Under the pieces are notes generated by a model, which had not been told where the DNA came from, did no database searches, and was given only the letters and a program-made list of their open reading frames with translations. Shown piece after piece: positions 1 to 64,000 of a stretch of DNA of 64,000 nt (positions are counted from its first letter, which is position 1; every line of letters starts with the position of its first letter). The position numbers and the translations under genes were made by a program. Source of the stretch: Pelagibacteraceae bacterium AG-414-E02 (GTDB lineage: Bacteria > Pseudomonadota > Alphaproteobacteria > Pelagibacterales > Pelagibacteraceae); assembly GCA_003214615.1 (NCBI GenBank), contig QCLK01000001.1, forward strand, positions 124,001 through 188,000. Reading direction: 5' to 3'.

Positions 1-1146
1 AATTTCTTTTTTTGCGATTTCCATATCGTTTGTAACATTTGTGAAAATTGTTGGTTTAATAAAATAACCTTTGTTTAAATTTTTTGGAAGTTCAGGACCT
101 CCAGTGGCTAACGTAGCGCCTTCTTCAATACCACTTTTAATTAGGTTAATAATTTTATCATATTGAACTTTTGAAACTACAGGACCTATGTGATCTCCCT
201 TTTTTGACGCAACATCTACTTTAATTTTATTCGCTTCATCCGCTGCCTCTTTAATTGCTTTTTCATAAATAGATTTTTCTACTAGCATTCTTGTTGGAGC
301 ATCGCATGATTGTCCAGAATTACTCATTACATTTCTAATTCCGTCTCTAACTGCATTAGGATAAGAATCTGCAAAAACAATATTTCCACCCTTCCCTCCT
401 AATTCTAAACAAACCCTTTTAATTGTATCAGCCGCATTTTTTGAAATTAATTTTCCTGCTCTTGTTGAACCTGTAAAAGAGATCATATCGATATCAGGAT
501 GACCAGATAAATGTGTTCCGACTCCCGCTCCATCGCCATTAACTAAATTAAATACTCCTTGTGGAAATCCTGCTGCATCTATCATTTCAGCGAATAACAT
601 TCCTGAGATAGGCGCTATCTCTGATGGCTTGAGTACCATAGTGCAGCCTGCTGCAAAAGCGGGTACTACTTTTAAAGCTATTTGGTTAATTGGCCAATTC
701 CATGGAGTAATTAAACCACAAACTCCGATTGGTTCATAACTTATATGATTGTTTGATTTTGAATCAAAATGTTCTTCAAAGTTAAATTTTTTTAATCTTA
801 ATATGAAATCTTCTAAATGAACCTGCCCTGAAGTAGTATGAGTTGAAGATGAGTAATCTATGGGAGAACCCATTTCCATTGAGATTGCCTCGGACATTTC
901 TTTAGATCTTTTTTTATAAATTGTTAGTAATTTTTCTAAAAGTTTTATTCTTTCTTCTTTTGAGGTTTCTTTCCATTTATCAAAAGCTTTTTTTGCTGCT
1001 TTTACTGCAGAATCTGTATCGTCTTTGGACCCCAGAGAGATAACAGCAAAAGGTTCTTCACTTGATGGGTTTATGACCTCAAGGTCATTTGTTTTTAAAG
1101 GTTTGACCCATTTGCCGTTAATATAAAAATTTCTTTTATCTAGCAT
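1..1146 (-). CDS. Aldehyde dehydrogenase family protein (C-terminus cut by window edge)
   Basis: NAD(P)-dependent aldehyde dehydrogenase, oxidising an unknown aldehyde to its acid in the cytoplasm. The frame is open from an ATG at 1146 to base 1, giving 382 residues of a family that usually has 470-500, so about 100 C-terminal residues lie outside. Visible family marks are the PWNWP segment near residue 150, SFTGSTRAG of the cofactor fold, the general-base motif ELGGK and the catalytic cysteine C281 in NSGQSC. It lies 24 bases downstream of a 3-hydroxyisobutyrate-dehydrogenase-like gene on the same strand, so the pair may oxidise an alcohol and then its aldehyde. The substrate cannot be read from the sequence. 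Confidence 0.93.
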   Translation of the reverse strand, partial: MLDKRNFYINGKWVKPLKTNDLEVINPSSEEPFAVISLGSKDDTDSAVKAAKKAFDKWKETSKEERIKLLEKLLTIYKKRSKEMSEAISMEMGSPIDYSSSTHTTSGQVHLEDFILRLKKFNFEEHFDSKSNNHISYEPIGVCGLITPWNWPINQIALKVVPAFAAGCTMVLKPSEIAPISGMLFAEMIDAAGFPQGVFNLVNGDGAGVGTHLSGHPDIDMISFTGSTRAGKLISKNAADTIKRVCLELGGKGGNIVFADSYPNAVRDGIRNVMSNSGQSCDAPTRMLVEKSIYEKAIKEAADEANKIKVDVASKKGDHIGPVVSKVQYDKIINLIKSGIEEGATLATGGPELPKNLNKGYFIKPTIFTNVTNDMEIAKKEI

Positions 1147-1170
1147 TTTGAATTACTATTATCATATAAA

Positions 1171-2112
1171 CTATATTTCATAACCTTTTTCTTCTTTTTC
1201 TTTATCAACTAATTCATCTGGGTATCCTTTTTCTCTAAAATTAATTTTACAATTATCTTCTAGTCTTTTAACAACTTTTGAAGACCAAGATCTTGAGCCA
1301 TATTTTTTATGGGCATCTTTAAATATATCCAAAATTAAAGGTGAAATTTCTAATGGTATTTTTAGTTTTTTTGATAAATCATTAAACAGAGTCATGTCTT
1401 TTTCGACTAAATCCATAGTAAAATTTATATTATATGAACCATTTAGGATAACTTGACTTTCTGTTTCATGAACAAATGAATTTCCTGAAGAAATTTTAAT
1501 ACCTTTAAATGTTTTGTTCATATCTAAATTTGATTTTTTGGCCACAGCCCAAGCTTCACCCAAAGCAGCCAAATGAGTTGATGCTAAATAATTTGTGATT
1601 ACTTTTAAAATTGAGGCAGAGCCAAGTTCTCCAGTATGTAAAACTTTTCTTCCCATTGCGGTTAAGACAGGCAATATCTTTTCAAAAGACTTTCTTTCCC
1701 CACCAACAAATATAGAAATATTTCCTGTTATAGCACGGTGACAACCTCCACTAACAGGACCATCTAACGGCACGGCCCCTTTTAATTTTACAAGCTCACC
1801 TATCCTTTTAACTTCCTGATTATCTGTCGTGCTCATTTCTAACCAAATTTTATTTTTTGATAATCCTTCAATAACTCCATCTTTTTTTTCCATTACCTCT
1901 GAGCAAATTTTAGTGGAAGGCAGACATGTTATTATCAAATCAACATTTTCTGCTAATTCTTTTGGAGATTTTGATGTCATGGAACCTTTAGATACAAAAT
2001 CTTTTACCAAATTATCATCTAAATCTATGACGGTTAAATTAAATTTATTTCTTAATAAGCTTTTAGCAAGTTTGCCTCCAACATTACCTAAGCCAATAAA
2101 TCCTATTTTCAT
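1171..2112 (-). CDS. NAD(P)-dependent beta-hydroxyacid dehydrogenase (3-hydroxyisobutyrate dehydrogenase family)
   Basis: Family members oxidise beta-hydroxyacids or reduce small semialdehydes. The 313 residues start with the Rossmann motif GFIGLGNVGGKLA (residues 4-16). The substrate loop DGPVSGG (117-123) and catalytic lysine K170 in the ILKVITNYL helix are both present. Length is a little over the usual 290-300 because of a charged C-terminal tail. It is 4 bases downstream of an EamA permease and 24 bases upstream of the aldehyde dehydrogenase, suggesting one three-gene operon. Tartronate, succinate or malonate semialdehyde are equally possible substrates. Confidence 0.88.
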   Translation of the reverse strand: MKIGFIGLGNVGGKLAKSLLRNKFNLTVIDLDDNLVKDFVSKGSMTSKSPKELAENVDLIITCLPSTKICSEVMEKKDGVIEGLSKNKIWLEMSTTDNQEVKRIGELVKLKGAVPLDGPVSGGCHRAITGNISIFVGGERKSFEKILPVLTAMGRKVLHTGELGSASILKVITNYLASTHLAALGEAWAVAKKSNLDMNKTFKGIKISSGNSFVHETESQVILNGSYNINFTMDLVEKDMTLFNDLSKKLKIPLEISPLILDIFKDAHKKYGSRSWSSKVVKRLEDNCKINFREKGYPDELVDKEKEEKGYEI

Positions 2113-2116
2113 TTTA

Positions 2117-2980
2117 CTACCTTTTGTTTTTTTTTGGTTTAGTAAATAATATCATACCAATTCCAAATAATATAACGGCCCCACCTATAAAAACTTGTGG
2201 TGTAGGATCTTCGCCTAGTAAAAAAATTGCAGTTGATAGTCCTGTTAAAGGCAACAAAAGCATTACCGGCATAACTTTGTGAACAGGATTACGTCCCATA
2301 ACTTGATACCATGTACCGTATGCTATTGGTTGCATAATAAGTCCAAGAAACAAAACTATTGACCACCCTTTTAAATCTGCAGATAAAAAATAATTTATTG
2401 TATTTCCATCAAAAATAAATGATCCCAGTAACAATAATGGTCCTGAAAATAAACATACCCAAGCGGTAACAACAATTCCTCCTATTTTTTTACTAATAGG
2501 TTTTGCCAGTACCATTCCAAGAGACCAAGCAAATGCACCAACAAGCAATAACAAAACTCCTATGAATTTTCCTTCAAGATTAGGTGCTCCTAACAAAATA
2601 AAGAGTCCTATAAAAGCAATAATTATACCAGCTATACTTCTCAAGCTCGGTTTTTCTTTAAATAAAAAATATGCAATAATTACACCGAACGGTACTTCGG
2701 TATGAACAAGGAGTATTGAGGATGAAGCATCCACTTTATCCAAACCCGTATATACTAAACCATAAGTTAAAGTTCCTCCAATAAGAGAAACTACAAACAA
2801 GTCTTTTAGAAGTTTTTTTGGTATAGGAAACCACCAAACTAAAATGAGTGCCGCAATAGTGAACCTTAAGCCCATTAATAAAAAAGGTGGAAATTGCTGC
2901 ATTGCAGGTTTTGCTATAGCAAAACCAAAACCCAGAAGTAATGGAGCACATAACGCTAATAAAATATCTTTGACTTTCAT
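2117..2980 (-). CDS. EamA/DMT-family membrane transporter
   Basis: Ten-helix permease of the drug/metabolite transporter superfamily, 287 residues in two repeated EamA halves. The N-terminal half contains KPAMQQFPPFLLMGLRF, the usual helix 1-2 region. The C-terminal half has the LTGLSTAIFLLGEDPTP segment typical of helix 8-9. Family members move amino acids, nucleotides or other small metabolites, and the substrate here is unknown. It is the first gene of a probable operon with the two dehydrogenases below it. It diverges from the phosphonate-type oxygenase pair across a 68-base intergenic region. It is one of four EamA permeases in the window. Confidence 0.88.
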   Translation of the reverse strand: MKVKDILLALCAPLLLGFGFAIAKPAMQQFPPFLLMGLRFTIAALILVWWFPIPKKLLKDLFVVSLIGGTLTYGLVYTGLDKVDASSSILLVHTEVPFGVIIAYFLFKEKPSLRSIAGIIIAFIGLFILLGAPNLEGKFIGVLLLLVGAFAWSLGMVLAKPISKKIGGIVVTAWVCLFSGPLLLLGSFIFDGNTINYFLSADLKGWSIVLFLGLIMQPIAYGTWYQVMGRNPVHKVMPVMLLLPLTGLSTAIFLLGEDPTPQVFIGGAVILFGIGMILFTKPKKNKR

Positions 2981-3048
2981 TTTTCCTACTTTTTAATTTA
3001 CTTACCACATTGTATATTAGGAAGATAAATAAATAGCTTTGTGGACAA

Positions 3049-4158
3049 GTGAAAATAGAAATAGTTAAAAACAAGAAAATTTTGGTTAATTCTTCAAAAG
3101 AAATTTTTGAAATACACCCGCTTTGGCTAAGAGAAAGAGTAAAAACAGATGATTTAGTAGACAAAAATAATGATCAAAGATTGTATGACCCTTCTCAACT
3201 CAATCAAAATATAGAAATTAAAAATGCTTCAGTAAATAATGGCCATCTTAATATAGAGTTTACAGATGGTATTCGGTTTAAATATGAAGTTAATGATTTA
3301 CTTTACGAATTAGATAAAAAAGAACCTATTGAAAAAATAATTTTATGGAATTCAAAACTTAAAAAAAAACCAATAGCAATATATAAAAAAAATATTTTTG
3401 AAACTAAAGAAATGTACAACTTGTTACAAAATTTTTATAAATTTGGATTTGTTATTTTTAAAAAAGTTCCAATCAAAGACAATTATGTATTAAAATTTGC
3501 TAATTCAATAGGTACTGTAAGACCAACAAATTTTGGGGAATCTTTTAGTGTTAAATCTGTACCCAAACCAAATGATTTGGCATACACTTCAATGGCCCTT
3601 ACACCACATACGGACAATCCATACAGAAAACCTATTCCCTGCATTCAACTTTTGCATTGTCTAGAAAATCAAGTTAAAAACGGTTTATCTACTTTGGTAG
3701 ATGGATTTGCTGTAGCAGAATATTTAAAAAAGAATAATCAAGATTTATTTAAAATTCTTACCGAAACTAAAGTTAGATTTAGATTCGTTGATAAGACTAT
3801 AATTCTCGAAAATTGGGGTGAATTAATTGAACTAGATCAGAAAAAAAATATTAAACAAGTAAGATATAGCACAAGATTGGACTATGTTCCTGCTATAGAA
3901 AAAAATAAATTAAAAAAATTTTATAAAGCGAGAAAATCAATAGCTAATTTGTATGCATCAAAAAAATTTGAAATACGTTTTAAATTGGAAAAAGGAGATT
4001 TGTTAATGATGGATAATCATCGTTTACTACATGGAAGAACTGCTTACAATCCAAGTGAAGGAAAAAGATATTTAAAAGGTTGCTATATTGATCACGATTC
4101 CACTGAGGGAAGACTAAGACATTTAGAAAGAAAGTTTAAATTAAAATGGAAAAAGTAA
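3049..4158 (+). CDS. tmpA: Fe(II)/2-oxoglutarate dioxygenase, gamma-butyrobetaine-hydroxylase-like (TmpA-like)
   Basis: Non-heme iron hydroxylase of the TauD/gamma-butyrobetaine dioxygenase family. Residues 1-100 match the small N-terminal domain of that family (LWLRER at 25-30, RLYDP at 44-48), but the usual zinc-binding cysteines are absent. The catalytic domain holds the iron triad H187 and D189 in TPHTDNPY and H328 in NHRLLHGR, with R340 placed to hold 2-oxoglutarate. The start is GTG. The next gene overlaps by 13 bases and is an HD-domain oxygenase. This pairing is that of TmpA/TmpB, where TmpA hydroxylates 2-(trimethylamino)ethylphosphonate at C1. Family and residues are visible; the phosphonate substrate is inferred from the partner. 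A carnitine-type substrate is the main alternative. Confidence 0.72.
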   Translation: MKIEIVKNKKILVNSSKEIFEIHPLWLRERVKTDDLVDKNNDQRLYDPSQLNQNIEIKNASVNNGHLNIEFTDGIRFKYEVNDLLYELDKKEPIEKIILWNSKLKKKPIAIYKKNIFETKEMYNLLQNFYKFGFVIFKKVPIKDNYVLKFANSIGTVRPTNFGESFSVKSVPKPNDLAYTSMALTPHTDNPYRKPIPCIQLLHCLENQVKNGLSTLVDGFAVAEYLKKNNQDLFKILTETKVRFRFVDKTIILENWGELIELDQKKNIKQVRYSTRLDYVPAIEKNKLKKFYKARKSIANLYASKKFEIRFKLEKGDLLMMDNHRLLHGRTAYNPSEGKRYLKGCYIDHDSTEGRLRHLERKFKLKWKK

Positions 4159-4700
4159 GCTTTAAGCAGATGAAAGATGGCACTAAAGAAGACTATCTTC
4201 TTTTAGAAAAGCATGAAAAAAAGTTTATTGAAGGTACGAGCCAAAGAATATTAAAATTTATGAGTAACTTGAATCATACTTTAGAAGGATATCAAGTATC
4301 TAGGCTAGAACATTCTTTACAAACAGCAACGAGGGCTTTGAATGAAAAGGCTGATGATGAAATGATTGTTGCAGCTTTATTACACGATATTGGAGACGAT
4401 CTTTCTCCACTAAACCATGCTGAATATGCCGCGTCTGTACTAAAACCTTATGTTAGTGAAAAAACACATTGGATTGTAGAAAAACATGGAATTTTTCAAT
4501 TATATTATTATGCACATCATATTGGAGGAAATAAAAACGAACGAGAGAAATATAAAGGTCATAAATACTATAAAGATACAATTGATTTCTGTGAAAACTG
4601 GGATCAGAAGTCATTTGATCCTAATTTTAAATCATTAAAACTTAAAGATTTTGAACCCTACGTTAAAAAAATATTTAGTAGAACTCCCTACTCGCAATAA
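4146..4700 (+). CDS. tmpB: HD-domain diiron oxygenase (TmpB/PhnZ-like C-P bond-cleaving enzyme)
   Basis: Protein of 184 residues in the HD superfamily, often annotated as a phosphohydrolase. Candidate iron ligands are H56 in RLEHSL, the HD pair H80-D81 in LLHDIGDD, H91, H114 and D153 in NWDQKSFDP. This is the compact arrangement seen in PhnZ, TmpB and myo-inositol oxygenase rather than in nucleotidases. The spacing H56 to H80 (24 residues) equals that recalled between the equivalent ligands in PhnZ. In the TmpAB pathway it would split the hydroxylated phosphonate with O2 to glycine betaine and phosphate. The ATG lies inside the end of the preceding oxygenase gene, indicating translational coupling. 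An ordinary HD hydrolase cannot be excluded. Confidence 0.7.
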   Translation: MEKVSFKQMKDGTKEDYLLLEKHEKKFIEGTSQRILKFMSNLNHTLEGYQVSRLEHSLQTATRALNEKADDEMIVAALLHDIGDDLSPLNHAEYAASVLKPYVSEKTHWIVEKHGIFQLYYYAHHIGGNKNEREKYKGHKYYKDTIDFCENWDQKSFDPNFKSLKLKDFEPYVKKIFSRTPYSQ

Positions 4701-4712
4701 AACTTCAATCTT

Positions 4713-5090
4713 TTATTTACATGGCAAGCCGGAATTTTTCCAGCCATCACTTTCAGGATTGCCTAAAAAACCATCTGAAATATTAATACATTTATAATTT
4801 TCTTTTTCTAAAAGTTCCGCAGCAGCTTGGGATCTTACGCCGCCCATGCACATAGTTAATATTTCATTTTCTTTTTGAATATTTAATTTTTTAAAATCTT
4901 CAATAAAATTTTCATTAAAAGTTTTATCGGAAAATTGGATAGTTAAAAAATGAGTTTTCAAACCAATTTTCTCACCATCTGGTTTTCCATCAATGTTCCA
5001 CTCTTCCTCGGTTCTAACATCAATCAACACAGAATTAGGATTGTTCTTAATGTAATCCTCTATGTCTTTACTTGCCAACTGTTTAATCAT
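4713..5090 (-). CDS. Rhodanese-like sulfurtransferase
   Basis: Single-domain rhodanese of 125 residues with no signal peptide, so cytoplasmic. The opening SVLIDVRTEEEW is the conserved substrate-fold motif. The active-site loop is CMGGVRS, with the persulfide-forming cysteine. Such proteins pass sulfane sulfur to an acceptor or detoxify reactive sulfur; the acceptor is unknown. It lies 36 bases downstream of the betaine-homocysteine methyltransferase on the same strand and would share its SAM-controlled transcript, which suggests a sulfur amino-acid link. It converges on the HD oxygenase gene with only 12 bases between the stop codons. Confidence 0.9.
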   Translation of the reverse strand: MIKQLASKDIEDYIKNNPNSVLIDVRTEEEWNIDGKPDGEKIGLKTHFLTIQFSDKTFNENFIEDFKKLNIQKENEILTMCMGGVRSQAAAELLEKENYKCINISDGFLGNPESDGWKNSGLPCK

Positions 5091-5126
5091 AATTTATTGC
5101 GGATGAATCAATAAACTATAACATAT

Positions 5127-6212
5127 TTAAGCTTTATCTTGATAGTCTCTTTGATGTTTTGGAATTCTTTTGTGAGTTCCAAATAGCATATGAGTAGACA
5201 TATCTTCTTTATATTTACTTGCTGGCACCGTTAATCCTACAGATTCTGCTACCTCTCTAATCAACATTGGGTTTGCTCCACAACAAACGCCTAGATAATT
5301 TATGCCTATCTTAAAAGCCTCCTTTGCAAACTTACCTATTTCATACCTGTTACATTGCATTGGATCCAATGCTGTTGGAAATGGTGTTTTGTGGGGCGAA
5401 TGACATGTACATCCATTGTTATCCGGCAAGTTAAAAAAAGTAGGATGATTTTTTGTAGTCCGAAAATTAATAGGCAAAGCAGCTACGTGGCACTTTAAAG
5501 CTTTCCTGATTTCTTTCAGATAAGGTATCATTGTATTAGGCCCTCTAAAGCAATTCATTCCTACTACATCACCTCCTCGTTGCTCTAACTCTTTACAAGT
5601 TTCAACTATTGAAACACCATCACGCATAACATTTTCCCCCATAGGCGCAATTGTGATGACAGTTGGAAGGCCTGTTTTTTTCATAACCTTCAAAGCTGTA
5701 TAAGCTTCTTCGGCATAGTAAAAAGTTTCACCGATCAGCATATCTGCTCCTTCATCCACCGCCCAGCCAATCATTTCTGAAAACATTTTTTCAACTTCTT
5801 TATGCGTTCTTGGATCTTTATCATTCCAAATATTTGAATTTGAAATATTTCCAGCCATTAAATTGGGTTCCTTTCCAATCGGACTAGAGGCGACTTTTTT
5901 TGCGATTTTCAATGCAGACCTATTAAGTGGTTCTAATAGTTCTTCTTTGCCAATAACGCGCATTTTTTCACGATGTCCATTATATGTAAAAGCTTGAACG
6001 ATATCAGAGCCCGCATGTTGAAAATCTCTGTGCAAATTTTCTAGAGCTTCCGGATGATCCAAAGAAACCATCGGAACAAACTCTCCTGAGGACATATATC
6101 CCCTTCTTTCTATTTCAAAAAGAAATCCCTCTGCACAAATTACTGGTCCTGAATTTAATCTTTCGATTAAATTTCTCTTTTTATTTTTAGACATCTCTAA
6201 ATCGTTTTTCAT
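5127..6212 (-). CDS. bhmT: Betaine-homocysteine S-methyltransferase-type enzyme
   Basis: Zinc-dependent methyltransferase of 361 residues that would make methionine from homocysteine, with glycine betaine as likely methyl donor and dimethylglycine as by-product. The zinc-binding cysteines of the family are C221 in GMNCFRGP and C310-C311 in GVCCGANP. The start at 6212 is supported by a strong GGAGGA site 8 bases upstream. Its 200-base leader holds two consecutive SAM-binding-type pseudoknots, so methionine supply should repress it. The neighbouring TmpAB-like pair would produce glycine betaine, which makes the betaine specificity attractive. S-methylmethionine-type homocysteine methyltransferases are the alternative family branch. 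Confidence 0.88.
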   Translation of the reverse strand: MKNDLEMSKNKKRNLIERLNSGPVICAEGFLFEIERRGYMSSGEFVPMVSLDHPEALENLHRDFQHAGSDIVQAFTYNGHREKMRVIGKEELLEPLNRSALKIAKKVASSPIGKEPNLMAGNISNSNIWNDKDPRTHKEVEKMFSEMIGWAVDEGADMLIGETFYYAEEAYTALKVMKKTGLPTVITIAPMGENVMRDGVSIVETCKELEQRGGDVVGMNCFRGPNTMIPYLKEIRKALKCHVAALPINFRTTKNHPTFFNLPDNNGCTCHSPHKTPFPTALDPMQCNRYEIGKFAKEAFKIGINYLGVCCGANPMLIREVAESVGLTVPASKYKEDMSTHMLFGTHKRIPKHQRDYQDKA

Positions 6213-6220
6213 GTCTATAC

Positions 6221-6277
6221 TCCTCCGTTTTTAGTGCTTTGACGAATGTCGGGTGCACAATTCGGTTAAATACCCGG
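6221..6277 (-). promoter_or_regulatory. SAM-II/SAM-V-like riboswitch pseudoknot over the bhmT ribosome binding site
   Basis: Read on the minus strand, CGGGT (within 6272-6277) pairs with ACCCG (6254-6250). The loop contains TTTAACCGAATTGTGC, close to the SAM-II loop signature. Loop bases GTGC (6258-6255) pair with GCAC (6237-6234), making an H-type pseudoknot. It is followed by CTAAAAACGGAGGA, which contains the Shine-Dalgarno sequence at 6226-6221. Ligand binding would therefore hide the ribosome binding site. The marine setting and position fit SAM-V, but the class was assigned by eye. Confidence 0.8.
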
Positions 6278-6298
6278 TTTTTTGTTGAATAGAATCTC

Positions 6299-6327
6299 AA
6301 AAAAAAACCACCGGCTAAAGCGGTGGT
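6299..6327 (-). terminator. SAM-controlled intrinsic terminator in the bhmT leader
   Basis: On the minus strand ACCACCG (6327-6321) pairs with CGGTGGT (6313-6307) around a 7-base loop, followed by nine U residues (6307-6299). The 5' arm and loop contain CGCTTTAGC (6322-6314). This is perfectly complementary over 9 bases to GCTAAAGCG (6348-6340) at the 3' end of the upstream aptamer. The two pairings are mutually exclusive, so the upstream segment is a built-in antiterminator. Confidence 0.85.
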
Positions 6328-6339
6328 CTATGTGTGCGT

Positions 6340-6390
6340 CGCTTTAGCAGGATTTTTAAAGCGCCCGCAATCTGATTCAACTCGGCGCTA
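6340..6390 (-). promoter_or_regulatory. SAM-II-like riboswitch aptamer, first of two in the bhmT leader
   Basis: On the minus strand AGCGCC (6389-6384) pairs with GGCGCT (6365-6360), closing an 18-base loop ending in GATTGCG. The following strand TTTAAAAATCCTGCTAAAG carries the GCTAAA element of SAM-II. Four bases CCTGC/GCGG can form the pseudoknot helix. The aptamer begins about where transcription should start. Its GCTAAAGCG is either held by the ligand-bound pseudoknot or free to open the downstream terminator, which predicts switch-off by SAM. Confidence 0.75.
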
Positions 6391-6396
6391 TATAAA

Positions 6397-6425
6397 AGTG
6401 TAACTAATGCTATATATATTGTCAA
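6397..6425 (-). promoter_or_regulatory. Sigma-70-type promoter for bhmT
   Basis: A consensus -35 TTGACA (6425-6420), a 17-base spacer and -10 TACACT (6402-6397) lie on the minus strand. Predicted transcription start is near 6390, the first base of the SAM-II-like aptamer. The agreement of promoter and aptamer edge supports both calls. Confidence 0.7.
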
Positions 6426-6456
6426 ATATAATCTTAATTTATTTAAGGAGTTTAAT

Positions 6457-8403
6457 TTGGAGAATTTGCTAAAAAAAGAGAAGAGCCCTTACCTTAAACA
6501 ACACGAGAACAATCCAGTGCATTGGTATCCCTGGGGTAAAATAGCACTAAACAAAGCTAAGGAATTAAGAAAACCGATTTTTTTAAGCGTAGGATATGCT
6601 AGTTGCCACTGGTGCCATGTGATGGCACACGAAAGTTTTGAAAGTCAAAGTACTGCTGCAATAATGAATGAAAAATTTATTAATATTAAAGTTGATCGTG
6701 AAGAAAGGCCCGACCTAGATCATGTTTTTCAAAAAAGTTTATCAATTATAACGGGAACGCCTGGTGGATGGCCTCTATCATTATTTTTAGACGAAAACGG
6801 TATTCCTTTTACCGGCGGTACCTATTTCCCTCCAAAAGAAATGCATGGTATGCCTTCTTTTATAAATATTCTTAATCAAGTTTCAGATTTCTATGGAAAA
6901 AATAGAAGTCAAGTAATTGAACAAGCTCCACAAATAAAAAGTGCTTTTCAGCAAATTCAAAAAAAAACTTCAGTAATAAGACAGAGTCTGGTCCCTTATC
7001 TTGAAAATATGGTTAACTATATTGACTATGAATGGGGAGGTTTTCAAGGAAGCCCGAAATTTCCACAATTTTATGTCTTTGAAAGTTTTTTATATTTTTA
7101 TAAGAAAACTAAAAATAAAAAATTTTTTGACGCTGTAAAAGTTTTGCTTAAAAATGTTTGTTCAAGAGGTCTCTATGATCATTTATTAGGAGGCATTGCA
7201 CGTTACTCGACGGATGATAGATGGATAGCACCTCACTTTGAAAAAATGCTTTATGACAACATTTTATTTGTAAATATATTAGGTCAATTTTACCTTGAAG
7301 AACCAAACGACTACTACAAAGATAAACTTATTCAAACTGTAGAGTTCATTAATCAATCATTTAAAAACAAAGAAAATCTTTTGGGCTCTGCATATGATGC
7401 GGACAGCGAAGGAATTGAAGGAAAATATTATGTTTGGGAAGATAAAGAGTTAAAAAATATACTTAAAGAAGATTATGATTTCTTTGTCAAATATTTCGAT
7501 ATCTCGGAAAATGGTAACTGGGAAGGAAAAAATATTTTAATTGAAAAAAGTATTGGTCCTTCAAAAGAAGACAAGGAAAAGTTAAAGAAAATAAAGGATA
7601 AATTGTTATCAATAAGAGAAAAAAGGCCCATGCCTTTTTTTGATGACAAAACCCAAATTGATTTAAACGCATATTGGGTTAGTACTTTAATTTTTGTTGC
7701 AGAAGTACTTGATAACGAAGACTGGAGAAAACTTTCTAAATCGAATTATCAAATAATGAAAAAACTTACTAATGATGAGGTATATCATTGTTACAAAGAC
7801 AAAGAGGGAGTGAAAGTATTTCTTGAGGATTATGCTTATCTATCACAACTAATGATTAATTTGTACGAAGTAAGTGGCGAAATTAGTTTTTTAAATGATG
7901 CTCAAAAAATAAATCAAAAAACCTGGGATCTTTTTTACGATAAAAATAGTAAAATTCTTCAAAAAAATCCTATTGATGAAAATGATCTTTTCGTATCTCC
8001 AACTGATATAAGTGATCTCAATATACCCAATGGTAATAGTATATTTTTAATGAATTGCAAAAAACTCGAGATTATCACTGGTGAAAAAAAGTGGCAAAAT
8101 ATGACAAAAGAATTGACACAAAGTTTTCACTCATTTTTAAATTTGCATGCTACTCAAATGACTAGTTATTTAAAAAATTTGGATATGTGTGAAGAGTTAA
8201 CAAGTTTTACTTTTTTTGGAAATATTGAAAAAAATAAGGATTTGCATGAATATGTGAAAAGTAGATATTTAAAATCTTCTGTTATAATTTATAAAGAAGA
8301 TCCTAAAGATAGCTATCTTGTTGTTTGTAAAAATCAAACATGCTCAAATAAAATTAAAAGCATAAAAGATTTGAAATCTGTTGTAAGCAATTATGCCATA
8401 TAA
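6457..8403 (+). CDS. DUF255 thioredoxin-fold protein (YyaL/SSP411 family)
   Basis: Cytoplasmic protein of 648 residues. Residues 1-160 form the DUF255 thioredoxin-like domain with a CHWC motif (C50, C53) in the conserved SCHWCHVMAHESF segment. The rest is the alpha/alpha-barrel part related to N-acylglucosamine epimerases, with the conserved HFEKMLYDN and AYDADSEG motifs. The biochemical role of the family is not established. The start is TTG, preceded by AAGGAG at a good distance, which decides it. An EamA permease gene overlaps the 3' end by 11 bases. Confidence 0.92.
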   Translation: MENLLKKEKSPYLKQHENNPVHWYPWGKIALNKAKELRKPIFLSVGYASCHWCHVMAHESFESQSTAAIMNEKFINIKVDREERPDLDHVFQKSLSIITGTPGGWPLSLFLDENGIPFTGGTYFPPKEMHGMPSFINILNQVSDFYGKNRSQVIEQAPQIKSAFQQIQKKTSVIRQSLVPYLENMVNYIDYEWGGFQGSPKFPQFYVFESFLYFYKKTKNKKFFDAVKVLLKNVCSRGLYDHLLGGIARYSTDDRWIAPHFEKMLYDNILFVNILGQFYLEEPNDYYKDKLIQTVEFINQSFKNKENLLGSAYDADSEGIEGKYYVWEDKELKNILKEDYDFFVKYFDISENGNWEGKNILIEKSIGPSKEDKEKLKKIKDKLLSIREKRPMPFFDDKTQIDLNAYWVSTLIFVAEVLDNEDWRKLSKSNYQIMKKLTNDEVYHCYKDKEGVKVFLEDYAYLSQLMINLYEVSGEISFLNDAQKINQKTWDLFYDKNSKILQKNPIDENDLFVSPTDISDLNIPNGNSIFLMNCKKLEIITGEKKWQNMTKELTQSFHSFLNLHATQMTSYLKNLDMCEELTSFTFFGNIEKNKDLHEYVKSRYLKSSVIIYKEDPKDSYLVVCKNQTCSNKIKSIKDLKSVVSNYAI

Positions 8404-9250
8404 TGATCAAAAAAAAGGGACGCTTCTTGCTTTTACGGCAATTATGTTTATTACTCCAGATGCGCTTTTCATCAGATTAGCAAATCTTACGTCATGGAAT
8501 CTAATTTTTTATCGAGGCTTTATCCCTTTTATAGTTGTTTTTGTTGGTCTATTAATCATTTATAAAACCAAATTTATTTCAGAACTAATAGAAAATGGCT
8601 GGCACGGAATCGCTTATGCGGGCGTCTTTACAATAACAAATATCTTTTTTGTTATATCAATAGAAAATACTAATGTGGCGAATACTTTAATAATGATTGC
8701 TTTAGCACCTATGCTCTCAGCAGTAATTAGTTTTATTTTTTTAAAAGAAAATACGGATCAAAAAACATGGATAGCCATAGTTATTACTACATTGTCAGTA
8801 ATCTATATTTTTAATGACTCCTTTGAACGTGGTGATATTTTAGGAAATTTTTTAGGGCTAGTTTGTGCCACAGGCTTAGCTGTAGGGGCAGTAATAATAA
8901 GATCATCAAAAAAAATTAGTTTAGTTCCTTCGGCAATGATGGGTAAATTAATAGTAGCATTGATTGCTTTTTTGTTTGCCGACAATTTAATTTTAAAAGA
9001 GAATGACACAATAATTATACCGCTAATGTGTATTATGTGTGTTGCAATACCTTTTGTTTTAATAACTTTAGCTCCAAGATATATCAGTGCTGCAGAAGTT
9101 AATCTCTTTTTTTTGCTTGAGACTATATTAGGACCTATCTGGGTTTGGTTAGTTATTAAAGAACAACCAAGTACTGAAACAATTATTGGCGGAGTTGTAA
9201 TTATCGTTACAATAGCTATTCACTCAATTTTAAGCCTAAAAAAAACCTAG
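8393..9250 (+). CDS. EamA/DMT-family membrane transporter
   Basis: Ten-helix permease of 285 residues with two EamA repeats. Marks include NLTSWNLIFYRGFIPFIV after helix 1, IFLKENTDQKTWIAI closing the first half and the final VIKEQPSTETIIGG segment. The substrate is unknown. The ATG lies 11 bases inside the DUF255 gene, so the two are translationally coupled. An MFS transporter follows about 56 bases later. The protein resembles the EamA permease at 12508-13410 in length and in the WxxRG-type second helix, suggesting an older duplication. Confidence 0.88.
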   Translation: MPYNDQKKGTLLAFTAIMFITPDALFIRLANLTSWNLIFYRGFIPFIVVFVGLLIIYKTKFISELIENGWHGIAYAGVFTITNIFFVISIENTNVANTLIMIALAPMLSAVISFIFLKENTDQKTWIAIVITTLSVIYIFNDSFERGDILGNFLGLVCATGLAVGAVIIRSSKKISLVPSAMMGKLIVALIAFLFADNLILKENDTIIIPLMCIMCVAIPFVLITLAPRYISAAEVNLFFLLETILGPIWVWLVIKEQPSTETIIGGVVIIVTIAIHSILSLKKT

Positions 9251-9306
9251 TCTAATGAAATTATCCATTGCAATTAGTATTGCGAAAGCATAATTACTCT
9301 CCATCT

Positions 9307-10596
9307 ATGGGAAAATTATTAAAAAATTCGTGGGTTCTTTTTACTGGCTACTTTATCCTTATGGTTGCCCATGGATTTCAAGGTAATTTGCTAGGAGTTC
9401 GCTCGGTTATAGAAGAATTCAATTTTATAGCAATAGGTTCAATAATGACAGGTTATTTTGTTGGTTATTTTGCTGGTGCAAATAAAATTCCAGAACTCGT
9501 TGGTAAAGTTGGTCATATAAGAGTTTTTGCGGCTTTTGCTTCGATGGCTTCACTTAGTATTTTAATTCACGCAATTTTTGTTGATCCAATTGTCTGGACA
9601 ATGGGAAGGTTTCTTACGGGCTTTAGCATAGTGGGAATTTTTATTGTTATGGAAAGCTGGTTGAATGATCGAGCTAATAATAGAACTCGAGGTCAACTAT
9701 TGTCTATTTATATGTTTATTACTTTAATAGGACTGTCCTCAGGAACACTTTTATTAAATTTTTCTAGCCCAGAAAAATACGAACCATTTATTTTAATTTC
9801 ATTATTATTATCTTTTGCCCTTGTTCCTATTTTGCTTACAAAACGTAAGGCTCCAAAATTTAAAAAAATAAGTTATATAAGTATAAAAGCCTTATATAAA
9901 ACTTCGCCACTGGGTACTGTTAGTATGTTTTGTACTGGTATTATTCATTCGGCTTTATTTACTTTAGGAGCTGTTTATGCTTCTTCCATGAATTTTACAA
10001 TTTTTGAAATTTCTTTGTTTTTATTTTTAATAGCGGTAGCAGGTGGTATATTTCAGTGGCCAATAGGTTATTATTCAGACAAAACTGATCGAAGGATAAT
10101 AATAATTATCTGTACATTTATATCTGCAATGTTTTGTGTTTTATTAATTACAGCTTCTGGAACCTCGTTGCAAAATATGTATTTAGCTACAAATGTTGGT
10201 GTTAATAAAATAATGTTTTTTTCTTATATAGTTTTATATGCAGGAATGGCTGTACCATTATTCACACTTAATCTGGCTTATGTAAATGACTACATTCCAA
10301 AAGAAAAATTCGTTTCTGCTGGAGGCGGTATGCAAATTATATTTGGAATAGGCGCTATGACTGGACCTATGATTTGTTCTTTATTGATGCAAAAATATGG
10401 AAGCAACGGATTTTTTGTTCATTTGTTATTTTTCCATTTAATCATTGGTGTATTCGGATTGTACAGAATTACAAAAAGAAGTTATAAGGATAATCCTGAG
10501 TCTACATTTACACCTCTGCCTAGAAATATTACTCCATTAGGAATCGAGCTCGATCCAACTACTGGGGCAGATATATCTTCAACAGATAAAAAATAA
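9307..10596 (+). CDS. Major facilitator superfamily transporter
   Basis: Permease of about 429 residues with roughly twelve membrane segments. The motif between helices 8 and 9 is YYSDKTDRR, a good match to the family motif A, and a shorter GRFLTGFSIVG segment marks helix 4. The ATG at 9307 is preferred. An in-frame TTG at 9268 would add 13 polar residues that fit the family poorly and has no clear ribosome binding site. The soluble tail PLPRNITPLGIELDP is a recurring end of a YcaD-like MFS subgroup. The substrate is unknown. Confidence 0.85.
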   Translation: MGKLLKNSWVLFTGYFILMVAHGFQGNLLGVRSVIEEFNFIAIGSIMTGYFVGYFAGANKIPELVGKVGHIRVFAAFASMASLSILIHAIFVDPIVWTMGRFLTGFSIVGIFIVMESWLNDRANNRTRGQLLSIYMFITLIGLSSGTLLLNFSSPEKYEPFILISLLLSFALVPILLTKRKAPKFKKISYISIKALYKTSPLGTVSMFCTGIIHSALFTLGAVYASSMNFTIFEISLFLFLIAVAGGIFQWPIGYYSDKTDRRIIIIICTFISAMFCVLLITASGTSLQNMYLATNVGVNKIMFFSYIVLYAGMAVPLFTLNLAYVNDYIPKEKFVSAGGGMQIIFGIGAMTGPMICSLLMQKYGSNGFFVHLLFFHLIIGVFGLYRITKRSYKDNPESTFTPLPRNITPLGIELDPTTGADISSTDKK

Positions 10597-10699
10597 ACCA
10601 TATAAAATCTACTAAAAAACACCGTTAAAACTACGTAACAAATTGAGCACAAAAATAATAAATTAAATGGTTAATATCTATGTCTTTTGATAGCATTTA

Positions 10700-11719
10700 A
10701 TGATGAAAAAAGTATTTATAATTCTAATTTGTTTATTAATTACAAGTCCTGCATTTGCGGGAACATCACAATTATTTGGTTTATGGAAATTTTTTAAAGA
10801 GGGTAAAATGGTACGTATCTCTTCATATAATTCAGCACCTTTTCCAAATGAATTTATGAGTTTAAAAGATGGGTCGTATAAAAATTCACCAGTCAAAATA
10901 GATGCATTAATGGTATTTCCTAAAAAAGGTGAAGGACCATTTCCTGTTGTAGTATTCAATCATTCAAGCGGTGGAGCTAGGCTATTTAGCAATGAATGGT
11001 TTAAATTTAACAGACAAATGGCAAAGCATTTTCTGAAAAAAGGAATTGCAGTAATGTTCGTAGATAATTTTAATGGAAGAAATGTAATAAGTGCAGGGGC
11101 TGATCAAGCGCAAGTATCAACCTATTCATTTTATATTGATGCATTTATGACGCTTGAATATTTATCTAAAGATCCAAGGGTTAATATAAAAAAAGTTGGA
11201 ATTACAGGTTGGTCAAGAGGTGGAATGAATTCACTTGCAATCGCTGAAACACGAATAAGAGATGCGCTTATCAGTAAAGATTTATATTATGCTGCTTCAC
11301 TGCCTAGATCTGTAGAATGTCGCCAATCAGGATTTTTTAGAAATCCTCAACCGATAAAAGAAACTAAAATCTGGATGGTAAATGGTTCAATTGATGACGC
11401 TTCACATGCACACATATGTGAAGAGTATGGAGCAAAAATGAAAGCAGCTGGAGCAGATATAGAAGTAACTACTAAATCAGGATGGGGTCATGGATTCGAG
11501 GCTAATTATTCAGCTGAATATGAAGAACACCTTGAAGCCTGGCATGAATGTCCCGATTACTATACAGAAGATGACGGAATGGCGAACAAGGACGCCAAGA
11601 TAGATGCTTCATGTATTACTTATGGTTATCACGTAGGTGGAACAAGAAAAGATGGCCAACCAAGTTGGAGGATTTTCAAGGGTACAGCCATAAAATTTTT
11701 TAAAAAAAATTTACTGTAG
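10700..11719 (+). CDS. Exported alpha/beta-hydrolase (dienelactone hydrolase-like)
   Basis: Protein of 339 residues with an N-terminal signal peptide ending near residue 20 (SPAFAG), so probably periplasmic. The nucleophile elbow is GWSRGG with S172. Acid D232 or D233 in GSIDDASHAH and histidine H264 in GWGHGFE complete a plausible triad. Family members hydrolyse esters, lactones or related bonds. It stands alone after a 103-base gap with no visible terminator and is followed by two very small genes. The substrate is not inferable. Confidence 0.85.
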   Translation: MMKKVFIILICLLITSPAFAGTSQLFGLWKFFKEGKMVRISSYNSAPFPNEFMSLKDGSYKNSPVKIDALMVFPKKGEGPFPVVVFNHSSGGARLFSNEWFKFNRQMAKHFLKKGIAVMFVDNFNGRNVISAGADQAQVSTYSFYIDAFMTLEYLSKDPRVNIKKVGITGWSRGGMNSLAIAETRIRDALISKDLYYAASLPRSVECRQSGFFRNPQPIKETKIWMVNGSIDDASHAHICEEYGAKMKAAGADIEVTTKSGWGHGFEANYSAEYEEHLEAWHECPDYYTEDDGMANKDAKIDASCITYGYHVGGTRKDGQPSWRIFKGTAIKFFKKNLL

Positions 11720-11728
11720 AATAACATT

Positions 11729-11794
11729 ATGCAACATTTCTTTGTTCCTATAATTGGTTTGATTATATTCATACTTATCCTGACGCTGGCATGA
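11729..11794 (+). CDS. Possible 21-residue membrane microprotein
   Basis: A 22-codon frame encoding MQHFFVPIIGLIIFILILTLA, almost wholly hydrophobic and long enough for one membrane helix. It starts 9 bases after the hydrolase stop. Its TGA overlaps the ATG of the next gene in the ATGA arrangement common for coupled genes here. There is no clear Shine-Dalgarno sequence. It could be a leader that couples translation of the 75-residue protein, a true microprotein, or chance. Confidence 0.4.
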   Translation: MQHFFVPIIGLIIFILILTLA

Positions 11795-12018
11795 ACAAAG
11801 AAAACGCAAGTAAACTCTGGAAAATCATACAGGAATCTGGCGATTATTTAAAAGGACAACTACCCGATCACCCCAATCATCCTAAAGGAAGAAACCCATA
11901 TGCCCATGTGGCTATATGCGTAAAATCTAAATTTCAAAAAAGTTATAAAGATATTGAAGATGAAAAATTTCAAGAAGTTATAAATTACATTGAATTTTTA
12001 AAAAAAAACCCAAGTTAA
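11791..12018 (+). CDS. Small uncharacterised protein, 75 residues
   Basis: Not recognised. It is a soluble, charged protein with a central DHPNHPKGRNPYAHV segment rich in proline, histidine and glycine, and a C-terminal amphipathic helix (EKFQEVINYIEFLKK). One cysteine lies in VAICVKSKF. There is no signal peptide or membrane segment. The start codon overlaps the stop of a 21-residue hydrophobic frame. It converges on the pseudoazurin gene with 6 bases between the stop codons. The compact HP-rich core suggests conservation, but no function can be given. Confidence 0.6.
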   Translation: MNKENASKLWKIIQESGDYLKGQLPDHPNHPKGRNPYAHVAICVKSKFQKSYKDIEDEKFQEVINYIEFLKKNPS

Positions 12019-12024
12019 AGATAA

Positions 12025-12450
12025 TTATAAAGAGGATATTAATTCTTCAGCAATTTTTTTTGATTTACCTTGATATTTTAGTTTTTTTATTGCTTCTAAA
12101 TTTGATTTATCATTACCAACCACAATAAAACCTATCATTCCCATACCTTTGTGGGGTGTGCACCAATAAGCATAGATTCCTGGAATTTCAAATTTATATT
12201 CTGTATCTTTGCTTAAAGCAGATCTAAACTTTTCCACTCCTTCTGGAACGCCACCTTTAATAAACTCAACGTTGTGACCAGGTTTTGTTGATTTCCAAAA
12301 AACCGTATCTCCGATATCAACTTTTACAATTTTTTTTGAATAAACCATATGTTCTTTTCCTAATTTATTTAACATTTCTATTGTTTGGTCAGCAGCTGAA
12401 GCTGATTGGGTAATTAGTAATAAGGATATTAGAATAATTATTTTTTTCAT
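12025..12450 (-). CDS. Pseudoazurin (type I copper protein)
   Basis: Periplasmic blue copper electron carrier of 141 residues with a signal peptide cleaved after about residue 19 (QSASA). The copper ligands are H59 in GHNVEF, C97 and H100 in WCTPH, and M105. Their spacing (38, 3 and 5 residues) equals that of characterised pseudoazurins. The same strand upstream carries a sulfite-dehydrogenase-like enzyme and its cytochrome c. In Sinorhizobium a pseudoazurin gene sits with the sorT/sorU sulfite dehydrogenase, so it may accept sulfite electrons here. A different periplasmic donor is possible. Confidence 0.93.
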   Translation of the reverse strand: MKKIIILISLLLITQSASAADQTIEMLNKLGKEHMVYSKKIVKVDIGDTVFWKSTKPGHNVEFIKGGVPEGVEKFRSALSKDTEYKFEIPGIYAYWCTPHKGMGMIGFIVVGNDKSNLEAIKKLKYQGKSKKIAEELISSL

Positions 12451-12507
12451 TAATCTAAATTATCTTAAATGTTTTGAGTTTTGAGTTTTAAGATTGTCGC
12501 TGCGACA

Positions 12508-13410
12508 CTAATTAAGCCCTATAAATCGTCTGTTTCTCTTAGTATTTAAGCTATAAAAAAGAATTGCAAAAGTTATTATAAAACCTCCTATAATTGTATT
12601 GGTAGTTGGAACCTCGTTTATACCGAAAATTGGTAGCCAAACCCAAAAAATACCTCCTAGAACTTCTGTTAAGGATAATAAAGTAAGATCTGCCGCAGGT
12701 AAATTTTTAGAACCAATTGAGTACAGGATTAAACCTGAACATACTAATGTTCCATGTAGTGCTGAAAGAGAAGAATTTTTAAAAGTAGTAAAAAAACTCT
12801 GTTCACCGATAATTAATACAGCAAAAGAAATAATTGCACAAAACAAACCAGCCAAGGAAACTGTTGTAAAAGTTGGTGCTCTTTTATTCCATCTTAAGCT
12901 AACGGAACCAATTGAAAAACCTAAAGATGATAAAAGACCAAGCATTAAACCAAATAATGTTCCTATTTTGCTACTATTAAAGGCCATAAAAGTAATTCCA
13001 ACAGCAGCAATAATAATTGCGAACAAAGTGGTCACAGAAACTTTTTCTTTAAGAAAAATATACCCAAGTATTGCTGTCATGAATGGCATCGCTGCTAGCA
13101 TCATAAGAGTTACAGCTGCAGTAGTATGAGTGATCGACCAAATAAAACCAATAAAAGCAGTGGCAAAACCTATGCCACCTACAACTATTGAAAAATCAAT
13201 TTTTCTATAATTTTTAGTAAAAGATTTTCCTTCTTTAAGAAATAAATAAAGATTTAAAATAATAAAAATGGTTAAACCTCTAAAGAAAAGATATTGCCAA
13301 GGTACTGATCGAGCGTCTTCAATATATCTAACAACCAATGCTCCGAAAGACCATAAAATCCCTGCAAATAAAACTATTAAGATTGCAAAATTAGTTTTAT
13401 CTTTTGACAT
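12508..13410 (-). CDS. EamA/DMT-family membrane transporter in the molybdenum/sulfite gene block
   Basis: Permease of 300 residues with two EamA repeats. Visible are FFRGLTIFIIL in helix 2, IFLKEKVSVTTL at the end of the first half and the closing LTEVLGGIFWVWLPIF. Its ATG overlaps the moaE stop codon as TAATG, so it is translationally coupled to the cofactor genes. Being last in the moa/sor block hints at transport of a sulfur compound such as a sulfonate, sulfite or sulfate, but this rests on position only. Downstream, TGTCG-CTG-CGACA at 12495-12507 is a weak hairpin without a U run. Confidence 0.88.
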   Translation of the reverse strand: MSKDKTNFAILIVLFAGILWSFGALVVRYIEDARSVPWQYLFFRGLTIFIILNLYLFLKEGKSFTKNYRKIDFSIVVGGIGFATAFIGFIWSITHTTAAVTLMMLAAMPFMTAILGYIFLKEKVSVTTLFAIIIAAVGITFMAFNSSKIGTLFGLMLGLLSSLGFSIGSVSLRWNKRAPTFTTVSLAGLFCAIISFAVLIIGEQSFFTTFKNSSLSALHGTLVCSGLILYSIGSKNLPAADLTLLSLTEVLGGIFWVWLPIFGINEVPTTNTIIGGFIITFAILFYSLNTKRNRRFIGLN

Positions 13411-13868
13411 TATTTAACTTCTTTTTTAGGTCTTAAAGAATGTCCTGGAAGCCATTCTTCTTTTCCGTCTGCGTAATGCTCTTTTTTCCATATTGGAGAT
13501 TGGTGTTTAACTTCTTCTAAAATATACCTACAAATTTTAAAAGCTTCATCTCTATGGCCTGTTCCAACAGCTATAAGAATGCTTATTTCACCAATAGGTG
13601 CGTAACCTTTTGCATGCTCTAAAAAAATCTTAGCATTATTATCAAATTTATTTTTGGCATCCTTACAGATTGATTGGAAAGATTTTACTACAGCTTGGTC
13701 ATGAGCATCATAAGTTACAGCTGTTACTTTTTTTCCACTATTTTCGTTTCTTACTCTCCCGACAAAGATAGATTCTGCACCATGATCATCCGAATAGATG
13801 AATTTTTTGGCCTTTTCTATAGAAATCTTTTGCTCCTCATTTTTAACTAGAGCGGTGTGAATACTCAT
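13410..13868 (-). CDS. moaE: Molybdopterin synthase catalytic subunit MoaE
   Basis: Large subunit of molybdopterin synthase, 152 residues, which inserts two sulfurs from MoaD thiocarboxylate into cyclic pyranopterin monophosphate. Typical features are FVGRVRNENSGKKV near residue 36, the HRDEAF segment and the lysine-rich active-site stretch PIWKKEHYADGKEEW near the C-terminus. The start overlaps the moaD stop as TAATG, matching the 2:2 complex of the two proteins. The end overlaps the start of an EamA permease. Confidence 0.95.
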   Translation of the reverse strand: MSIHTALVKNEEQKISIEKAKKFIYSDDHGAESIFVGRVRNENSGKKVTAVTYDAHDQAVVKSFQSICKDAKNKFDNNAKIFLEHAKGYAPIGEISILIAVGTGHRDEAFKICRYILEEVKHQSPIWKKEHYADGKEEWLPGHSLRPKKEVK

Positions 13869-14134
13869 TAACCTCCGCCAATAGGTGGGATAATTGAAAT
13901 TAATTCTTTATTTTTTAATTGATAGTTATCATTGATGATTTCGTCTTTCTCGCTAAAAAAAGCTGCAGAATTTGGTAAATTGCCTAAATTATTTTTTGAA
14001 TATTTTTCATTAATTAATTTTTTAAGACCTTCTCGAAGATGACCTATATTTGAATTTTCTGGTAATTTGATAAGTAAAGTTTCGTTTTCACTTAACATTT
14101 TTGAAGATCCATAAAGTTTTATTTGAATTTCCAT
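13868..14134 (-). CDS. moaD: Molybdopterin synthase sulfur-carrier subunit MoaD
   Basis: Ubiquitin-fold sulfur carrier of 88 residues ending in PPIGGG, whose terminal Gly-Gly is adenylated and thiocarboxylated. Length is close to the usual 80-90. It lies 7 bases downstream of moaA, and its stop overlaps the moaE start. The activating enzyme MoeB is not in this window and must be supplied elsewhere. Confidence 0.93.
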   Translation of the reverse strand: MEIQIKLYGSSKMLSENETLLIKLPENSNIGHLREGLKKLINEKYSKNNLGNLPNSAAFFSEKDEIINDNYQLKNKELISIIPPIGGG

Positions 14135-14141
14135 AAAAAGA

Positions 14142-15131
14142 TTATCCGCCAGTTACGTTCATATGTCTAGGAACGAATTTATCTTCTTTTCTTCTTTCAA
14201 TAACAAAATCATGTCCTTTAGGTTTTCGTGAAATAGCCTCATATATAGTTTCTTTTAAAAAATCATTATTTTTACTTTTTCTTAAAGGAGTCTTTAAATC
14301 CGCTTTATCTTGTTGACCTAAACACATGTACATCTCTCCTGTGCATGTAATTCTCACGCGATTGCAACTTTCACAAAAATTATGAGTATGTGGGGTTATA
14401 AATCCTATTTTTTGATCAGTTTCATGACAGTGAACATATCTTGCTGGTCCTCCAGTCTTTAAAGGATCGTCAGAAAGGCTATATTTAGTTTGTATTAAAC
14501 TTTTTACATCAGTTAATGGCATATATTGATCGGCTCTCTTTTCACCTATTTCACCCATTGGCATAACTTCAATAAATGTTAAGCCAAATTTGTTTTCTCC
14601 ACACCAATTAACTAAATTTAAAATCTCATTATCATTAACATTTTTAAGAGCTACTGTATTAATCTTAATTTTCATGCCTGCTTCTTTTGCGGCGTTAATT
14701 CCTCTAATAACTTTATTAAAATCCCCAATTTTTGTAATTAATTTAAATTTATTTTTATCTAATGTGTCTAATGAAATATTAATTCTTTTAACTCCATTTT
14801 TAAATAAATCTTTAGCATAACGTTCGAGCTGGGAACCGTTTGTTGTTACAGTAAGTTCTTCCAAACCTTTTCCTATTTTTTTTCCAACGTTGTTAAACAA
14901 ATGCAATATATTTTTTCTAACTAAAGGTTCTCCACCTGTAATTCTTATTTTTTTAACACCAAGTTCTATAAGTGCATCGCTTAACCTTTCTAATTCCTCT
15001 AAAGACAAAAGGTCCTTTTTGGGAAGAAACTGCATATCTTCAGACATGCAATAGGTACATCTAAAATCACAACGATCCGTGACTGAAATTCTTACGTAGG
15101 ATATTTTTCGCTGAAATGGATCTATTAACAT
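14142..15131 (-). CDS. moaA: GTP 3',8-cyclase MoaA
   Basis: Radical-SAM enzyme that begins molybdenum cofactor synthesis by rearranging GTP, 329 residues. The N-terminal cluster motif is C21-x3-C25-x2-C28 within TDRCDFRCTYC. The second cluster is in CESCNRVRITC with a further cysteine in YMC. The essential C-terminal Gly-Gly is present (NVTGG). The ATG at 15131 gives the standard MLIDPFQR opening and is preferred over an in-frame TTG at 15149. The gene is downstream of the sulfite dehydrogenase cytochrome and 7 bases upstream of moaD. Confidence 0.95.
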   Translation of the reverse strand: MLIDPFQRKISYVRISVTDRCDFRCTYCMSEDMQFLPKKDLLSLEELERLSDALIELGVKKIRITGGEPLVRKNILHLFNNVGKKIGKGLEELTVTTNGSQLERYAKDLFKNGVKRINISLDTLDKNKFKLITKIGDFNKVIRGINAAKEAGMKIKINTVALKNVNDNEILNLVNWCGENKFGLTFIEVMPMGEIGEKRADQYMPLTDVKSLIQTKYSLSDDPLKTGGPARYVHCHETDQKIGFITPHTHNFCESCNRVRITCTGEMYMCLGQQDKADLKTPLRKSKNNDFLKETIYEAISRKPKGHDFVIERRKEDKFVPRHMNVTGG

Positions 15132-15209
15132 ATGTAAATCTAACCACAAAAACCGAGATTTGTTAATTACTTTAATTATACCTAATATCTCTGTGAATAT
15201 ATAATTTAG

Positions 15210-15536
15210 CTATTTTCCAGAACTATTAGCGACATAAAATGATACAGCATCAATCTCTTCTGAAGTTAGTAAACCCTCCTCTCCAAATGCTGGCATTACT
15301 CCAAGCCCTTCTGTTACAATAAGTTTCACTTGTTCTTCTGTAGGTTTTAAAATATCTAAATTTGGACCTATATTACCCTCTGAAGCGGCAGCTTTTAAAA
15401 TATGACAAGCGCCACACGCCGCTTTATTATTATAAACATCCAAGCCCAAAGCCATTTTTTCTGAATCTGCTTGTAGATTTGTTGTTAAGGGAAATGAAAA
15501 TAATAAAATAACAATAAAAATTTTAAAAATTCTCAT
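15210..15536 (-). CDS. Periplasmic monohaem cytochrome c, probable sulfite dehydrogenase subunit
   Basis: Class I cytochrome c of 108 residues with a signal peptide ending near residue 23 (LQADSE). Haem is bound at C41-x2-C44-H45 (CGACH), with M81 in GVMPAFG as the distal ligand. The C-terminal LTSEEIDAVSFYVAN helix closes the fold. It follows the molybdenum enzyme by 33 bases, as SorB or SorU cytochromes follow SorA or SorT. It would take electrons from sulfite oxidation and pass them to pseudoazurin or the terminal oxidase. Pairing with that enzyme is inferred from position. Confidence 0.88.
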   Translation of the reverse strand: MRIFKIFIVILLFSFPLTTNLQADSEKMALGLDVYNNKAACGACHILKAAASEGNIGPNLDILKPTEEQVKLIVTEGLGVMPAFGEEGLLTSEEIDAVSFYVANSSGK

Positions 15537-15569
15537 TACAAAAATTTTATATACTAAATTTTAAAATCT

Positions 15570-16793
15570 TTATACGACTTTAATATTTACGCTATGATCT
15601 TTCCAACCGTTATGAGCGTAGCCTCTTCTATTTTCCATTCTTAGCTCAGGTTGAGTTTTTCCGCCGCCAGAAGCCTTGCTTGCAAGATTGTAACTTCCGG
15701 GTGCTAAATTTGCTTCAAGAACAAACTGTCTCCATGCATATTTTCCAAGATCGGGACCAACAAATTTCGCTTTCTTCCAACTTTGTCCTCCATCAATTGA
15801 AACTTTAACGCTTCTAACTTTTTTCATTCCGCCCATAGCTACACCAACTATTTGAACATTTCCTGCTTTAACTGTACCAGTTTCATCTGTTGGTCTAGTT
15901 ATCCAAGATTTTACAGGCATTTCCCAACATGAAGGATACTGTGAACCTTTTTTTCCAATTGGAGATATTCGATAACTTGATTTCATATATTTAACAGTTG
16001 ATTCAGTTTTAGTAAAAGCAACTTGGCCAAGATGTTTAACATTGTTAATGCCGAAATATCCTGGTGTAACCATTCTCAAAGGGCCACCATGTGCATTAGG
16101 TAAAGGAACTCCATTCATTTCCCAAGCTAACATTGCATCTTTATAAACTTTTTTCGGAACTGATCTTTCAACCTTAGCTTTTTTCGGATCTAAACCTGTA
16201 GGCTCGTGGTCAACACCTGCTGATGTCATAAAAACTGCATCACTATCAACGCCGCCACATGCATCTACTACTAATTTCATAGGAACGCCTGTCCAAAGAA
16301 CGCATGCTGCTGCTCCAGTTTTCCATTGAGATCCTCTAACTTTATGTGCAAAAAAACCTCTTCCGTTTCCTGAACATTGTAATATCGTTGCCATTGTTGT
16401 GTGGCCTAATTTTTTTAATTGTGCCAATGAAAAAGTTTTAGGATTTTTAACTCCTTTAATACTTACTTTCCAATTGTTTCTATCTCCAATTTGTGTGTTG
16501 GACATAGTCGGCATATTATTTCTAATATAAATATTTCTATTTGGAGTTATTAAACTTTCCCCAATTGCACTTCTATGTGTCTCGATTCCTTTATCTGAAT
16601 GAACGATTAAAGCATTTCTATCTTTCCAGCTAATAAAATCTGGTAAACCTTTTGGGCTAGAATCTTTATGATTTGCATTTGCAATTGTAATTGGCAGTAC
16701 CGACGTTGCGGCAGCGACTCCGGCTAAAGTTACTGAGCCTGTTAAAAAATTTCTTTTGCTAGTATCAATTTTTTTTATAATTCTTTTTTTCAT
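15570..16793 (-). CDS. Molybdenum sulfite oxidase-family dehydrogenase (SorA/SorT/SoxC-like)
   Basis: Periplasmic oxidoreductase of 407 residues that probably oxidises sulfite to sulfate. The ATG at 16793 has AGGAGG just upstream and is preferred to a start 27 codons earlier. The molybdenum-ligand cysteine is C140 in ILQCSGNGRG. Residues 300-400 form the dimerisation domain with VSIDGGQSW. The leader has SKRNFLTG at 12-19 followed by a hydrophobic stretch and AxA-type site. This resembles a Tat signal but carries Lys-Arg instead of Arg-Arg. A cytochrome c gene follows and a pseudoazurin lies nearby. Other substrates of the sulfite oxidase fold, including methionine sulfoxide, are less likely with this neighbourhood. 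Confidence 0.88.
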   Translation of the reverse strand: MKKRIIKKIDTSKRNFLTGSVTLAGVAAATSVLPITIANANHKDSSPKGLPDFISWKDRNALIVHSDKGIETHRSAIGESLITPNRNIYIRNNMPTMSNTQIGDRNNWKVSIKGVKNPKTFSLAQLKKLGHTTMATILQCSGNGRGFFAHKVRGSQWKTGAAACVLWTGVPMKLVVDACGGVDSDAVFMTSAGVDHEPTGLDPKKAKVERSVPKKVYKDAMLAWEMNGVPLPNAHGGPLRMVTPGYFGINNVKHLGQVAFTKTESTVKYMKSSYRISPIGKKGSQYPSCWEMPVKSWITRPTDETGTVKAGNVQIVGVAMGGMKKVRSVKVSIDGGQSWKKAKFVGPDLGKYAWRQFVLEANLAPGSYNLASKASGGGKTQPELRMENRRGYAHNGWKDHSVNIKVV

Positions 16794-16821
16794 CACTTCC
16801 TCCTGTTTATTATTTAGAATA

Positions 16822-16849
16822 ATTATAACTAACTGATTAGTAAGTTCAA
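16822..16849 (-). promoter_or_regulatory. Putative promoter for the sulfite dehydrogenase gene
   Basis: The minus strand has TTGAAC (16849-16844), a 16-base spacer and a perfect TATAAT (16827-16822). A start about 20 bases upstream of the AGGAGG site is predicted. Between this promoter and moeA lies a 7-bp hairpin, TTCACTT-TAT-AAGTGAA on the plus strand (16870-16886). It may partly end moeA transcripts. Confidence 0.6.
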
Positions 16850-16897
16850 TTAACCATCGGGTTGCAAAATTCACTTTATAAGTGAAAATAGGAATCT

Positions 16898-18139
16898 TTA
16901 GCTTTTAGGAATTAAATTTACCCATTCAATAATATTTCCTGATTTAAATCTCTCTTTGCCTCCAGGAAAGATACCCCAACAGTTTGCTTTTACAAAAGAT
17001 TCGATTCTATGGGACTGCTGCCCTTGCAAAGCCTGTAATTTTCCCGACCCCTTGTTATTAAAATTTATTAAACATCTCGCAAAGTGCGTAAAATTCTTTG
17101 CTTTCGAATACTTGTTAACTAGTTGAGCTCTAAAATTTTTTTCTTTTAACATTCCTAAACTATTACGAATTAATGGATAAATGAAAAAACGAAATCCTGC
17201 AGCGCAAGAAATAGGATTTCCTGGTAAACCAAAAAATAATTTGTTCTTTAGTTTTGATAGCATAATTGGTCGTCCTGGTTTTATGGCTACACCCTTAAAA
17301 CATTTTTTAAATCCAAAATTCTTAACAAGATTGGGTATAAAGTCATATTTTCCTGCAGAAATTGCTCCTGAAGTTACAAATAAATCTATGTCTGATTTTA
17401 AAAACTTTCTTAGTAATTTTTTTAATTTATTTGTCTTATTATCTTTGATGGTGCCTCCATTTATAATTTCTAAATTCATACTATCGGCAAAAGCCTTAAA
17501 ATAGTAATTGTTAGAATTTCTTACTTTCCAAGCTGGAATGTTTTTCTTTTTATAGTCAACTATTTCATTTCCTGTACTAAAAAAAATTATTTTAGGTTTT
17601 TTTTTAACTTTTACTTTTTTAATACCCAATACTGTAAATGCCATTAAATGTTTTGGCTGAATTAACTCGCCTTTTTTAAGCACTATATCTTTTTTTTTAT
17701 AATCCTCTCCAGCGAATCTTACATGAGAAAATTTTTTAACTTTTTCGCTTACAATTAGGTGAGTTGGGTTATTATTTAATGGATAATATTTTGCTTTTTC
17801 AACAGGTAAAATGGAATCGTAAAATTTTGGTATTAAACCACCAGTCATTACTTCAACAACTGAATTTTTTTTATAATTCTTTATTTTAGGATTATCTCCT
17901 GCTGCAATTGTTTTTAATATTTTAAATTTCTTAACTTTTTTTTTACTTAAATTTTTAGTTTCTCTAGATAAAATGGCAAAACCATCAAATGCAGCATTAT
18001 TTGATAAAGGATTATTATTTGGTGAAAGAACGTTTTCAGCAGAAACTCGATTTATTGAATTAATTGTAGAAATGTTTTCATTTTTTAAATTAATAGAAGT
18101 TTTTTCAATTAATCTTAGAGCTTTTGTATAACTAATCAT
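16898..18139 (-). CDS. moeA: Molybdopterin molybdenumtransferase MoeA
   Basis: Inserts molybdate into adenylylated molybdopterin. The protein has 413 residues with the four-domain MoeA layout. Conserved points are NAAFDGFAI near residue 47, the VTSGAISAGKYDF segment that corresponds to the usual TGGVSxGxxD motif, and the GLPGNPISCAAGF stretch. The first glycines of the TGG motif are changed to SGA, within what the family tolerates. It starts 2 bases after moaC. No mogA was found in the window. Confidence 0.93.
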   Translation of the reverse strand: MISYTKALRLIEKTSINLKNENISTINSINRVSAENVLSPNNNPLSNNAAFDGFAILSRETKNLSKKKVKKFKILKTIAAGDNPKIKNYKKNSVVEVMTGGLIPKFYDSILPVEKAKYYPLNNNPTHLIVSEKVKKFSHVRFAGEDYKKKDIVLKKGELIQPKHLMAFTVLGIKKVKVKKKPKIIFFSTGNEIVDYKKKNIPAWKVRNSNNYYFKAFADSMNLEIINGGTIKDNKTNKLKKLLRKFLKSDIDLFVTSGAISAGKYDFIPNLVKNFGFKKCFKGVAIKPGRPIMLSKLKNKLFFGLPGNPISCAAGFRFFIYPLIRNSLGMLKEKNFRAQLVNKYSKAKNFTHFARCLINFNNKGSGKLQALQGQQSHRIESFVKANCWGIFPGGKERFKSGNIIEWVNLIPKS

Positions 18140-18141
18140 CT

Positions 18142-18675
18142 TTAAATTTTTAAAATATTTTTAATTTTATCAGGTATTCCATCTGGATTTGTCCATAAGC
18201 CTTTTTTTCCTCCAGATTTTACAAGAAGTTTAGTATTAGATATTTTTAAATTTGGCTCAACAATCTTTGAAAGATCATAGATGGCTAACAGTGCGGAGCT
18301 TACTCCAGAAAGCGCTTCCATCTCTACTCCTGTTTTAGAATTTGCTGACACTAAACAATAAACAACGATAGAATTTTTTTTTTCATTAATTTCTGTATGT
18401 AATGATATGTGGTCTAAAGGTAATGGATGGCAAAGTGGGATGAGTTCACTAGTTTTTTTTACTCCACTAATTCCAGAAACTTCTGCAATAGATAAAGGGT
18501 CGCCCTTGGGCATTTTTTTATTTTTAATTAATTTAATTACTTCAGCACCTAAAACTATTTCTCCAGTTGCTAAAGCTTTTCTATGAGTAGTATTTTTCTC
18601 GCTAACATCTACCATTTTATATCCCGAATTGGAGAACAGCTTATTCAAAGAATCTTCTAGTTTATTTTTTTTCAT
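18142..18675 (-). CDS. moaC: Cyclic pyranopterin monophosphate synthase MoaC
   Basis: Second enzyme of molybdenum cofactor synthesis, turning the MoaA product into cyclic pyranopterin monophosphate. The 177 residues contain the conserved IPLCHPLPLDH, TGVEMEALSGVSSALL and DLSKIVEPN segments with the family's catalytic lysine and aspartate. N-terminal residues DVSEKNTTHRKA match the usual MVDVS opening, with an extra 20 residues before it. The start overlaps mobA by 14 bases and moeA follows by 2 bases. Confidence 0.94.
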   Translation of the reverse strand: MKKNKLEDSLNKLFSNSGYKMVDVSEKNTTHRKALATGEIVLGAEVIKLIKNKKMPKGDPLSIAEVSGISGVKKTSELIPLCHPLPLDHISLHTEINEKKNSIVVYCLVSANSKTGVEMEALSGVSSALLAIYDLSKIVEPNLKISNTKLLVKSGGKKGLWTNPDGIPDKIKNILKI

Positions 18676-19282
18676 TTTTAATTATTTTTTTTGCTGTTTC
18701 TAAGTCATCTAAAGTATTTATATTAAAAAATGGATCATATTCTTTAAAATTAAATTCTACATTGGTTATTTTCTGTTTTTCTATCCAATCTTGAACTTTT
18801 CTTATCTTATTATTAATTAAATCGTCATGAAGTTTCTCATAAAGTTCTATAGACCACAAACCAAAAATATTATGCTTACGTCCATGAGAACTTGCGCATA
18901 ATAATAGAGAGTCCTTTTCTTTTGATTTTTTGATAAATTTTTGAATTATTGTTTCTGGAAAAAAAGGTGTATCGCATGGAAAAGTAGCTATCCAAGAACA
19001 TCCCTTTAAATTTTCTTTTGCCCATTTCATTGCTGTAAGTATACCCACCAAAGGTCCTAGCTGACCTTTTATGCAATCTTCAACTGTTATTAATTTTTTT
19101 TTTAAAAAAAATTCATTTTTTTGGTTGGTAATTATAATTACATTTTTTAAATATTTTTTTACTTTATCAATTGTATATTCAATAAGTTTTTTATTATTGA
19201 GCTCCAGAAAAAGTTTATCTTTACCCATTCTTTTTGATTGTCCCCCTGCTAAGATTGCTCCGAGTATATTGTGTTCGCTCAT
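18662..19282 (-). CDS. mobA: Molybdenum cofactor guanylyltransferase MobA
   Basis: Adds GMP to the molybdenum cofactor, giving the MGD form used by the DMSO reductase family. The 206 residues open with GAILAGGQSKRMGKDK, the nucleotidyltransferase signature, and have TFPCDTPFF for metal binding. This cofactor form is needed by the formate dehydrogenase encoded divergently at 22753, not by the sulfite-oxidase-type enzyme. The gene heads the minus-strand Mo block and diverges from the formate dehydrogenase operon across 42 bases. Confidence 0.92.
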   Translation of the reverse strand: MSEHNILGAILAGGQSKRMGKDKLFLELNNKKLIEYTIDKVKKYLKNVIIITNQKNEFFLKKKLITVEDCIKGQLGPLVGILTAMKWAKENLKGCSWIATFPCDTPFFPETIIQKFIKKSKEKDSLLLCASSHGRKHNIFGLWSIELYEKLHDDLINNKIRKVQDWIEKQKITNVEFNFKEYDPFFNINTLDDLETAKKIIKNEKK

Positions 19283-19297
19283 GAAACAAATTATAAA
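19269..19297 (+). promoter_or_regulatory. Putative promoter for the formate dehydrogenase operon
   Basis: TTGTGT (19269-19274), a 17-base spacer and TATAAA (19292-19297) precede the NifU-like gene by 27 bases. The -35 element lies inside the 5' end of mobA. No strong ribosome binding site follows. Position in the only divergent gap is the main support. Confidence 0.4.
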
Positions 19298-19324
19298 TGT
19301 TAAAGAAAATACAATAAAGTTTAA

Positions 19325-19735
19325 ATGATAGATAAAGAGATCGTTAAAATAGCATCAAATAGTGAAAATCATGGTGTGCTTGATAATCACACTCATTTTT
19401 CAAAGTTAAAAAATTCAATTTGTGGTGATGTAATGCAAATTTATTTAATTGTTAAAAATGACCAAATTACAAATTTTAAATATGAATGTGAGTCCTGCAT
19501 ATATTGTCAAGCTTCCGTAAGCTTGTTATCTAGAAGTGCTAAAAATAAATCAATCAAAAAAGTTAAAAACTTCGTTGAACAAGCAAAAAATAGCTTTCAA
19601 AAAAATACTAATTCTTTTGATAAAGAATGGAAAGAATTTGATAAGATAATGACTAAAAAAAATGCCTCTAGAAAGGAATGTTTATTGTTACCTTTGAATA
19701 CTGCGCTTGACGCACTAAATAAAAAATCATTATGA
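19325..19735 (+). CDS. NifU/IscU-like iron-sulfur scaffold-type protein
   Basis: Protein of 136 residues resembling the IscU/NifU N-terminal domain. Cysteines C33 in ICGD, C58 or C61 in ESCIYCQAS and C119 in RKECLLLP correspond to the three cluster-binding cysteines of IscU. C55 adds a fourth in that loop. It is the first gene of an operon whose last two genes encode a formate dehydrogenase with many Fe-S clusters, so dedicated cluster supply is a reasonable inference. The stop overlaps the next start as ATGA. A general housekeeping scaffold is less likely given the divergent sequence. Confidence 0.75.
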   Translation: MIDKEIVKIASNSENHGVLDNHTHFSKLKNSICGDVMQIYLIVKNDQITNFKYECESCIYCQASVSLLSRSAKNKSIKKVKNFVEQAKNSFQKNTNSFDKEWKEFDKIMTKKNASRKECLLLPLNTALDALNKKSL

Positions 19736-20241
19736 AATTAAAAAAAATAATTTGCTGGCCTCCCTTGTTAGGAGGGATTGGTGCTGCTGTAACTATTACT
19801 ATTCTTACATATATAACTTTTGAATCTGTTTTAAGTGGCACCAATTATGGTCTTTGGTTAACTGCATCATTTGGTTCTTCGGTAGTTGTTGTTTTTGGAT
19901 ATCCCAATAATGAATTTGCTCAACCAAAAAACGTATTATTCAGTCACATTGTATGCACATTGGTTGGAATCGTATTTGTAACTTTATTTAAAATTACTCA
20001 AGATAGATCAATCTTTTTTTTGGCAATAGGTTTAGCTGTTGGTATTTCGGTAATGCTAATGATGTTATTTAAAATTGCTCATCCTCCAGCAGGGGGGAAC
20101 ACTATTGTGGTAATCATGGCGCAAGAATCTTTCCAATTTTTATTATTTCCAATTATAACTGGGGCAGTTACTATTATAATTGGAGGAGTAATTTATAACC
20201 GCTTTATATTAAAAAAAAAATATCCTTTAAGATGGTCATGA
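19732..20241 (+). CDS. HPP-family integral membrane protein
   Basis: Membrane protein of 169 residues with about four helices and the family signature AHPPAGGN near residue 117. HPP proteins are poorly characterised; plant and cyanobacterial members have been linked to nitrite transport. Here the gene overlaps the NifU-like gene by 4 bases and is followed by fdhD after 1 base. It is therefore embedded in a formate dehydrogenase operon. Formate and nitrite are similar anions, so uptake of formate is an attractive inference, with no direct proof in the sequence. Confidence 0.85.
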   Translation: MKLKKIICWPPLLGGIGAAVTITILTYITFESVLSGTNYGLWLTASFGSSVVVVFGYPNNEFAQPKNVLFSHIVCTLVGIVFVTLFKITQDRSIFFLAIGLAVGISVMLMMLFKIAHPPAGGNTIVVIMAQESFQFLLFPIITGAVTIIIGGVIYNRFILKKKYPLRWS

Positions 20242-20242
20242 T

Positions 20243-21079
20243 ATGAATTCAAAATACAAAACCATTAAATACAAAAAAAATAAACCTTCTAATATAGAAG
20301 ATTTAGTATCCATTGAAGAACCGCTTGAAATGGTCGTTCGCTATAAAAAAGAAAATAAATGGATAGATGATTCCATTTCAATAACAATGCGGACACCAAA
20401 AAATGACGATGATTTAATTGTTGGATTATTATTTTGTGAAGGAATAATTCAAAAAATTTCAGATGTAGATAAAGTAGAATTTTTAGGTGAAAAGGTTGGA
20501 AAATTTGATTTGCAAAATAAAGTTAGAGCTACTTTAAAGAATGGTGAAAACCTTGATATTAAACATTTAAGGAGAAATTTCTTAACGAACTCCAGCTGTG
20601 GAGTTTGTGGAAAAACATCAATGGACTCTCTAGAAATTATTTGTAAAACAAAAATTAACAAAGATGTTCCAAAAATTAAAAACTCCTTAATCACCAAAAT
20701 TCCAGACCTTTTGAGGCAGAGCCAATCAGAATTTTCTAAAACTGGAGGAATACATGCTAGCGCACTGTTAAATAAAGAAGGTGAAACTTTAGTAATTAAA
20801 GAAGATGTTGGTCGTCATAACGCTTTGGATAAAGTAATTGGTCACAGTTTTAAAAATTCTATTTTTGATACTAAAAATCAATTTATAGCTTGTTCTGGAC
20901 GTTTAAGTTTTGAGATAGTTCAAAAAACTCTTATGGCTAATATAGGGCTTCTAATGGGAGTTGGTGCGCCAACAAGTCTTGCAATAGACCTAGCAAAACG
21001 TTTCGATATGACATTAATTGGTTTTGTAAAATCAGATAGCTTTAATATATATTGTGGTGAAAATCGAATTGTAGAATAA
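20243..21079 (+). CDS. fdhD: Formate dehydrogenase accessory sulfurtransferase FdhD
   Basis: Transfers sulfur to the bis-MGD cofactor before its insertion into formate dehydrogenase. The 278 residues include the persulfide cysteine pair C119-G-V-C122 in SSCGVCGK, the GGIHASAL segment, EDVGRHNALDK and SGRLSFEIVQKT, all family hallmarks. It sits 1 base after the HPP gene and 7 bases before the diaphorase subunit, inside the structural operon. Confidence 0.95.
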   Translation: MNSKYKTIKYKKNKPSNIEDLVSIEEPLEMVVRYKKENKWIDDSISITMRTPKNDDDLIVGLLFCEGIIQKISDVDKVEFLGEKVGKFDLQNKVRATLKNGENLDIKHLRRNFLTNSSCGVCGKTSMDSLEIICKTKINKDVPKIKNSLITKIPDLLRQSQSEFSKTGGIHASALLNKEGETLVIKEDVGRHNALDKVIGHSFKNSIFDTKNQFIACSGRLSFEIVQKTLMANIGLLMGVGAPTSLAIDLAKRFDMTLIGFVKSDSFNIYCGENRIVE

Positions 21080-21086
21080 AATTATT

Positions 21087-22745
21087 ATGTCTAGAAATAT
21101 AAGTAAACTTTCGGGGAGAAAAGGCCTTAAAGATAATCTCTTTAAGCGAATGATTGATACAAGCTCCAAAACTAGAAATGGTAAAGAAATTAAACAATTA
21201 GCTGAAGAATATCATGTTGGAATGTCGACCATTCATGGAGCGGAAAGTTTTTACGAATTTTTAAGACCTGAACATAAAGAAAAAAAGGCGTGGATATGTA
21301 ATGGTAGTGCATGTATGTGCGCAGGAACTCAAGGTAAAGTTAGGGAAAAATTATCAAAAAAATTAGGTAAGGATAAAATTGGAATGATGTTCTGTTTAGG
21401 ACATTGTTATGAAACTAGCTCTTTTCATTACAATGGTCATAATTATTCAGGAAATGACATCGACCAAATTGATGAAATTATTAAAGGTAAAAAAATAAAT
21501 TCAAAAAAAATGTATTCTAAAAGTTTTGCTACGAAAACAATCTTAATGGGCGATGATTTATCATCGATTGATCAGTTTAAAGATTTGGTTTCTAATGTTT
21601 TAAAAAAAGATAAAAAAGAAACACTTAAAACTGTTACCGACTCTAATTTATGTGGTAGAGGCGGAGCAGGATTTCCAACTGGTATGAAGTGGAATTTTTG
21701 TAGCCAACAGAAAGTTAAAAAAAAATATGTTGTCTGTAATGCTGACGAGGGAGATTCTGGTGCTTTTTCTGATAGGTATCTTTTAGAAGAACAGCCACTA
21801 AAAGTAATATTGGGCATGCTAGTTTGTGCTTATATTATTGGAAGTGATGAAGGTGTTTTGTACATAAGAGGGGAATATCCAAAATCTATTGAGATAATTA
21901 ATGGAACTATCAACGAACTTAAAAAAGCAAATCTTTTAGGAAAAAATATTTTAGGTACTAACTTTTCTTGTGACATGACAATTTGTATTGGCCAAGGAGC
22001 GTACATTTGTGGAGAAGAATCTGCTTTGATAGCATCAATCGAAGGAAGAAGAGCGGAGGTTGATGTAAGACCTCCTTTTCCAGTAGTAGAAGGCTTATAT
22101 AAAAAACCTACTGTTGTAAATAATGTGGAAACGTTAGCTGCTATACCTTGTATATTAAAATTCGGGGCCAAAGCTTTTTCTTCTGTGGGAAATACTAAAT
22201 CAGCCGGAACCAAGCTTGTTTGTTTGGATAGTTTGTTTAAAAAACCTGGTGTTTATGAAATTGATATGGGAACGTCAATGAAAAAAATAATTCATGAAAT
22301 TGGCGAAGGGTTTGTCCAACCTGTAAAAGCTCTTCAAGTTGGTGGGCCGTTAGGTGGTGTCATCCCAATTAAAGAAGTTGAAAAATTAAATTTAGATTTT
22401 CAAGAATTTACTAAAGCTGGCTTTATGTTAGGGCATGGAAGTGTAGTAAGTATTCCAGAAACTTTTAGTATGGTTAGGTATATTCATCATTTATTCAAAT
22501 TTTCATCCGATGAATCTTGTGGCAAATGTTTTCCTGGAAGACTAGGTTCCTATAGAGGTAAAGAAATGTTTGATCAAGCATTAAACAAATCAAACAAAAT
22601 ACCAATAAAACTTTTAAATGAACTGCTTGTAACCATGAAAAAAGGTTGTTTGTGTGCTCTATGTGGAGCGATTCCAGTACCTATAAGTAATATACTAAAA
22701 TATTTTACCCATGAATTTAAAGATGATATAAATCAGGGCGCTTAG
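21087..22745 (+). CDS. NAD-dependent formate dehydrogenase diaphorase subunit, FdsG-FdsB fusion
   Basis: Protein of 552 residues joining two subunits that are separate in many bacteria. Residues 1-120 are the NuoE/FdsG-type thioredoxin-fold domain with a [2Fe-2S] site at C71, C76, C103 and C107. From about residue 160 it is NuoF/FdsB-like, with the FMN/NAD-binding GRGGAGFPTGMKW, the GEESALIASIEG stretch and the [4Fe-4S] motif SCGKCFPGR with a later cysteine in CLCALCG. It passes electrons from the formate-oxidising subunit to NAD+. It is followed after 7 bases by that subunit. Confidence 0.93.
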   Translation: MSRNISKLSGRKGLKDNLFKRMIDTSSKTRNGKEIKQLAEEYHVGMSTIHGAESFYEFLRPEHKEKKAWICNGSACMCAGTQGKVREKLSKKLGKDKIGMMFCLGHCYETSSFHYNGHNYSGNDIDQIDEIIKGKKINSKKMYSKSFATKTILMGDDLSSIDQFKDLVSNVLKKDKKETLKTVTDSNLCGRGGAGFPTGMKWNFCSQQKVKKKYVVCNADEGDSGAFSDRYLLEEQPLKVILGMLVCAYIIGSDEGVLYIRGEYPKSIEIINGTINELKKANLLGKNILGTNFSCDMTICIGQGAYICGEESALIASIEGRRAEVDVRPPFPVVEGLYKKPTVVNNVETLAAIPCILKFGAKAFSSVGNTKSAGTKLVCLDSLFKKPGVYEIDMGTSMKKIIHEIGEGFVQPVKALQVGGPLGGVIPIKEVEKLNLDFQEFTKAGFMLGHGSVVSIPETFSMVRYIHHLFKFSSDESCGKCFPGRLGSYRGKEMFDQALNKSNKIPIKLLNELLVTMKKGCLCALCGAIPVPISNILKYFTHEFKDDINQGA

Positions 22746-22752
22746 GGGATTT

Positions 22753-25548
22753 ATGAAAAACGGTAAAAATGGCACAAACGGAAAAGATCACAAAATTGCA
22801 TATATTGATGGTGCTGCCCATCAGATAAAATCTGAACATACATCTGTATTAAAATTTGTTCGTGAACATGTAGGAAAAGATAAAGTTCCAAGTTTATGTG
22901 ATGACCCAAATTTAGCTCCTTACGGAGCATGCAGAGTCTGCTCAGTAGATGTAGCCCTAAAAAAAGATGGTCCTACAAAAACAGTAGCTTCTTGCCATAC
23001 GCCTGTTACCGAAGGTTCTTATATTATTACCAACAACAAAGATTTAGACAATTTAAGAAAAAATATAGTTGAGTTGGTTCTTACTGATCATCCAATGACA
23101 TGTTCAACATGTGAAGTTAATAACAATTGTGAACTACAGACTGTAGCTAATGATCTGGGTATAAATGAGCACAGATATAATAAACCTAAACAAAATAAAG
23201 GAACTCCAAAAGATACTTCGCATGCATATATGCGAATGAACTTAGATAACTGTATTAATTGTGGACGTTGCGTGAGAGCATGTGATGAAATTCAGGGATC
23301 TTTTGTTTTAACAATGAGCGGAAGAGGTTTTGAATCAAAAATTACAACAGACAACGATATGTTGTTTGGTGACTCATCTTGTGTATCTTGTGGAGCATGC
23401 GCCCACACTTGTCCAACTGATGCTATATCAGATGTTTTTGCATCTAAATCAGCTGATTATGATGAAAAAGTTAGAACTACATGCTCTTATTGCGGAGTTG
23501 GTTGTAATTTAGAAGCGTCAATAAAAAATGGAAAAGTAGTGTCAATTGATACACCTAAGGAAACCGAAGTTAATGCAGGTCATACCTGTTTAAAAGGTAG
23601 ATATGCTTTTGGTTTCTACGATCATCCAGATAGATTGAGAAATCCCTTAATAAAAAGAAATGGTAAGTTTGAAAAAGCTTCTTGGGATGAAGCCTATGAT
23701 TATATTAAAAATAAATTACAAAAAATAGTTAAAGAAAATGGTCCTGATGCTGTTGCAGGTATTTCTTCAGCCAGATGTACCAATGAAGAAAATTATGTTT
23801 TCCAAAAAATGATTAGAGCTGCGATAGGAACAAATAATATTGATTGCTGTGCAAGAATTTGCCATTCACCAACTGCTTGGGGGTTACAACAAACATATGG
23901 CACAGGTGCAGCTACAAATTCTACAGAAGATATTTATCATGCTGATTTATTTTTAGTTATCGGAGCAAACCCTACCAATGCTCACCCAGTTACTGGTGCA
24001 AAAATTAAACAACAAGTAATGAAAGGTAAAAAACTAATAGTTTTAGATCCTGTAACAACTGAACTTGCGCGAATGGCAGATTATCATATTAGATTAAGAC
24101 CTGGTACTAATGTGGCAGTTCTAAACATGATGTTATATTTCATTATAGAATCTAAATTACAAAAAGAAGATTTTATTTTGAGTAGAACAGAAGGTTTTGA
24201 AAACTTTCTTAAAGGAATTAAAAAATTAAATATTGATCAATTAGCTAAAGTAGCTGGAGTTGATAAGCAGCAAGTTAAAGAAGCTGCTATCGCTTACGCT
24301 ACTGCAGGAAATTCAATGGAGTTTCATGGTCTTGGGGTTACTGAACATGAACAAGGTTCAAAAACAGTAATGCTAATTGCTGATCTTGCAATGATAACAG
24401 GAAATATAGGAAGAAAAGGTGTTGGTGTTAATCCGCTGCGAGGCCAAAATAATGTTCAGGGTGCAGCTGATATGGGTTGTCAACCACATCAGGGCGCAGG
24501 ATATTTTCCAGTTGCAGATGAAAAAATTCAAAATTTTTACACGGAAAAATATGGAGTTGTTCATCCAACAAAAGCTGGATTAAAAATCCCACAAATTTTT
24601 GATGCTGCAATAAACAAAGAAGTAAAAGCAGTATGGATTATAGGTGAAGATGTTGTTCAAACGGATCCGAACAGCGCCCACGTAGCTAAAGCAATGAATG
24701 CATTAGACCTATTAGTGGTTCAAGAAATATTTTTAAGCGAAACAGCTAAACATGCTGATGTAGTTCTGCCTGGAACAACTTTCCTAGAAAAAGATGGAAC
24801 CTTCACAAACACAGAAAGAAGAGTTCAAAGAGTTAATAGGGCAGCAAAACCTCTTCCAGGAACAAAACCCGATGGAGTTATAGTTACTGAAATGATGCAA
24901 AAACTTGGATATGACCAACCAATATATGACGCAGATCAAGTCTTGGCTGAAATTGCTGATGTTGTTCCTTTCTTTAAAGGCATAACTCGAGAAAGACTTG
25001 GAAAATTAGGATTACAATGGCCAGTAAAAGAAGATGGAACGGATACAAAAATTTTACATGAAAAAGAATTTAAATTAGGGAAAGGTAGAATTAAATATTT
25101 TGACTTTAAAGAAAGCAGCGAATTAGAAAAAAATAAAAAAGAATATCCTTTAATATTAACTACAAGTAGAGTTTTACAACATTATAACGCAGCAACGATG
25201 ACGAAAAGAACTAAAAATATTAAAATTGTAGACGAAGATATTTTGTTAATTCATCCTAAAGATGCAAAAAATAGAGAGCTAAACACAGGTGATATCGCAA
25301 GACTTTATTCAGGAAGAGGCGAGGTCTCCTTAAAAGTTGAAGTTACTGAAAAAGTCAAAGAGGGTATAGTGTTTACCACTTTCCATTTTCCAGAACACAT
25401 GGTCAATATGGTAACTGGCCATGGTAAAGATGAAGAAACAATGTGCGCTGAATATAAAGTATCAGCTGTTGAAGTTCAAAAAATATCAAATCAATTTAAA
25501 ACAGAAGTAGTAGCTGAAAAAGATCAAGCTGAAGTATTGAAAGCTTAA
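22753..25548 (+). CDS. fdsA: NAD-dependent formate dehydrogenase catalytic subunit FdsA
   Basis: Cytoplasmic molybdenum enzyme of 931 residues oxidising formate to CO2. The N-terminus is a NuoG-like electron wire. It has a [2Fe-2S] domain (C49, C60, C63, C81), the HPMTCSTC cluster region at 113-126 and ferredoxin motifs at 167-177 and 210-220. The catalytic part has C244, C247 and C251, with C279 nearby, for the proximal [4Fe-4S] cluster. The molybdenum ligand is cysteine C370 in ARICHSP, so no selenocysteine is used. No small FdsD subunit follows. The gene abuts a convergent flavoprotein gene with no spacer. Confidence 0.94.
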   Translation: MKNGKNGTNGKDHKIAYIDGAAHQIKSEHTSVLKFVREHVGKDKVPSLCDDPNLAPYGACRVCSVDVALKKDGPTKTVASCHTPVTEGSYIITNNKDLDNLRKNIVELVLTDHPMTCSTCEVNNNCELQTVANDLGINEHRYNKPKQNKGTPKDTSHAYMRMNLDNCINCGRCVRACDEIQGSFVLTMSGRGFESKITTDNDMLFGDSSCVSCGACAHTCPTDAISDVFASKSADYDEKVRTTCSYCGVGCNLEASIKNGKVVSIDTPKETEVNAGHTCLKGRYAFGFYDHPDRLRNPLIKRNGKFEKASWDEAYDYIKNKLQKIVKENGPDAVAGISSARCTNEENYVFQKMIRAAIGTNNIDCCARICHSPTAWGLQQTYGTGAATNSTEDIYHADLFLVIGANPTNAHPVTGAKIKQQVMKGKKLIVLDPVTTELARMADYHIRLRPGTNVAVLNMMLYFIIESKLQKEDFILSRTEGFENFLKGIKKLNIDQLAKVAGVDKQQVKEAAIAYATAGNSMEFHGLGVTEHEQGSKTVMLIADLAMITGNIGRKGVGVNPLRGQNNVQGAADMGCQPHQGAGYFPVADEKIQNFYTEKYGVVHPTKAGLKIPQIFDAAINKEVKAVWIIGEDVVQTDPNSAHVAKAMNALDLLVVQEIFLSETAKHADVVLPGTTFLEKDGTFTNTERRVQRVNRAAKPLPGTKPDGVIVTEMMQKLGYDQPIYDADQVLAEIADVVPFFKGITRERLGKLGLQWPVKEDGTDTKILHEKEFKLGKGRIKYFDFKESSELEKNKKEYPLILTTSRVLQHYNAATMTKRTKNIKIVDEDILLIHPKDAKNRELNTGDIARLYSGRGEVSLKVEVTEKVKEGIVFTTFHFPEHMVNMVTGHGKDEETMCAEYKVSAVEVQKISNQFKTEVVAEKDQAEVLKA

Positions 25549-26652
25549 CTAAAGAACGTAAGGCTCTGTTCTTTTTTGCTTAGCAAAAATTCTATCTAGC
25601 CCGAAGCAAGATAAATCTATAGTTTGATATTTTCCTGTGGTGATTAATTCGGTCAAACCTCTCCCAATTCCTGGTGATTGCATTAAACCTCGGCCGGTAA
25701 ATCCAGTTGCCAAGAATACATTTTCATATTTTGGATGTTTTCCTACAATTGCATTGTTATCTAATACATTGCAATCGTAATACCCTGCCCAGCCACCAGT
25801 TAATTTTAATTGTTCAAACTCTGGAACTCTATTTGCTAGAGCAGGCCATACAAGACTTTCAAAATCATCCCACTCGGGCTCCAAATCTGGACAGTCAAAT
25901 TTAGAATTTGGGGATCCAGCTAAATATTCTTTACCCTCAGGTCTCCAATAGACTCCTGAGGGCAGATCCCCTGTTAATGGCATTTCAGGATAATGTTTAG
26001 GACATTTTATTCTGAAGACTGTATGTTTTTGTGGTGCAACAGGAATATCGTCTAACAACTCTTTAGTCCAGCATCCGGCCGCGGATACAATAGTTTTCGC
26101 TTTAATATCACTAATTTTTTTAACATCCCCTTTTTCAAATTTTGCTCCTAGCTCAATAGCTTTATTTTTTAAGGCATTGTGAAACATATGAGGATCAATC
26201 CAACCTTCAATTTTACTATCAGTATAAGTTGCTGTTTCTAAACCCTTTGGGTTTATCCAACCAAAAATTTCTTTCAATTTACTTGCTGGAATATTTTTTG
26301 TACCAGCATCACATGCTTTATGATTTTTTAGAGCTTCATACTGTTCTTCTGCATGCTCAGGTCCAAACAGCAGCAGATAGCCATTTGGTACCATACTAGC
26401 TGTTGGATTTGGATTATTTTTTGTTTTAAGTGTATTGGAAATATCAGAAATAAACTCTAAAGCAAATTTACCTAAATTAATATTTTCTTTTTGAAAAAAT
26501 TGCCTTCTGAAACCACCTAACGATAAAGGAAAAGATGCTTTTTTGTATGCAGGATCTCTTTCTATAACTCTTACTTTTCTTCCCTCTTTTGATAAAAAAT
26601 ATGCAGTAGCGGCTCCAATAATTCCACCACCAACAACAACTACATCATCCAT
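25549..26652 (-). CDS. FAD-dependent amino-acid oxidoreductase (DadA/sarcosine-oxidase-like)
   Basis: Flavoprotein of 367 residues of the DAO family. FAD binding is shown by VVVVGGGIIGAATAYFLSKE at the N-terminus, and ATGFTGRGLMQSPGIGRGL marks the C-terminal FAD contact. SLGGFRRQFF near residue 44 is the conserved loop over the flavin. Family members oxidise secondary or D-amino acids such as sarcosine, dimethylglycine or D-amino acids. A demethylating role would fit the betaine and glycine genes of this region, but the substrate is unknown. It stands alone, convergent with fdsA and 31 bases past the TspO gene start. Confidence 0.85.
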   Translation of the reverse strand: MDDVVVVGGGIIGAATAYFLSKEGRKVRVIERDPAYKKASFPLSLGGFRRQFFQKENINLGKFALEFISDISNTLKTKNNPNPTASMVPNGYLLLFGPEHAEEQYEALKNHKACDAGTKNIPASKLKEIFGWINPKGLETATYTDSKIEGWIDPHMFHNALKNKAIELGAKFEKGDVKKISDIKAKTIVSAAGCWTKELLDDIPVAPQKHTVFRIKCPKHYPEMPLTGDLPSGVYWRPEGKEYLAGSPNSKFDCPDLEPEWDDFESLVWPALANRVPEFEQLKLTGGWAGYYDCNVLDNNAIVGKHPKYENVFLATGFTGRGLMQSPGIGRGLTELITTGKYQTIDLSCFGLDRIFAKQKRTEPYVL

Positions 26653-26683
26653 GAATCCCCTTTAAGAGGAAATATATCACAAC

Positions 26684-27154
26684 TTAATTAAGTATAAAAA
26701 TATAGAAATTTAAAACAAATGCATAACCTAACCATGCAAGATAAGGGAACATTAAATATGCACTAATCTTGTTTATTGGGTAATATAATTTTATCAACCA
26801 AACTACAAAAAAAATAATAATGCCAATTATTATTAATGATGCAAGTATAAGGTGAAGTCCGAAAAAAAATATACTCCAGCTTCCATTAATTAGTAGGTGA
26901 ATGAAATATATATAAATAATTTTTTCAACTCTTTTTGGGTTAATCCAAATAAGCCAAATGGAAACTGACATTGCTACATATAAGGTTATCCATACCGGAG
27001 CAAAGACCCATTCGGGTGGATTAAATGAAGGTTTTACTATCGTAGAATACCAGGGTTCTTTGTATAGATTGGTTACATAACTTCCCCACGCTGAAGCTCC
27101 AAAAGCAAGAAGGTTAAATATTAATAGAGAAATAATTTTTTTGGCTAATGACAT
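26684..27154 (-). CDS. tspO: TspO/MBR-family tryptophan-rich membrane protein
   Basis: Five-helix membrane protein of 156 residues. Characteristic are KPSFNPPEWVFAPVWITLY with the P-P-W-F-P-W pattern and many tryptophans, plus NGSWSIFFFGLH in helix 3. Family members bind tetrapyrroles and are linked to stress or photo-oxidative responses. It shares one base with the preceding basic protein gene, so the pair is coupled. Its neighbours upstream include an SDR and membrane-lipid genes. Confidence 0.9.
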   Translation of the reverse strand: MSLAKKIISLLIFNLLAFGASAWGSYVTNLYKEPWYSTIVKPSFNPPEWVFAPVWITLYVAMSVSIWLIWINPKRVEKIIYIYFIHLLINGSWSIFFFGLHLILASLIIIGIIIFFVVWLIKLYYPINKISAYLMFPYLAWLGYAFVLNFYIFILN

Positions 27155-27570
27155 TAGTAATACCCTCCTCCTAAGGCTTTATATTTTTTTGCTAATAATT
27201 GAGCTTTTCGTGCTGACCATTGTCCCGCCTTGGTACCGTGCGTTTTCGTAGCTTTAATTTCTTCAAATAATTTTTTTCTAAGGTTAGGTTTTGTATAATT
27301 GCTTTGTTTAATTTTATTATCAATTTTCCATTCATTTCTATATTTTCTTATTTTGTCAGCTATATATTTTGGTTGCTTTGAAAATTGTTTACCTATCTTT
27401 GATGCATTTCGCTTAATTTTTGTTGTAAGTCTATATTCAAAAGATGAAAGAGCATTAATAGCTTTTGCAGGCAAGTAACGTTCACCTGTTACTGAAGATT
27501 TTTTTCCCGATTTAGTTCTCCATTTTTGCATCATCCAGGCTTTTAAGTTTATTTGTTTTTTCGAAAACAT
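27154..27570 (-). CDS. Small basic protein of unknown function
   Basis: Protein of 138 residues, very rich in lysine and arginine and without membrane segments. The N-terminal half has WMMQKWRTKSGKKSSVTGER then YLPAKAINAL, and the C-terminus is HGTKAGQWSARKAQLLAKKY ending GGGYY. The pattern of a compact KSGK..GERYLP module recalls small domains shared by bacteria and large DNA viruses, possibly DUF5872. This is from memory and unverified. The high charge suggests nucleic-acid contact. It is coupled to tspO downstream and 5 bases from an SDR gene upstream. Confidence 0.7.
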   Translation of the reverse strand: MFSKKQINLKAWMMQKWRTKSGKKSSVTGERYLPAKAINALSSFEYRLTTKIKRNASKIGKQFSKQPKYIADKIRKYRNEWKIDNKIKQSNYTKPNLRKKLFEEIKATKTHGTKAGQWSARKAQLLAKKYKALGGGYY

Positions 27571-27575
27571 GTTTT

Positions 27576-28292
27576 TTAAGCTATTGTTGCTCTACCTCCA
27601 TCAACTCCAATTATTTGTCCTGTTATCCATGAGCTATTTTTAGATAGTAAAAATTTAGCTAAATTTGCAGCATCAAAACCTTCTCCAATTCTTTTTAAAG
27701 GATGTAGTTTGGATATAGAGTCTATACTTTTTAAATTTTGTAGTAAAAATGACGACATTTTTGATTTTGTTAAACTGGGAGCAATACAGTTTACTCTAGT
27801 GTATGGGGCTAGCTCAGCTGCAAGAGCTACCGTTAAACCTTCAACGGCAGCTTTTGCGGGGGAAATTATGCTGTGATTTGGAAAACCTTTTTTTGCTGCT
27901 ACTGTAGAAAACATTACGATTGATCCATTGTTTTTTTTTAAATTATCCTGAAATATTCTAATAATATCAGTAGCTGCTACTAAATTTAAAACATAGCTAG
28001 AAACAAAATCTTTTGCTTTTGTTATTCTCAAGGGTTTTAGATCAATTGAGCCTATACAATAAGCAATTCCTAGAATTTGAGTTTCTGCTAATTCTTTGAA
28101 TAATTTATCAGCAAAATTAATTTTTAATACATCACATACCGAATAAGAATAATCAAGCTTGCTTGCAATTTCTTTTAATTCTTCTTCATTTCTTCCTATT
28201 AGATGGCAATCTTGTTTTTCTTTGTGCATTTGATCTGCTAAGCTTGAACCGATAGAGCCTGTGGCACCAAAGATAAGATATTTTTTTTTCAT
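27576..28292 (-). CDS. Atypical short-chain dehydrogenase/reductase lacking the catalytic tyrosine
   Basis: Rossmann-fold protein of 238 residues opening with IFGATGSIGSSLADQ for nucleotide binding and ending DGGRATIA, the usual C-terminus of enoyl-reductase-like SDRs. The active-site serine is present in FSTVAAKKG. At the YxxxK position the sequence reads HSIISPAKAA, leaving the lysine but no tyrosine at K-4 or K-7. The ATG at 28292 starts directly before the fold. An upstream start at 28337 would add 15 residues without support. Activity may be altered or the protein may act as a non-catalytic partner. Confidence 0.8.
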   Translation of the reverse strand: MKKKYLIFGATGSIGSSLADQMHKEKQDCHLIGRNEEELKEIASKLDYSYSVCDVLKINFADKLFKELAETQILGIAYCIGSIDLKPLRITKAKDFVSSYVLNLVAATDIIRIFQDNLKKNNGSIVMFSTVAAKKGFPNHSIISPAKAAVEGLTVALAAELAPYTRVNCIAPSLTKSKMSSFLLQNLKSIDSISKLHPLKRIGEGFDAANLAKFLLSKNSSWITGQIIGVDGGRATIA

Positions 28293-28389
28293 GGTAGAAT
28301 AATATATAAATTCAACTTTTTTTAATTCTACGCTCATCTTGTCGCATATTTGGTATTACATTTTTATTAAAAAAGTTTAGATTAAAACT

Positions 28390-29145
28390 ATGACAAAAAA
28401 GGTATGGATAACTGGAGCTAGCAGTGGCATAGGTAAAGCTACTGCGATAAAATTTGCCAAAGAAGGTTGGCAAGTTGCCGCATCCGCAAGAAGAGAAAAC
28501 CTTCTAGAAGACTTAAACAAAAATTATCAAAACATTCATTCGTTTCCATTGGATGTTGTTAACTCTGACAGAGTTAAAGAAGTTTTTAATGATATTTCAA
28601 AAAAAATGGGAGAAATTGATTTATGTATTTTTTCAACTGGAACATATGAACCTAAACTTGAAAAAGAAATTAATGAAAAACAAATTAGAGATGTTATGGA
28701 AGTTAATTTTTTTGGTACTTTAAATTGTATTAAAGCTGTAGAAAAATATTTTAAAAACAAAAAAACAGGTCATATCTCTATTGTGTCGTCAGTATCTGGG
28801 TATAGAGGTCTTCCAAATTCAACAGGTTATGGAGCATCTAAAGCTGCTCTTATTAATTTAAGTGAAAGTTTATATCTAGATTTCAAAAGATATAATGTAA
28901 GAGTTTCTTTAATATCACCTGGATTTATAAAAACACCTATGACTGATAAAAATGATTTTAAAATGCCTTTTATAAAATCTGCTGAATTTGCAGCTGAAAA
29001 AATCTATAAAGGATTAATTAAAAGCAAAGCATTTGAAATTACATTTCCAAAACAATTAACTATAGTTTTAAAAATTTTGAGAATTTTGCCTTATTGGAAA
29101 TATTTCTACCTAATTCGTAGACTTACAAAACAACAGAAACGCTAA
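28390..29145 (+). CDS. Short-chain dehydrogenase/reductase
   Basis: Classical SDR of 251 residues. TGASSGIGKATA at residues 8-19 binds NADP(H). The catalytic serine is in SIVSSVSGYRG, and Y-x3-K is intact in TGYGASKAAL. The C-terminal 40 residues are hydrophobic and basic (LKILRILPYWKYFYLIRR), suggesting membrane association. It converges on the DUF3833 lipoprotein gene with a 4-base overlap. SDRs of this type accompany the Cfa/DUF1365/FAD cluster in other proteobacteria, so a lipid-linked substrate is plausible. Confidence 0.9.
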   Translation: MTKKVWITGASSGIGKATAIKFAKEGWQVAASARRENLLEDLNKNYQNIHSFPLDVVNSDRVKEVFNDISKKMGEIDLCIFSTGTYEPKLEKEINEKQIRDVMEVNFFGTLNCIKAVEKYFKNKKTGHISIVSSVSGYRGLPNSTGYGASKAALINLSESLYLDFKRYNVRVSLISPGFIKTPMTDKNDFKMPFIKSAEFAAEKIYKGLIKSKAFEITFPKQLTIVLKILRILPYWKYFYLIRRLTKQQKR

Positions 29146-29663
29146 TTTTTTAAAAAAAATACTGTTAATTCTCCTACTTTAAATCCAAATTTTGTTAGTG
29201 TTGCTTTGTTTATTGCAGTTTTTTCGTCTTGTTGAAATATCCAATCATCAAATCTTATTTTAATTTCTTTATCCTTGTAAGGCACTAACAATTTATATTC
29301 GAATTTAAATGCCGAACCAAATGAAACTCCTTTTGCAATACCGGCAACATCCGGGGCTGTTCCTTCATATTTGTTATCTCCAACTTTTTTAATAATCCAG
29401 CGTCTCTCCTGTTTTTCTCCATCATTCCAAATAAAAGTTTCGTCTAAAATTAAATTTTTTCCATCAAACTCACCCTTCATATCTGCCACGAATTGCCTCT
29501 TTACGTCTCCAGATCTTCCTTGAAGCATTCCCCATGCTTTTACATTACCTTGAAAAAACTCTTCAATTTTAATAATTGGCTTGGTATTTTTATAATCTTC
29601 TGGTTTCATTTCTGAACAACTGTTTAATAATAAAAAAAAAATAAATAGTAATAATAATCTCAT
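29142..29663 (-). CDS. DUF3833-family lipoprotein
   Basis: Exported lipoprotein of 173 residues. The N-terminal signal ends in a lipobox LLNSC, with C16 as the modified cysteine. The remainder is a beta-rich domain (MLQGRSGDVKRQFVADMKGE, RRWIIKKVGDNKYEGTA) matching DUF3833. The start overlaps the Cfa-like methyltransferase by 4 bases, making it the last gene of that lipid operon. Its role in the membrane is unknown. Confidence 0.85.
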   Translation of the reverse strand: MRLLLLFIFFLLLNSCSEMKPEDYKNTKPIIKIEEFFQGNVKAWGMLQGRSGDVKRQFVADMKGEFDGKNLILDETFIWNDGEKQERRWIIKKVGDNKYEGTAPDVAGIAKGVSFGSAFKFEYKLLVPYKDKEIKIRFDDWIFQQDEKTAINKATLTKFGFKVGELTVFFLKN

Positions 29664-30847
29664 TTATTACATATAGAAAATTGAACTAAATCAATATTCT
29701 TTGATTTAAATCCAGCGTCACAATAAGAAAAATAAAAATCCCACATTTTTTTAAAATTTAAGTTAAAGCCTTGTCTAGAAATAGCTTCCCAAGAATCTAA
29801 AAAACTTTCTCTCCATTTTTTTAAAGTATTAGAATAATGTGAGCCATATAAATAATATCCGTCAATTTTTAATCCTGAATTACTAGACATAGTATTTAAA
29901 GATTTAAGAGATGGCAAAAAACCACCTGGAAAAATATATTTTTGTATAAAATCTTCTTTCGTTCTATATCTGTTATATAGTTCATCTTTAATAACAATAG
30001 ATTGAATGGCTCCTCTTCCTCCAGGAGACAAATTTTCTTTGATAATTTTAAAATATTTATCTAAATACTCTTCACCAACAGCCTCTATCATTTCTATGGA
30101 AACTATAATGTCATATTTATTTTTAAGTTCTCTATAATCCAACATTTTGACTCTCACTTTATGAGTTAATCCTTTTCGTCTGATTCTTTCCTGCGTAAAT
30201 AAATATTGTTTTTTTGAAATAGTAATACAATCTAGTTTAATATCGTAATTATTTGCGAGATGCTCAGCAAAACCTCCCCACCCACATCCTATTTCGAGAA
30301 CCCTATCTCCTTTTTTAGGTTTAACCATATTAATTAATTTGTTGTACTTGTTAATTTGTGCTTGTTCTAAAGTTTCATTTGAAGAATTAAATATGCCACA
30401 AGAATAGGTAAGTGTTTTATCAAGCCAGGTAGAAAAAAAATCATTCCCTAGGTCATAATGCAAAGATATGTTTTGACTACTTCTTGTTTTTGTATTTTTA
30501 AAAAAATTTTTTTTTAAAATATTTTTTAAAAATGAAAATTCAAACAATCCTGAAAATTTATAGGTAGTATTTATATTTTTAGCGGTTAATTCTATTAAAG
30601 AAGTTAAATCTTCCGTTTCAAATTCTCCTTTCATATAGCTTTCCCCTAGTCCAGAACTGCCTTTCCTTAAAATTTTGAAACAAAAACCGGGATTATTAAT
30701 TTTTATTTTTGCTCTTAGGAAACTTTTATTATCACCAAAAGAACGCTTTTTTCCTTTTGAATCCTCAAGATTTAAATACCCATTAGAAATTTTTTTTAAA
30801 TGCCAAAAAACAAAATGGTCTGAAATATAGTTTAAAATTTTTTTCAT
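29660..30847 (-). CDS. Cyclopropane-fatty-acyl-phospholipid synthase-family methyltransferase
   Basis: SAM-dependent methyltransferase of 395 residues acting on unsaturated acyl chains of membrane lipids. The SAM site is VLEIGCGWGGFAEHLA near residue 182. SLHYDLGNDFF near residue 127 is the Cfa lipid-domain motif, and YIFPGGFLPSL is also conserved. It is coupled by 4-base and 1-base overlaps to DUF3833 and DUF1365 genes. In other proteobacteria this set is tied to cyclopropane or furan fatty acids and to singlet-oxygen stress, so the product may be one of these rather than a plain cyclopropane. Confidence 0.9.
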   Translation of the reverse strand: MKKILNYISDHFVFWHLKKISNGYLNLEDSKGKKRSFGDNKSFLRAKIKINNPGFCFKILRKGSSGLGESYMKGEFETEDLTSLIELTAKNINTTYKFSGLFEFSFLKNILKKNFFKNTKTRSSQNISLHYDLGNDFFSTWLDKTLTYSCGIFNSSNETLEQAQINKYNKLINMVKPKKGDRVLEIGCGWGGFAEHLANNYDIKLDCITISKKQYLFTQERIRRKGLTHKVRVKMLDYRELKNKYDIIVSIEMIEAVGEEYLDKYFKIIKENLSPGGRGAIQSIVIKDELYNRYRTKEDFIQKYIFPGGFLPSLKSLNTMSSNSGLKIDGYYLYGSHYSNTLKKWRESFLDSWEAISRQGFNLNFKKMWDFYFSYCDAGFKSKNIDLVQFSICNK

Positions 30848-31617
30848 TAGTTCTCTATAGATAAATTGTTTTTTATTTTTATTTTTCTTTTGACGTGTTT
30901 AACTCCTTTAATCCATAATCTAAATGCTTCAAAATGTATCGCTAAAATAACCTTAAATGACATAAAGGGGTGTGTAAGAAATTGAAAAAATAAGTTTTTG
31001 CTACTCATTTCTATCTTTTTCCCTACCTGGCAAGCTGTGAGTAAAGTACCTTCAACATCTCTCTGTTTAATAAAAACATTTAAAATTTTTCCAGGATTTA
31101 ACAATCTAAAGTTGTAAAACGTTTTCATTTCCATAAATGGTGAAACGTAAAATTTTTTATCGCACTTATGCAAAATTAAATTAGAAGATGATGATGCAGG
31201 AAATACATAGGTATGTTGCTCATTAAATGTATTCTTTACCTCATAGAGAATTGCCTTTAACTGCAAATTATCATCATAACAGTAAAAGATACTTAAAGGA
31301 TTAAAGACATATCCAAAAAATCGTGGATAGCATAGTAATTTAATCGATCCCGATCCAATATTTATTTTAGCATCAGATAGGGTTTTCTTTACCCAATTAA
31401 ATAACGAGCTACCATCTCTTGGGCCGTGGTCCACATCATAAAAACTTAAAATATTAAATCTGTTATAAGAAAAAAAATTTATCTTTTTTCCTAAATCTTC
31501 TATTTCACTTAAGTCAATTAACAAAGAAAATGTTTTATAGGTAAAAAAATGTCTTTTAGGTTTAAATCTTTTATGGGTTACAAAACCAGAATATATACAT
31601 GAATTAAATAATCTCAT
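30847..31617 (-). CDS. DUF1365-family protein
   Basis: Protein of 256 residues without a signal peptide. Conserved features are VTHKRFKPKRHFFTYKTF near the N-terminus, DHGPRDGSSLFNWV in the middle and GYVFNPLSIFYCYD. Members occur almost always beside Cfa-type methyltransferases and an FAD oxidoreductase, as here, and no enzymatic activity is established for them. It is coupled on both sides by overlapping start and stop codons. Confidence 0.9.
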   Translation of the reverse strand: MRLFNSCIYSGFVTHKRFKPKRHFFTYKTFSLLIDLSEIEDLGKKINFFSYNRFNILSFYDVDHGPRDGSSLFNWVKKTLSDAKINIGSGSIKLLCYPRFFGYVFNPLSIFYCYDDNLQLKAILYEVKNTFNEQHTYVFPASSSSNLILHKCDKKFYVSPFMEMKTFYNFRLLNPGKILNVFIKQRDVEGTLLTACQVGKKIEMSSKNLFFQFLTHPFMSFKVILAIHFEAFRLWIKGVKHVKRKIKIKNNLSIEN

Positions 31618-32852
31618 AATTTATTTGACAGTTCTATTCCGGAATTCAGACCATCTTCGTGGAACCCATAGCCAAAATAACTGCCGCAAAAGTAAGTGCT
31701 ATTTACACCCTGAAGTTCTGAAAGATATTTCTGAGCATTAATTGTTTTCATATCATAAAAAGGGTGGGTAAATTCAACTTTTTTTATAATTCTATTCTCT
31801 TCTATAGATATAAATGGATTTAGTGTTAAAAAATAATTTTTTTTACTTTTTAAATTTTGAAGTTTATTCAACCAATAGGTGATGCAATTTTTTTTTGTAT
31901 CATTTTTATCTAATATTGAATTCCAGCTAGACCAAGCATTTTTTCTGGTAGGCATTAAACGTTCATCATTATGAAGATATCCGACATTTTTCTTATATTG
32001 AAAATTCTTTAATATTTTTTTTTCATTTTCTGAAGGGTCGTTAATTAATTCCAATGCTTCGTTTGCGTGCACCCCAAATATTACCTTATCATATTCAAAA
32101 TATTCGTTTGATGAGCCGTAATACAATCTGACCCCATTTTTGTTTCTCAAAACTTTTTTAATCTTATAATTTTTAAAATATTCTCCACTAATAGTTTCTA
32201 GGATTTTTTTTACATAGATTTTGCTTCTTCCAGATACTGTATACCATTGTGGTCTATTCTTGATTTTAAAAAGACCATGATTTTGAAAAAAATTTATAAA
32301 TAAGGACATTGGCATTTCATAGGCAAGCTCAGTGGGCATAGACCAAATGGCCGATACCATAGGAATAATATGAAACTTAATAAAATAATTTGAAATTTTT
32401 TTAGATTTTAAAAACTCTCCCAAGGTTTGGTTTTTGACATTTTCTTTTTTAATTGTGTCGGCCATTTTATAAAAAAAAAATATCTCTTTAATCATTTTTA
32501 TAAAATTAAAATTCAAAATATTATATTTATTTGCAAATAAACCTTTTAGACCACTACCAGAATATTCTATGTTTGAATTTTTTACTGAAACTGAAAAAGA
32601 CATATTGCTTTTTTCATAATTAATTTTAAGTTTATTAAATAAATTCAAAAGATTTGGATAATTAATTTTGTTAAAGACAATAAATCCTAAATCGATTGAA
32701 ATTTTTTCATTAGAATCGTTTGATACTTCTACAGTGTAAGAATGTCCTCCAAAATGGTCATTTTTTTCAAACAAGTCTACTTTATATTTTTTAGATAAAA
32801 AATGAGCTGCGCTTAGCCCAGAAATTCCTGAACCTATAACGGCAATTCTCAT
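31614..32852 (-). CDS. FAD-dependent amine-oxidase-like oxidoreductase of the Cfa cluster
   Basis: Flavoprotein of 412 residues. IAVIGSGISGLSAAHFLSKK at residues 3-22 with the following KNDHFGGHSYTV is the amine-oxidase/desaturase FAD motif, and GSYFGYGFHEDGLNSGIEL closes the FAD site. Related proteins in this cluster introduce double bonds into methylated fatty acids. It begins only 9 bases after gcvP on the same strand with no terminator in between, so it may be read from the glycine-riboswitch transcript. It overlaps DUF1365 by 4 bases. Confidence 0.88.
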   Translation of the reverse strand: MRIAVIGSGISGLSAAHFLSKKYKVDLFEKNDHFGGHSYTVEVSNDSNEKISIDLGFIVFNKINYPNLLNLFNKLKINYEKSNMSFSVSVKNSNIEYSGSGLKGLFANKYNILNFNFIKMIKEIFFFYKMADTIKKENVKNQTLGEFLKSKKISNYFIKFHIIPMVSAIWSMPTELAYEMPMSLFINFFQNHGLFKIKNRPQWYTVSGRSKIYVKKILETISGEYFKNYKIKKVLRNKNGVRLYYGSSNEYFEYDKVIFGVHANEALELINDPSENEKKILKNFQYKKNVGYLHNDERLMPTRKNAWSSWNSILDKNDTKKNCITYWLNKLQNLKSKKNYFLTLNPFISIEENRIIKKVEFTHPFYDMKTINAQKYLSELQGVNSTYFCGSYFGYGFHEDGLNSGIELSNKL

Positions 32853-32861
32853 ATAATTTTT

Positions 32862-35729
32862 TTATGCTGCAGAATCTTTATATTCATCCATTGATGGGCA
32901 AGAGCAAAACAGATTTTTATCTCCATAAACATTATTGACTCTAGCAACTGGAGGCCAGTACTTATAAGATTTTAAAGTCGCAGAAGGATAGGCTGCGCTT
33001 TCTCTATCATATTTATGTTTCCATTCATTGGCAACTAGCTCTACGTGGGTATGTGGCGCATTTTTTAAAGGATTGTCATCTTTGTCAAATTTGCCACTTT
33101 TAACTTTATTAATTTCTTCTTTTATTTTAATTAATGAATCGCAGAATCTATTAATTTCAGAAAGATTTTCACTTTCAGTTGGTTCTATCATCATTGTGCC
33201 TGGAACTGGCCAAGACATAGTGGGAGCATGAAAACCAAAATCGATTAGTCTTTTAGCAATGTCTTCCTCTGTAATTCCTGTTTCACTTTTAATTTTTCTT
33301 ATATCTATAATACATTCGTGGGCAACATTTCCGTTTTTTCCTTTATATAAAATCGGAAAATGATCTTTGAGTTTGTATGCTATATAATTAGCATTTAGAA
33401 TTGCATTTTGCGTAGCCAATTTTAAGCCCTCAGATCCCATCATCTTAATGTACATCCAAGATATAGAGAGAATGCTTGAACTTCCCCAAGGAGCTGCTGA
33501 AATTGCCCCTATTCCTGAAGGAGGACCGCAATCAATTACCGGATGACTTGGTAAATAAATCTCTAAATGTTTTTTACAAGCAATAGGACCCATTCCTGGA
33601 CCACCTCCGCCGTGAGGTATGCAGAATGTTTTATGCAAATTAATATGACAAACATCAGGACCAAAATTTCCTGGTTTTGCAATGCCAACCAATGCATTTA
33701 GATTTGCCCCATCCATATAAACTTGCCCACCATGTTTATGAACTAAATCACAAATATCCATTATTTTTTCTTCAAAAACTCCGTGAGTTGACGGATAAGT
33801 TACCATTAATGTGGACAAAGTGTCTGAGTGTTCTTCAGCCTTTTTCTTTAAATCTTCATAATCGACATTTCCAAGTGCATCACAACTAACAACAACAACT
33901 TTCATGCCGGCCATTTGAGCGCTTGCTGGATTAGTGCCATGCGCAGAGCTCGGTATTAAACAAACATTTCTCTTTTTTTGACCATTTTTTTCGTGAAACT
34001 TTCTAATAACCATTAAACCAGCAAATTCTCCTTGGGCTCCAGCATTTGGTTGCAAAGAAACACCAGAAAAACCTGTTATTGTTCTTAGCCAATTTTTTAA
34101 ATCAGTAAATAATTCTCTGTAACCATCCATTTGTTCGATGGGGGAGTATGGATGTGGATGTGAAAATTCTTTCCACGTTACAGGTATCATTTCGGAAACT
34201 GAATTTAATTTCATCGTGCATGAACCTAAAGCTATCATTGATCTATTCAATGCAATATCAGAGTCTTCTAATTTTTTTAAATATCTAAGCATTGCAGTTT
34301 CAGAATGATAACTATTAAAAACCGGATGATCCAAATATGTTGAGGTTCTTAATAAACTTTTTGGCAGATTAGATAAGCTTTTACTTGTCATTTCTTTGGT
34401 AGTTTCCTTAATAGTTTCTGAGCAGTTAAAAATTTTTAACACCTGATTAGCTCTATAAAGATTCTTTCTCTCATCAAATGAAACTGCTAACATCTCAGAG
34501 TTAACTTTTCTTATGTTTACTTGTTGATCTAGTGCGTTTTTATAAATTTTATCCGTTTTATCTAATGTTTTTACAGTAACGGTATCAAAAAAATGATCTG
34601 AGTAAAGCTCATAGCCAGATTGTTTTATTTTATCTGCAAAACTTTTAGCAAGTTGTGAGACAGTGTCCGCTATCTTTTTAATTCCTTTTGGACCATGATA
34701 CACAGCATAGGCCGCTGAAACTATTGCAAGCAGAGCCTGAGCGGTGCAAATATTGCTTGTGGCTTTATCTCTTCTTATATGTTGCTCTCTTGTTTGTAGA
34801 GCTAATCTGTAAGCTTTGTTACCATGCCTATCCACTGAAACACCAACTATTCTTCCTGGCATTGATCTTTTGTATTCATCTTTAGTAGCAAAGAACGCGG
34901 CATGAGGGCCTCCATAACCCATCGGAATTCCAAAACGTTGTGTGTTTCCCACAGCTATATCGGCTCCTAATTCTGCAGGTGTTTTAATTTTGGCGAGGGC
35001 TAATAAATCACAAACCAATACTGCTTTTCCATTTTGTTTATGTATTTTGCTAATAGCTTCACTGGGATCCTTTATATCTCCCAAAGTTCCTGGGTATTGT
35101 ATAATTCCACAAACAATATTCTCATTAATATCTTTATCTTCATCACCTACTATTATTTTTAAACCCAATGGTTCGGCTCTTGTTTTAATTACATCAATGG
35201 TTTGAGGGTGACAATTTTTTGAGACAAAAACTTTTTTGATTTCTCTTTTACTAATTCTATAACTTAAACCCATAGCTTCAGCTGCGGCAGTACCCTCATC
35301 TAAAAGAGATGCGTTTGCAATATCCATCCCTGTAAAATCAATTATCATTTGCTGAAAATTTAAAAGCATCTCAAGTCTTCCCTGGGCCACTTCTGGTTGA
35401 TACGGAGTGTAAGAAGTATACCATCCTGGATTTTCCAAAATATTTCTTAGTATTACATATGGGGTATAATTTCCATAATATCCCATTCCGATAAAATTTG
35501 AAAAAATTTTATTCTTTTGAGATATGTCTCTTAATTTTCTAAGCGCTTTGTACTCTGAATTAGGTTCGCCAATACTTAGGTTTTCTTTTAACAGAATTTT
35601 TTCTGGGACTGTTTTGGTAATTAACTCATCTAAGTTATTATAACCCAATTCTTTAAGCATAACTTTCTGTTCTTCTTTAGAAGGTCCTATATGTCTTTGG
35701 ATAAAATCTTTCTGGGCGTTTTTTAACAT
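32862..35729 (-). CDS. gcvP: Glycine dehydrogenase (decarboxylating), P-protein
   Basis: PLP enzyme of 955 residues, the single-chain homodimeric form, which decarboxylates glycine and loads the aminomethyl group on GcvH lipoate. N-terminal FIQRHIGPSKEEQ is the usual opening. The PLP lysine lies in INLHKTFCIPHGGGGPGMGP. ALGSCTMKLN and WPVPGTMMIEPTESE are also conserved. It directly follows gcvH with no gap. The full gcvTHP set is under a glycine riboswitch, which makes glycine catabolism to C1 units responsive to glycine. Confidence 0.97.
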   Translation of the reverse strand: MLKNAQKDFIQRHIGPSKEEQKVMLKELGYNNLDELITKTVPEKILLKENLSIGEPNSEYKALRKLRDISQKNKIFSNFIGMGYYGNYTPYVILRNILENPGWYTSYTPYQPEVAQGRLEMLLNFQQMIIDFTGMDIANASLLDEGTAAAEAMGLSYRISKREIKKVFVSKNCHPQTIDVIKTRAEPLGLKIIVGDEDKDINENIVCGIIQYPGTLGDIKDPSEAISKIHKQNGKAVLVCDLLALAKIKTPAELGADIAVGNTQRFGIPMGYGGPHAAFFATKDEYKRSMPGRIVGVSVDRHGNKAYRLALQTREQHIRRDKATSNICTAQALLAIVSAAYAVYHGPKGIKKIADTVSQLAKSFADKIKQSGYELYSDHFFDTVTVKTLDKTDKIYKNALDQQVNIRKVNSEMLAVSFDERKNLYRANQVLKIFNCSETIKETTKEMTSKSLSNLPKSLLRTSTYLDHPVFNSYHSETAMLRYLKKLEDSDIALNRSMIALGSCTMKLNSVSEMIPVTWKEFSHPHPYSPIEQMDGYRELFTDLKNWLRTITGFSGVSLQPNAGAQGEFAGLMVIRKFHEKNGQKKRNVCLIPSSAHGTNPASAQMAGMKVVVVSCDALGNVDYEDLKKKAEEHSDTLSTLMVTYPSTHGVFEEKIMDICDLVHKHGGQVYMDGANLNALVGIAKPGNFGPDVCHINLHKTFCIPHGGGGPGMGPIACKKHLEIYLPSHPVIDCGPPSGIGAISAAPWGSSSILSISWMYIKMMGSEGLKLATQNAILNANYIAYKLKDHFPILYKGKNGNVAHECIIDIRKIKSETGITEEDIAKRLIDFGFHAPTMSWPVPGTMMIEPTESENLSEINRFCDSLIKIKEEINKVKSGKFDKDDNPLKNAPHTHVELVANEWKHKYDRESAAYPSATLKSYKYWPPVARVNNVYGDKNLFCSCPSMDEYKDSAA

Positions 35730-36110
35730 TTAATTTGGATTCTCCTTAGCAAACTTATCGTAATCAGCTTTATTCATTAATTGATCTAATTCTGATTTGT
35801 TTTTTATTTTAATTTTAAAAAACCAAGCCGCGCCCTCTGGATCTTTATTTACAGCACCAGGGTCGTCTACGATAGACTGATTTATATCGGTAATTTCTCC
35901 GGTTATCGGAGTATAAACATCACTAGCTGCCTTTGTTGACTCTACTACTCCCGCCTGTCCTTCTTTCTCTACATTCTTTCCTTTTTCGGGTAGTTCAACA
36001 AACACGACATCTCCTAGCATTTCAGCAGCATGTGCAGTAATACCGACAGTAGCAACATCTCCTTCTATGGTAATCCACTCATGCTGCTTTGAATATTTTT
36101 TTTCACTCAT
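35730..36110 (-). CDS. gcvH: Glycine cleavage system H protein
   Basis: Lipoyl carrier of 126 residues. The lipoylated lysine is K60 in [13 protein letters not shown]. The [19 protein letters not shown] opening and [11 protein letters not shown] end are standard. It carries the aminomethyl group from GcvP to GcvT. Neighbouring genes abut on both sides (3 bases to gcvT, none to gcvP). Lipoate attachment enzymes are not in the window. Confidence 0.97.
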
Positions 36111-36113
36111 TTT

Positions 36114-37208
36114 TTACCTCACATAACTTTTTTTATAAAACGGAAGTTCAGATATTTTGGCTTCATGCTTTTTTCCTCTAACTTCCAAAAAGACCTTTGT
36201 TCCGGGTTTTGAAAAATTTAATTTTACATAACCCATGGCAATAGGCCTGTTCACGCTTGGACCAAAAGTTCCACTTGTAATAGATCCAATTTCATTATCA
36301 TCATCAGAAAAAACTTTAACACCTTCTCTAGCTATAATTTTTCCTTCTGGTTTAATACCAACTCTTAACCTGCTTAGACTCCCATTCAAATCTGATTTAA
36401 TTTTTTCATAACCTACAAATCCACCTTCTTCTCTTCTTCTCTTAGATATTGCCCATTTAAGATTTGCTTCAATCGGATTTGTAGATTTATTTATATCATG
36501 ACCATAAAGACACAATCCGGCCTCTAATCTTAAAGTGTCTCTAGCTCCTAAACCAATTGGTTTTACATTTTGTGATATTAATTTTTTTGCAAGGTCTTCT
36601 GCTAATTCATTTGATATAGAAATTTCGAATCCATCTTCTCCAGTATAGCCTGATCTAGTAATATAAATATCTTCACCATTAAAATAAAATTTATTTCCAT
36701 TCATAAATTTTAAAGAAGAAACTCCACTAATTATTTTTTCTAATATTTGTGATGATTTTGGTCCTTGCAAAGCAATAAGTGACAAATTCTTATGTAAGGT
36801 TATTTTAAATTTATTTTTAAGTGCGTCATTAATTATTTTAAAATCGTTATTTTTACATGCGGCATTGAGAATAATATTAAAACCTTTTTCAACTTTAGTT
36901 ACAATTAAATCGTCATGGATTCCCCCATCTTCGTTGGTAAGGAAAGAATATTTTGATTGATTAAGTTTTATCTGACTTAGATCTATAGGAATAATTTTTT
37001 CTAATTCAATTGCTAGTTCTTCGTTTCCTTCTATTGATAATTGACCCATGTGTGAAACATCAAACATCCCTGCGCTACTTCTAGTTAGTTTATGTTCATT
37101 TACAATTCCTGAGGAATATTGTACTGGCATTTCGTAGCCAGCAAAAGGAACAAACTTTGCTCCAAGACTTCTATGATATTCGTACAATGCTGTTTTTTGC
37201 GTTTCCAT
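36114..37208 (-). CDS. gcvT: Aminomethyltransferase, glycine cleavage T protein
   Basis: Tetrahydrofolate-dependent enzyme of 364 residues that releases ammonia and forms 5,10-methylene-THF. Typical segments are FAGYEMPVQYSSG, FDVSHMGQL, SGYTGEDGFEI and GLGARDTLRLEAGLCLYGHD. It is the first gene of the gcv operon, with the glycine riboswitch ending about 10 bases upstream of the ATG. The very short spacing means the ribosome binding region lies next to the second aptamer. Confidence 0.97.
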   Translation of the reverse strand: METQKTALYEYHRSLGAKFVPFAGYEMPVQYSSGIVNEHKLTRSSAGMFDVSHMGQLSIEGNEELAIELEKIIPIDLSQIKLNQSKYSFLTNEDGGIHDDLIVTKVEKGFNIILNAACKNNDFKIINDALKNKFKITLHKNLSLIALQGPKSSQILEKIISGVSSLKFMNGNKFYFNGEDIYITRSGYTGEDGFEISISNELAEDLAKKLISQNVKPIGLGARDTLRLEAGLCLYGHDINKSTNPIEANLKWAISKRRREEGGFVGYEKIKSDLNGSLSRLRVGIKPEGKIIAREGVKVFSDDDNEIGSITSGTFGPSVNRPIAMGYVKLNFSKPGTKVFLEVRGKKHEAKISELPFYKKSYVR

Positions 37209-37219
37209 AATAACCCTTA

Positions 37220-37366
37220 TCAGCCCCCTCTGTCCTGGTACCTGAGAGATTTACTCCTTCGGTGAGGCAATGCCTTCTTTCCAGAGTTATTATGTACGGT
37301 CCTTTTGCCTGAGAGTTTCCGGGGTGGTTGCTCCTTCGGCGCCAATTAAATTGGTCTCTCCCGTAT
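37220..37366 (-). promoter_or_regulatory. Tandem glycine riboswitch upstream of gcvT
   Basis: Two consecutive aptamers are read on the minus strand. The first (about 37364-37295) starts CGGGAGAGACC and contains GGCGCCGAAGGAGCAA, then CTCTCAGGCAAAAGGACCG. The second (about 37290-37221) contains GCCTCACCGAAGGAGTAAA, then CTCTCAGGTACCAGGACAGA. GAAGGAGxAA and CTCTCAGG..AxxAGGAC are the glycine aptamer signatures. The short linker fits the cooperative tandem type. Glycine should turn the gcv genes on. Confidence 0.95.
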
Positions 37367-37373
37367 GATATGC

Positions 37374-37402
37374 ATTTTATGACAGTTATGGGTAATTTTC
37401 AA
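37374..37402 (-). promoter_or_regulatory. Promoter for the gcv operon
   Basis: TTGAAA (37402-37397), a 17-base spacer and TAAAAT (37379-37374) lie on the minus strand just before the first glycine aptamer. The predicted start is near 37367, within a few bases of the aptamer edge. Confidence 0.65.
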
Positions 37403-37411
37403 ACAAATAAA

Positions 37412-38284
37412 CTATTCTTTTTTTTTGGGGCTGAAAAAAAACTCAAATAAAATTGCTGAAATAATAATACTTCCGCCAATAATAACGGTTATCGGTGGTA
37501 TCTCATTTATAAAAAGCCAAGCCCATAAAGGTCCAAAAACTGCTTCGGTCAGCATCAAAATACCAACTACAGCTGCGGGAGTAGTTTGAGATCCGATGGT
37601 AATCATTATAAATCCAAAACCAATTTGAAATGTTCCAGCTAAAAATCCCAAAAATAAGTCATGAGATGAAATAGATAATTTGCCAGCAACTAAATATCCA
37701 ATTAAGGCAGCAAAAATCCCCGCAATAAATTGTGATGGTACCATATCCACTTTTGGATACTTTCTAACTATTACAATTAAAACTGCAAATGAAATAGGCA
37801 TTATAAATGCAACAATATTACCAAGAAATTGACTGCTAGACTGAATGGACAAGGAACTTCCAATTATAAGAAACACACCGGACATGCCCATAATAATTGA
37901 AATTAAAGTTGTTAAATTAATTTTTTCTTTCAAAAAAATATACCCGAATAATGCCAAAAAAATTGTTTCTGTTGAAATTATAAAAAGTGTATTAGCAACG
38001 GTGGTATGATACATGGCAAAAACATAAGCAGAAAATCCAACACCTAAAAATAATCCAGCTATGATCCCAGGAAATCCGGAATCATGAAAAGATTTAAAAA
38101 AATTTTTTTTAAAAGTTATTAATAAATATATAGCTACAATAATTGAAAAAAAGATTTGCCTCCAAAAAAGAATTTGCCATAGATTAGCACCTTCAAAAGA
38201 TTTTACAATTATACCACCGAAACTTAAACATAACGCACCTAGCAAGACCAAAATTGTACCTGGAATTTTATTTAATAGTGTCAA
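37412..38284 (-). CDS. EamA/DMT-family membrane transporter beside 5-oxoprolinase genes
   Basis: Ten-helix permease of 290 residues with two EamA repeats (LCLSFGGIIVKSFEG, IFLKEKINLTTL, LTEAVFGPLWAWLFI). The start overlaps the pxpC gene by 4 bases, so it is probably co-translated with the 5-oxoprolinase subunits. Transport of 5-oxoproline, glutamate or a related amide is suggested by position only. Sequence marks such as SLGxSIG-type helices resemble the permease at 12508-13410. Confidence 0.88.
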   Translation of the reverse strand: MTLLNKIPGTILVLLGALCLSFGGIIVKSFEGANLWQILFWRQIFFSIIVAIYLLITFKKNFFKSFHDSGFPGIIAGLFLGVGFSAYVFAMYHTTVANTLFIISTETIFLALFGYIFLKEKINLTTLISIIMGMSGVFLIIGSSLSIQSSSQFLGNIVAFIMPISFAVLIVIVRKYPKVDMVPSQFIAGIFAALIGYLVAGKLSISSHDLFLGFLAGTFQIGFGFIMITIGSQTTPAAVVGILMLTEAVFGPLWAWLFINEIPPITVIIGGSIIISAILFEFFFSPKKKE

Positions 38285-39240
38285 TTTATCTCTTTAATAT
38301 TTTTTATAATTTCTGAAATACTATTGAGATGTTCTTTATACAATTGCTCGGCCTCACGCAACTCAATAAGTTTGAAAAGTATTTTTTCTCCAGGAGTTTT
38401 CTGTATCAGAAGATTATAATCAACAGACGCAATATTTGCTATTTTAGGATAACCCCCTATCGTTGGATAATCAGTTAAAAGTATAATTGGCTGGCCATCA
38501 GCTGGTACTTGAATTGCACCTTTGGTAATTCCTTCTGATCGAATATTTGCGCTAACAATATTTTTCATGACAGCGCCCTCTAATCTCATGCCCATACGAT
38601 CTGTTAGATTAGAAATTTTATATTCTTTACAAAAAAAATCTTTTTGGCTTTCTGTTGAAAAATAATCATATTGGGGTCCTTTTAAAACTCTAATTATATT
38701 TTTGTTTTTTTTTTGAATTTTAGTGAAAAAATTTTTTTTATTTTCGCTATTCATTTTAATATCTATTTTATCGTTTGTTTGTATTTTTTTTCCTTCATTA
38801 GGTCCAATTTGAGCTCTGGATAAAATAGAAACACTTTTGCAAAAAGGTTTTATGTTAAAACCTCCTTCTAGAGCCATATAGCCATAGGCTGATTGTTTTG
38901 TTGCTAAAATATCAATTTGATCTCCATCATCCAGAACATAAGTTCTGTTGCATTCACCATTTATTTTTTCTTTTTCTGATTTAATTATCTGAAAAAAAAC
39001 ATCTCCAGTTATTGCTATTTTTATTTTACCTTTGACCAATTTCAGCAAAGGACCCTGATAAGCAAATTCAAGAACTCCTTCATCCAAAGAATTTCCAACT
39101 AAAGCATTTGCAATTGATAATAAATCTAAATCCATACATCCTCCTGGAGCAACACCTAGGTGTTGCATATGAAAACGACCTTTATCTTGAAACGTCGTGT
39201 TAATTCCAGGTCTTAAAACTTCAAAAAAATAATTACTCAT
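38281..39240 (-). CDS. pxpC: 5-oxoprolinase subunit C (biotin-dependent carboxyltransferase/KipA family)
   Basis: Protein of 319 residues. The RPGINTTFQDKGR opening and the MDLDLLSIANALVGN stretch are diagnostic. LEFAYQGPLLK and GYMALEGGF follow. With PxpA and PxpB it cleaves 5-oxoproline to glutamate with ATP. It overlaps pxpB by 8 bases and the EamA permease by 4. Annotation as urea amidolyase-related or KipA is the older name for the same family. Confidence 0.93.
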   Translation of the reverse strand: MSNYFFEVLRPGINTTFQDKGRFHMQHLGVAPGGCMDLDLLSIANALVGNSLDEGVLEFAYQGPLLKLVKGKIKIAITGDVFFQIIKSEKEKINGECNRTYVLDDGDQIDILATKQSAYGYMALEGGFNIKPFCKSVSILSRAQIGPNEGKKIQTNDKIDIKMNSENKKNFFTKIQKKNKNIIRVLKGPQYDYFSTESQKDFFCKEYKISNLTDRMGMRLEGAVMKNIVSANIRSEGITKGAIQVPADGQPIILLTDYPTIGGYPKIANIASVDYNLLIQKTPGEKILFKLIELREAEQLYKEHLNSISEIIKNIKEIN

Positions 39241-39919
39241 TTGCTAATATTTTAAATTCCTCTTTTGATATTAATTTAAATTTTACCAAATCTCCCGGGG
39301 ATAAAAGGCATGGGTTAGTTTCGTTTTGTTTATTAAAAAGTTTTGTAGGAGTTCTTCCTATTATGTTCCAGCCGCCAGGACTTTCATAAGGATAGATATT
39401 GCAAAATTTTTCTACAATGCCTACTGATCCAGGTGGTATTTTAACCCTGGGTGTTTTCAAACGATTTAAAAAAAGTTTTGAATTTAGATCTCCCATAAAA
39501 GGATGCCCCGGTATAAAACCAACCATGTAAACAAAAAAATCTGTATTTAAATGAATATTTATAATTTCACCTTTACTCATTTTAAGCTTTTTGCTCATAT
39601 TTTCTAAATCCATTTCAAATTCGTAACAAACAGGGATTGTCCACTTTTTACTATTTTGAGAAAGATTTAATTTAGAAAAATCTACTGACTCAAGAAAATT
39701 AATAATTTTGGATGAATTTATTTTCTTAAGATCAAAATTTATAATTAATTTATTATATGAAGGCGTATAGTTTAATATTCCATTTAAGTTACCTTTTAAA
39801 ACCTCTTTTCTTACATGATGGAACAATTTGATAACGTTAGTATTTATTTCTCGATTAACTTCATCACCAAAATCACAAGCAATGCCGCAGTCTCCAATAT
39901 TATTTAGTTTCTTGAACAT
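39233..39919 (-). CDS. pxpB: 5-oxoprolinase subunit B (KipI family)
   Basis: Protein of 228 residues. GFIPGHPFMGDL, TPRVKIPPGSVGIV and YPYESPGGWNIIGRTP are the conserved core motifs. It forms the BC subcomplex that acts on phosphorylated 5-oxoproline. It diverges from pxpA across 52 bases, an arrangement in which A and BC could be controlled together from one regulatory region. Confidence 0.93.
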   Translation of the reverse strand: MFKKLNNIGDCGIACDFGDEVNREINTNVIKLFHHVRKEVLKGNLNGILNYTPSYNKLIINFDLKKINSSKIINFLESVDFSKLNLSQNSKKWTIPVCYEFEMDLENMSKKLKMSKGEIINIHLNTDFFVYMVGFIPGHPFMGDLNSKLFLNRLKTPRVKIPPGSVGIVEKFCNIYPYESPGGWNIIGRTPTKLFNKQNETNPCLLSPGDLVKFKLISKEEFKILANE

Positions 39920-39923
39920 AAAT

Positions 39924-39932
39924 TGATATAAT
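39924..39932 (+). promoter_or_regulatory. Putative extended -10 promoter for pxpA
   Basis: The plus strand contains TGATATAAT, a perfect -10 hexamer with the TG extension, in the divergent 52-base gap. A start near 39939 would give a leader of about 33 bases. On the opposite strand, TTTATT and TATTAT with a 17-base spacer overlap it and could serve pxpB, more weakly. Confidence 0.5.
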
Positions 39933-39971
39933 AATTGGTATTCCTTATTAAATAAACTAAGGATTTAAAAG

Positions 39972-40745
39972 ATGGAAATTAATATTAATTGTGATTTGGG
40001 TGAAAGTTCAAAGTTGCATTCGACTAAAAATGACCCCTTATTACTAGAAATAGTCAACTCGGCAAATATTGCTTGTGGATACCACGCAGGCGATAAACAA
40101 ACGATGGAGAAGACAATAGAAATTTCTAGAAAAAATAATGTTAGTATAGGAGCTCACCCTTCATTTAATGATCCAGAAAATTTTGGTAGAAAAAGACTTG
40201 ATTTACCATCGAGCGAAATAAAAAAACTTGTAATTGATCAAATAGATATTCTTTCTAAAATAGCAAACGATAAAGGAACAAAAGTAACTCATGTAAAACC
40301 TCATGGGGCTTTAAATAATATGGCCTGCGAAAACTATGATCTAGCAAAAATAATTTCCGAAGCAATAATAGAAGTAAATAAGGAATTAATTTTTTTAGTT
40401 CCAACAGGATCACAAATGGAAAAGGCTGGAAAAAAACTTGGAATGAAAATTGCAGCTGAAATATTTGCTGACAGGAATTATGAAGATGATGGAAATTTAG
40501 TTTCTAGATCCAAAAATAATGCAATGATTATAGATCCTGAGATTGCAAAAAAACATGTTGTTAAAATGGTAGAGAGCCAAGCACTAAATTGCTACTCGGG
40601 AAAGCAGATCCCGTGTGAGATAGATTCAATTTGTGTTCATGGTGATGGTAAAAGTGCTGTGAATACCGCAAAAGAAATTAGAGATGGACTTTTAAAATCT
40701 GGTGTGACCTTAAATCCATTGGATAAAATGAAAAAATTTATATAA
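39972..40745 (+). CDS. pxpA: 5-oxoprolinase subunit A (LamB/YcsF family)
   Basis: Protein of 257 residues. The opening INCDLGES, NIACGYHAGDKQTM, IGAHPSFNDPENFGR and VKPHGALNN are the family hallmarks with metal-binding histidines and aspartates. It phosphorylates 5-oxoproline with ATP as part of PxpABC. It reads away from pxpB and is followed after 20 bases by a TPR protein, so it may head a four-gene plus-strand operon. Confidence 0.95.
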   Translation: MEININCDLGESSKLHSTKNDPLLLEIVNSANIACGYHAGDKQTMEKTIEISRKNNVSIGAHPSFNDPENFGRKRLDLPSSEIKKLVIDQIDILSKIANDKGTKVTHVKPHGALNNMACENYDLAKIISEAIIEVNKELIFLVPTGSQMEKAGKKLGMKIAAEIFADRNYEDDGNLVSRSKNNAMIIDPEIAKKHVVKMVESQALNCYSGKQIPCEIDSICVHGDGKSAVNTAKEIRDGLLKSGVTLNPLDKMKKFI

Positions 40746-40765
40746 ATCTTTTTTAAAATAAAAAT

Positions 40766-41242
40766 ATGAAATTTGTAATAACTTTCTTAGTTTTTTTAGG
40801 ACTATCTATTAATTTCAATTTAACTTATGCCGCCTCGGGGGGTGGCCTTGATGATACAGGATCAAGTTTATATAAGTCAGGAAAAAAATTGATTATAAGG
40901 GCCAAAAAATTAGAAAAAAAAGAAAAAATTGAGAAGGCAAAAACGCTATACGCAAAAGCTTTGGTAAAACTTGAAAAGGCTTATGCTGAAAATAAAAAAA
41001 ATGCTGATATACTGAATTATTTGGGTTTTGCTTTAAGAAAAACTGGAGATTTTAAAAAAGCTGAAAAATTCTATCTTGAAGGTCTAGAACTTGATGCAGG
41101 ACATTTGGGTATAAATGAATATTTAGGTGAGCTTTACGTACAAACAGGCAGAATTGAACTAGCCAAAGAGAGACTCCAAGTTCTTGATGGCTGTAAATGT
41201 GAGGAATACGACGAATTAAAAGAACTAATAGAAAAAAATTAA
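40766..41242 (+). CDS. Exported TPR-repeat protein
   Basis: Protein of 158 residues with a signal peptide ending near residue 22 (NLTYAASGG). A lysine-rich helix spans about 40-75. It is followed by at least two tetratricopeptide repeats (ADILNYLGFALRKTGDFKKA, GINEYLGELYVQTGRIELA). TPRs usually mediate protein contacts in the periplasm. It is followed immediately by a DoxX gene. The short charged GGGLDDTGSSLYKSG segment after the signal is shared with similar marine proteins from memory, unverified. Confidence 0.8.
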   Translation: MKFVITFLVFLGLSINFNLTYAASGGGLDDTGSSLYKSGKKLIIRAKKLEKKEKIEKAKTLYAKALVKLEKAYAENKKNADILNYLGFALRKTGDFKKAEKFYLEGLELDAGHLGINEYLGELYVQTGRIELAKERLQVLDGCKCEEYDELKELIEKN

Positions 41243-41243
41243 A

Positions 41244-41627
41244 ATGATTATTGTAGAATTTTTAGGACGTGTACTACTTTCAGCATTATTTTTAATTGAA
41301 GGTCTTGGAAAAATTTCAATGCAAGAAGATGTTGTAATGTACATGGAAGATTATGGTGTTCCAGGAATGTTATTTATGCCTGCAATAATTCTCGAAATTT
41401 TATTTCCTTTATTTCTTATAGTTGGCTATAAAACAAAGTGGGCCGCATCAATTATGGCTTTGTTTACTTTTGCAGTAGCAATAATTTTCCACACAAATTT
41501 TAGTGAGGGAATGCAAATGATATTTTTCCTAAAAGACTTAGCAATTGCCGGTGGATTTATGATTGTTGTTGCTTATGGGCCGGGTAAAATTAGTTTAGAC
41601 TATTATTTTGATTCAAAGAAGGAATGA
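41244..41627 (+). CDS. DoxX-family membrane protein
   Basis: Four-helix membrane protein of 127 residues. LGRVLLSALFLIEGLGKIS and the P-rich EILFPLFLIVGYKTKWAA are the DoxX signature regions, followed by FHTNF and FLKDLAIAGGFMIV. Family members are linked to quinone oxidoreduction or redox stress without a clear reaction. The gene begins 1 base after the TPR gene and its stop overlaps the next start by 4 bases. Confidence 0.88.
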   Translation: MIIVEFLGRVLLSALFLIEGLGKISMQEDVVMYMEDYGVPGMLFMPAIILEILFPLFLIVGYKTKWAASIMALFTFAVAIIFHTNFSEGMQMIFFLKDLAIAGGFMIVVAYGPGKISLDYYFDSKKE

Positions 41628-42079
41628 AATCAGCTGATAAAAAAAAATCAGAAGATTTTTACAAACTTTTTAAACCTCAATTAACACCTAAAAAAATGCT
41701 TGAAATGGGCGTGTTCGGGGGTTCTTATTTTGGAAGAAATATAAAAGAATATCCAAAATCTTGGTTTAAAAATGCAAAGTTAAGTAAAACTTTCGATGCA
41801 GAAAAAAATCGTTTTAGAGTAAAGGCAGGATTAACCAGAAAAGAATGGTTGGCTAAAGGCTGGATTTTTAAAGAAGATCCGCTCGGTTGGTTTCAGTGGT
41901 ATTGCAGATTTACTAATGGAAGACGAATTTCTCACATCGATGAAATTCAAATTAAAAGATGGAAAGCTTTTAAAAGGCATGTAACTGCAATAAAAAAAAA
42001 CTGTGAACAAGGAGACATTCATTGTAGAAGAAAACAAAGACAGGCGATTTTACAATGGGCTTATGATCCTTTTATTTAA
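41624..42079 (+). CDS. Uncharacterised 151-residue protein
   Basis: Not recognised. It is soluble, basic and rich in tryptophan, lysine and aromatic residues. Successive motifs are LTPKKMLEMGVFGGSYF, EYPKSWF, GLTRKEWLAKGWIFKEDPLG, WFQWYCRFTNGRR, IKRWKAFKRH and a terminal RRKQRQAILQWAYDP. The last three suggest a helical nucleic-acid-binding or chaperone-like fold, which is speculation. Two cysteines near the C-terminus (CEQGDIHC) may bind metal. It overlaps DoxX by 4 bases and its last 8 bases overlap the convergent TRAP permease gene. Confidence 0.7.
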   Translation: MKSADKKKSEDFYKLFKPQLTPKKMLEMGVFGGSYFGRNIKEYPKSWFKNAKLSKTFDAEKNRFRVKAGLTRKEWLAKGWIFKEDPLGWFQWYCRFTNGRRISHIDEIQIKRWKAFKRHVTAIKKNCEQGDIHCRRKQRQAILQWAYDPFI

Positions 42080-43382
42080 GCGGTTGAATCATTTGTTCGG
42101 GTAGCCATAGCGCTATATCAGGAAAAATAACTATTACCACAACCGCTAAAATCATTAAAAGAAACAGTGGAAAGGCGCTTTTAGCTATGAAACCCATATC
42201 TTTTTTAGCCATACCTTGAAGTACAAACAAATTAAAACCAACTGGTGGAGTAATCTGAGCCATTTCAACTACAATAACAAGAAAAACTCCAAACCAAATC
42301 ATATCAAAACCTGCTTGTCTTATCATAGGTTCAATGATTGCCATTGTTAATACAACAGCAGAAATTCCGTCTAAAAACATTCCAAGAATAATATAAAAGA
42401 TTGTCAGTACCAAAATTAGAACATAGGGTGATAAATTCATTTCTTGTATCCATATTGCTAGACCTCGGGGGAGTCCTGTAAATCCCATTGCAAGAGATAA
42501 AAATGAAGAGCCAGCAAGAATAAAAGCTATCATACATGAAGTTTTTGTAGCTCCTAATAAAGATAATTTAAAAGTTTCTTTGTTTAAACTTTTTTGAAAG
42601 AAAGATAAAATTAATGCTCCTACTACACCTAAAGAAGCAGCTTCAGTAGCTGTAGCAACTCCCACATATATAGATCCTATTACAGCTGCAATTAAAACAA
42701 TAACAGGAATAAGTTGACCTGAATCTTTAATTTTTTGTGAAAAAGAAAAAGTTTCCTTGGTTTTTGGCATACTATCTTCATTAAGAATTGACCAGCCAAT
42801 AACATAAAACATAAAAAATATTGCAATCATAATTCCTGGAATTATTCCAGCTATAAAAAGTTTTGCTATAGATTCTTGCACTGTCACGCCATAAATAATT
42901 AATATAATAGAAGGCGGTATTAGCAATCCTAAGGTTCCTGAACCTGCTAGGCTTCCTAATAATAATTTTTCAGGATAATTTCTTTTTCTTAATTCGGGGA
43001 TAGACATTTTTCCAACTGTAGCTACAGTAGCTGCTGACGATCCTGAAATAGCAGCAAATAAAGCGCAACCTACAATGTTAACATGAATTAAACCACCAGG
43101 AAGGCGAGACATCCATGGTGTCAAACCTTTAAATAAATTTTCAGATAGTTTGGTTCTAAATAATATTTCACCCATCCAAACAAATAAAGGTAGAGCTGTT
43201 AATGTCCATGATGAGCTTGTTCCCCAAATTGTAGTAGCCATGGCATCCCCTACAGGACGTGAAGTAAAAAGCAACATTCCAATTGCGGACACTCCTACCA
43301 TGCTGAGGGCCACCCAAATTCCTGTGCCTAAAAAAATTAGTAAAATTGAAATGAAAAAAATTGTTAAAAATAATTCAGGCAT
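42072..43382 (-). CDS. dctM: TRAP transporter large permease DctM
   Basis: Membrane subunit of 436 residues with about twelve helices that couples solute import to sodium. Characteristic segments are FAAISGSSAATVATVG, LAGSGTLGLLIPPSIILIIYG and GMFLDGISAVVLTMAII. It works with DctQ and DctP just upstream on the same strand, 2 bases apart from DctQ. The 3' end overlaps a convergent gene by 8 bases. Confidence 0.95.
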   Translation of the reverse strand: MPELFLTIFFISILLIFLGTGIWVALSMVGVSAIGMLLFTSRPVGDAMATTIWGTSSSWTLTALPLFVWMGEILFRTKLSENLFKGLTPWMSRLPGGLIHVNIVGCALFAAISGSSAATVATVGKMSIPELRKRNYPEKLLLGSLAGSGTLGLLIPPSIILIIYGVTVQESIAKLFIAGIIPGIMIAIFFMFYVIGWSILNEDSMPKTKETFSFSQKIKDSGQLIPVIVLIAAVIGSIYVGVATATEAASLGVVGALILSFFQKSLNKETFKLSLLGATKTSCMIAFILAGSSFLSLAMGFTGLPRGLAIWIQEMNLSPYVLILVLTIFYIILGMFLDGISAVVLTMAIIEPMIRQAGFDMIWFGVFLVIVVEMAQITPPVGFNLFVLQGMAKKDMGFIAKSAFPLFLLMILAVVVIVIFPDIALWLPEQMIQPLK

Positions 43383-43384
43383 AA

Positions 43385-43876
43385 TTAAATATTATTTTTT
43401 TTTAAAATTAAAAGGACAAAATTGTGAAATACACAAATGAAAAATATAGTAGAACCTAAAGCTACTGAAACTTGAGGAATCCAAATCAAAATTTCATCCG
43501 CACCTTCGCTTCTTTCTTGGAAGTTAAAAGAAACCATAAGCATTTTTAAAAAATAAAAAGATAAAAATCCTGAAAAAAAAGTTGATATAGACAAACACCA
43601 TAGTTCTAAATATCTTCTAATCTTCTTATTAGACTTTTCCAAAAATAATGTAATCCTTATATGTCCTTTTTCTCCAAACGTATAAGCTAAGGCAAGAAAA
43701 GAAGAAGCAGCCATACAGTAACCTGAGTATTCTGCTAGACCTCGGATATAGAAACCAAATATTCTTGAGGCTATTCCTGTAAGTATAAATATTGCTACTA
43801 GTATAAGAAAAATGGCAGCTATATAGCCTGATAGCCTATAAAGAGTTCTTAAATAATTATCAATTTTACAAAGCAT
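43385..43876 (-). CDS. dctQ: TRAP transporter small permease DctQ
   Basis: Four-helix membrane subunit of 163 residues. The central GLAEYSGYCMAASSFLALAY and GHIRITLFLE are the recognised DctQ features. Its ATG directly follows the U run of a strong terminator-like hairpin, so there is no room for a normal free Shine-Dalgarno sequence. Expression should therefore be much lower than that of the binding protein and may depend on translation or readthrough from it. Confidence 0.92.
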   Translation of the reverse strand: MLCKIDNYLRTLYRLSGYIAAIFLILVAIFILTGIASRIFGFYIRGLAEYSGYCMAASSFLALAYTFGEKGHIRITLFLEKSNKKIRRYLELWCLSISTFFSGFLSFYFLKMLMVSFNFQERSEGADEILIWIPQVSVALGSTIFFICVFHNFVLLILKKNNI

Positions 43877-43910
43877 AAAAAAGGCCGTTTAATTATACGG
43901 CCTTTTTTTT
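43877..43910 (-). terminator. Intra-operon terminator-like hairpin between dctP and dctQ
   Basis: The stem pairs AAAAAAGGCCG (43877-43887) with CGGCCTTTTTTT (from 43898) around a 10-base loop. On the minus strand the stem ends in CGGCC and six U residues, directly followed by the dctQ ATG (43876). It should stop most transcripts after dctP while letting a fraction continue. It could also control dctQ translation. Confidence 0.85.
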
Positions 43911-43924
43911 AAGAATTAAATTTA

Positions 43925-44899
43925 TTATTTGAAAGCTGCAAGAACGGCTTGTCCACGTGAACCTGCTCTATCAGCCCATTCTTTGGACATTTTAGCTCCT
44001 ACTTCTTCAAAATGTTTCTTTAAAGCAGAATTAACTTTTCCAACTTTCATACCAGCATCTGAAAGGGCTTTTTTATCATTTTTATTTCCTTTTTTAGATA
44101 AATCCCAACCCTTCTTTTCTGCTTTAGCAGCTTCTGACATTACTAATTTTTGTGTAGCTGCATCTAATTTATTCCATGCATCTTTGTTCACAATCACCAT
44201 ATTTTTTGGGAACCAAGCAGCTATATCATAAAAATAACCAACTCCATTTTCCCAAATCTTTGAATTTTTTCCTGTTGTCGGTGAAGTAATCATACTTTCA
44301 ACTGCACCAGTTGAAAATGCTTGGCTTATCTCTGCTGCTTCAATTTTCGTTGGCGCCATTCCAGTTAATTCAGCAATTCTAATTGTTGCAGAGTTATAAG
44401 CTCTAAATTTTAAACCTTTTAAATCCGCTACACTGTTAATTTCCTTTTTGCTGTATAAACCTTGAGCTGGCCAAGGTACTGCATATAAAAATACAAGACC
44501 TTTGCTGTCTAAACTTTTTACTATTTCAGGTTTAGAAGCTTTGTATAATCTCATAGCAGCTCCATATGTCGTAGCCAAAAATGGTTGTGAGTCTACTTCA
44601 AGTAATGGATCTTCTTTTCCAAGAGCCGACATAAATCTTTCTCCTATAGGAGCTTGTCCTGTTCTAACTGCTCTAAAAATTTCTCCACCTTTAAATAGAG
44701 ATCCGCCTGGGTGAGTAACAATTGTTAATTTACCACCACTTTTATTTGTAACATTTTTAGCAAACTCTGTTGCATTAGCTGAATGGAAATTCCCTGCTCC
44801 ATAAGCAAGAGCCATGTCCCATTTTTCTCCAGCACTAGCAATATTTACGCTAAAAATTAGCGCAGCTAATGTTACAAGAATATTTCTAATTAATTTCAT
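43925..44899 (-). CDS. dctP: TRAP transporter solute-binding protein DctP
   Basis: Periplasmic binding protein of 324 residues with a signal peptide ending near residue 23 (NIASAGEKW). The DctP fold is shown by the GSLFKGGEIFRAVRTGQAPIG stretch and LKFRAYNSATIRIAE, whose arginine usually holds the ligand carboxylate. GGAGGG upstream of the ATG is a strong ribosome binding site. It is the first gene of the operon. The ligand is probably an organic acid, exact identity unknown. Confidence 0.93.
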   Translation of the reverse strand: MKLIRNILVTLAALIFSVNIASAGEKWDMALAYGAGNFHSANATEFAKNVTNKSGGKLTIVTHPGGSLFKGGEIFRAVRTGQAPIGERFMSALGKEDPLLEVDSQPFLATTYGAAMRLYKASKPEIVKSLDSKGLVFLYAVPWPAQGLYSKKEINSVADLKGLKFRAYNSATIRIAELTGMAPTKIEAAEISQAFSTGAVESMITSPTTGKNSKIWENGVGYFYDIAAWFPKNMVIVNKDAWNKLDAATQKLVMSEAAKAEKKGWDLSKKGNKNDKKALSDAGMKVGKVNSALKKHFEEVGAKMSKEWADRAGSRGQAVLAAFK

Positions 44900-44993
44900 A
44901 TTCCCTCCATAATTTTATTAATTTCTTATTTCACAATGAAGAATGAGTAATTGCAATACAATTATTTAGCTTATAGAATTAAAAATATAAAAA

Positions 44994-45605
44994 GTGCTAG
45001 AAGAAACACTAATATTTATTCAAATTGTATTAATCGATATCGTAATGGCTGCCGATAACGCCATTATCATTGGAATGGTCGCGGCAAATTTTGCTCCTAA
45101 AAATAGAAAGCAAATCATTATGTGGGGAGTTTTTGCCGCATTTATTTTCAGAGTTATTTTTGCTTTTTCTGCAACTTTTTTACTTCAATTTGCTTTTATC
45201 AAATTAATTGGAGGTGCACTTCTTTTATGGATTGTTAATGAACTTAGAATAGATTTATTTACCATAAAAAAAATAAAATCGCCAACCAAGCAATCTAAAG
45301 AACCTTCTTTCATGAGTGGAGTTTATAAAGTTTTAATTGCGGATATTACTTTAAGTTTTGATAATGTTTTGGGGGTAGCTGGAGCAGCTAAAGAACATTA
45401 CTTGCTATTGCTTTTTGGTTTAGTTTTGTCTGTAATTTTGGTGGGAGCATTAGCTACATATTTTGCAAAATTTATTCAAGATCACAAATGGATTGGGTAT
45501 GTTGGTCTAGCAGTAATTTTATTAGTTGCGGTACAATTAATTATTGGAGGCTTAATGGACTACGGTGTGCTTACAATCAATGAGCCTTTTGCTTCTTGGT
45601 TTTAG
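44994..45605 (+). CDS. TerC-family integral membrane protein
   Basis: Membrane protein of 203 residues with about seven helices. IVLIDIVMAADNAIIIG and LIADITLSFDNVLGVAG are the two TerC repeats with the conserved acidic-Asn motif. Members have been linked to metal ion export or metalation of secreted proteins. The start is GTG. A likely promoter (TTGCAA at 44951, TAGAAT at 44974, spacer 17) predicts a start near 44985, leaving a leader under 10 bases without a ribosome binding site. Confidence 0.9.
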   Translation: MLEETLIFIQIVLIDIVMAADNAIIIGMVAANFAPKNRKQIIMWGVFAAFIFRVIFAFSATFLLQFAFIKLIGGALLLWIVNELRIDLFTIKKIKSPTKQSKEPSFMSGVYKVLIADITLSFDNVLGVAGAAKEHYLLLLFGLVLSVILVGALATYFAKFIQDHKWIGYVGLAVILLVAVQLIIGGLMDYGVLTINEPFASWF

Positions 45606-45614
45606 AATTAAAAA

Positions 45615-46685
45615 CTAATTATTTTTTTCCATTTGCCAAAGACTACCTTCGTCACTTAAAAAAAATAATTTACCAGTATTTGGTTGGATTTTAATATCTC
45701 TAATTCTTCCAATATTACCTTTAAAAATAATATCTTCATTAATAAATTCATTACCCTCGAATTTAATTTTTCTTAAAGATTGATCTTTTAGTGACGTAAT
45801 TAAAGCATCGCCGTTCCATTCTTTAAATTCTTTTCCTTTATAAATTGTAATTGCGCTAACAGCTATCGATGGTACCCAGTATTTAATCGCTTTGGTAAAA
45901 CCTGGTTTCCATTTAGGCCCTATTGTCGTGCCTGAATAATTCTTTCCACCCCATCCTAAAATTTTCCACCCATAATTTTCTCCGTAGTTAGCTGTACCAA
46001 ACCAATCACCTCCCTTAGCGCCGTGATTGCTTAAATAAATTTTATTATTAAAAGGTGATAGAGCCATTCCCTGTGGGTTTCTTACACCTATTTGAAAAAT
46101 TTCAGGTAACCAATCTTTCTTATTTTTAAATTTTGGATTATCTTTTGGAATAGTTCCATCAAGATTTATTCTTATTATACTGCCTGGATGTTTAGTTGGA
46201 TCTTGTGCAATCATACCTTTGCCTCTTTCACCGGCTGTTATAAAAAGATACTTATCTTTAATTACCAACCTTGAACCAAAATGATACTGGGATTCTATTG
46301 ATGGCTCAGCTCTAAAGATGCTTTTGAATTTGATATTGTTTTTGTTAAATTTACCTTTTGCTACTGATGTGCTTGTATGCCAGTTACCTCTGTCCTCAGA
46401 ATAAGAAACATAAACATCTTTATTTTTAAATAAAATATCAAGTAATCCTCCTTGCCCATATTCTAAAATTTTTAAGTTATGCTTTATATTTTGTAATTCT
46501 GTTTTTGGAATATCAATATAAATTATATTTCCCGACTTTTCTGTTATTAAAGCTTCATTTTGATTAATGAATGACAAGCTCCAAGGTGACTTTAAACCAT
46601 CTGTAATTTTTATTAGTTTAAAATCTTCAGCAATTGCAATGCTAAAGTTTAAAATGAAAATTATTATTAAATAATAAATTTTCAT
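45615..46685 (-). CDS. Exported PQQ-type sugar dehydrogenase-like protein (glucose/sorbosone dehydrogenase family)
   Basis: Periplasmic six-bladed propeller of 356 residues with a signal peptide ending near residue 19 (SIAIAED). LKSPWSLSFINQNEALITEK, LFITAGERGKGMIAQDP, IFQIGVRNPQGMALSP and NYGENYGWKILGWGGKNY match the soluble quinoprotein dehydrogenase family. In E. coli the homologue YliI oxidises aldoses with PQQ. No PQQ synthesis genes are in the window, so the cofactor source is open. It lies 3 bases downstream of the MmgE/PrpD gene on the same strand. Confidence 0.87.
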   Translation of the reverse strand: MKIYYLIIIFILNFSIAIAEDFKLIKITDGLKSPWSLSFINQNEALITEKSGNIIYIDIPKTELQNIKHNLKILEYGQGGLLDILFKNKDVYVSYSEDRGNWHTSTSVAKGKFNKNNIKFKSIFRAEPSIESQYHFGSRLVIKDKYLFITAGERGKGMIAQDPTKHPGSIIRINLDGTIPKDNPKFKNKKDWLPEIFQIGVRNPQGMALSPFNNKIYLSNHGAKGGDWFGTANYGENYGWKILGWGGKNYSGTTIGPKWKPGFTKAIKYWVPSIAVSAITIYKGKEFKEWNGDALITSLKDQSLRKIKFEGNEFINEDIIFKGNIGRIRDIKIQPNTGKLFFLSDEGSLWQMEKNN

Positions 46686-46688
46686 TTA

Positions 46689-48191
46689 TTAGAATATAGC
46701 TTTTTTAAAAGTAGAATTTTTTTGGTCTAATTTAACCTTAATGTTTAGTTTATTAAGCTCTGATTTAGTCATATTTCTTAAATTTTGCACATCATTTAGA
46801 AATCTTTTACTTTCTTCTTCGTCAATAATGTACTTTGTTAATGTTTCAAATTTATTAATATAGTCTTTTCTTTTAAATGGTTTTTTCCCGTTAGGATGAG
46901 CATCCGCAACACTAATTTCATCAGCAATTTTTGAGCCATCTTTCATTTTAATTATCACTTTGCCTCCAAAGCATTTCTTGTTTGGGTTAGGATTATGATA
47001 CTTTTTTGTCCATTTTTTATCCTCAAATGTTTTGATTTTTTTCCATAAATCCACAGTGCTTTTAGTATTAGCTCTTTCCGGAGTATAAGAATCTACATGA
47101 TGCCACTTACCGTCCTCTAGAGCTACTGCAAAAATATACATGATGGAATGATCAAGTGTTTCCCTGCTCGCTTTTGGATCCATTTTTTGTGGATCATTTG
47201 CTCCAGTTCCAATTACATTGTGAGTGTGATGACTGGTATGAATTTCTATTTTTTTAATATCTGAAATATTTTTTATTTTTTTATTTAAACTTCTAGCTAG
47301 ATCTATCAGTGCTTGGGATTGATATTCAGCTGAATGCTCTTTGGTATAGGTTTCTAAAATAGCTTTTTTTTCTTCATTAACTTTTGGTAATGGAACGGTG
47401 TATTTTGCCTTGGATCCTGAAAGAACATAAGCTATTACACTATCTTCGCCTTCATAAATTGGACTCGGCGCTCCTTCTCCTCTCATTGCTCTATCAACTG
47501 CTTCGATGGCTAACTTTCCTGCATGAGCTGGGGCAAAAGCTTTCCAACTTGAAATTTCACCTTTTCTTGATTGTCTTGTAGAAATTGTTGTGTGTAATGC
47601 TTGCTGAATTGATTGGTAAATAGTTTCAGTATCAAGATTTAACAAAGATCCAATTCCCGCTGCAACACTTGGTCCAAGGTGAGCTATGTGATCAATTTTA
47701 TGTTCATGTAAACAAATTCCTTTAACAAGATTAACCTGGACTTCATATCCAGTAATAATTCCTCTAATCAAATCCATGCCACTTAAATTTTTTTGTTGGG
47801 CCACTGCTAGAATTGGAGGAATGTTATCTCCTGGATGGCTATAGTCTGCAGCTAGAAAAGTGTCATGAAAATCTAATTCTCTAACCGCCGTTCCATTTGC
47901 CCATGCTGCCCATTCACAATGAAATTTTTTATTTAAATCAACTCCAAAAACTGTTGCACCATCTTCCCTTGGATGAGCTAAAGCCATTTCCCTAGCAGAA
48001 ATAACGGGTCGTCTTTTAAATGATGCTATAGCTACTGAAGCATTATCAATAATCCTGTTAATAACCATATCAACCGCATCTTCATTTAAAGGAGCTTTAT
48101 CTGAAGCAATTTCGGCAATTTTCCAAGCAAGCTGATCTTCTTTCTTTAACTTTGCTGATGATTTGTGCACTCTTACTTTAATATTTCTCAT
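46689..48191 (-). CDS. MmgE/PrpD-family dehydratase
   Basis: Protein of 500 residues in the 2-methylcitrate dehydratase/cis-aconitate decarboxylase family. [31 protein letters not shown] and [12 protein letters not shown] in the first third contain the active-site histidine and aspartates. [19 protein letters not shown] is also conserved. The start overlaps the aconitase stop as TAATG. The pairing suggests action on citrate, 2-methylcitrate or aconitate. No prpB or prpC gene is in the window, so a complete methylcitrate cycle is not shown. Confidence 0.88.
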
Positions 48192-50848
48192 TATAACATG
48201 CTTCTTAAAACGTATTTCAATATTCCATCATTTTTATAGTATTCAACTTCATTTGCCGTATCAATTCTAGAAAGTAAATTAATTTTTTTAGCTACTCCAT
48301 CTGCAAACTTAATTTCGCATTCAACTTCTTGACCTGGGGTTAAACCTTTTTCTATATTAATAATAGTAATAAGCTCAGATCCCTTGAGATTTAGTTTATT
48401 TTTATTAAATCCATCCATGAATTGAAGCGGGAGTATTCCCATCCCAATTAAATTTGATCTATGTATTCTTTCAAAACTTTCTGCAATTACAGCTTTTACT
48501 CCTAGCAATTTTGTGCCTTTCGCCGCCCAATCTCTAGAGGATCCCGCTCCATATTCTTTACCAGCAATTACAATTAGGTCGTTGCCTCTTTTCTTATATT
48601 CCATAGCTGCTTCGTAAATACTCATCACTTTTCCTTCGGGATATAGTTTGGTAAAACCTCCTTCAGTTCCTGGAGCAATTTCATTTCTTATTCTTATATT
48701 TCCGAATGATCCACGTACCATAACTTCATGATTACCTCTTCTTGCTCCATATGAATTAAAATCTTTTTGTTGAACTTGATGTTTCATAAAATAATCACCT
48801 GTTGGACTATCTTTTTTTATAGAGCCTGCTGGAGAAATATGATCTGTAGTTACCATATCACCTAATATTACTAATGGTCTTGCATCAGCAATTTTTTTAA
48901 AACCTTCTGGATTGTCTGACATTTTTTCAAAAAATGGTGGTTTTTTTACATAGGTTGAGCTGTCATTCCAATTATAAATGCTGCTTTCAGTAGTTTTAAT
49001 TTTTTTCCAATCATCTGAGCCTTCCGAAACTTTTGAGTAACGCTTAGAAAACATTTCCGCATTTATTGAGGTTAAAATTAACTCTTCAATCTCTTTATTT
49101 GATGGCCATATATCTTTTAAAAAAATATTTTTTCCCTTTTTATCTTTTCCCAAAGGCTCCTTATATAAATCAAAATTCATTGATCCTGCTAGTGCATAGG
49201 CAACGACTAAAGGTGGCGACGCAAGATAGTTTGCTTTTACATCAGGATTAATTCTTCCCTCAAAATTTCTATTTCCAGATAAAACTGAAACCGCATATAA
49301 ATTTCCTTTTTGAATAGCTTGGGAAATATTTTCTTTTAAAGGTCCTGAGTTACCTATACAAGTTGTACATCCATAGCCAACTAAATGAAAACCAAGTTGG
49401 TCCAAATATTTATTTAAACCAGCTTTTTCAAGATAGTCTGTAACAACTTGAGAGCCTGGCGCCAAAGAAGTTTTTACCCAAGGTTTTACTTTTAACCCCT
49501 TTTCAACTGCTTTTTTGGCAAGCAAGCCTGCTCCTATAAGTACGCTTGGATTTGAAGTGTTGGTACATGATGTAATCGCAGCTATAACAATATTTCCATC
49601 CTTTAATTTAAAGTTTTCACCTGAAACTATTTCTTCTTTTGCATTTTCTCTATTCATATTTTTTTTGAAAGATTCCATAAATGATTTGGAAGATTCTGAT
49701 AACAAAACCTTATCCTGAGGACGTTTAGGACCCGATATGCTTGGAACAACTTTAGATAAATCTAAATCTAAAATTTTACTGAAAGAAATGTTTTCATCAG
49801 CCCAAAGACCCTGTTCTTTAGAATATTTTTCTACAAGTGAAATTGTGTGTTGATCTCTGCCGGAAAATTTCAAATATTTTAAAGTTTCTTCATCGATGGG
49901 AAAAAACCCACAGGTTGCTCCATATTCAGGTGCCATGTTTGCAATAGTGGCTCGATCTGCTAATGATAAATTTTTTAATCCATCTCCGTAAAACTCAACA
50001 AACTTTCCAACCACTCCTTCCTTTCTTAGTATTTGAACTATTGTTAAAACTAAATCGGTGGCAGTGGTTCCTTCAGAAAGTTTATTTTGAATTTTAAAAC
50101 CAACAACATCAGGAATTAACATTGATATTGGTTGTCCTAACATTGCTGCCTCGGCTTCAATACCGCCCACCCCCCAGCCGAGAACTGAAAGACCATTAAC
50201 CATGGTTGTGTGACTATCAGTTCCTACAAGTGTATCAGGATAGGCAAAATTATCAGATGACCAAACAACTTTTGATAAATATTCCAAATTAACCTGGTGA
50301 CAAATCCCAGTGCCTGGTGGAACAACTCTAAAATTATTGAATGCTTGTTGTCCCCATTTTAGAAAAGAATAACGCTCTCCATTTCTTAAAAATTCTTTTT
50401 CAACATTTTTTTTAAAAGAGTCTTTAGATGCGTATGTATCCACCATTACAGAATGGTCAATAACTAAATCAACTGTTGATAAAGGATTTATTTTTTTTGG
50501 ATCCTTATTTTTTAATTTTACAGCATCACGCATAGCCGCAAGATCAGCTACCGCTGGTATGCCAGTGTAATCTTGCATAAGAACTCTAGCAGGCCTAAAA
50601 GCAATTTCAGTTTTTGAATTTTTTTTGTCTAACCAAGACTTGATAGATAAAATTTGTTCTTTTTTAACTGATTTTTCATCTTCAAATCTTAATAAATTTT
50701 CTAGTAAAACTTTTATTGATTTGGGTAATTTTGAAATACCTTCTAAACCATTTTTTTCAGCTTCTTTAAGACTAAATATATTATAAGTTTTACTATCTAC
50801 TTTTAATTTTTTTAAAGATTTAAATGAATCATTACTGTTTATCTTCAT
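48191..50848 (-). CDS. acnA: Aconitate hydratase AcnA
   Basis: Monomeric [4Fe-4S] aconitase of 885 residues, interconverting citrate and isocitrate. Cluster cysteines lie in [12 protein letters not shown] and [12 protein letters not shown]. The [21 protein letters not shown] segment and the C-terminal [16 protein letters not shown] are AcnA hallmarks. The ATG at 50848 is preferred over one 27 bases earlier, since it overlaps the LysE stop as ATGA and matches the family opening. Downstream, an MmgE/PrpD gene is translationally coupled. Confidence 0.96.
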
Positions 50849-51441
50849 ATTTTTAAATAAATAAGTATAACACAAACAATTAGTGAAAAGGACATAGTAT
50901 AATTAAACACTTGAATAAATTTCTTATTTTCAGAAAAGCGTCTAAGAAATTTTCCCAATAAACACCAACTTGTTATGCTGGTTATGGCACAAAAAAATGA
51001 CACCATTATGACTACTAAAGAATGAAATAAATAATTTGGGCCAAGCTCAACAAAAAGAGAAATGCTTGTTATGGCTGCAAAAACACCTTTGGGATTAACA
51101 AACTGAAATATAAACGTATCATAGAATGTGACTGGATTTTTAATCTTCTTTTCCTCAACTTGATTTTGAAAAGAAATTTTATAAGCTAGATATATTAAAA
51201 ACAAAGATCCAATAATTTTTATTATAGTTTTTAATATTGGATATGTATTAAATATTACATTCAAACCTGCCGCTGATAAAGTTATAAGAGCGGTATAACC
51301 AAATGTAACTCCCAGGATTAAAGGTAATGATTTTTTTATTCCAAAATTAAAACCTGAATAAGATCCTACTATATTGTTAGGTCCTGGAGTAAAAGCTGCA
51401 GCAATTGAAAAAAAAATCAGCGGTAGTAAATTAGGGTACAT
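50845..51441 (-). CDS. LysE/RhtB-family amino-acid exporter
   Basis: Membrane protein of 198 residues with about six helices. AAAFTPGPNNIVGSYSGFNFG is the family signature, and FQFVNPKGVFAAITSISLF follows. Members export basic amino acids, homoserine or threonine; the substrate here is unknown. It overlaps acnA by 4 bases and lies 9 bases after the CsaA-like gene, giving a mixed operon. Confidence 0.9.
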   Translation of the reverse strand: MYPNLLPLIFFSIAAAFTPGPNNIVGSYSGFNFGIKKSLPLILGVTFGYTALITLSAAGLNVIFNTYPILKTIIKIIGSLFLIYLAYKISFQNQVEEKKIKNPVTFYDTFIFQFVNPKGVFAAITSISLFVELGPNYLFHSLVVIMVSFFCAITSITSWCLLGKFLRRFSENKKFIQVFNYTMSFSLIVCVILIYLKI

Positions 51442-51450
51442 CGCGATGGT

Positions 51451-51792
51451 TTATGCTATTTCTAAACCATTTTCAACTTTTTGAGATGGATGAACCAAAA
51501 CTACTTTTCCATCCTTGTCAATTGCTCCTAAAATAAGAACTTCCGAAAGTATACCGGCTATATTTTTTTTTGGAAAATTGCAGACACCTATTACCTGTTT
51601 GCCTACTAAATTTTGTTCATTATAGTAATCTGTGATTTGAGCTGAAGATTTTTTAACCCCCGTTTCTTTGCCAAAATCCACCTCAACAACTAATGAAGGT
51701 TTTCTAGCTTTTTCATTTTTAGAAACCTTTAGTACTGTGCCTACTTTTATCTCTACTTTATTGTAATCTTCGTATGTTATTTCTTGTTTCAT
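51451..51792 (-). CDS. csaA: CsaA-type tRNA-binding-domain protein
   Basis: Protein of 113 residues made of one OB-fold tRNA-binding domain. YEDYNKVEIKVGTVLKVSKN, EVDFGKETGVKKSSAQIT and QVIGVCNFPKKNIAG match CsaA, described as an export-related chaperone in Bacillus. The ATG at 51792 gives the family length. An in-frame upstream start at 51834 would overlap the divergent gene and adds residues without match. Confidence 0.9.
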   Translation of the reverse strand: MKQEITYEDYNKVEIKVGTVLKVSKNEKARKPSLVVEVDFGKETGVKKSSAQITDYYNEQNLVGKQVIGVCNFPKKNIAGILSEVLILGAIDKDGKVVLVHPSQKVENGLEIA

Positions 51793-51822
51793 AATAATGA
51801 TGTATAATATTTTTTTATTTAA

Positions 51823-53016
51823 ATGGCTACGCAAAAGAACATTGTTGATGAAGCATTTCCTGAAGCTCTAAAGATTTTATCAGACTTAATAAAATTTCAG
51901 ACTGTGTCGGGCACTTCTAATGTAAAATTAATTGATTATTGTGAAAAAAAATTGGATAAACTTGGTGCCACGTCTTTTAAAACTTTTGATCAAGCAAAAC
52001 AGAGGGTTAATTTATTTTCAACTATTTCTGGAAAACAAAAACTAAATGGAGGAGGTATTATTTTGTCTGGTCATACTGACGTTGTGCCGGCTTCCGCTAA
52101 AGAATGGTCTTCTAATCCATTCGTGGCTACAGAAAAAGATAACAAGATTTATGGCAGAGGATCTTGTGATATGAAAGGATTTATAGCATGCAGTTTAGCT
52201 TTAGCACCTTATTTTGCTACTCAAAATTTAAAAAAACCAATTCATTTTTCTTTTACATATGACGAAGAAACAGCATGCCAAGGTGCTCCGATAATGATTA
52301 AAGAACTTAAAAAGCGTAATATTAATTGTTCTATTTGTATAGTTGGAGAGCCTACTAGCATGAAAGCCATTCAGGCACATAAGGGTTGTTATGAATACTC
52401 AACTCACTTTACTGGTTTAGCTGGCCATGGATCCTCTCCTGATAAAGGTGTCAACGCTGTAGAATACGCAACAAGATTTATAAACAAACTCATGGAATTA
52501 AGAGAAGAACTAAAAAAAAGAGAACCAAAAAATTCTGTTTTTACTCCTCCTTATACAACTTTACAAATTGGTAGAATAAAAGGTGGTCTGGCAAGAAATA
52601 TTATCGCCGACCAATGTGTTGTTGATTGGGAGCTTAGGCCGGTGGTACCAGAAGATGGAGAATTTGTTAATAAAAGTATGGAAACTTATGTCAAAAATGT
52701 TCTTCTGCCAGAAATGAAAAAAGTTTACCCAAAAGCAGATATTAAAAAAGAAATTATTGGTGAAATAATTGGTTTTAATAAAGAAGAAAAATCAGAAGCT
52801 ATCAATCTTGTTTGTAATTTGACGGGAGATAATTCTAGAGATGTTGTGTCTTTTGGTACTGAAGCTGGTTTATTTCAAGAAATCGGAATTAGCACTGTAG
52901 TGTGTGGACCTGGGTCTATTGAACAAGCACATAAAATTGATGAGTTTGTAAGTTTTGATCAGTTAAAACGTTGTCTGAAGATGCTTGTTGATCTTAAAGA
53001 TCAGATATCAAATTAA
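51823..53016 (+). CDS. argE: ArgE-type acetylornithine deacetylase (M20 family)
   Basis: Zinc amidohydrolase of 397 residues that removes acetyl from N-acetylornithine. Metal ligands lie in LSGHTDVVP (His), RGSCDMKGF (Asp) and YDEETACQG (Glu pair). The dimerisation domain follows with GLAGHGSSPDKGVNAVEYA. The upstream TATAAT at 51803 lies only about 15 bases before the ATG, so the leader is very short and has no ribosome binding site. Other N-acyl-amino-acid deacylases of the family are possible. Confidence 0.88.
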   Translation: MATQKNIVDEAFPEALKILSDLIKFQTVSGTSNVKLIDYCEKKLDKLGATSFKTFDQAKQRVNLFSTISGKQKLNGGGIILSGHTDVVPASAKEWSSNPFVATEKDNKIYGRGSCDMKGFIACSLALAPYFATQNLKKPIHFSFTYDEETACQGAPIMIKELKKRNINCSICIVGEPTSMKAIQAHKGCYEYSTHFTGLAGHGSSPDKGVNAVEYATRFINKLMELREELKKREPKNSVFTPPYTTLQIGRIKGGLARNIIADQCVVDWELRPVVPEDGEFVNKSMETYVKNVLLPEMKKVYPKADIKKEIIGEIIGFNKEEKSEAINLVCNLTGDNSRDVVSFGTEAGLFQEIGISTVVCGPGSIEQAHKIDEFVSFDQLKRCLKMLVDLKDQISN

Positions 53017-53018
53017 TT

Positions 53019-53981
53019 TTAACTTTTTGCAAATAGATTTGTTAATTCATAAACTATTGTAGCGGCAGCTAAAGAAGTAACTTCAGCATGGTCATACGCT
53101 GGCGCAACTTCTACAACATCAGCTGATATTAAATTTAAACCTGACAAACCCCTAATGACATTTACAATTTCTCTTGTGGTCATTCCAGCTACTTCGGGTG
53201 TGCCTGTACCTGGAGCAAAAGCTGGATCAAGAACATCTATATCAATTGATAAATACAATGGATTATTTCCAACTCTATCTCTTATTCTTTTTACAATTTT
53301 ATCTATTCCTTCTGTCTGAAATTCATCGCAGTGAATTATTTTGAAACCAAATTCTGCATCATTTTTTAAATCTTCAGTGCTGTATAATGGTCCACGGATA
53401 CCAACATGCATTGATGCATTATCCAAAAATAGATTTTCTTCTCTTGCTCTTCTAAAAGGTGTTCCGTGGGTGTAAGGAGCACCAAAATAAGTATCCCAAG
53501 TATCCAAATGAGCATCGAAATGGACTAATGCAACGGGTCCTTTATTTATTTTGTTTATAGCTTTAAGCAAAGGAAATGCAATTGTGTGGTCTCCTCCCAT
53601 GCTAATTATTCCACCAACTTTATTTAATAAATCAAAGGCCCCTTTTTCTATTTGTTGAATAGCCTCATTGATATTGAATGGATTGCATACAATATCTCCA
53701 GCGTCAGCGACTTGTTGTACTTTAAATGGTTCAATATCGTAATTTGGATGATAGTTAGTTCTAAGATGCCTCGAAGCTTGCCTTATACTTTGTGGCCCAA
53801 ATCTTGCTCCTGGTCTGTAACTAGTTCCTGCATCAAAAGGTATTCCGACAATTGCAACATCGCAACTTTTGACATCTCTCATTTCTGGCAATCTTGCAAA
53901 TGTAGATGGTCCAGCAAATCTTGGAACTTTAGTTCCGCTAACTGGTTGAATTGGATTTTTTACTTTTTCTTTTTTTTTCAT
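53019..53981 (-). CDS. speB: Agmatinase-family ureohydrolase
   Basis: Manganese ureohydrolase of 320 residues. Metal-binding motifs are SMGGDHTI, VHFDAHLDTWD and SIDIDVLDPAFAPGTGTPE. Family members cleave agmatine, guanidinobutyrate, guanidinopropionate or similar guanidino compounds to urea and an amine. No other polyamine synthesis gene is nearby. The gene is last in an operon with DUF3726, an unknown 556-residue protein and an M19 dipeptidase, so degradation of an imported guanidino compound is as likely as putrescine synthesis. Confidence 0.88.
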   Translation of the reverse strand: MKKKEKVKNPIQPVSGTKVPRFAGPSTFARLPEMRDVKSCDVAIVGIPFDAGTSYRPGARFGPQSIRQASRHLRTNYHPNYDIEPFKVQQVADAGDIVCNPFNINEAIQQIEKGAFDLLNKVGGIISMGGDHTIAFPLLKAINKINKGPVALVHFDAHLDTWDTYFGAPYTHGTPFRRAREENLFLDNASMHVGIRGPLYSTEDLKNDAEFGFKIIHCDEFQTEGIDKIVKRIRDRVGNNPLYLSIDIDVLDPAFAPGTGTPEVAGMTTREIVNVIRGLSGLNLISADVVEVAPAYDHAEVTSLAAATIVYELTNLFAKS

Positions 53982-53984
53982 AGT

Positions 53985-54596
53985 TTAATCATTGTCTGTC
54001 AATCCTGCTCCCGCAGCTTTTTCTTTGGAGCTATCAGATTCATCTACAAAAGTTTCTTCTGATAGCTTATACAATTCTTTCCAATCTTGCTCTGAAAAAG
54101 AGTTTTTATTTTCAATAAATTCAATGCTGATTACATTTGCCAGTGGTTGAGCTTGTTTATCTATATTTTTTGAAAAGATTGATTTATCGAAATTTAACAA
54201 AAAACTTGTATTCTCGTATTGGACTAATATTTTTTTACTCATTATCTCTGAGGCTCTGCTAATAAAAGGCAGCATAAGTAATGGATAACTTACCTTATAA
54301 AATTTAATGGATTTAAGTTTCTCTAATTCTAAACAGCGATCTAAAAAAGCTACTCCAGAATAAATAGGACATAATTCTTTATCGCCAGTTTTGTTTTCTT
54401 TTTCAATTTTTTCTATTTTTTTTGGATGTTTTTGTTTAATTTTTTTTAGATAATTATTAAGATTTATAATGCCTGGTAAACCAAATAATTCTAAACTTCG
54501 TATTGATTTTCCTATTTCTTCAGCAATGCCCCAGGAGAAACCTGCTGCTTTTGAAGCCCTTTTTGCTGTTGTATCAATTTCGCTAAAAGATCTCAT
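53985..54596 (-). CDS. DUF3726-family protein
   Basis: Protein of 203 residues. The opening MRSFSEIDTTAKRASKAAGF followed by SWGIAEEIGKSIR and LFGLPG is the DUF3726 signature. The rest is charged with a hydrophobic stretch KVSYPLLMLPFISRASEIM. No function is known for the domain. It lies 3 bases before the agmatinase and 2 bases after the 556-residue gene, so it belongs to that catabolic-looking operon. Confidence 0.75.
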   Translation of the reverse strand: MRSFSEIDTTAKRASKAAGFSWGIAEEIGKSIRSLELFGLPGIINLNNYLKKIKQKHPKKIEKIEKENKTGDKELCPIYSGVAFLDRCLELEKLKSIKFYKVSYPLLMLPFISRASEIMSKKILVQYENTSFLLNFDKSIFSKNIDKQAQPLANVISIEFIENKNSFSEQDWKELYKLSEETFVDESDSSKEKAAGAGLTDND

Positions 54597-54598
54597 AA

Positions 54599-56269
54599 TT
54601 AATTAAGTGAATTATATACCCACGTATCATTTGAATTTTTTAATTCGTGAGATAACGGAGCTCCTTGATACATGTTTATTCTAAGCCACTTATCTGATCT
54701 TGGATCAAATTTAACTGCTCCAAAAAAAGAAAGTTTAAGACGCAACATATCTATGGGCATTAATGAAGATCCAATAGTGTTATCTTGAATTTCAGAATAA
54801 GGGAATTGATCAACTATAAAAGCTCTTCTAACTACATGTCTTAGATCATCATTATTTAATAAAAAATTTGCAACTGTTTCTGATTGTTTTGCTTTTAATA
54901 CTCTTTCATAAAGATACTTAATATCCCTCGCAATTGCTAAGGGCTGTTCTAGTTCAGCTCCGTTTTCTTCATACCTATTAGCTACTCTTGGCTCTTCTTT
55001 ATTTTTTGAAATAAACCAAAAGTTTGCTGTTGATTTTTTTTCTTTAAAATTAATTTTAATAATTGATTGATATTTTTTTTCTATAATTTCTTTAAGATAG
55101 GAAATTTCTTTATTACCGGGAATACTAAAATATTTTTCTTCATCTGAGCTCATATTATTAATTAAAGGTTCTATAATTTTATCATAAGGTTCCATCATCA
55201 TAGAAACAATATATTCAATACATTCTTCATTAAGATTTTTTTCCACCCAAAGATATATTGAATTCCAAAGATACTTAGTTTTAACTGAACAATCTTTTTT
55301 TAAAAATTTATCAAATTTAACTAAATCTGATTTTAAAGAATTAATTTTTTTATTCTGATATTCGCTATCTGTAATCCATGTATCGATAATTTTTTTCGAT
55401 TTAAGAAGACAGTCTTTAAAAAAATTAAATTCATCTAAATTTACACTTTCAATTGATCTGATTTCTTTTAGCGCTTTTTCTCTTGAATAAATCCATTTAT
55501 GTAAAAGTGTTGGATGATTAACAATAAAAGGCGCCATACCTAATCCTGTTGAATTACCTATTCCTAAATTTCTAGCAATATTTTCATCAAGGCTTACTGC
55601 CTTATCTGGATTTCTATGTTTTGCTATATGATTAACTTGATCAAAAGTAAATTGGCGAACTAAATATACCAACATCATTTCTAATCTGAATGGGCCGTAT
55701 ATTTCCTTTCTATCTTTAATTCTAAAACGATCAGCCAGACCAAATTTGCCTGAGCCATAAACTGCTGTTGTTCTATATAAGTAACCTACTTTGCTTAATA
55801 AATCTTTATCTGGTTGTTTTCCCAAACTTAAAGAGTCAACAACATGTTCAAAAACTCTTACTGATTTGTTAGCTCTAGATAATGTGAGTTCCTTATATGA
55901 CATTCTTCCAATTTCCTGTTTAGGAGCATTTTGTTTAAGTCGATCTATATCATCCCTTGTTGGAATGCCGTCATGCAAAACAAAAGCAGCATCCCACTTT
56001 GTAGCTATTACTCTGTCTGATCGTTCGTTTGGATTTATGTATTGGGAAAAACAAATTAAAGAGTAGTTTCTTTTACTTTTTTCAAATGAATATACAGCAA
56101 CACCATAACCATTACTATCTAACTCAAAAATATTTCTTTTATATTCCCAGCTTTTAAATTCTCTAATAAAACTTCTAAGAAATGAAAGTTTGGATTGATG
56201 AAACGATCCTAATCTTGAAAGTTTCATTACTTCACTTGGATCTCTAAGTTTTATATCTAGTTTGCTCAA
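54599..56269 (-). CDS. Uncharacterised 556-residue protein
   Basis: Not recognised. There is no signal peptide or membrane helix. The N-terminal half is mixed alpha/beta (LDSNGYGVAVYSFEKSKRNY, DRVIATKWDAAFVLHDG). A helical middle contains MMLVYLVRQFTFDQVNHIA and a conserved-looking NLGIGNSTGLGMAPFIV near residue 235. The C-terminal part has LEQPLAIARDIKYLYERVL and ends WLRINMYQGAPLSHELK. The glycine-rich NSTGLGMAPF resembles a ligand or nucleotide loop. It overlaps the dipeptidase by 4 bases, so translation is coupled. Function may be tied to the ureohydrolase in the same operon. Confidence 0.75.
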   Translation of the reverse strand: MSKLDIKLRDPSEVMKLSRLGSFHQSKLSFLRSFIREFKSWEYKRNIFELDSNGYGVAVYSFEKSKRNYSLICFSQYINPNERSDRVIATKWDAAFVLHDGIPTRDDIDRLKQNAPKQEIGRMSYKELTLSRANKSVRVFEHVVDSLSLGKQPDKDLLSKVGYLYRTTAVYGSGKFGLADRFRIKDRKEIYGPFRLEMMLVYLVRQFTFDQVNHIAKHRNPDKAVSLDENIARNLGIGNSTGLGMAPFIVNHPTLLHKWIYSREKALKEIRSIESVNLDEFNFFKDCLLKSKKIIDTWITDSEYQNKKINSLKSDLVKFDKFLKKDCSVKTKYLWNSIYLWVEKNLNEECIEYIVSMMMEPYDKIIEPLINNMSSDEEKYFSIPGNKEISYLKEIIEKKYQSIIKINFKEKKSTANFWFISKNKEEPRVANRYEENGAELEQPLAIARDIKYLYERVLKAKQSETVANFLLNNDDLRHVVRRAFIVDQFPYSEIQDNTIGSSLMPIDMLRLKLSFFGAVKFDPRSDKWLRINMYQGAPLSHELKNSNDTWVYNSLN

Positions 56270-57246
56270 GTGTTTATCCCTCGGTAAAAATTATACCAAT
56301 TATTTCCTAGTATGTCATTTACCTCGGTATCTTTAAATCCAACTTTTTTTAAACCTAATTCTAAGTTTTTAAATCCTCTCGCATCTTTAAACCAATCTGG
56401 TTGTTTAGGAAAACTTGCTTCTGAAGCACTTCCTTCTCCATAATCTTTTGCCTTAGTCCATTTGCCATTTCTCATCCAGTCGACTACAGAATCTGGATGT
56501 CCAATACAAAGATCCGATCCTATTCCGATATGTTTAACACCTATTAGCTCGGCAGTTTTTGCAGCCATTTCACAAAAACTTTCTAAACTACAATTTGATT
56601 TATCTTTTAAATGATGAGGGTATAAAGAAAGGCCGATCATACCTCCAGAATCTGCTAGCGCTTTTAAAACTTCATTTGATTTATTTCTTTTTGCGGAAAA
56701 CCAAAAAGATGGATTGGCATGAGTAATTGCTATAGGTTTAGAAGATATTTTAATTGCATCTAATGTAGATTTTTCAGCAGAATGAGACATGTCTACCACA
56801 ACACCTAATTTGTTCATCTCTTTAATAACTTCTTTTCCCATTCTCGTAACTCCACTATCATTTGCTTCATAACAGCCAGTGGCTAGTAGAGATTGATTGT
56901 TATAAGTAAGTTGCATAAAAATTATTCCTAGCTTTTGAATTTCTTCAACTAGACCAATGTTATCTCCAATGGGTGAACAATTTTGAAAACCAAAAAAAAC
57001 TGCTGTCTTTTTTTCTTTGTGAGCTTTTTCAATATCTTTAAATGTTTTTCCGTGAAAAATTAGATCTTTAAAATTTTTAAAATGGCTGTTCCAAACACTT
57101 ATATTCTTTTCTACTTCATTAAAATCTTCGTGATATGCAATAGTAACGTGAATCGCATCTAATTTTGCTTCGTTATTTATTTTAAATATCTCTTTTGACC
57201 AATTACAATATTGTAAATTATCTATTTTAAAATTTTTGGTACTCAT
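56266..57246 (-). CDS. Membrane dipeptidase family protein (peptidase M19)
   Basis: Zinc dipeptidase of 326 residues. Metal site residues are seen as GVVVDMSHSAEKSTLD (His), PIAITHANPSFW (His) and HIGIGSDLCIG (Asp). The N-terminal metal-binding HxD is replaced, since the region reads LDAIHVTIAYHEDF. Family members hydrolyse dipeptides, including D-residue or dehydropeptide forms, and some act on other amides. There is no signal peptide, so it is cytoplasmic. It heads the operon with the unknown protein, DUF3726 and agmatinase. Confidence 0.85.
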   Translation of the reverse strand: MSTKNFKIDNLQYCNWSKEIFKINNEAKLDAIHVTIAYHEDFNEVEKNISVWNSHFKNFKDLIFHGKTFKDIEKAHKEKKTAVFFGFQNCSPIGDNIGLVEEIQKLGIIFMQLTYNNQSLLATGCYEANDSGVTRMGKEVIKEMNKLGVVVDMSHSAEKSTLDAIKISSKPIAITHANPSFWFSAKRNKSNEVLKALADSGGMIGLSLYPHHLKDKSNCSLESFCEMAAKTAELIGVKHIGIGSDLCIGHPDSVVDWMRNGKWTKAKDYGEGSASEASFPKQPDWFKDARGFKNLELGLKKVGFKDTEVNDILGNNWYNFYRGINT

Positions 57247-57317
57247 ATATTATAGGTAACATGGTTTTCGTGTATATAGTAGTAGCCTTGTGGGCTGTTG
57301 GTATGATTTCTGATTAA

Positions 57318-57881
57318 TTATATTGATTGATCATTAAGCAACTCTTGGAGCTCTGGTATCATTTTTTTTGCAGAATCTAAAGCAGGGTAAATTTTTTGTG
57401 CGGCCTTATAACTTTGTATTGCTTTTTCATATTGTTGTAACTCTATATAATTTAAAGCTTGACCTGATAACGCTCCAAAATGTCTAGGTTCAAGAGTAAG
57501 CGTTATTTTTATATCATCTAAAGAAGATTTATATTGATTCATTAAATAAAGAACTGTTGCACGTTTATTCCATGCTTCAGACCAATCAGGTTCGGTTGCT
57601 ATTATCGTCGTAAAAAGTTTATAAGCTTTATTTAACTCTCCCAGATTCATTAAACGGGAGCCTTGGGTTAATAATTCAGTCAATCTAAACCCGCGCCTAT
57701 CATCTGAAGGATGTATCAACCAAATTTCCCATATTTTTTTTTCTACTATTTGAGCTGATGATAAATTTTTCGAATTTTTTAATTGGAAAAATAGTTTATC
57801 TAATTCATTTTTTCTATCTTCAGCGTTTACATTACTAAAAAAAAACAAACCCAAAACCACTAACCCTAAAAATTTTTTCAT
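57318..57881 (-). CDS. Exported TPR-repeat protein
   Basis: Protein of 187 residues with a signal peptide ending near residue 20 (NVNAEDRKN). It has about three TPR units (LGELNKAYKLFTTIIATEP, LYLMNQYKSSLDDIKITLT, NYIELQQYEKAIQSYKAA). A conserved PSDDRRGFRLTELLTQG segment precedes them. It overlaps the secreted protein upstream by 4 bases. The following 71 bases before the dipeptidase gene hold only a weak AGCC/GGCT hairpin. Confidence 0.82.
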   Translation of the reverse strand: MKKFLGLVVLGLFFFSNVNAEDRKNELDKLFFQLKNSKNLSSAQIVEKKIWEIWLIHPSDDRRGFRLTELLTQGSRLMNLGELNKAYKLFTTIIATEPDWSEAWNKRATVLYLMNQYKSSLDDIKITLTLEPRHFGALSGQALNYIELQQYEKAIQSYKAAQKIYPALDSAKKMIPELQELLNDQSI

Positions 57882-58504
57882 AAGTTAAGATTGTTTAAAT
57901 AATTTACAAATGCACTACTTCTAGCTTCTATTCTAAAAGAATCATTCTGATTTAGGATAGATGTTAGAAAAGAGTCGTTTTCTTTAGCTTCTTTATCCAT
58001 GTTGTAACACGCTAAAATTATTTTTGCTCCATCTAAAAAATTAAATGATAAACTTGTTACAGTACTTTTCCCCGTAAAAGGATAAATTCGTGCTGCATCT
58101 GCTTTAAGTTTATAGGATTTTTTTTCTTCTCGAGCGGTATTTTTAAATATCTCTGACAAATCTAAAGCAACAACATCCAAATTATTATTACATTCTTTAG
58201 TATTAAAATTATTTTTTTCTAATCCAGCTGCTAAGGCCTTTATTATAAAATTATCATCGTCATTCTTGTAGCTTACTAAAAACCAGTTATAAATACCTTT
58301 GCCTGGCATGAATGAGGTTGAATATTCTTTATAGCTATAGTTGTGCCATCCTTGTTCATTATTTTCTAATTGAGATTCACTAAAATAATCTAAAGCACTA
58401 TCTCCTATCCTCATTCCCTCAATCTGAAAATATCTAATATTATCAGCCAAGGATAAAGTTTGAAATGATAAGACCAAAATTATTAGAAAAAATATTTTTT
58501 TCAT
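57878..58504 (-). CDS. Exported protein of unknown function
   Basis: Not recognised. The 208 residues begin with a signal peptide (SFQTLSLADNIRYF, cleavage near residue 20). The next part has FQIEGMRIGDSALDYFSESQ, a pattern seen in secreted proteins that bind or sense small ligands. Two cysteines (KECNN, ILACYN) could form a disulfide. It follows the ABC transporter permease by 35 bases and is coupled to a TPR protein, so the pair may form a periplasmic complex. Confidence 0.65.
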   Translation of the reverse strand: MKKIFFLIILVLSFQTLSLADNIRYFQIEGMRIGDSALDYFSESQLENNEQGWHNYSYKEYSTSFMPGKGIYNWFLVSYKNDDDNFIIKALAAGLEKNNFNTKECNNNLDVVALDLSEIFKNTAREEKKSYKLKADAARIYPFTGKSTVTSLSFNFLDGAKIILACYNMDKEAKENDSFLTSILNQNDSFRIEARSSAFVNYLNNLNL

Positions 58505-58539
58505 TGCTTTTGCAGTAGAAGGTATGGTTTTTAGTTGAT

Positions 58540-59424
58540 TTAATTACGCAGCTTAATTCCACGTAGTCTTTCTGATCTTCTTCTTAATAATTCTACTGTT
58601 GTTAAAAGCGCAATTGATAATGCTACTAAACATGTTGCCATACACAAAATTACAGGACTTGTTTCTTGACGTAAACCTGCCCACATTTGTTTAGGTATGG
58701 TAATCTGCTCAACACTTCCAACAAACATAACTACCACTACTTCGTCAAAAGAAGTAATAAAAGCAAATAATGCTCCGGATATAACACCTGGAAGAATTAA
58801 AGGCATTATGACTTTAAAGAAAGTTCGCATCGTATCAGCCCCTAAACTTTGTGAAGCTCTAATTAAATTAGTATCGAAACCAGTTAAAGTTGCTGTAACT
58901 GTTATAACCACAAACGGTGTTCCAAGAGCAGTATGGGCAAGAATTAATCCTAGATAAGTATGAGTTAATCCAATTTTTGAATAAAAGAAAAACATTCCTG
59001 CTGATGTAATAATTAATGGAACAATCATAGGAGAAATTAGTATTGCCATAATAGTTCCCTTGAATGGCATATTGCGTCTACTTAAACCTAAAGCAGCAAC
59101 GGTTCCTAGTGCCGTTGCTAAGAATGTAGCAGAAATTCCAATGATAAAACTATTTCTAGTTCCTAACATCCATTTATTAGATACAACCGTTGTATCTCCC
59201 ACACTAGCGATACCAACCATTTGCCTATACCATCTTAGCGACCAAGCCTCTGGCTCAAAATTCATAAACTCTCTAGTAAATTCAAAAAATGGTGAAGAGC
59301 TAAATGATAAAGGAAGAATTACAAAAATAGGTGCGATTAAAAAGAAAAAAACTAAACCACAGTAGGTTAAAAAAGCATACCAGCCTACTCTTTGTCCTGT
59401 TGTTGCATATGATGGTAAAGCCAT
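58540..59424 (-). CDS. ABC transporter permease, polyamine-type (PotC-like)
   Basis: Membrane subunit of 294 residues with six helices and the permease EAA loop in RASQSLGADTMRTFFKVIMPLILPG. The PotC family segment FAFITSFDEVVVVMFVGSVEQITIP is well matched. It pairs with the PotB-like permease 2 bases upstream. The imported solute may be a polyamine, opine or other cationic compound. Confidence 0.92.
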   Translation of the reverse strand: MALPSYATTGQRVGWYAFLTYCGLVFFFLIAPIFVILPLSFSSSPFFEFTREFMNFEPEAWSLRWYRQMVGIASVGDTTVVSNKWMLGTRNSFIIGISATFLATALGTVAALGLSRRNMPFKGTIMAILISPMIVPLIITSAGMFFFYSKIGLTHTYLGLILAHTALGTPFVVITVTATLTGFDTNLIRASQSLGADTMRTFFKVIMPLILPGVISGALFAFITSFDEVVVVMFVGSVEQITIPKQMWAGLRQETSPVILCMATCLVALSIALLTTVELLRRRSERLRGIKLRN

Positions 59425-59426
59425 AA

Positions 59427-60680
59427 TTATCCTAATTTAATATTTTCTATTCCAACTAATTTATTATAAACCCAGTATAAAACTGTCAGTACTCCCAGAA
59501 GAATAGCTCCAAGGGCTGCGCTTAGTCCCCAATTTAATGTTGTTTTTAAATGGTAAGCAATCCAATTTCCTATCATTTGTCCATCCTTACCTCCAACTAA
59601 CTCAGGCGTAATGTAGTATCCAATCGCAAGTATAAAAACCAGCATACATCCCGCGCTAATACCAGGTACAGAGTTCGGCATATAGATCTTCCAAAATGCA
59701 TGTAAAGGAGAAGCCCCAAGGTTTAAAGCTGCTCTCATATAATTTGGCGAAATTGTCTTCATCACACTGTATAAAGGTAAAACCATAAAAGGTAATAATA
59801 TTTGCGTCATAACAATTATGGTAGCTGTTTCGTTGTACATAAGCTTAAAGCGGTTCTCATCAGCAATAATATTAGACATTACTAATAAATTATTAAATAC
59901 ACCTTTTTGCTGAAGCATAACCATCCATGCTACGGTTCGCACAAGTAATGATGTCCAAAAGGGCAATAACACACATATCATTAAAAGATTGCTGTATTTT
60001 AAAGGTAGTGTTGATAACAAGTAAGAAATTGGATAACCCAACATCAAACAAAAAATCATAACCAAAATACTTACTTTGAATGTTTTAACCCATGTGTGGT
60101 TATAAATTCTTCTATTTTCCTTTTGCCGAACAACCTCTTTGTCTACATTATATTTTAAATCAACTGCATTTAAATAATATCCTGCAGTCGTAGCATCAAC
60201 CATCACTCCTAGTGCTTTCCAATATTCCATGTCGGCCCACTTTTTATCAATGGCAATCATTTGCTCTTTGTATGGACCTTCTTCAATTTTTTTAAATTTA
60301 CGCTTTGATTTTTTTAGTAAACTTTTCCAGCCTGATTTTGCATAATTCATTCGAGTGCTAGCTTTACCTATGGCATAACCTTCACTATCTTTAACTTCAA
60401 AGAACATCGTTTTATAAAGTTCTTCAGATGGTAAATCTTGCCTATCCCATTTTTTATATTCTTTAAAAGTTTTTGGAAAAACCGTATTGATATAACTATC
60501 ATCAACGCTTCGAAGCAACATATCGCCGATGGGAATTAAGAATGTAAAAAGTATAAAAAGTAAAAGCGGCGCAACTAAGAGAATTGCTCTTATTTTATTT
60601 CTTCTTTCAGCTTTTTGAAGACTAACTTTTAAAGGAATTCCTTCAGTTGTTAAAATAGAACCTGCAGTTGTTTCGTTCAT
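59427..60680 (-). CDS. ABC transporter permease, polyamine-type (PotB-like) with large periplasmic insertion
   Basis: Membrane subunit of 417 residues from the ATG at 60680; a TTG 18 bases upstream is less likely. A first helix (about 32-52) is followed by a hydrophilic insertion from about 55 to 195 (KKWDRQDLPSEELYK, GKASTRMNYAKSGWK), which ordinary PotB of about 285 residues lacks. The remaining helices carry the EAA loop in RAALNLGASPLHAFWKIYMP. The insertion probably lies in the periplasm and may contact the binding protein. A terminator-like hairpin separates it from the binding-protein gene. Confidence 0.9.
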   Translation of the reverse strand: MNETTAGSILTTEGIPLKVSLQKAERRNKIRAILLVAPLLLFILFTFLIPIGDMLLRSVDDSYINTVFPKTFKEYKKWDRQDLPSEELYKTMFFEVKDSEGYAIGKASTRMNYAKSGWKSLLKKSKRKFKKIEEGPYKEQMIAIDKKWADMEYWKALGVMVDATTAGYYLNAVDLKYNVDKEVVRQKENRRIYNHTWVKTFKVSILVMIFCLMLGYPISYLLSTLPLKYSNLLMICVLLPFWTSLLVRTVAWMVMLQQKGVFNNLLVMSNIIADENRFKLMYNETATIIVMTQILLPFMVLPLYSVMKTISPNYMRAALNLGASPLHAFWKIYMPNSVPGISAGCMLVFILAIGYYITPELVGGKDGQMIGNWIAYHLKTTLNWGLSAALGAILLGVLTVLYWVYNKLVGIENIKLG

Positions 60681-60696
60681 AATTTTGTCTCTAAAC

Positions 60697-60727
60697 AAAA
60701 AAGGCGAGACTCTCGTCTCGCCTTTTT
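60697..60727 (-). terminator. Intra-operon terminator between binding protein and permease genes
   Basis: GGCGAGAC (60703-60710 on plus) pairs with GTCTCGCC after a TCTC loop, flanked by A and U runs on both sides. On the minus strand it ends in six U residues. It lies 18 bases downstream of the PotD-like stop and 17 bases upstream of the permease ATG, predicting much more binding protein than permease. Confidence 0.9.
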
Positions 60728-60744
60728 TTAAACATTAAGAATTA

Positions 60745-61806
60745 TTAGTTACCCTTCCAAGCACCGAATCTTTCGCTAACTTCAGCGCCGTTATCAGCCC
60801 ACCAAACTGGGTCAGCTATAACAGCTCTCTTAAGTACTTTCGGAGCAGTTGGCATGTGAGGTAATATATCAATATTTCCACCTTCTTTTATGAACCAAGG
60901 TTCACCTTTTTTGATGATATCGATACTAGATTTTCTCATAGGGCCGTATGGAATGTATTTAGCTTGATCAGCTAAAGCTTGAGCAGTTGAAGCGTGAGCC
61001 ATAAACTCAAGAGCTTCTTTCTCATTTCCACCTTTGATTGCTACAAGATATTCTTGTTCAAGAACTGTAGCATCCCAAATGTATTCGAAGTCTTTACCTT
61101 CAGAAAGAACAGCAGCACCAATTCTACCGTTGTATGCTAATGCCATAACAACTTCACCGCTTGAAACTAATTCAAGTGGTTTAGAACCAGCTGACCAGAA
61201 TACAACGTGATCTTTAATTGTATCTAGTTTTGCAAATGCTCTGTCTATTCCTTCAGGAGTACTCATTACATCGTATACTTTGCTTGCTTTAACTCCATCA
61301 GCAACTAGTGCCATTTCGATTAGAGCATTCGCCCATGTATGTATTCCTCTTTTTCCAGGAAACTTTTTAACATTAAAGAAATCTTTAATGTTTTTTGGTT
61401 TTTTGCCTGGGAATGCGCTTTTGCTATAAAACGCTGTGTAAGCCCAAAAAATCTGTGGCACAACACAATCAGATACTGGTGGAACAACCATGTCATTTAT
61501 AAATGAACTTTGGTCTACTTTTGCGAATAATCCTTCATCGCAACCAGTTATCGCTTGGTCAGGTAGCACGTCTACTACATCCCAAGTTACGTTTCCAGCT
61601 TCTACTTGAGCTTTAATTTCACCAAGACCACCGTTATAACTTTCAACAGTAACCCCTGAACCTTTGCTCCAAGTATCTATGTAAGCCTTTTGTTGACTGT
61701 TCGTATAAGCTCCACCCCAAGATACGAATGTAATTTCTGCATATGATGATGCAGTAAACGCCATCGCGATCAATCCAAGGAAAGTAGCTTTAATTAATTT
61801 AAACAT
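60745..61806 (-). CDS. ABC transporter solute-binding protein, polyamine-type (PotD-like)
   Basis: Periplasmic binding protein of 353 residues with a signal peptide ending near residue 23 (SSYAEITF). ITFVSWGGAYTNSQQKAYID and DVVDVLPDQAITGCDEGLF match the PotD/opine binding group. Codon use is richer in G and C than in its neighbours, as expected for a very highly expressed gene. It has its own promoter and a terminator behind it. The ligand is not predictable beyond a cationic small molecule. Confidence 0.92.
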   Translation of the reverse strand: MFKLIKATFLGLIAMAFTASSYAEITFVSWGGAYTNSQQKAYIDTWSKGSGVTVESYNGGLGEIKAQVEAGNVTWDVVDVLPDQAITGCDEGLFAKVDQSSFINDMVVPPVSDCVVPQIFWAYTAFYSKSAFPGKKPKNIKDFFNVKKFPGKRGIHTWANALIEMALVADGVKASKVYDVMSTPEGIDRAFAKLDTIKDHVVFWSAGSKPLELVSSGEVVMALAYNGRIGAAVLSEGKDFEYIWDATVLEQEYLVAIKGGNEKEALEFMAHASTAQALADQAKYIPYGPMRKSSIDIIKKGEPWFIKEGGNIDILPHMPTAPKVLKRAVIADPVWWADNGAEVSERFGAWKGN

Positions 61807-61827
61807 ATTTACCCTCTTTATTGATTA

Positions 61828-61857
61828 ATTATACGTATAAGTTGCGAATTAAAACAA
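61828..61857 (-). promoter_or_regulatory. Promoter for the solute-binding protein gene
   Basis: The minus strand has TTGTTT (61857-61852), an 18-base spacer and a perfect TATAAT (61833-61828), with AGAGGG as ribosome binding site before the ATG at 61806. It allows the binding protein to be made independently of the upstream ATPase. Confidence 0.6.
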
Positions 61858-61892
61858 ATTGAGAAAGTGCTGTAAACCTAAAAAATAAGAAA

Positions 61893-62984
61893 TTAACGTA
61901 GATCTAGTGCCCTTGAATCGCTAGCTTTCCAAGAAAGCTTAACGGTTGAGCCTTCTTTTAAGTTAGCACCTTTATATGAATTTGGAACTTTTACAATAAA
62001 TTGATCATTACCACAAACTTCAACCCTTGTTCGAATATGATCTCCTAAATAAATTAATTCTTTTACTTTTGCATTAAAAGAATTTTCAAAATTACCTTCG
62101 GTAGCATTAATTTCAACTCTTTCTGGACGTAAGGATACGGTTGAAGAATCTCCGACGGAATTAACATTTATTTTTAAAGAAGTAATCTCATCACCGTGAT
62201 CAGTAGTTACAACACAATTTTTTCCGTTAATAGATTTTACTTTTCCTTTAAGTTGATTATTTTCTCCAATAAAGTTTGCAACAAAAGCATTTTCAGGTTT
62301 TTCATATAAAACATCTGGTGATGATATTTGTTGAATTTTTCCATCGTTAAATACTGCTATACGATTTGACATTGTTAATGCTTCGCTCTGATCGTGAGTA
62401 ACATAAACAACTGTGATTCCAATTCTCTCATGAATATGTTTAATTTCATATTGCATTTGTTCACGAAGTTTTTTATCAAGGGCTCCTAAGGGTTCATCCA
62501 TTAATACTAATCTTGGTTCAAAAACTAAAGATCTTGCTAAAGCAACACGTTGTTGTTGACCGCCTGACAATTGTAATGGCATACGATTTCCAAACTCTCC
62601 TAATTCTACCATGTCCAAAGTTTTTTTTACTTTTTCTTCAATCTCTGATTTGTTTAATTTTCTAACTTCTAGCGGAAAAGCAAGATTCTCATTTACTGTC
62701 AAATGTGGAAATAATGCATAGTTTTGAAATACCATTCCGATTCCTCTTTTGTTAGGAGGAATTTTATTAATAGCTTCGCCTTCTAAATATATTTCTCCGC
62801 CCGTAGGGGTTTCAAATCCGGCTAACATCATTAATGTAGTTGTTTTTCCAGAACCAGAAGGCCCTAGCATTGTAAGAAATTCTCCTTGAGGAATATCTAC
62901 ATTGAGATCTTTAACTACAAGTGTTTCTCCATCGTAGCTTTTATCAACTTTATCAAATTTAACGAAACTATCTGAGCTCCCCAT
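61893..62984 (-). CDS. ABC transporter ATP-binding protein, polyamine-type (PotA-like)
   Basis: ATPase of 363 residues. The Walker A motif is GPSGSGKTT at 41-49, the signature LSGGQQQRVALAR near 139 and Walker B LVLMDEPLGALD. The C-terminal 120 residues form the regulatory TOBE-type domain (FIGENNQLKGKV, VSLRPERVEI). It energises import by the two permeases downstream. It lies 43 bases after the M24 gene on the same strand, with 86 bases and a promoter before the binding protein. Confidence 0.95.
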   Translation of the reverse strand: MGSSDSFVKFDKVDKSYDGETLVVKDLNVDIPQGEFLTMLGPSGSGKTTTLMMLAGFETPTGGEIYLEGEAINKIPPNKRGIGMVFQNYALFPHLTVNENLAFPLEVRKLNKSEIEEKVKKTLDMVELGEFGNRMPLQLSGGQQQRVALARSLVFEPRLVLMDEPLGALDKKLREQMQYEIKHIHERIGITVVYVTHDQSEALTMSNRIAVFNDGKIQQISSPDVLYEKPENAFVANFIGENNQLKGKVKSINGKNCVVTTDHGDEITSLKINVNSVGDSSTVSLRPERVEINATEGNFENSFNAKVKELIYLGDHIRTRVEVCGNDQFIVKVPNSYKGANLKEGSTVKLSWKASDSRALDLR

Positions 62985-63027
62985 AAGCGCCGGATTAGAA
63001 CAATTTTTAAAAACTATTTCAAGATAT

Positions 63028-64000
63028 TTATCCTTTAATATGCAAATCCCTTGATAAATTACAGAATAATTCTGAACCTTTTTCAGTTATCCTTACTGAC
63101 TCGCTTGCCTCAACTCCCCAATCTCCAAATTGCATCACTGCAATCATGTGAAAAGTAACGTTAGGTTGTAAAACAGTTTTGTCTCCTTTTGATATATTCA
63201 AAGTCTGTTCACCCCAATCAGGAGGATAACCAATACCTATAGAATACCCTGTTCTTGACTCCTTTTTAATTCCATATTTATCCAATACTCCCCAGAATTT
63301 TTGTGCAACATCGTCTGCGGTGTTTCCAGGTTTTGTTGCTGAAATTCCTGCATCTAGCGCTTCATTTGTTGCTTTCATTGTATCAATTTTTTTTTGATTT
63401 TTTTCTCCTAAAAGAACAGTTCTAGCCATAGGACAATGATATCTTTTATGAACCCCAGAAATTTCAATTATTGTTGCTTCACCACTAACGAATTTATCTT
63501 CTGTAGCAGTTAAATGTGAAGCTGAAGTTCCTTTTCCTGTAGGCAACAGTGTTGCTATACTAGCGTAATCACCACCAAATTCAGGCGTGCCATTAAATAA
63601 AGCTTTTTGAATTTCACCAACAGCGTCACACTGACGAACTCCAGGACTAATAGACTCGAAAGCCGTCTTCATTCCTTTTTCAGTTATCCTTGCAGCTGAT
63701 TTCATTAGCTTAATTTCAGCTTCAGATTTAACTATTCGCACCCAGTTTACTAATCTTTCTGCATCTTTTATTTTTATATTTGGCAAACCTTTTTTTATAG
63801 TTTCATAGCAAAAAGCAGTAAAATAATGGCTATCCATTTCTAATCCAACGTTGGAAGCATCCCATTTTCTTTTTTTGATTATTTCAACCAGATACTGGTA
63901 TGGATGTAGTGGCCATGTATGAATATATTTTTCATCATACGCAATTATATTTTTATGTTGAACATAAGTTTTTATATAGCCTCCCCCAGCATCTTGTGCT
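63028..64000 (-). CDS. M24-family hydrolase, creatinase/ectoine-hydrolase-like (N-terminus cut by window edge)
   Basis: Pita-bread-fold enzyme; 323 residues are visible and the frame stays open to the edge (codons from 63999), so about 70-80 N-terminal residues are missing. The metal-binding aspartates of true M24 peptidases are not conserved; the core reads EISGVHKRYHCPMART. The C-terminus has GYSIGIGYPPDWGE and WGVEASESVRITEKG. This degenerate metal site is typical of creatinase and ectoine hydrolase DoeA, which cleave C-N bonds without metal. It precedes a polyamine-type ABC transporter, so hydrolysis of an imported compatible solute or guanidino compound is plausible. The exact substrate is unknown. 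Confidence 0.85.
   Translation of the reverse strand, partial: AQDAGGGYIKTYVQHKNIIAYDEKYIHTWPLHPYQYLVEIIKKRKWDASNVGLEMDSHYFTAFCYETIKKGLPNIKIKDAERLVNWVRIVKSEAEIKLMKSAARITEKGMKTAFESISPGVRQCDAVGEIQKALFNGTPEFGGDYASIATLLPTGKGTSASHLTATEDKFVSGEATIIEISGVHKRYHCPMARTVLLGEKNQKKIDTMKATNEALDAGISATKPGNTADDVAQKFWGVLDKYGIKKESRTGYSIGIGYPPDWGEQTLNISKGDKTVLQPNVTFHMIAVMQFGDWGVEASESVRITEKGSELFCNLSRDLHIKG

Follow-up and report, generated by a model that had tools for sequence, protein, structure and literature searches.

A tandem SAM-II/SAM-V leader upstream of bhmT in a SAR11 bacterium: a probable two-stage SAM switch with a candidate antiterminator

How could one short leader connect two SAM aptamers to two separate steps in the expression of a single gene? 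SAR11 bacteria, which rank among the ocean's most abundant, depend on external reduced sulfur, and the leader described here would tie the SAM level to methionine supply at both of these steps. It spans about 180 nt on the minus strand of the window (the whole 64,000-nucleotide stretch of DNA that was analysed), which comes from a SAR11-type genome (1.14 Mb, 87% complete), and lies between a divergent DUF255/thioredoxin-domain gene (6457–8403, plus strand) and the regulated gene, bhmT (5127–6212, minus strand; PF02574, 5.6e-36). The latter encodes a 361-residue homocysteine S-methyltransferase with 75–91% identity to SAR11 and SAR86 relatives, and the bhmT relatives belong to the Pelagibacteraceae. 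A gene for a rhodanese-domain protein (4713–5090, minus strand; PF00581) follows 36 nt 3′ of bhmT and is probably co-transcribed with it. A covariance-model search of the 87% complete genome returned no SAM-V or SAM-II match outside this leader. Elsewhere in the window, a glycine riboswitch (69.7 bits; 37287–37373, minus strand) was observed 5′ of an aminomethyltransferase-like gene (36114–37208, minus strand), an arrangement also seen in other SAR11.

We consider it very probable that the leader is a two-stage SAM OFF switch before bhmT in this SAR11 (Pelagibacterales) bacterium; SAM binding, SAM-dependent termination and SAM-dependent translation are properties that we infer for the copy in the window. 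At low SAM, the strand CCUGCUAAAGCG would quit the SAM-II aptamer and pair with CGCUUUAGCCGG inside the terminator, and with this antiterminator formed there would be no terminator and transcription would continue. With SAM bound, the CCUGCUAAAGCG strand would be locked in the SAM-II pseudoknot, the terminator would fold, and transcription would end near 6299. As a second stage, SAM-V at the Shine-Dalgarno sequence would block translation of bhmT. A preliminary description of this DNA had proposed a consensus promoter, a SAM-II-like pseudoknot at the transcription start, a terminator and a second, SAM-II/SAM-V-like pseudoknot beside the ribosome binding site, acting as a transcriptional and then a translational switch. 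Each of these elements was located, with SAM-II 5′ of SAM-V, the terminator between them, SAM-V at the ribosome binding site and a sulfur-metabolism gene downstream, the layout of a tandem bi-mechanism riboswitch; the proposed order of control is supported by covariance models that match both aptamers (SAM-II slightly below its cut-off), by covariation in 56–71 relatives and by folding.

The leader begins with a sigma-70-like promoter (6425–6397), in which TTGACA (6425–6420) and TACACT (6402–6397) are separated by 17 nt. It matches the consensus at 10 of 12 positions, a quality expected by chance at about 1.2 sites in the window, and a TTGACA promoter with a spacing of 16 or 18 nt recurs in the nearest relatives. 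From this spacing, transcription is expected to start near 6390, one base ahead of P1 of the SAM-II aptamer (6390–6339). The classic SAM-II model (RF00521, SAM_alpha) matches 6398–6324 with 34.4 bits (E 2.2e-6 for the window), 1.6 bits below the curated cut-off of 36, and the other SAM-II model, RF01726, reaches just 15.8 bits. As a threshold set by a curator, the cut-off discriminates poorly in this case: the same RF00521 search of the genome of Candidatus Pelagibacter ubique HTCC1062 missed that strain's validated bhmT SAM-II and reported only its metX copy. In our judgement the element is a SAM-II aptamer despite the sub-threshold score, given its structural features: an H-type pseudoknot with P1 (6389–6384/6365–6360), the UUGC loop strand and the GCUAAA 3′ strand (6348–6343), together with the P2 core pairs G6368–C6347 and C6367–G6348 and the distal P2 pairs C6374–G6340 and U6375–A6339. 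Across 69 leaders, 99.4% of the cells of these pairs are paired, and three pairs, in P1 and at a distal P2 pair, show compensatory double changes, covariation on which we reject a chance match.

The marginal score could also be read to mean that SAM-V alone functions as a switch, whilst the SAM-II region with its terminator is a fixed attenuator or a decayed, non-sensing aptamer, and such a reading would agree with the silence of SAM-II in SHAPE and in-line probing of the full-length HTCC1062 RNA (PMC11508383). It is nevertheless quite improbable in our view: the SAM-II pairs are almost fully retained, and P1 and distal P2 contain double changes, which speaks against decay, truncated HTCC1062 SAM-II binds SAM (PMC11508383), and a dead element would not be expected to keep a covarying antiterminator and terminator.

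How, then, would the SAM-II aptamer reach the transcription machinery? Downstream of it lies an intrinsic terminator (6329–6299), with a core stem (6327–6321/6313–6307), the loop CUUUAGC (6320–6314) and a tract of nine U (6307–6299); its pairs are formed in 95.9% of cells in the 69 leaders, and shuffled sequence yields a mean of 0.1 terminators compared with the hairpin (6329–6305) and nine-U tract found here. The preliminary description had noted a perfect 9-base complement, GCTAAAGCG/CGCTTTAGC, between the end of the first aptamer and the terminator arm and loop. The match is indeed perfect, but its true extent is larger, as CCUGCUAAAGCG (6351–6340) can pair with CGCUUUAGCCGG (6322–6311) at 11 of 12 positions because CC (6351–6350) pairs with GG (6312–6311) of the terminator 3′ arm. 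Both arm and loop are touched, although seven of the nine bases fall in the loop and two in the 5′ arm, and the full 3′ strand runs from the 5′ arm through the loop into the 3′ arm. A 9-mer match to the antiterminator strand occurs in 4.5e-4 of terminator shuffles. The 5′ strand and SAM-II P2 have nine nucleotides (6348–6340) in common, so aptamer and antiterminator are mutually exclusive, and the suggested competition between them is supported by covariation in relatives and by ensemble folding. The two C's that precede the SAM-II 3′ strand are missing from the Rfam SAM-II consensus, are nearly constant in the leaders compared here, and pair with constant G's in the terminator 3′ arm.

Comparison of leaders argues that this helix has been maintained. 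Taking the DNA in front of 80 bhmT relatives, and adding HTCC1062 and two further genomes, we obtained 71 leaders with a terminator, 69 of which were aligned for covariation, with shuffled and slid structures as controls. The antiterminator is paired in 90.6% of cells, and 40 cells are changed on both sides, where shuffles give 12.1 (sd 2.7); no slid version exceeds 59.5% paired cells or three doubly changed ones. All 69 leaders form a pair at position 11 (C-G 46, A-U 22, G-U 1), and position 10 occurs as G-C in 43, U-A in 14 and A-U in two. Positions 10–12, which lie outside GCUAAA, change in step (GCG/CGC, UAG/CUA, ACG/CGU, GCA/UGC), and of 99 pairs there 92 are observed, whereas no swap of 5′ strands among the 33 distinct leaders yields more than 81. 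The 3′ side of position 11 also closes the terminator, and the 18 leaders without a standard terminator pair at this place keep the antiterminator pair. Parsimony puts the changes at position 11 at eight or more per side on the bhmT tree and at three to four on the leader tree; resolution is weak in both, leaving the number of independent events uncertain but greater than one. A clade comprising L047, L051, L082 and relatives carries one mismatch, at position 10, and the antiterminator is weakened in L048, L088 and L121. At the level of these alignments, aptamer, terminator and putative antiterminator are all evolutionarily conserved with compensatory changes. The match to the terminator loop might still be a functionless coincidence of chance or common descent, since the leaders are all related and SAM contact fixes the GCUAAA side, so that most positions vary on at most one side; we find this scarcely credible, however, given double changes at positions 10–12 in excess of both controls, repeated changes on two trees and the rarity of the 9-mer complement among shuffles.

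The antiterminator hairpin is predicted at −14.3 kcal/mol in the window, compared with −12.1 for the terminator; over all 71 leaders the mean energies of the two are about equal (−11.7 and −11.1), which, like the weakened helices of L048, L088 and L121, counts against the model. In nearest-neighbour ensemble folding, which includes neither pseudoknots nor kinetics, a window transcript ending at 6299 forms the antiterminator with a share of 0.96 and the terminator with 0.04, and barring 6348–6339 from pairing, which mimics SAM-bound P2, brings the terminator to 1.0. Once the transcript has passed the terminator and ends at 6285, the antiterminator share drops to 0.05, a further point against the model, and in the full leader ending at 6210 it is 0.985. 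The SAM-II loop contains GUUGAAU (6381–6375), complementary to AUUCAAC in the linker (6290–6284), and an alternative fold with this pairing dominates ensembles of transcripts ending near 6285; it is probably transient.

That the antiterminator is the predicted end state, both here and in HTCC1062 (about 1.0), fits another reading, in which the 12-nt complementarity folds the finished transcript, serving RNA stability or masking SAM-II after the decision, instead of acting in co-transcriptional antitermination. This would also explain a silent SAM-II in refolded full-length RNA. We think it unlikely, as the helix directly disrupts the terminator, covarying positions are common to terminator, antiterminator and P2, and a similar arrangement with unrelated terminator sequences precedes sister-family metX (L118, L119).

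Co-transcriptional antitermination, the reading we prefer, bears on a puzzle in HTCC1062, whose bhmT tandem agrees with the window in gene, order, type of terminator, tract of nine U and antiterminator strand, GCUAAAGCG. The two differ in that the window SAM-V abuts the bhmT ribosome binding site, with 23 nt from ACUAAA to AUG, compared with 81 nt and a second Shine-Dalgarno sequence in HTCC1062; the terminator loop of the window has 1 nt less, and the window bhmT comes from another SAR11 lineage. SAM affinities have been measured for the HTCC1062 tandem (1.2 µM for the bhmT SAM-II), and bhmT mRNA and protein increase on sulfur limitation (PMC5069961). Full-length RNA refolded in vitro contains a SAM-II that is unresponsive to SAM, which truncated SAM-II binds; the linker silences the aptamer in this construct, for which the authors had no explanation (PMC11508383). 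We mapped their numbering exactly, primer 3 (83–102) and contact residues U46, A47 and A49 all agreeing. Ensemble folding of the construct pairs C41–G52 with C66–G78 at probabilities of 0.98–1.0, and this antiterminator helix buries the three SAM-contacting nucleotides (U46, A47 and A49), making it a candidate explanation for the silencing. Given that SAM-II is silent in the refolded full-length RNA (PMC11508383), switching would need to occur during transcription. Primer 3 restores the SAM-II response though its site is outside the antiterminator helix (PMC11508383). Restoration by opening of the antiterminator is unsupported by ensemble folding (0.98 versus 1.0); more speculatively, the primer 3 duplex might stack on the end of the terminator stem, at U82, and tip the balance. 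The antiterminator recasts the puzzle, that SAM-II binds SAM when isolated yet fails to do so inside the complete leader, as a simple mutational question.

The second aptamer (6284–6220) matches RF01826 with 44.9 bits, above the cut-off of 41, and seven of its pairs show double changes in 56 relatives. It comprises P1 (6276–6272/6254–6250), P2 (GUGC 6258–6255/GCAC 6237–6234) and a short 3′ helix (CCG 6265–6263/CGG 6227–6225) that takes in part of the Shine-Dalgarno sequence GGAGG (6226–6222), itself 9 nt ahead of the bhmT AUG (6212–6210), as seen in the sequence and alignment. In the SAM-V of metY (PMC6061858), a short 3′ aptamer helix likewise takes in part of the Shine-Dalgarno sequence; the window adds a third pair, C6227–G6263, and has CGGAGG in place of AAGGAG.

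A different spacing was observed in about 25 relatives, where bhmT starts 70–90 nt past SAM-V (L051, L052, L071, L074, L078, L082, L084, L089, L095, L100, L106 and L108 among them). In these leaders the SAM-V Shine-Dalgarno strand (for example GGAGAAAAGA) has a complement of 7–11 nt farther downstream, UCUUUUCUCCA, and this element can equally pair, over 5–10 nt, with the Shine-Dalgarno sequence directly before bhmT; HTCC1062 (L113) shows this pattern in part. A possible Shine-Dalgarno/anti-Shine-Dalgarno/Shine-Dalgarno switch could thereby let SAM-V work at a distance. In L048, L091, L096 and L111, the SAM-V Shine-Dalgarno sequence (AAGGAGAAAAUG) opens a short reading frame (about 45 codons) ahead of the gene. 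This frame stops at the start codon of bhmT or slightly beyond it, which suggests translational coupling with bhmT. Tentatively, and with rather more doubt than conviction, we extend the model to the whole SAR11 tandem family, in which the covarying 12-nt helix would be the antiterminator and the cause of SAM-II silencing, and SAM-V of the long class would act at a distance via the anti-Shine-Dalgarno strand.

Related arrangements were seen beyond SAR11 bhmT. The metY gene (L123) and one further gene, perhaps metE-like (L121), are also preceded by SAM-II/SAM-V tandems that carry the same terminator. Complementarity similar to that of the antiterminator is present in sister-family metX leaders L118 and L119, as CAGCUAA with UUAGCUG or UUAGUUG and with a different terminator, where a simple fold does not favour the pairing, and also in L120, L121 (weakened) and L123. 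SAR86-type bhmT leaders (L099, L102–L105, L107, L109, L110 and L112) have a single SAM-II-like aptamer (L102 and L109 score 29–30 bits) and, after it, a conserved UUCCCAGGAUUUAA; neither a terminator nor a SAM-V was found in them.

The locus is a further member of a published tandem, whose two-level logic is already known. Tandem SAM-II/SAM-V leaders before SAR11 bhmT were reported by Poiata and colleagues in 2009, as cited in PMC5069961, PMC11508383 and PMC9481103, the HTCC1062 tandem is listed in PMC2704228, and 149 tandem bi-mechanism riboswitches with SAM-II followed by SAM-V were counted in 2022 (PMC9481103); the precedent named in the preliminary description was correct. The tandems of PMC9481103 are the same in kind as the window, the first aptamer terminating transcription and the second blocking translation, and that account, in its accessible part, gives a terminator and no antiterminator. 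We found no description of an antiterminator for the SAR11 tandem in the accessible literature, which represents the 2009 report through later papers. What is added here is an explicit putative antiterminator with evolutionary support, which would supply the SAM-II expression platform. In SAM-II riboswitches with a transcriptional platform, for example S. meliloti metZ (PMC9373788) and many metA/metX leaders of alpha-proteobacteria (PMC1273637), the SAM-bound pseudoknot is likewise predicted to free a downstream terminator; relative to these, the window adds a second SAM aptamer, and its terminator sequence is SAR11-specific.
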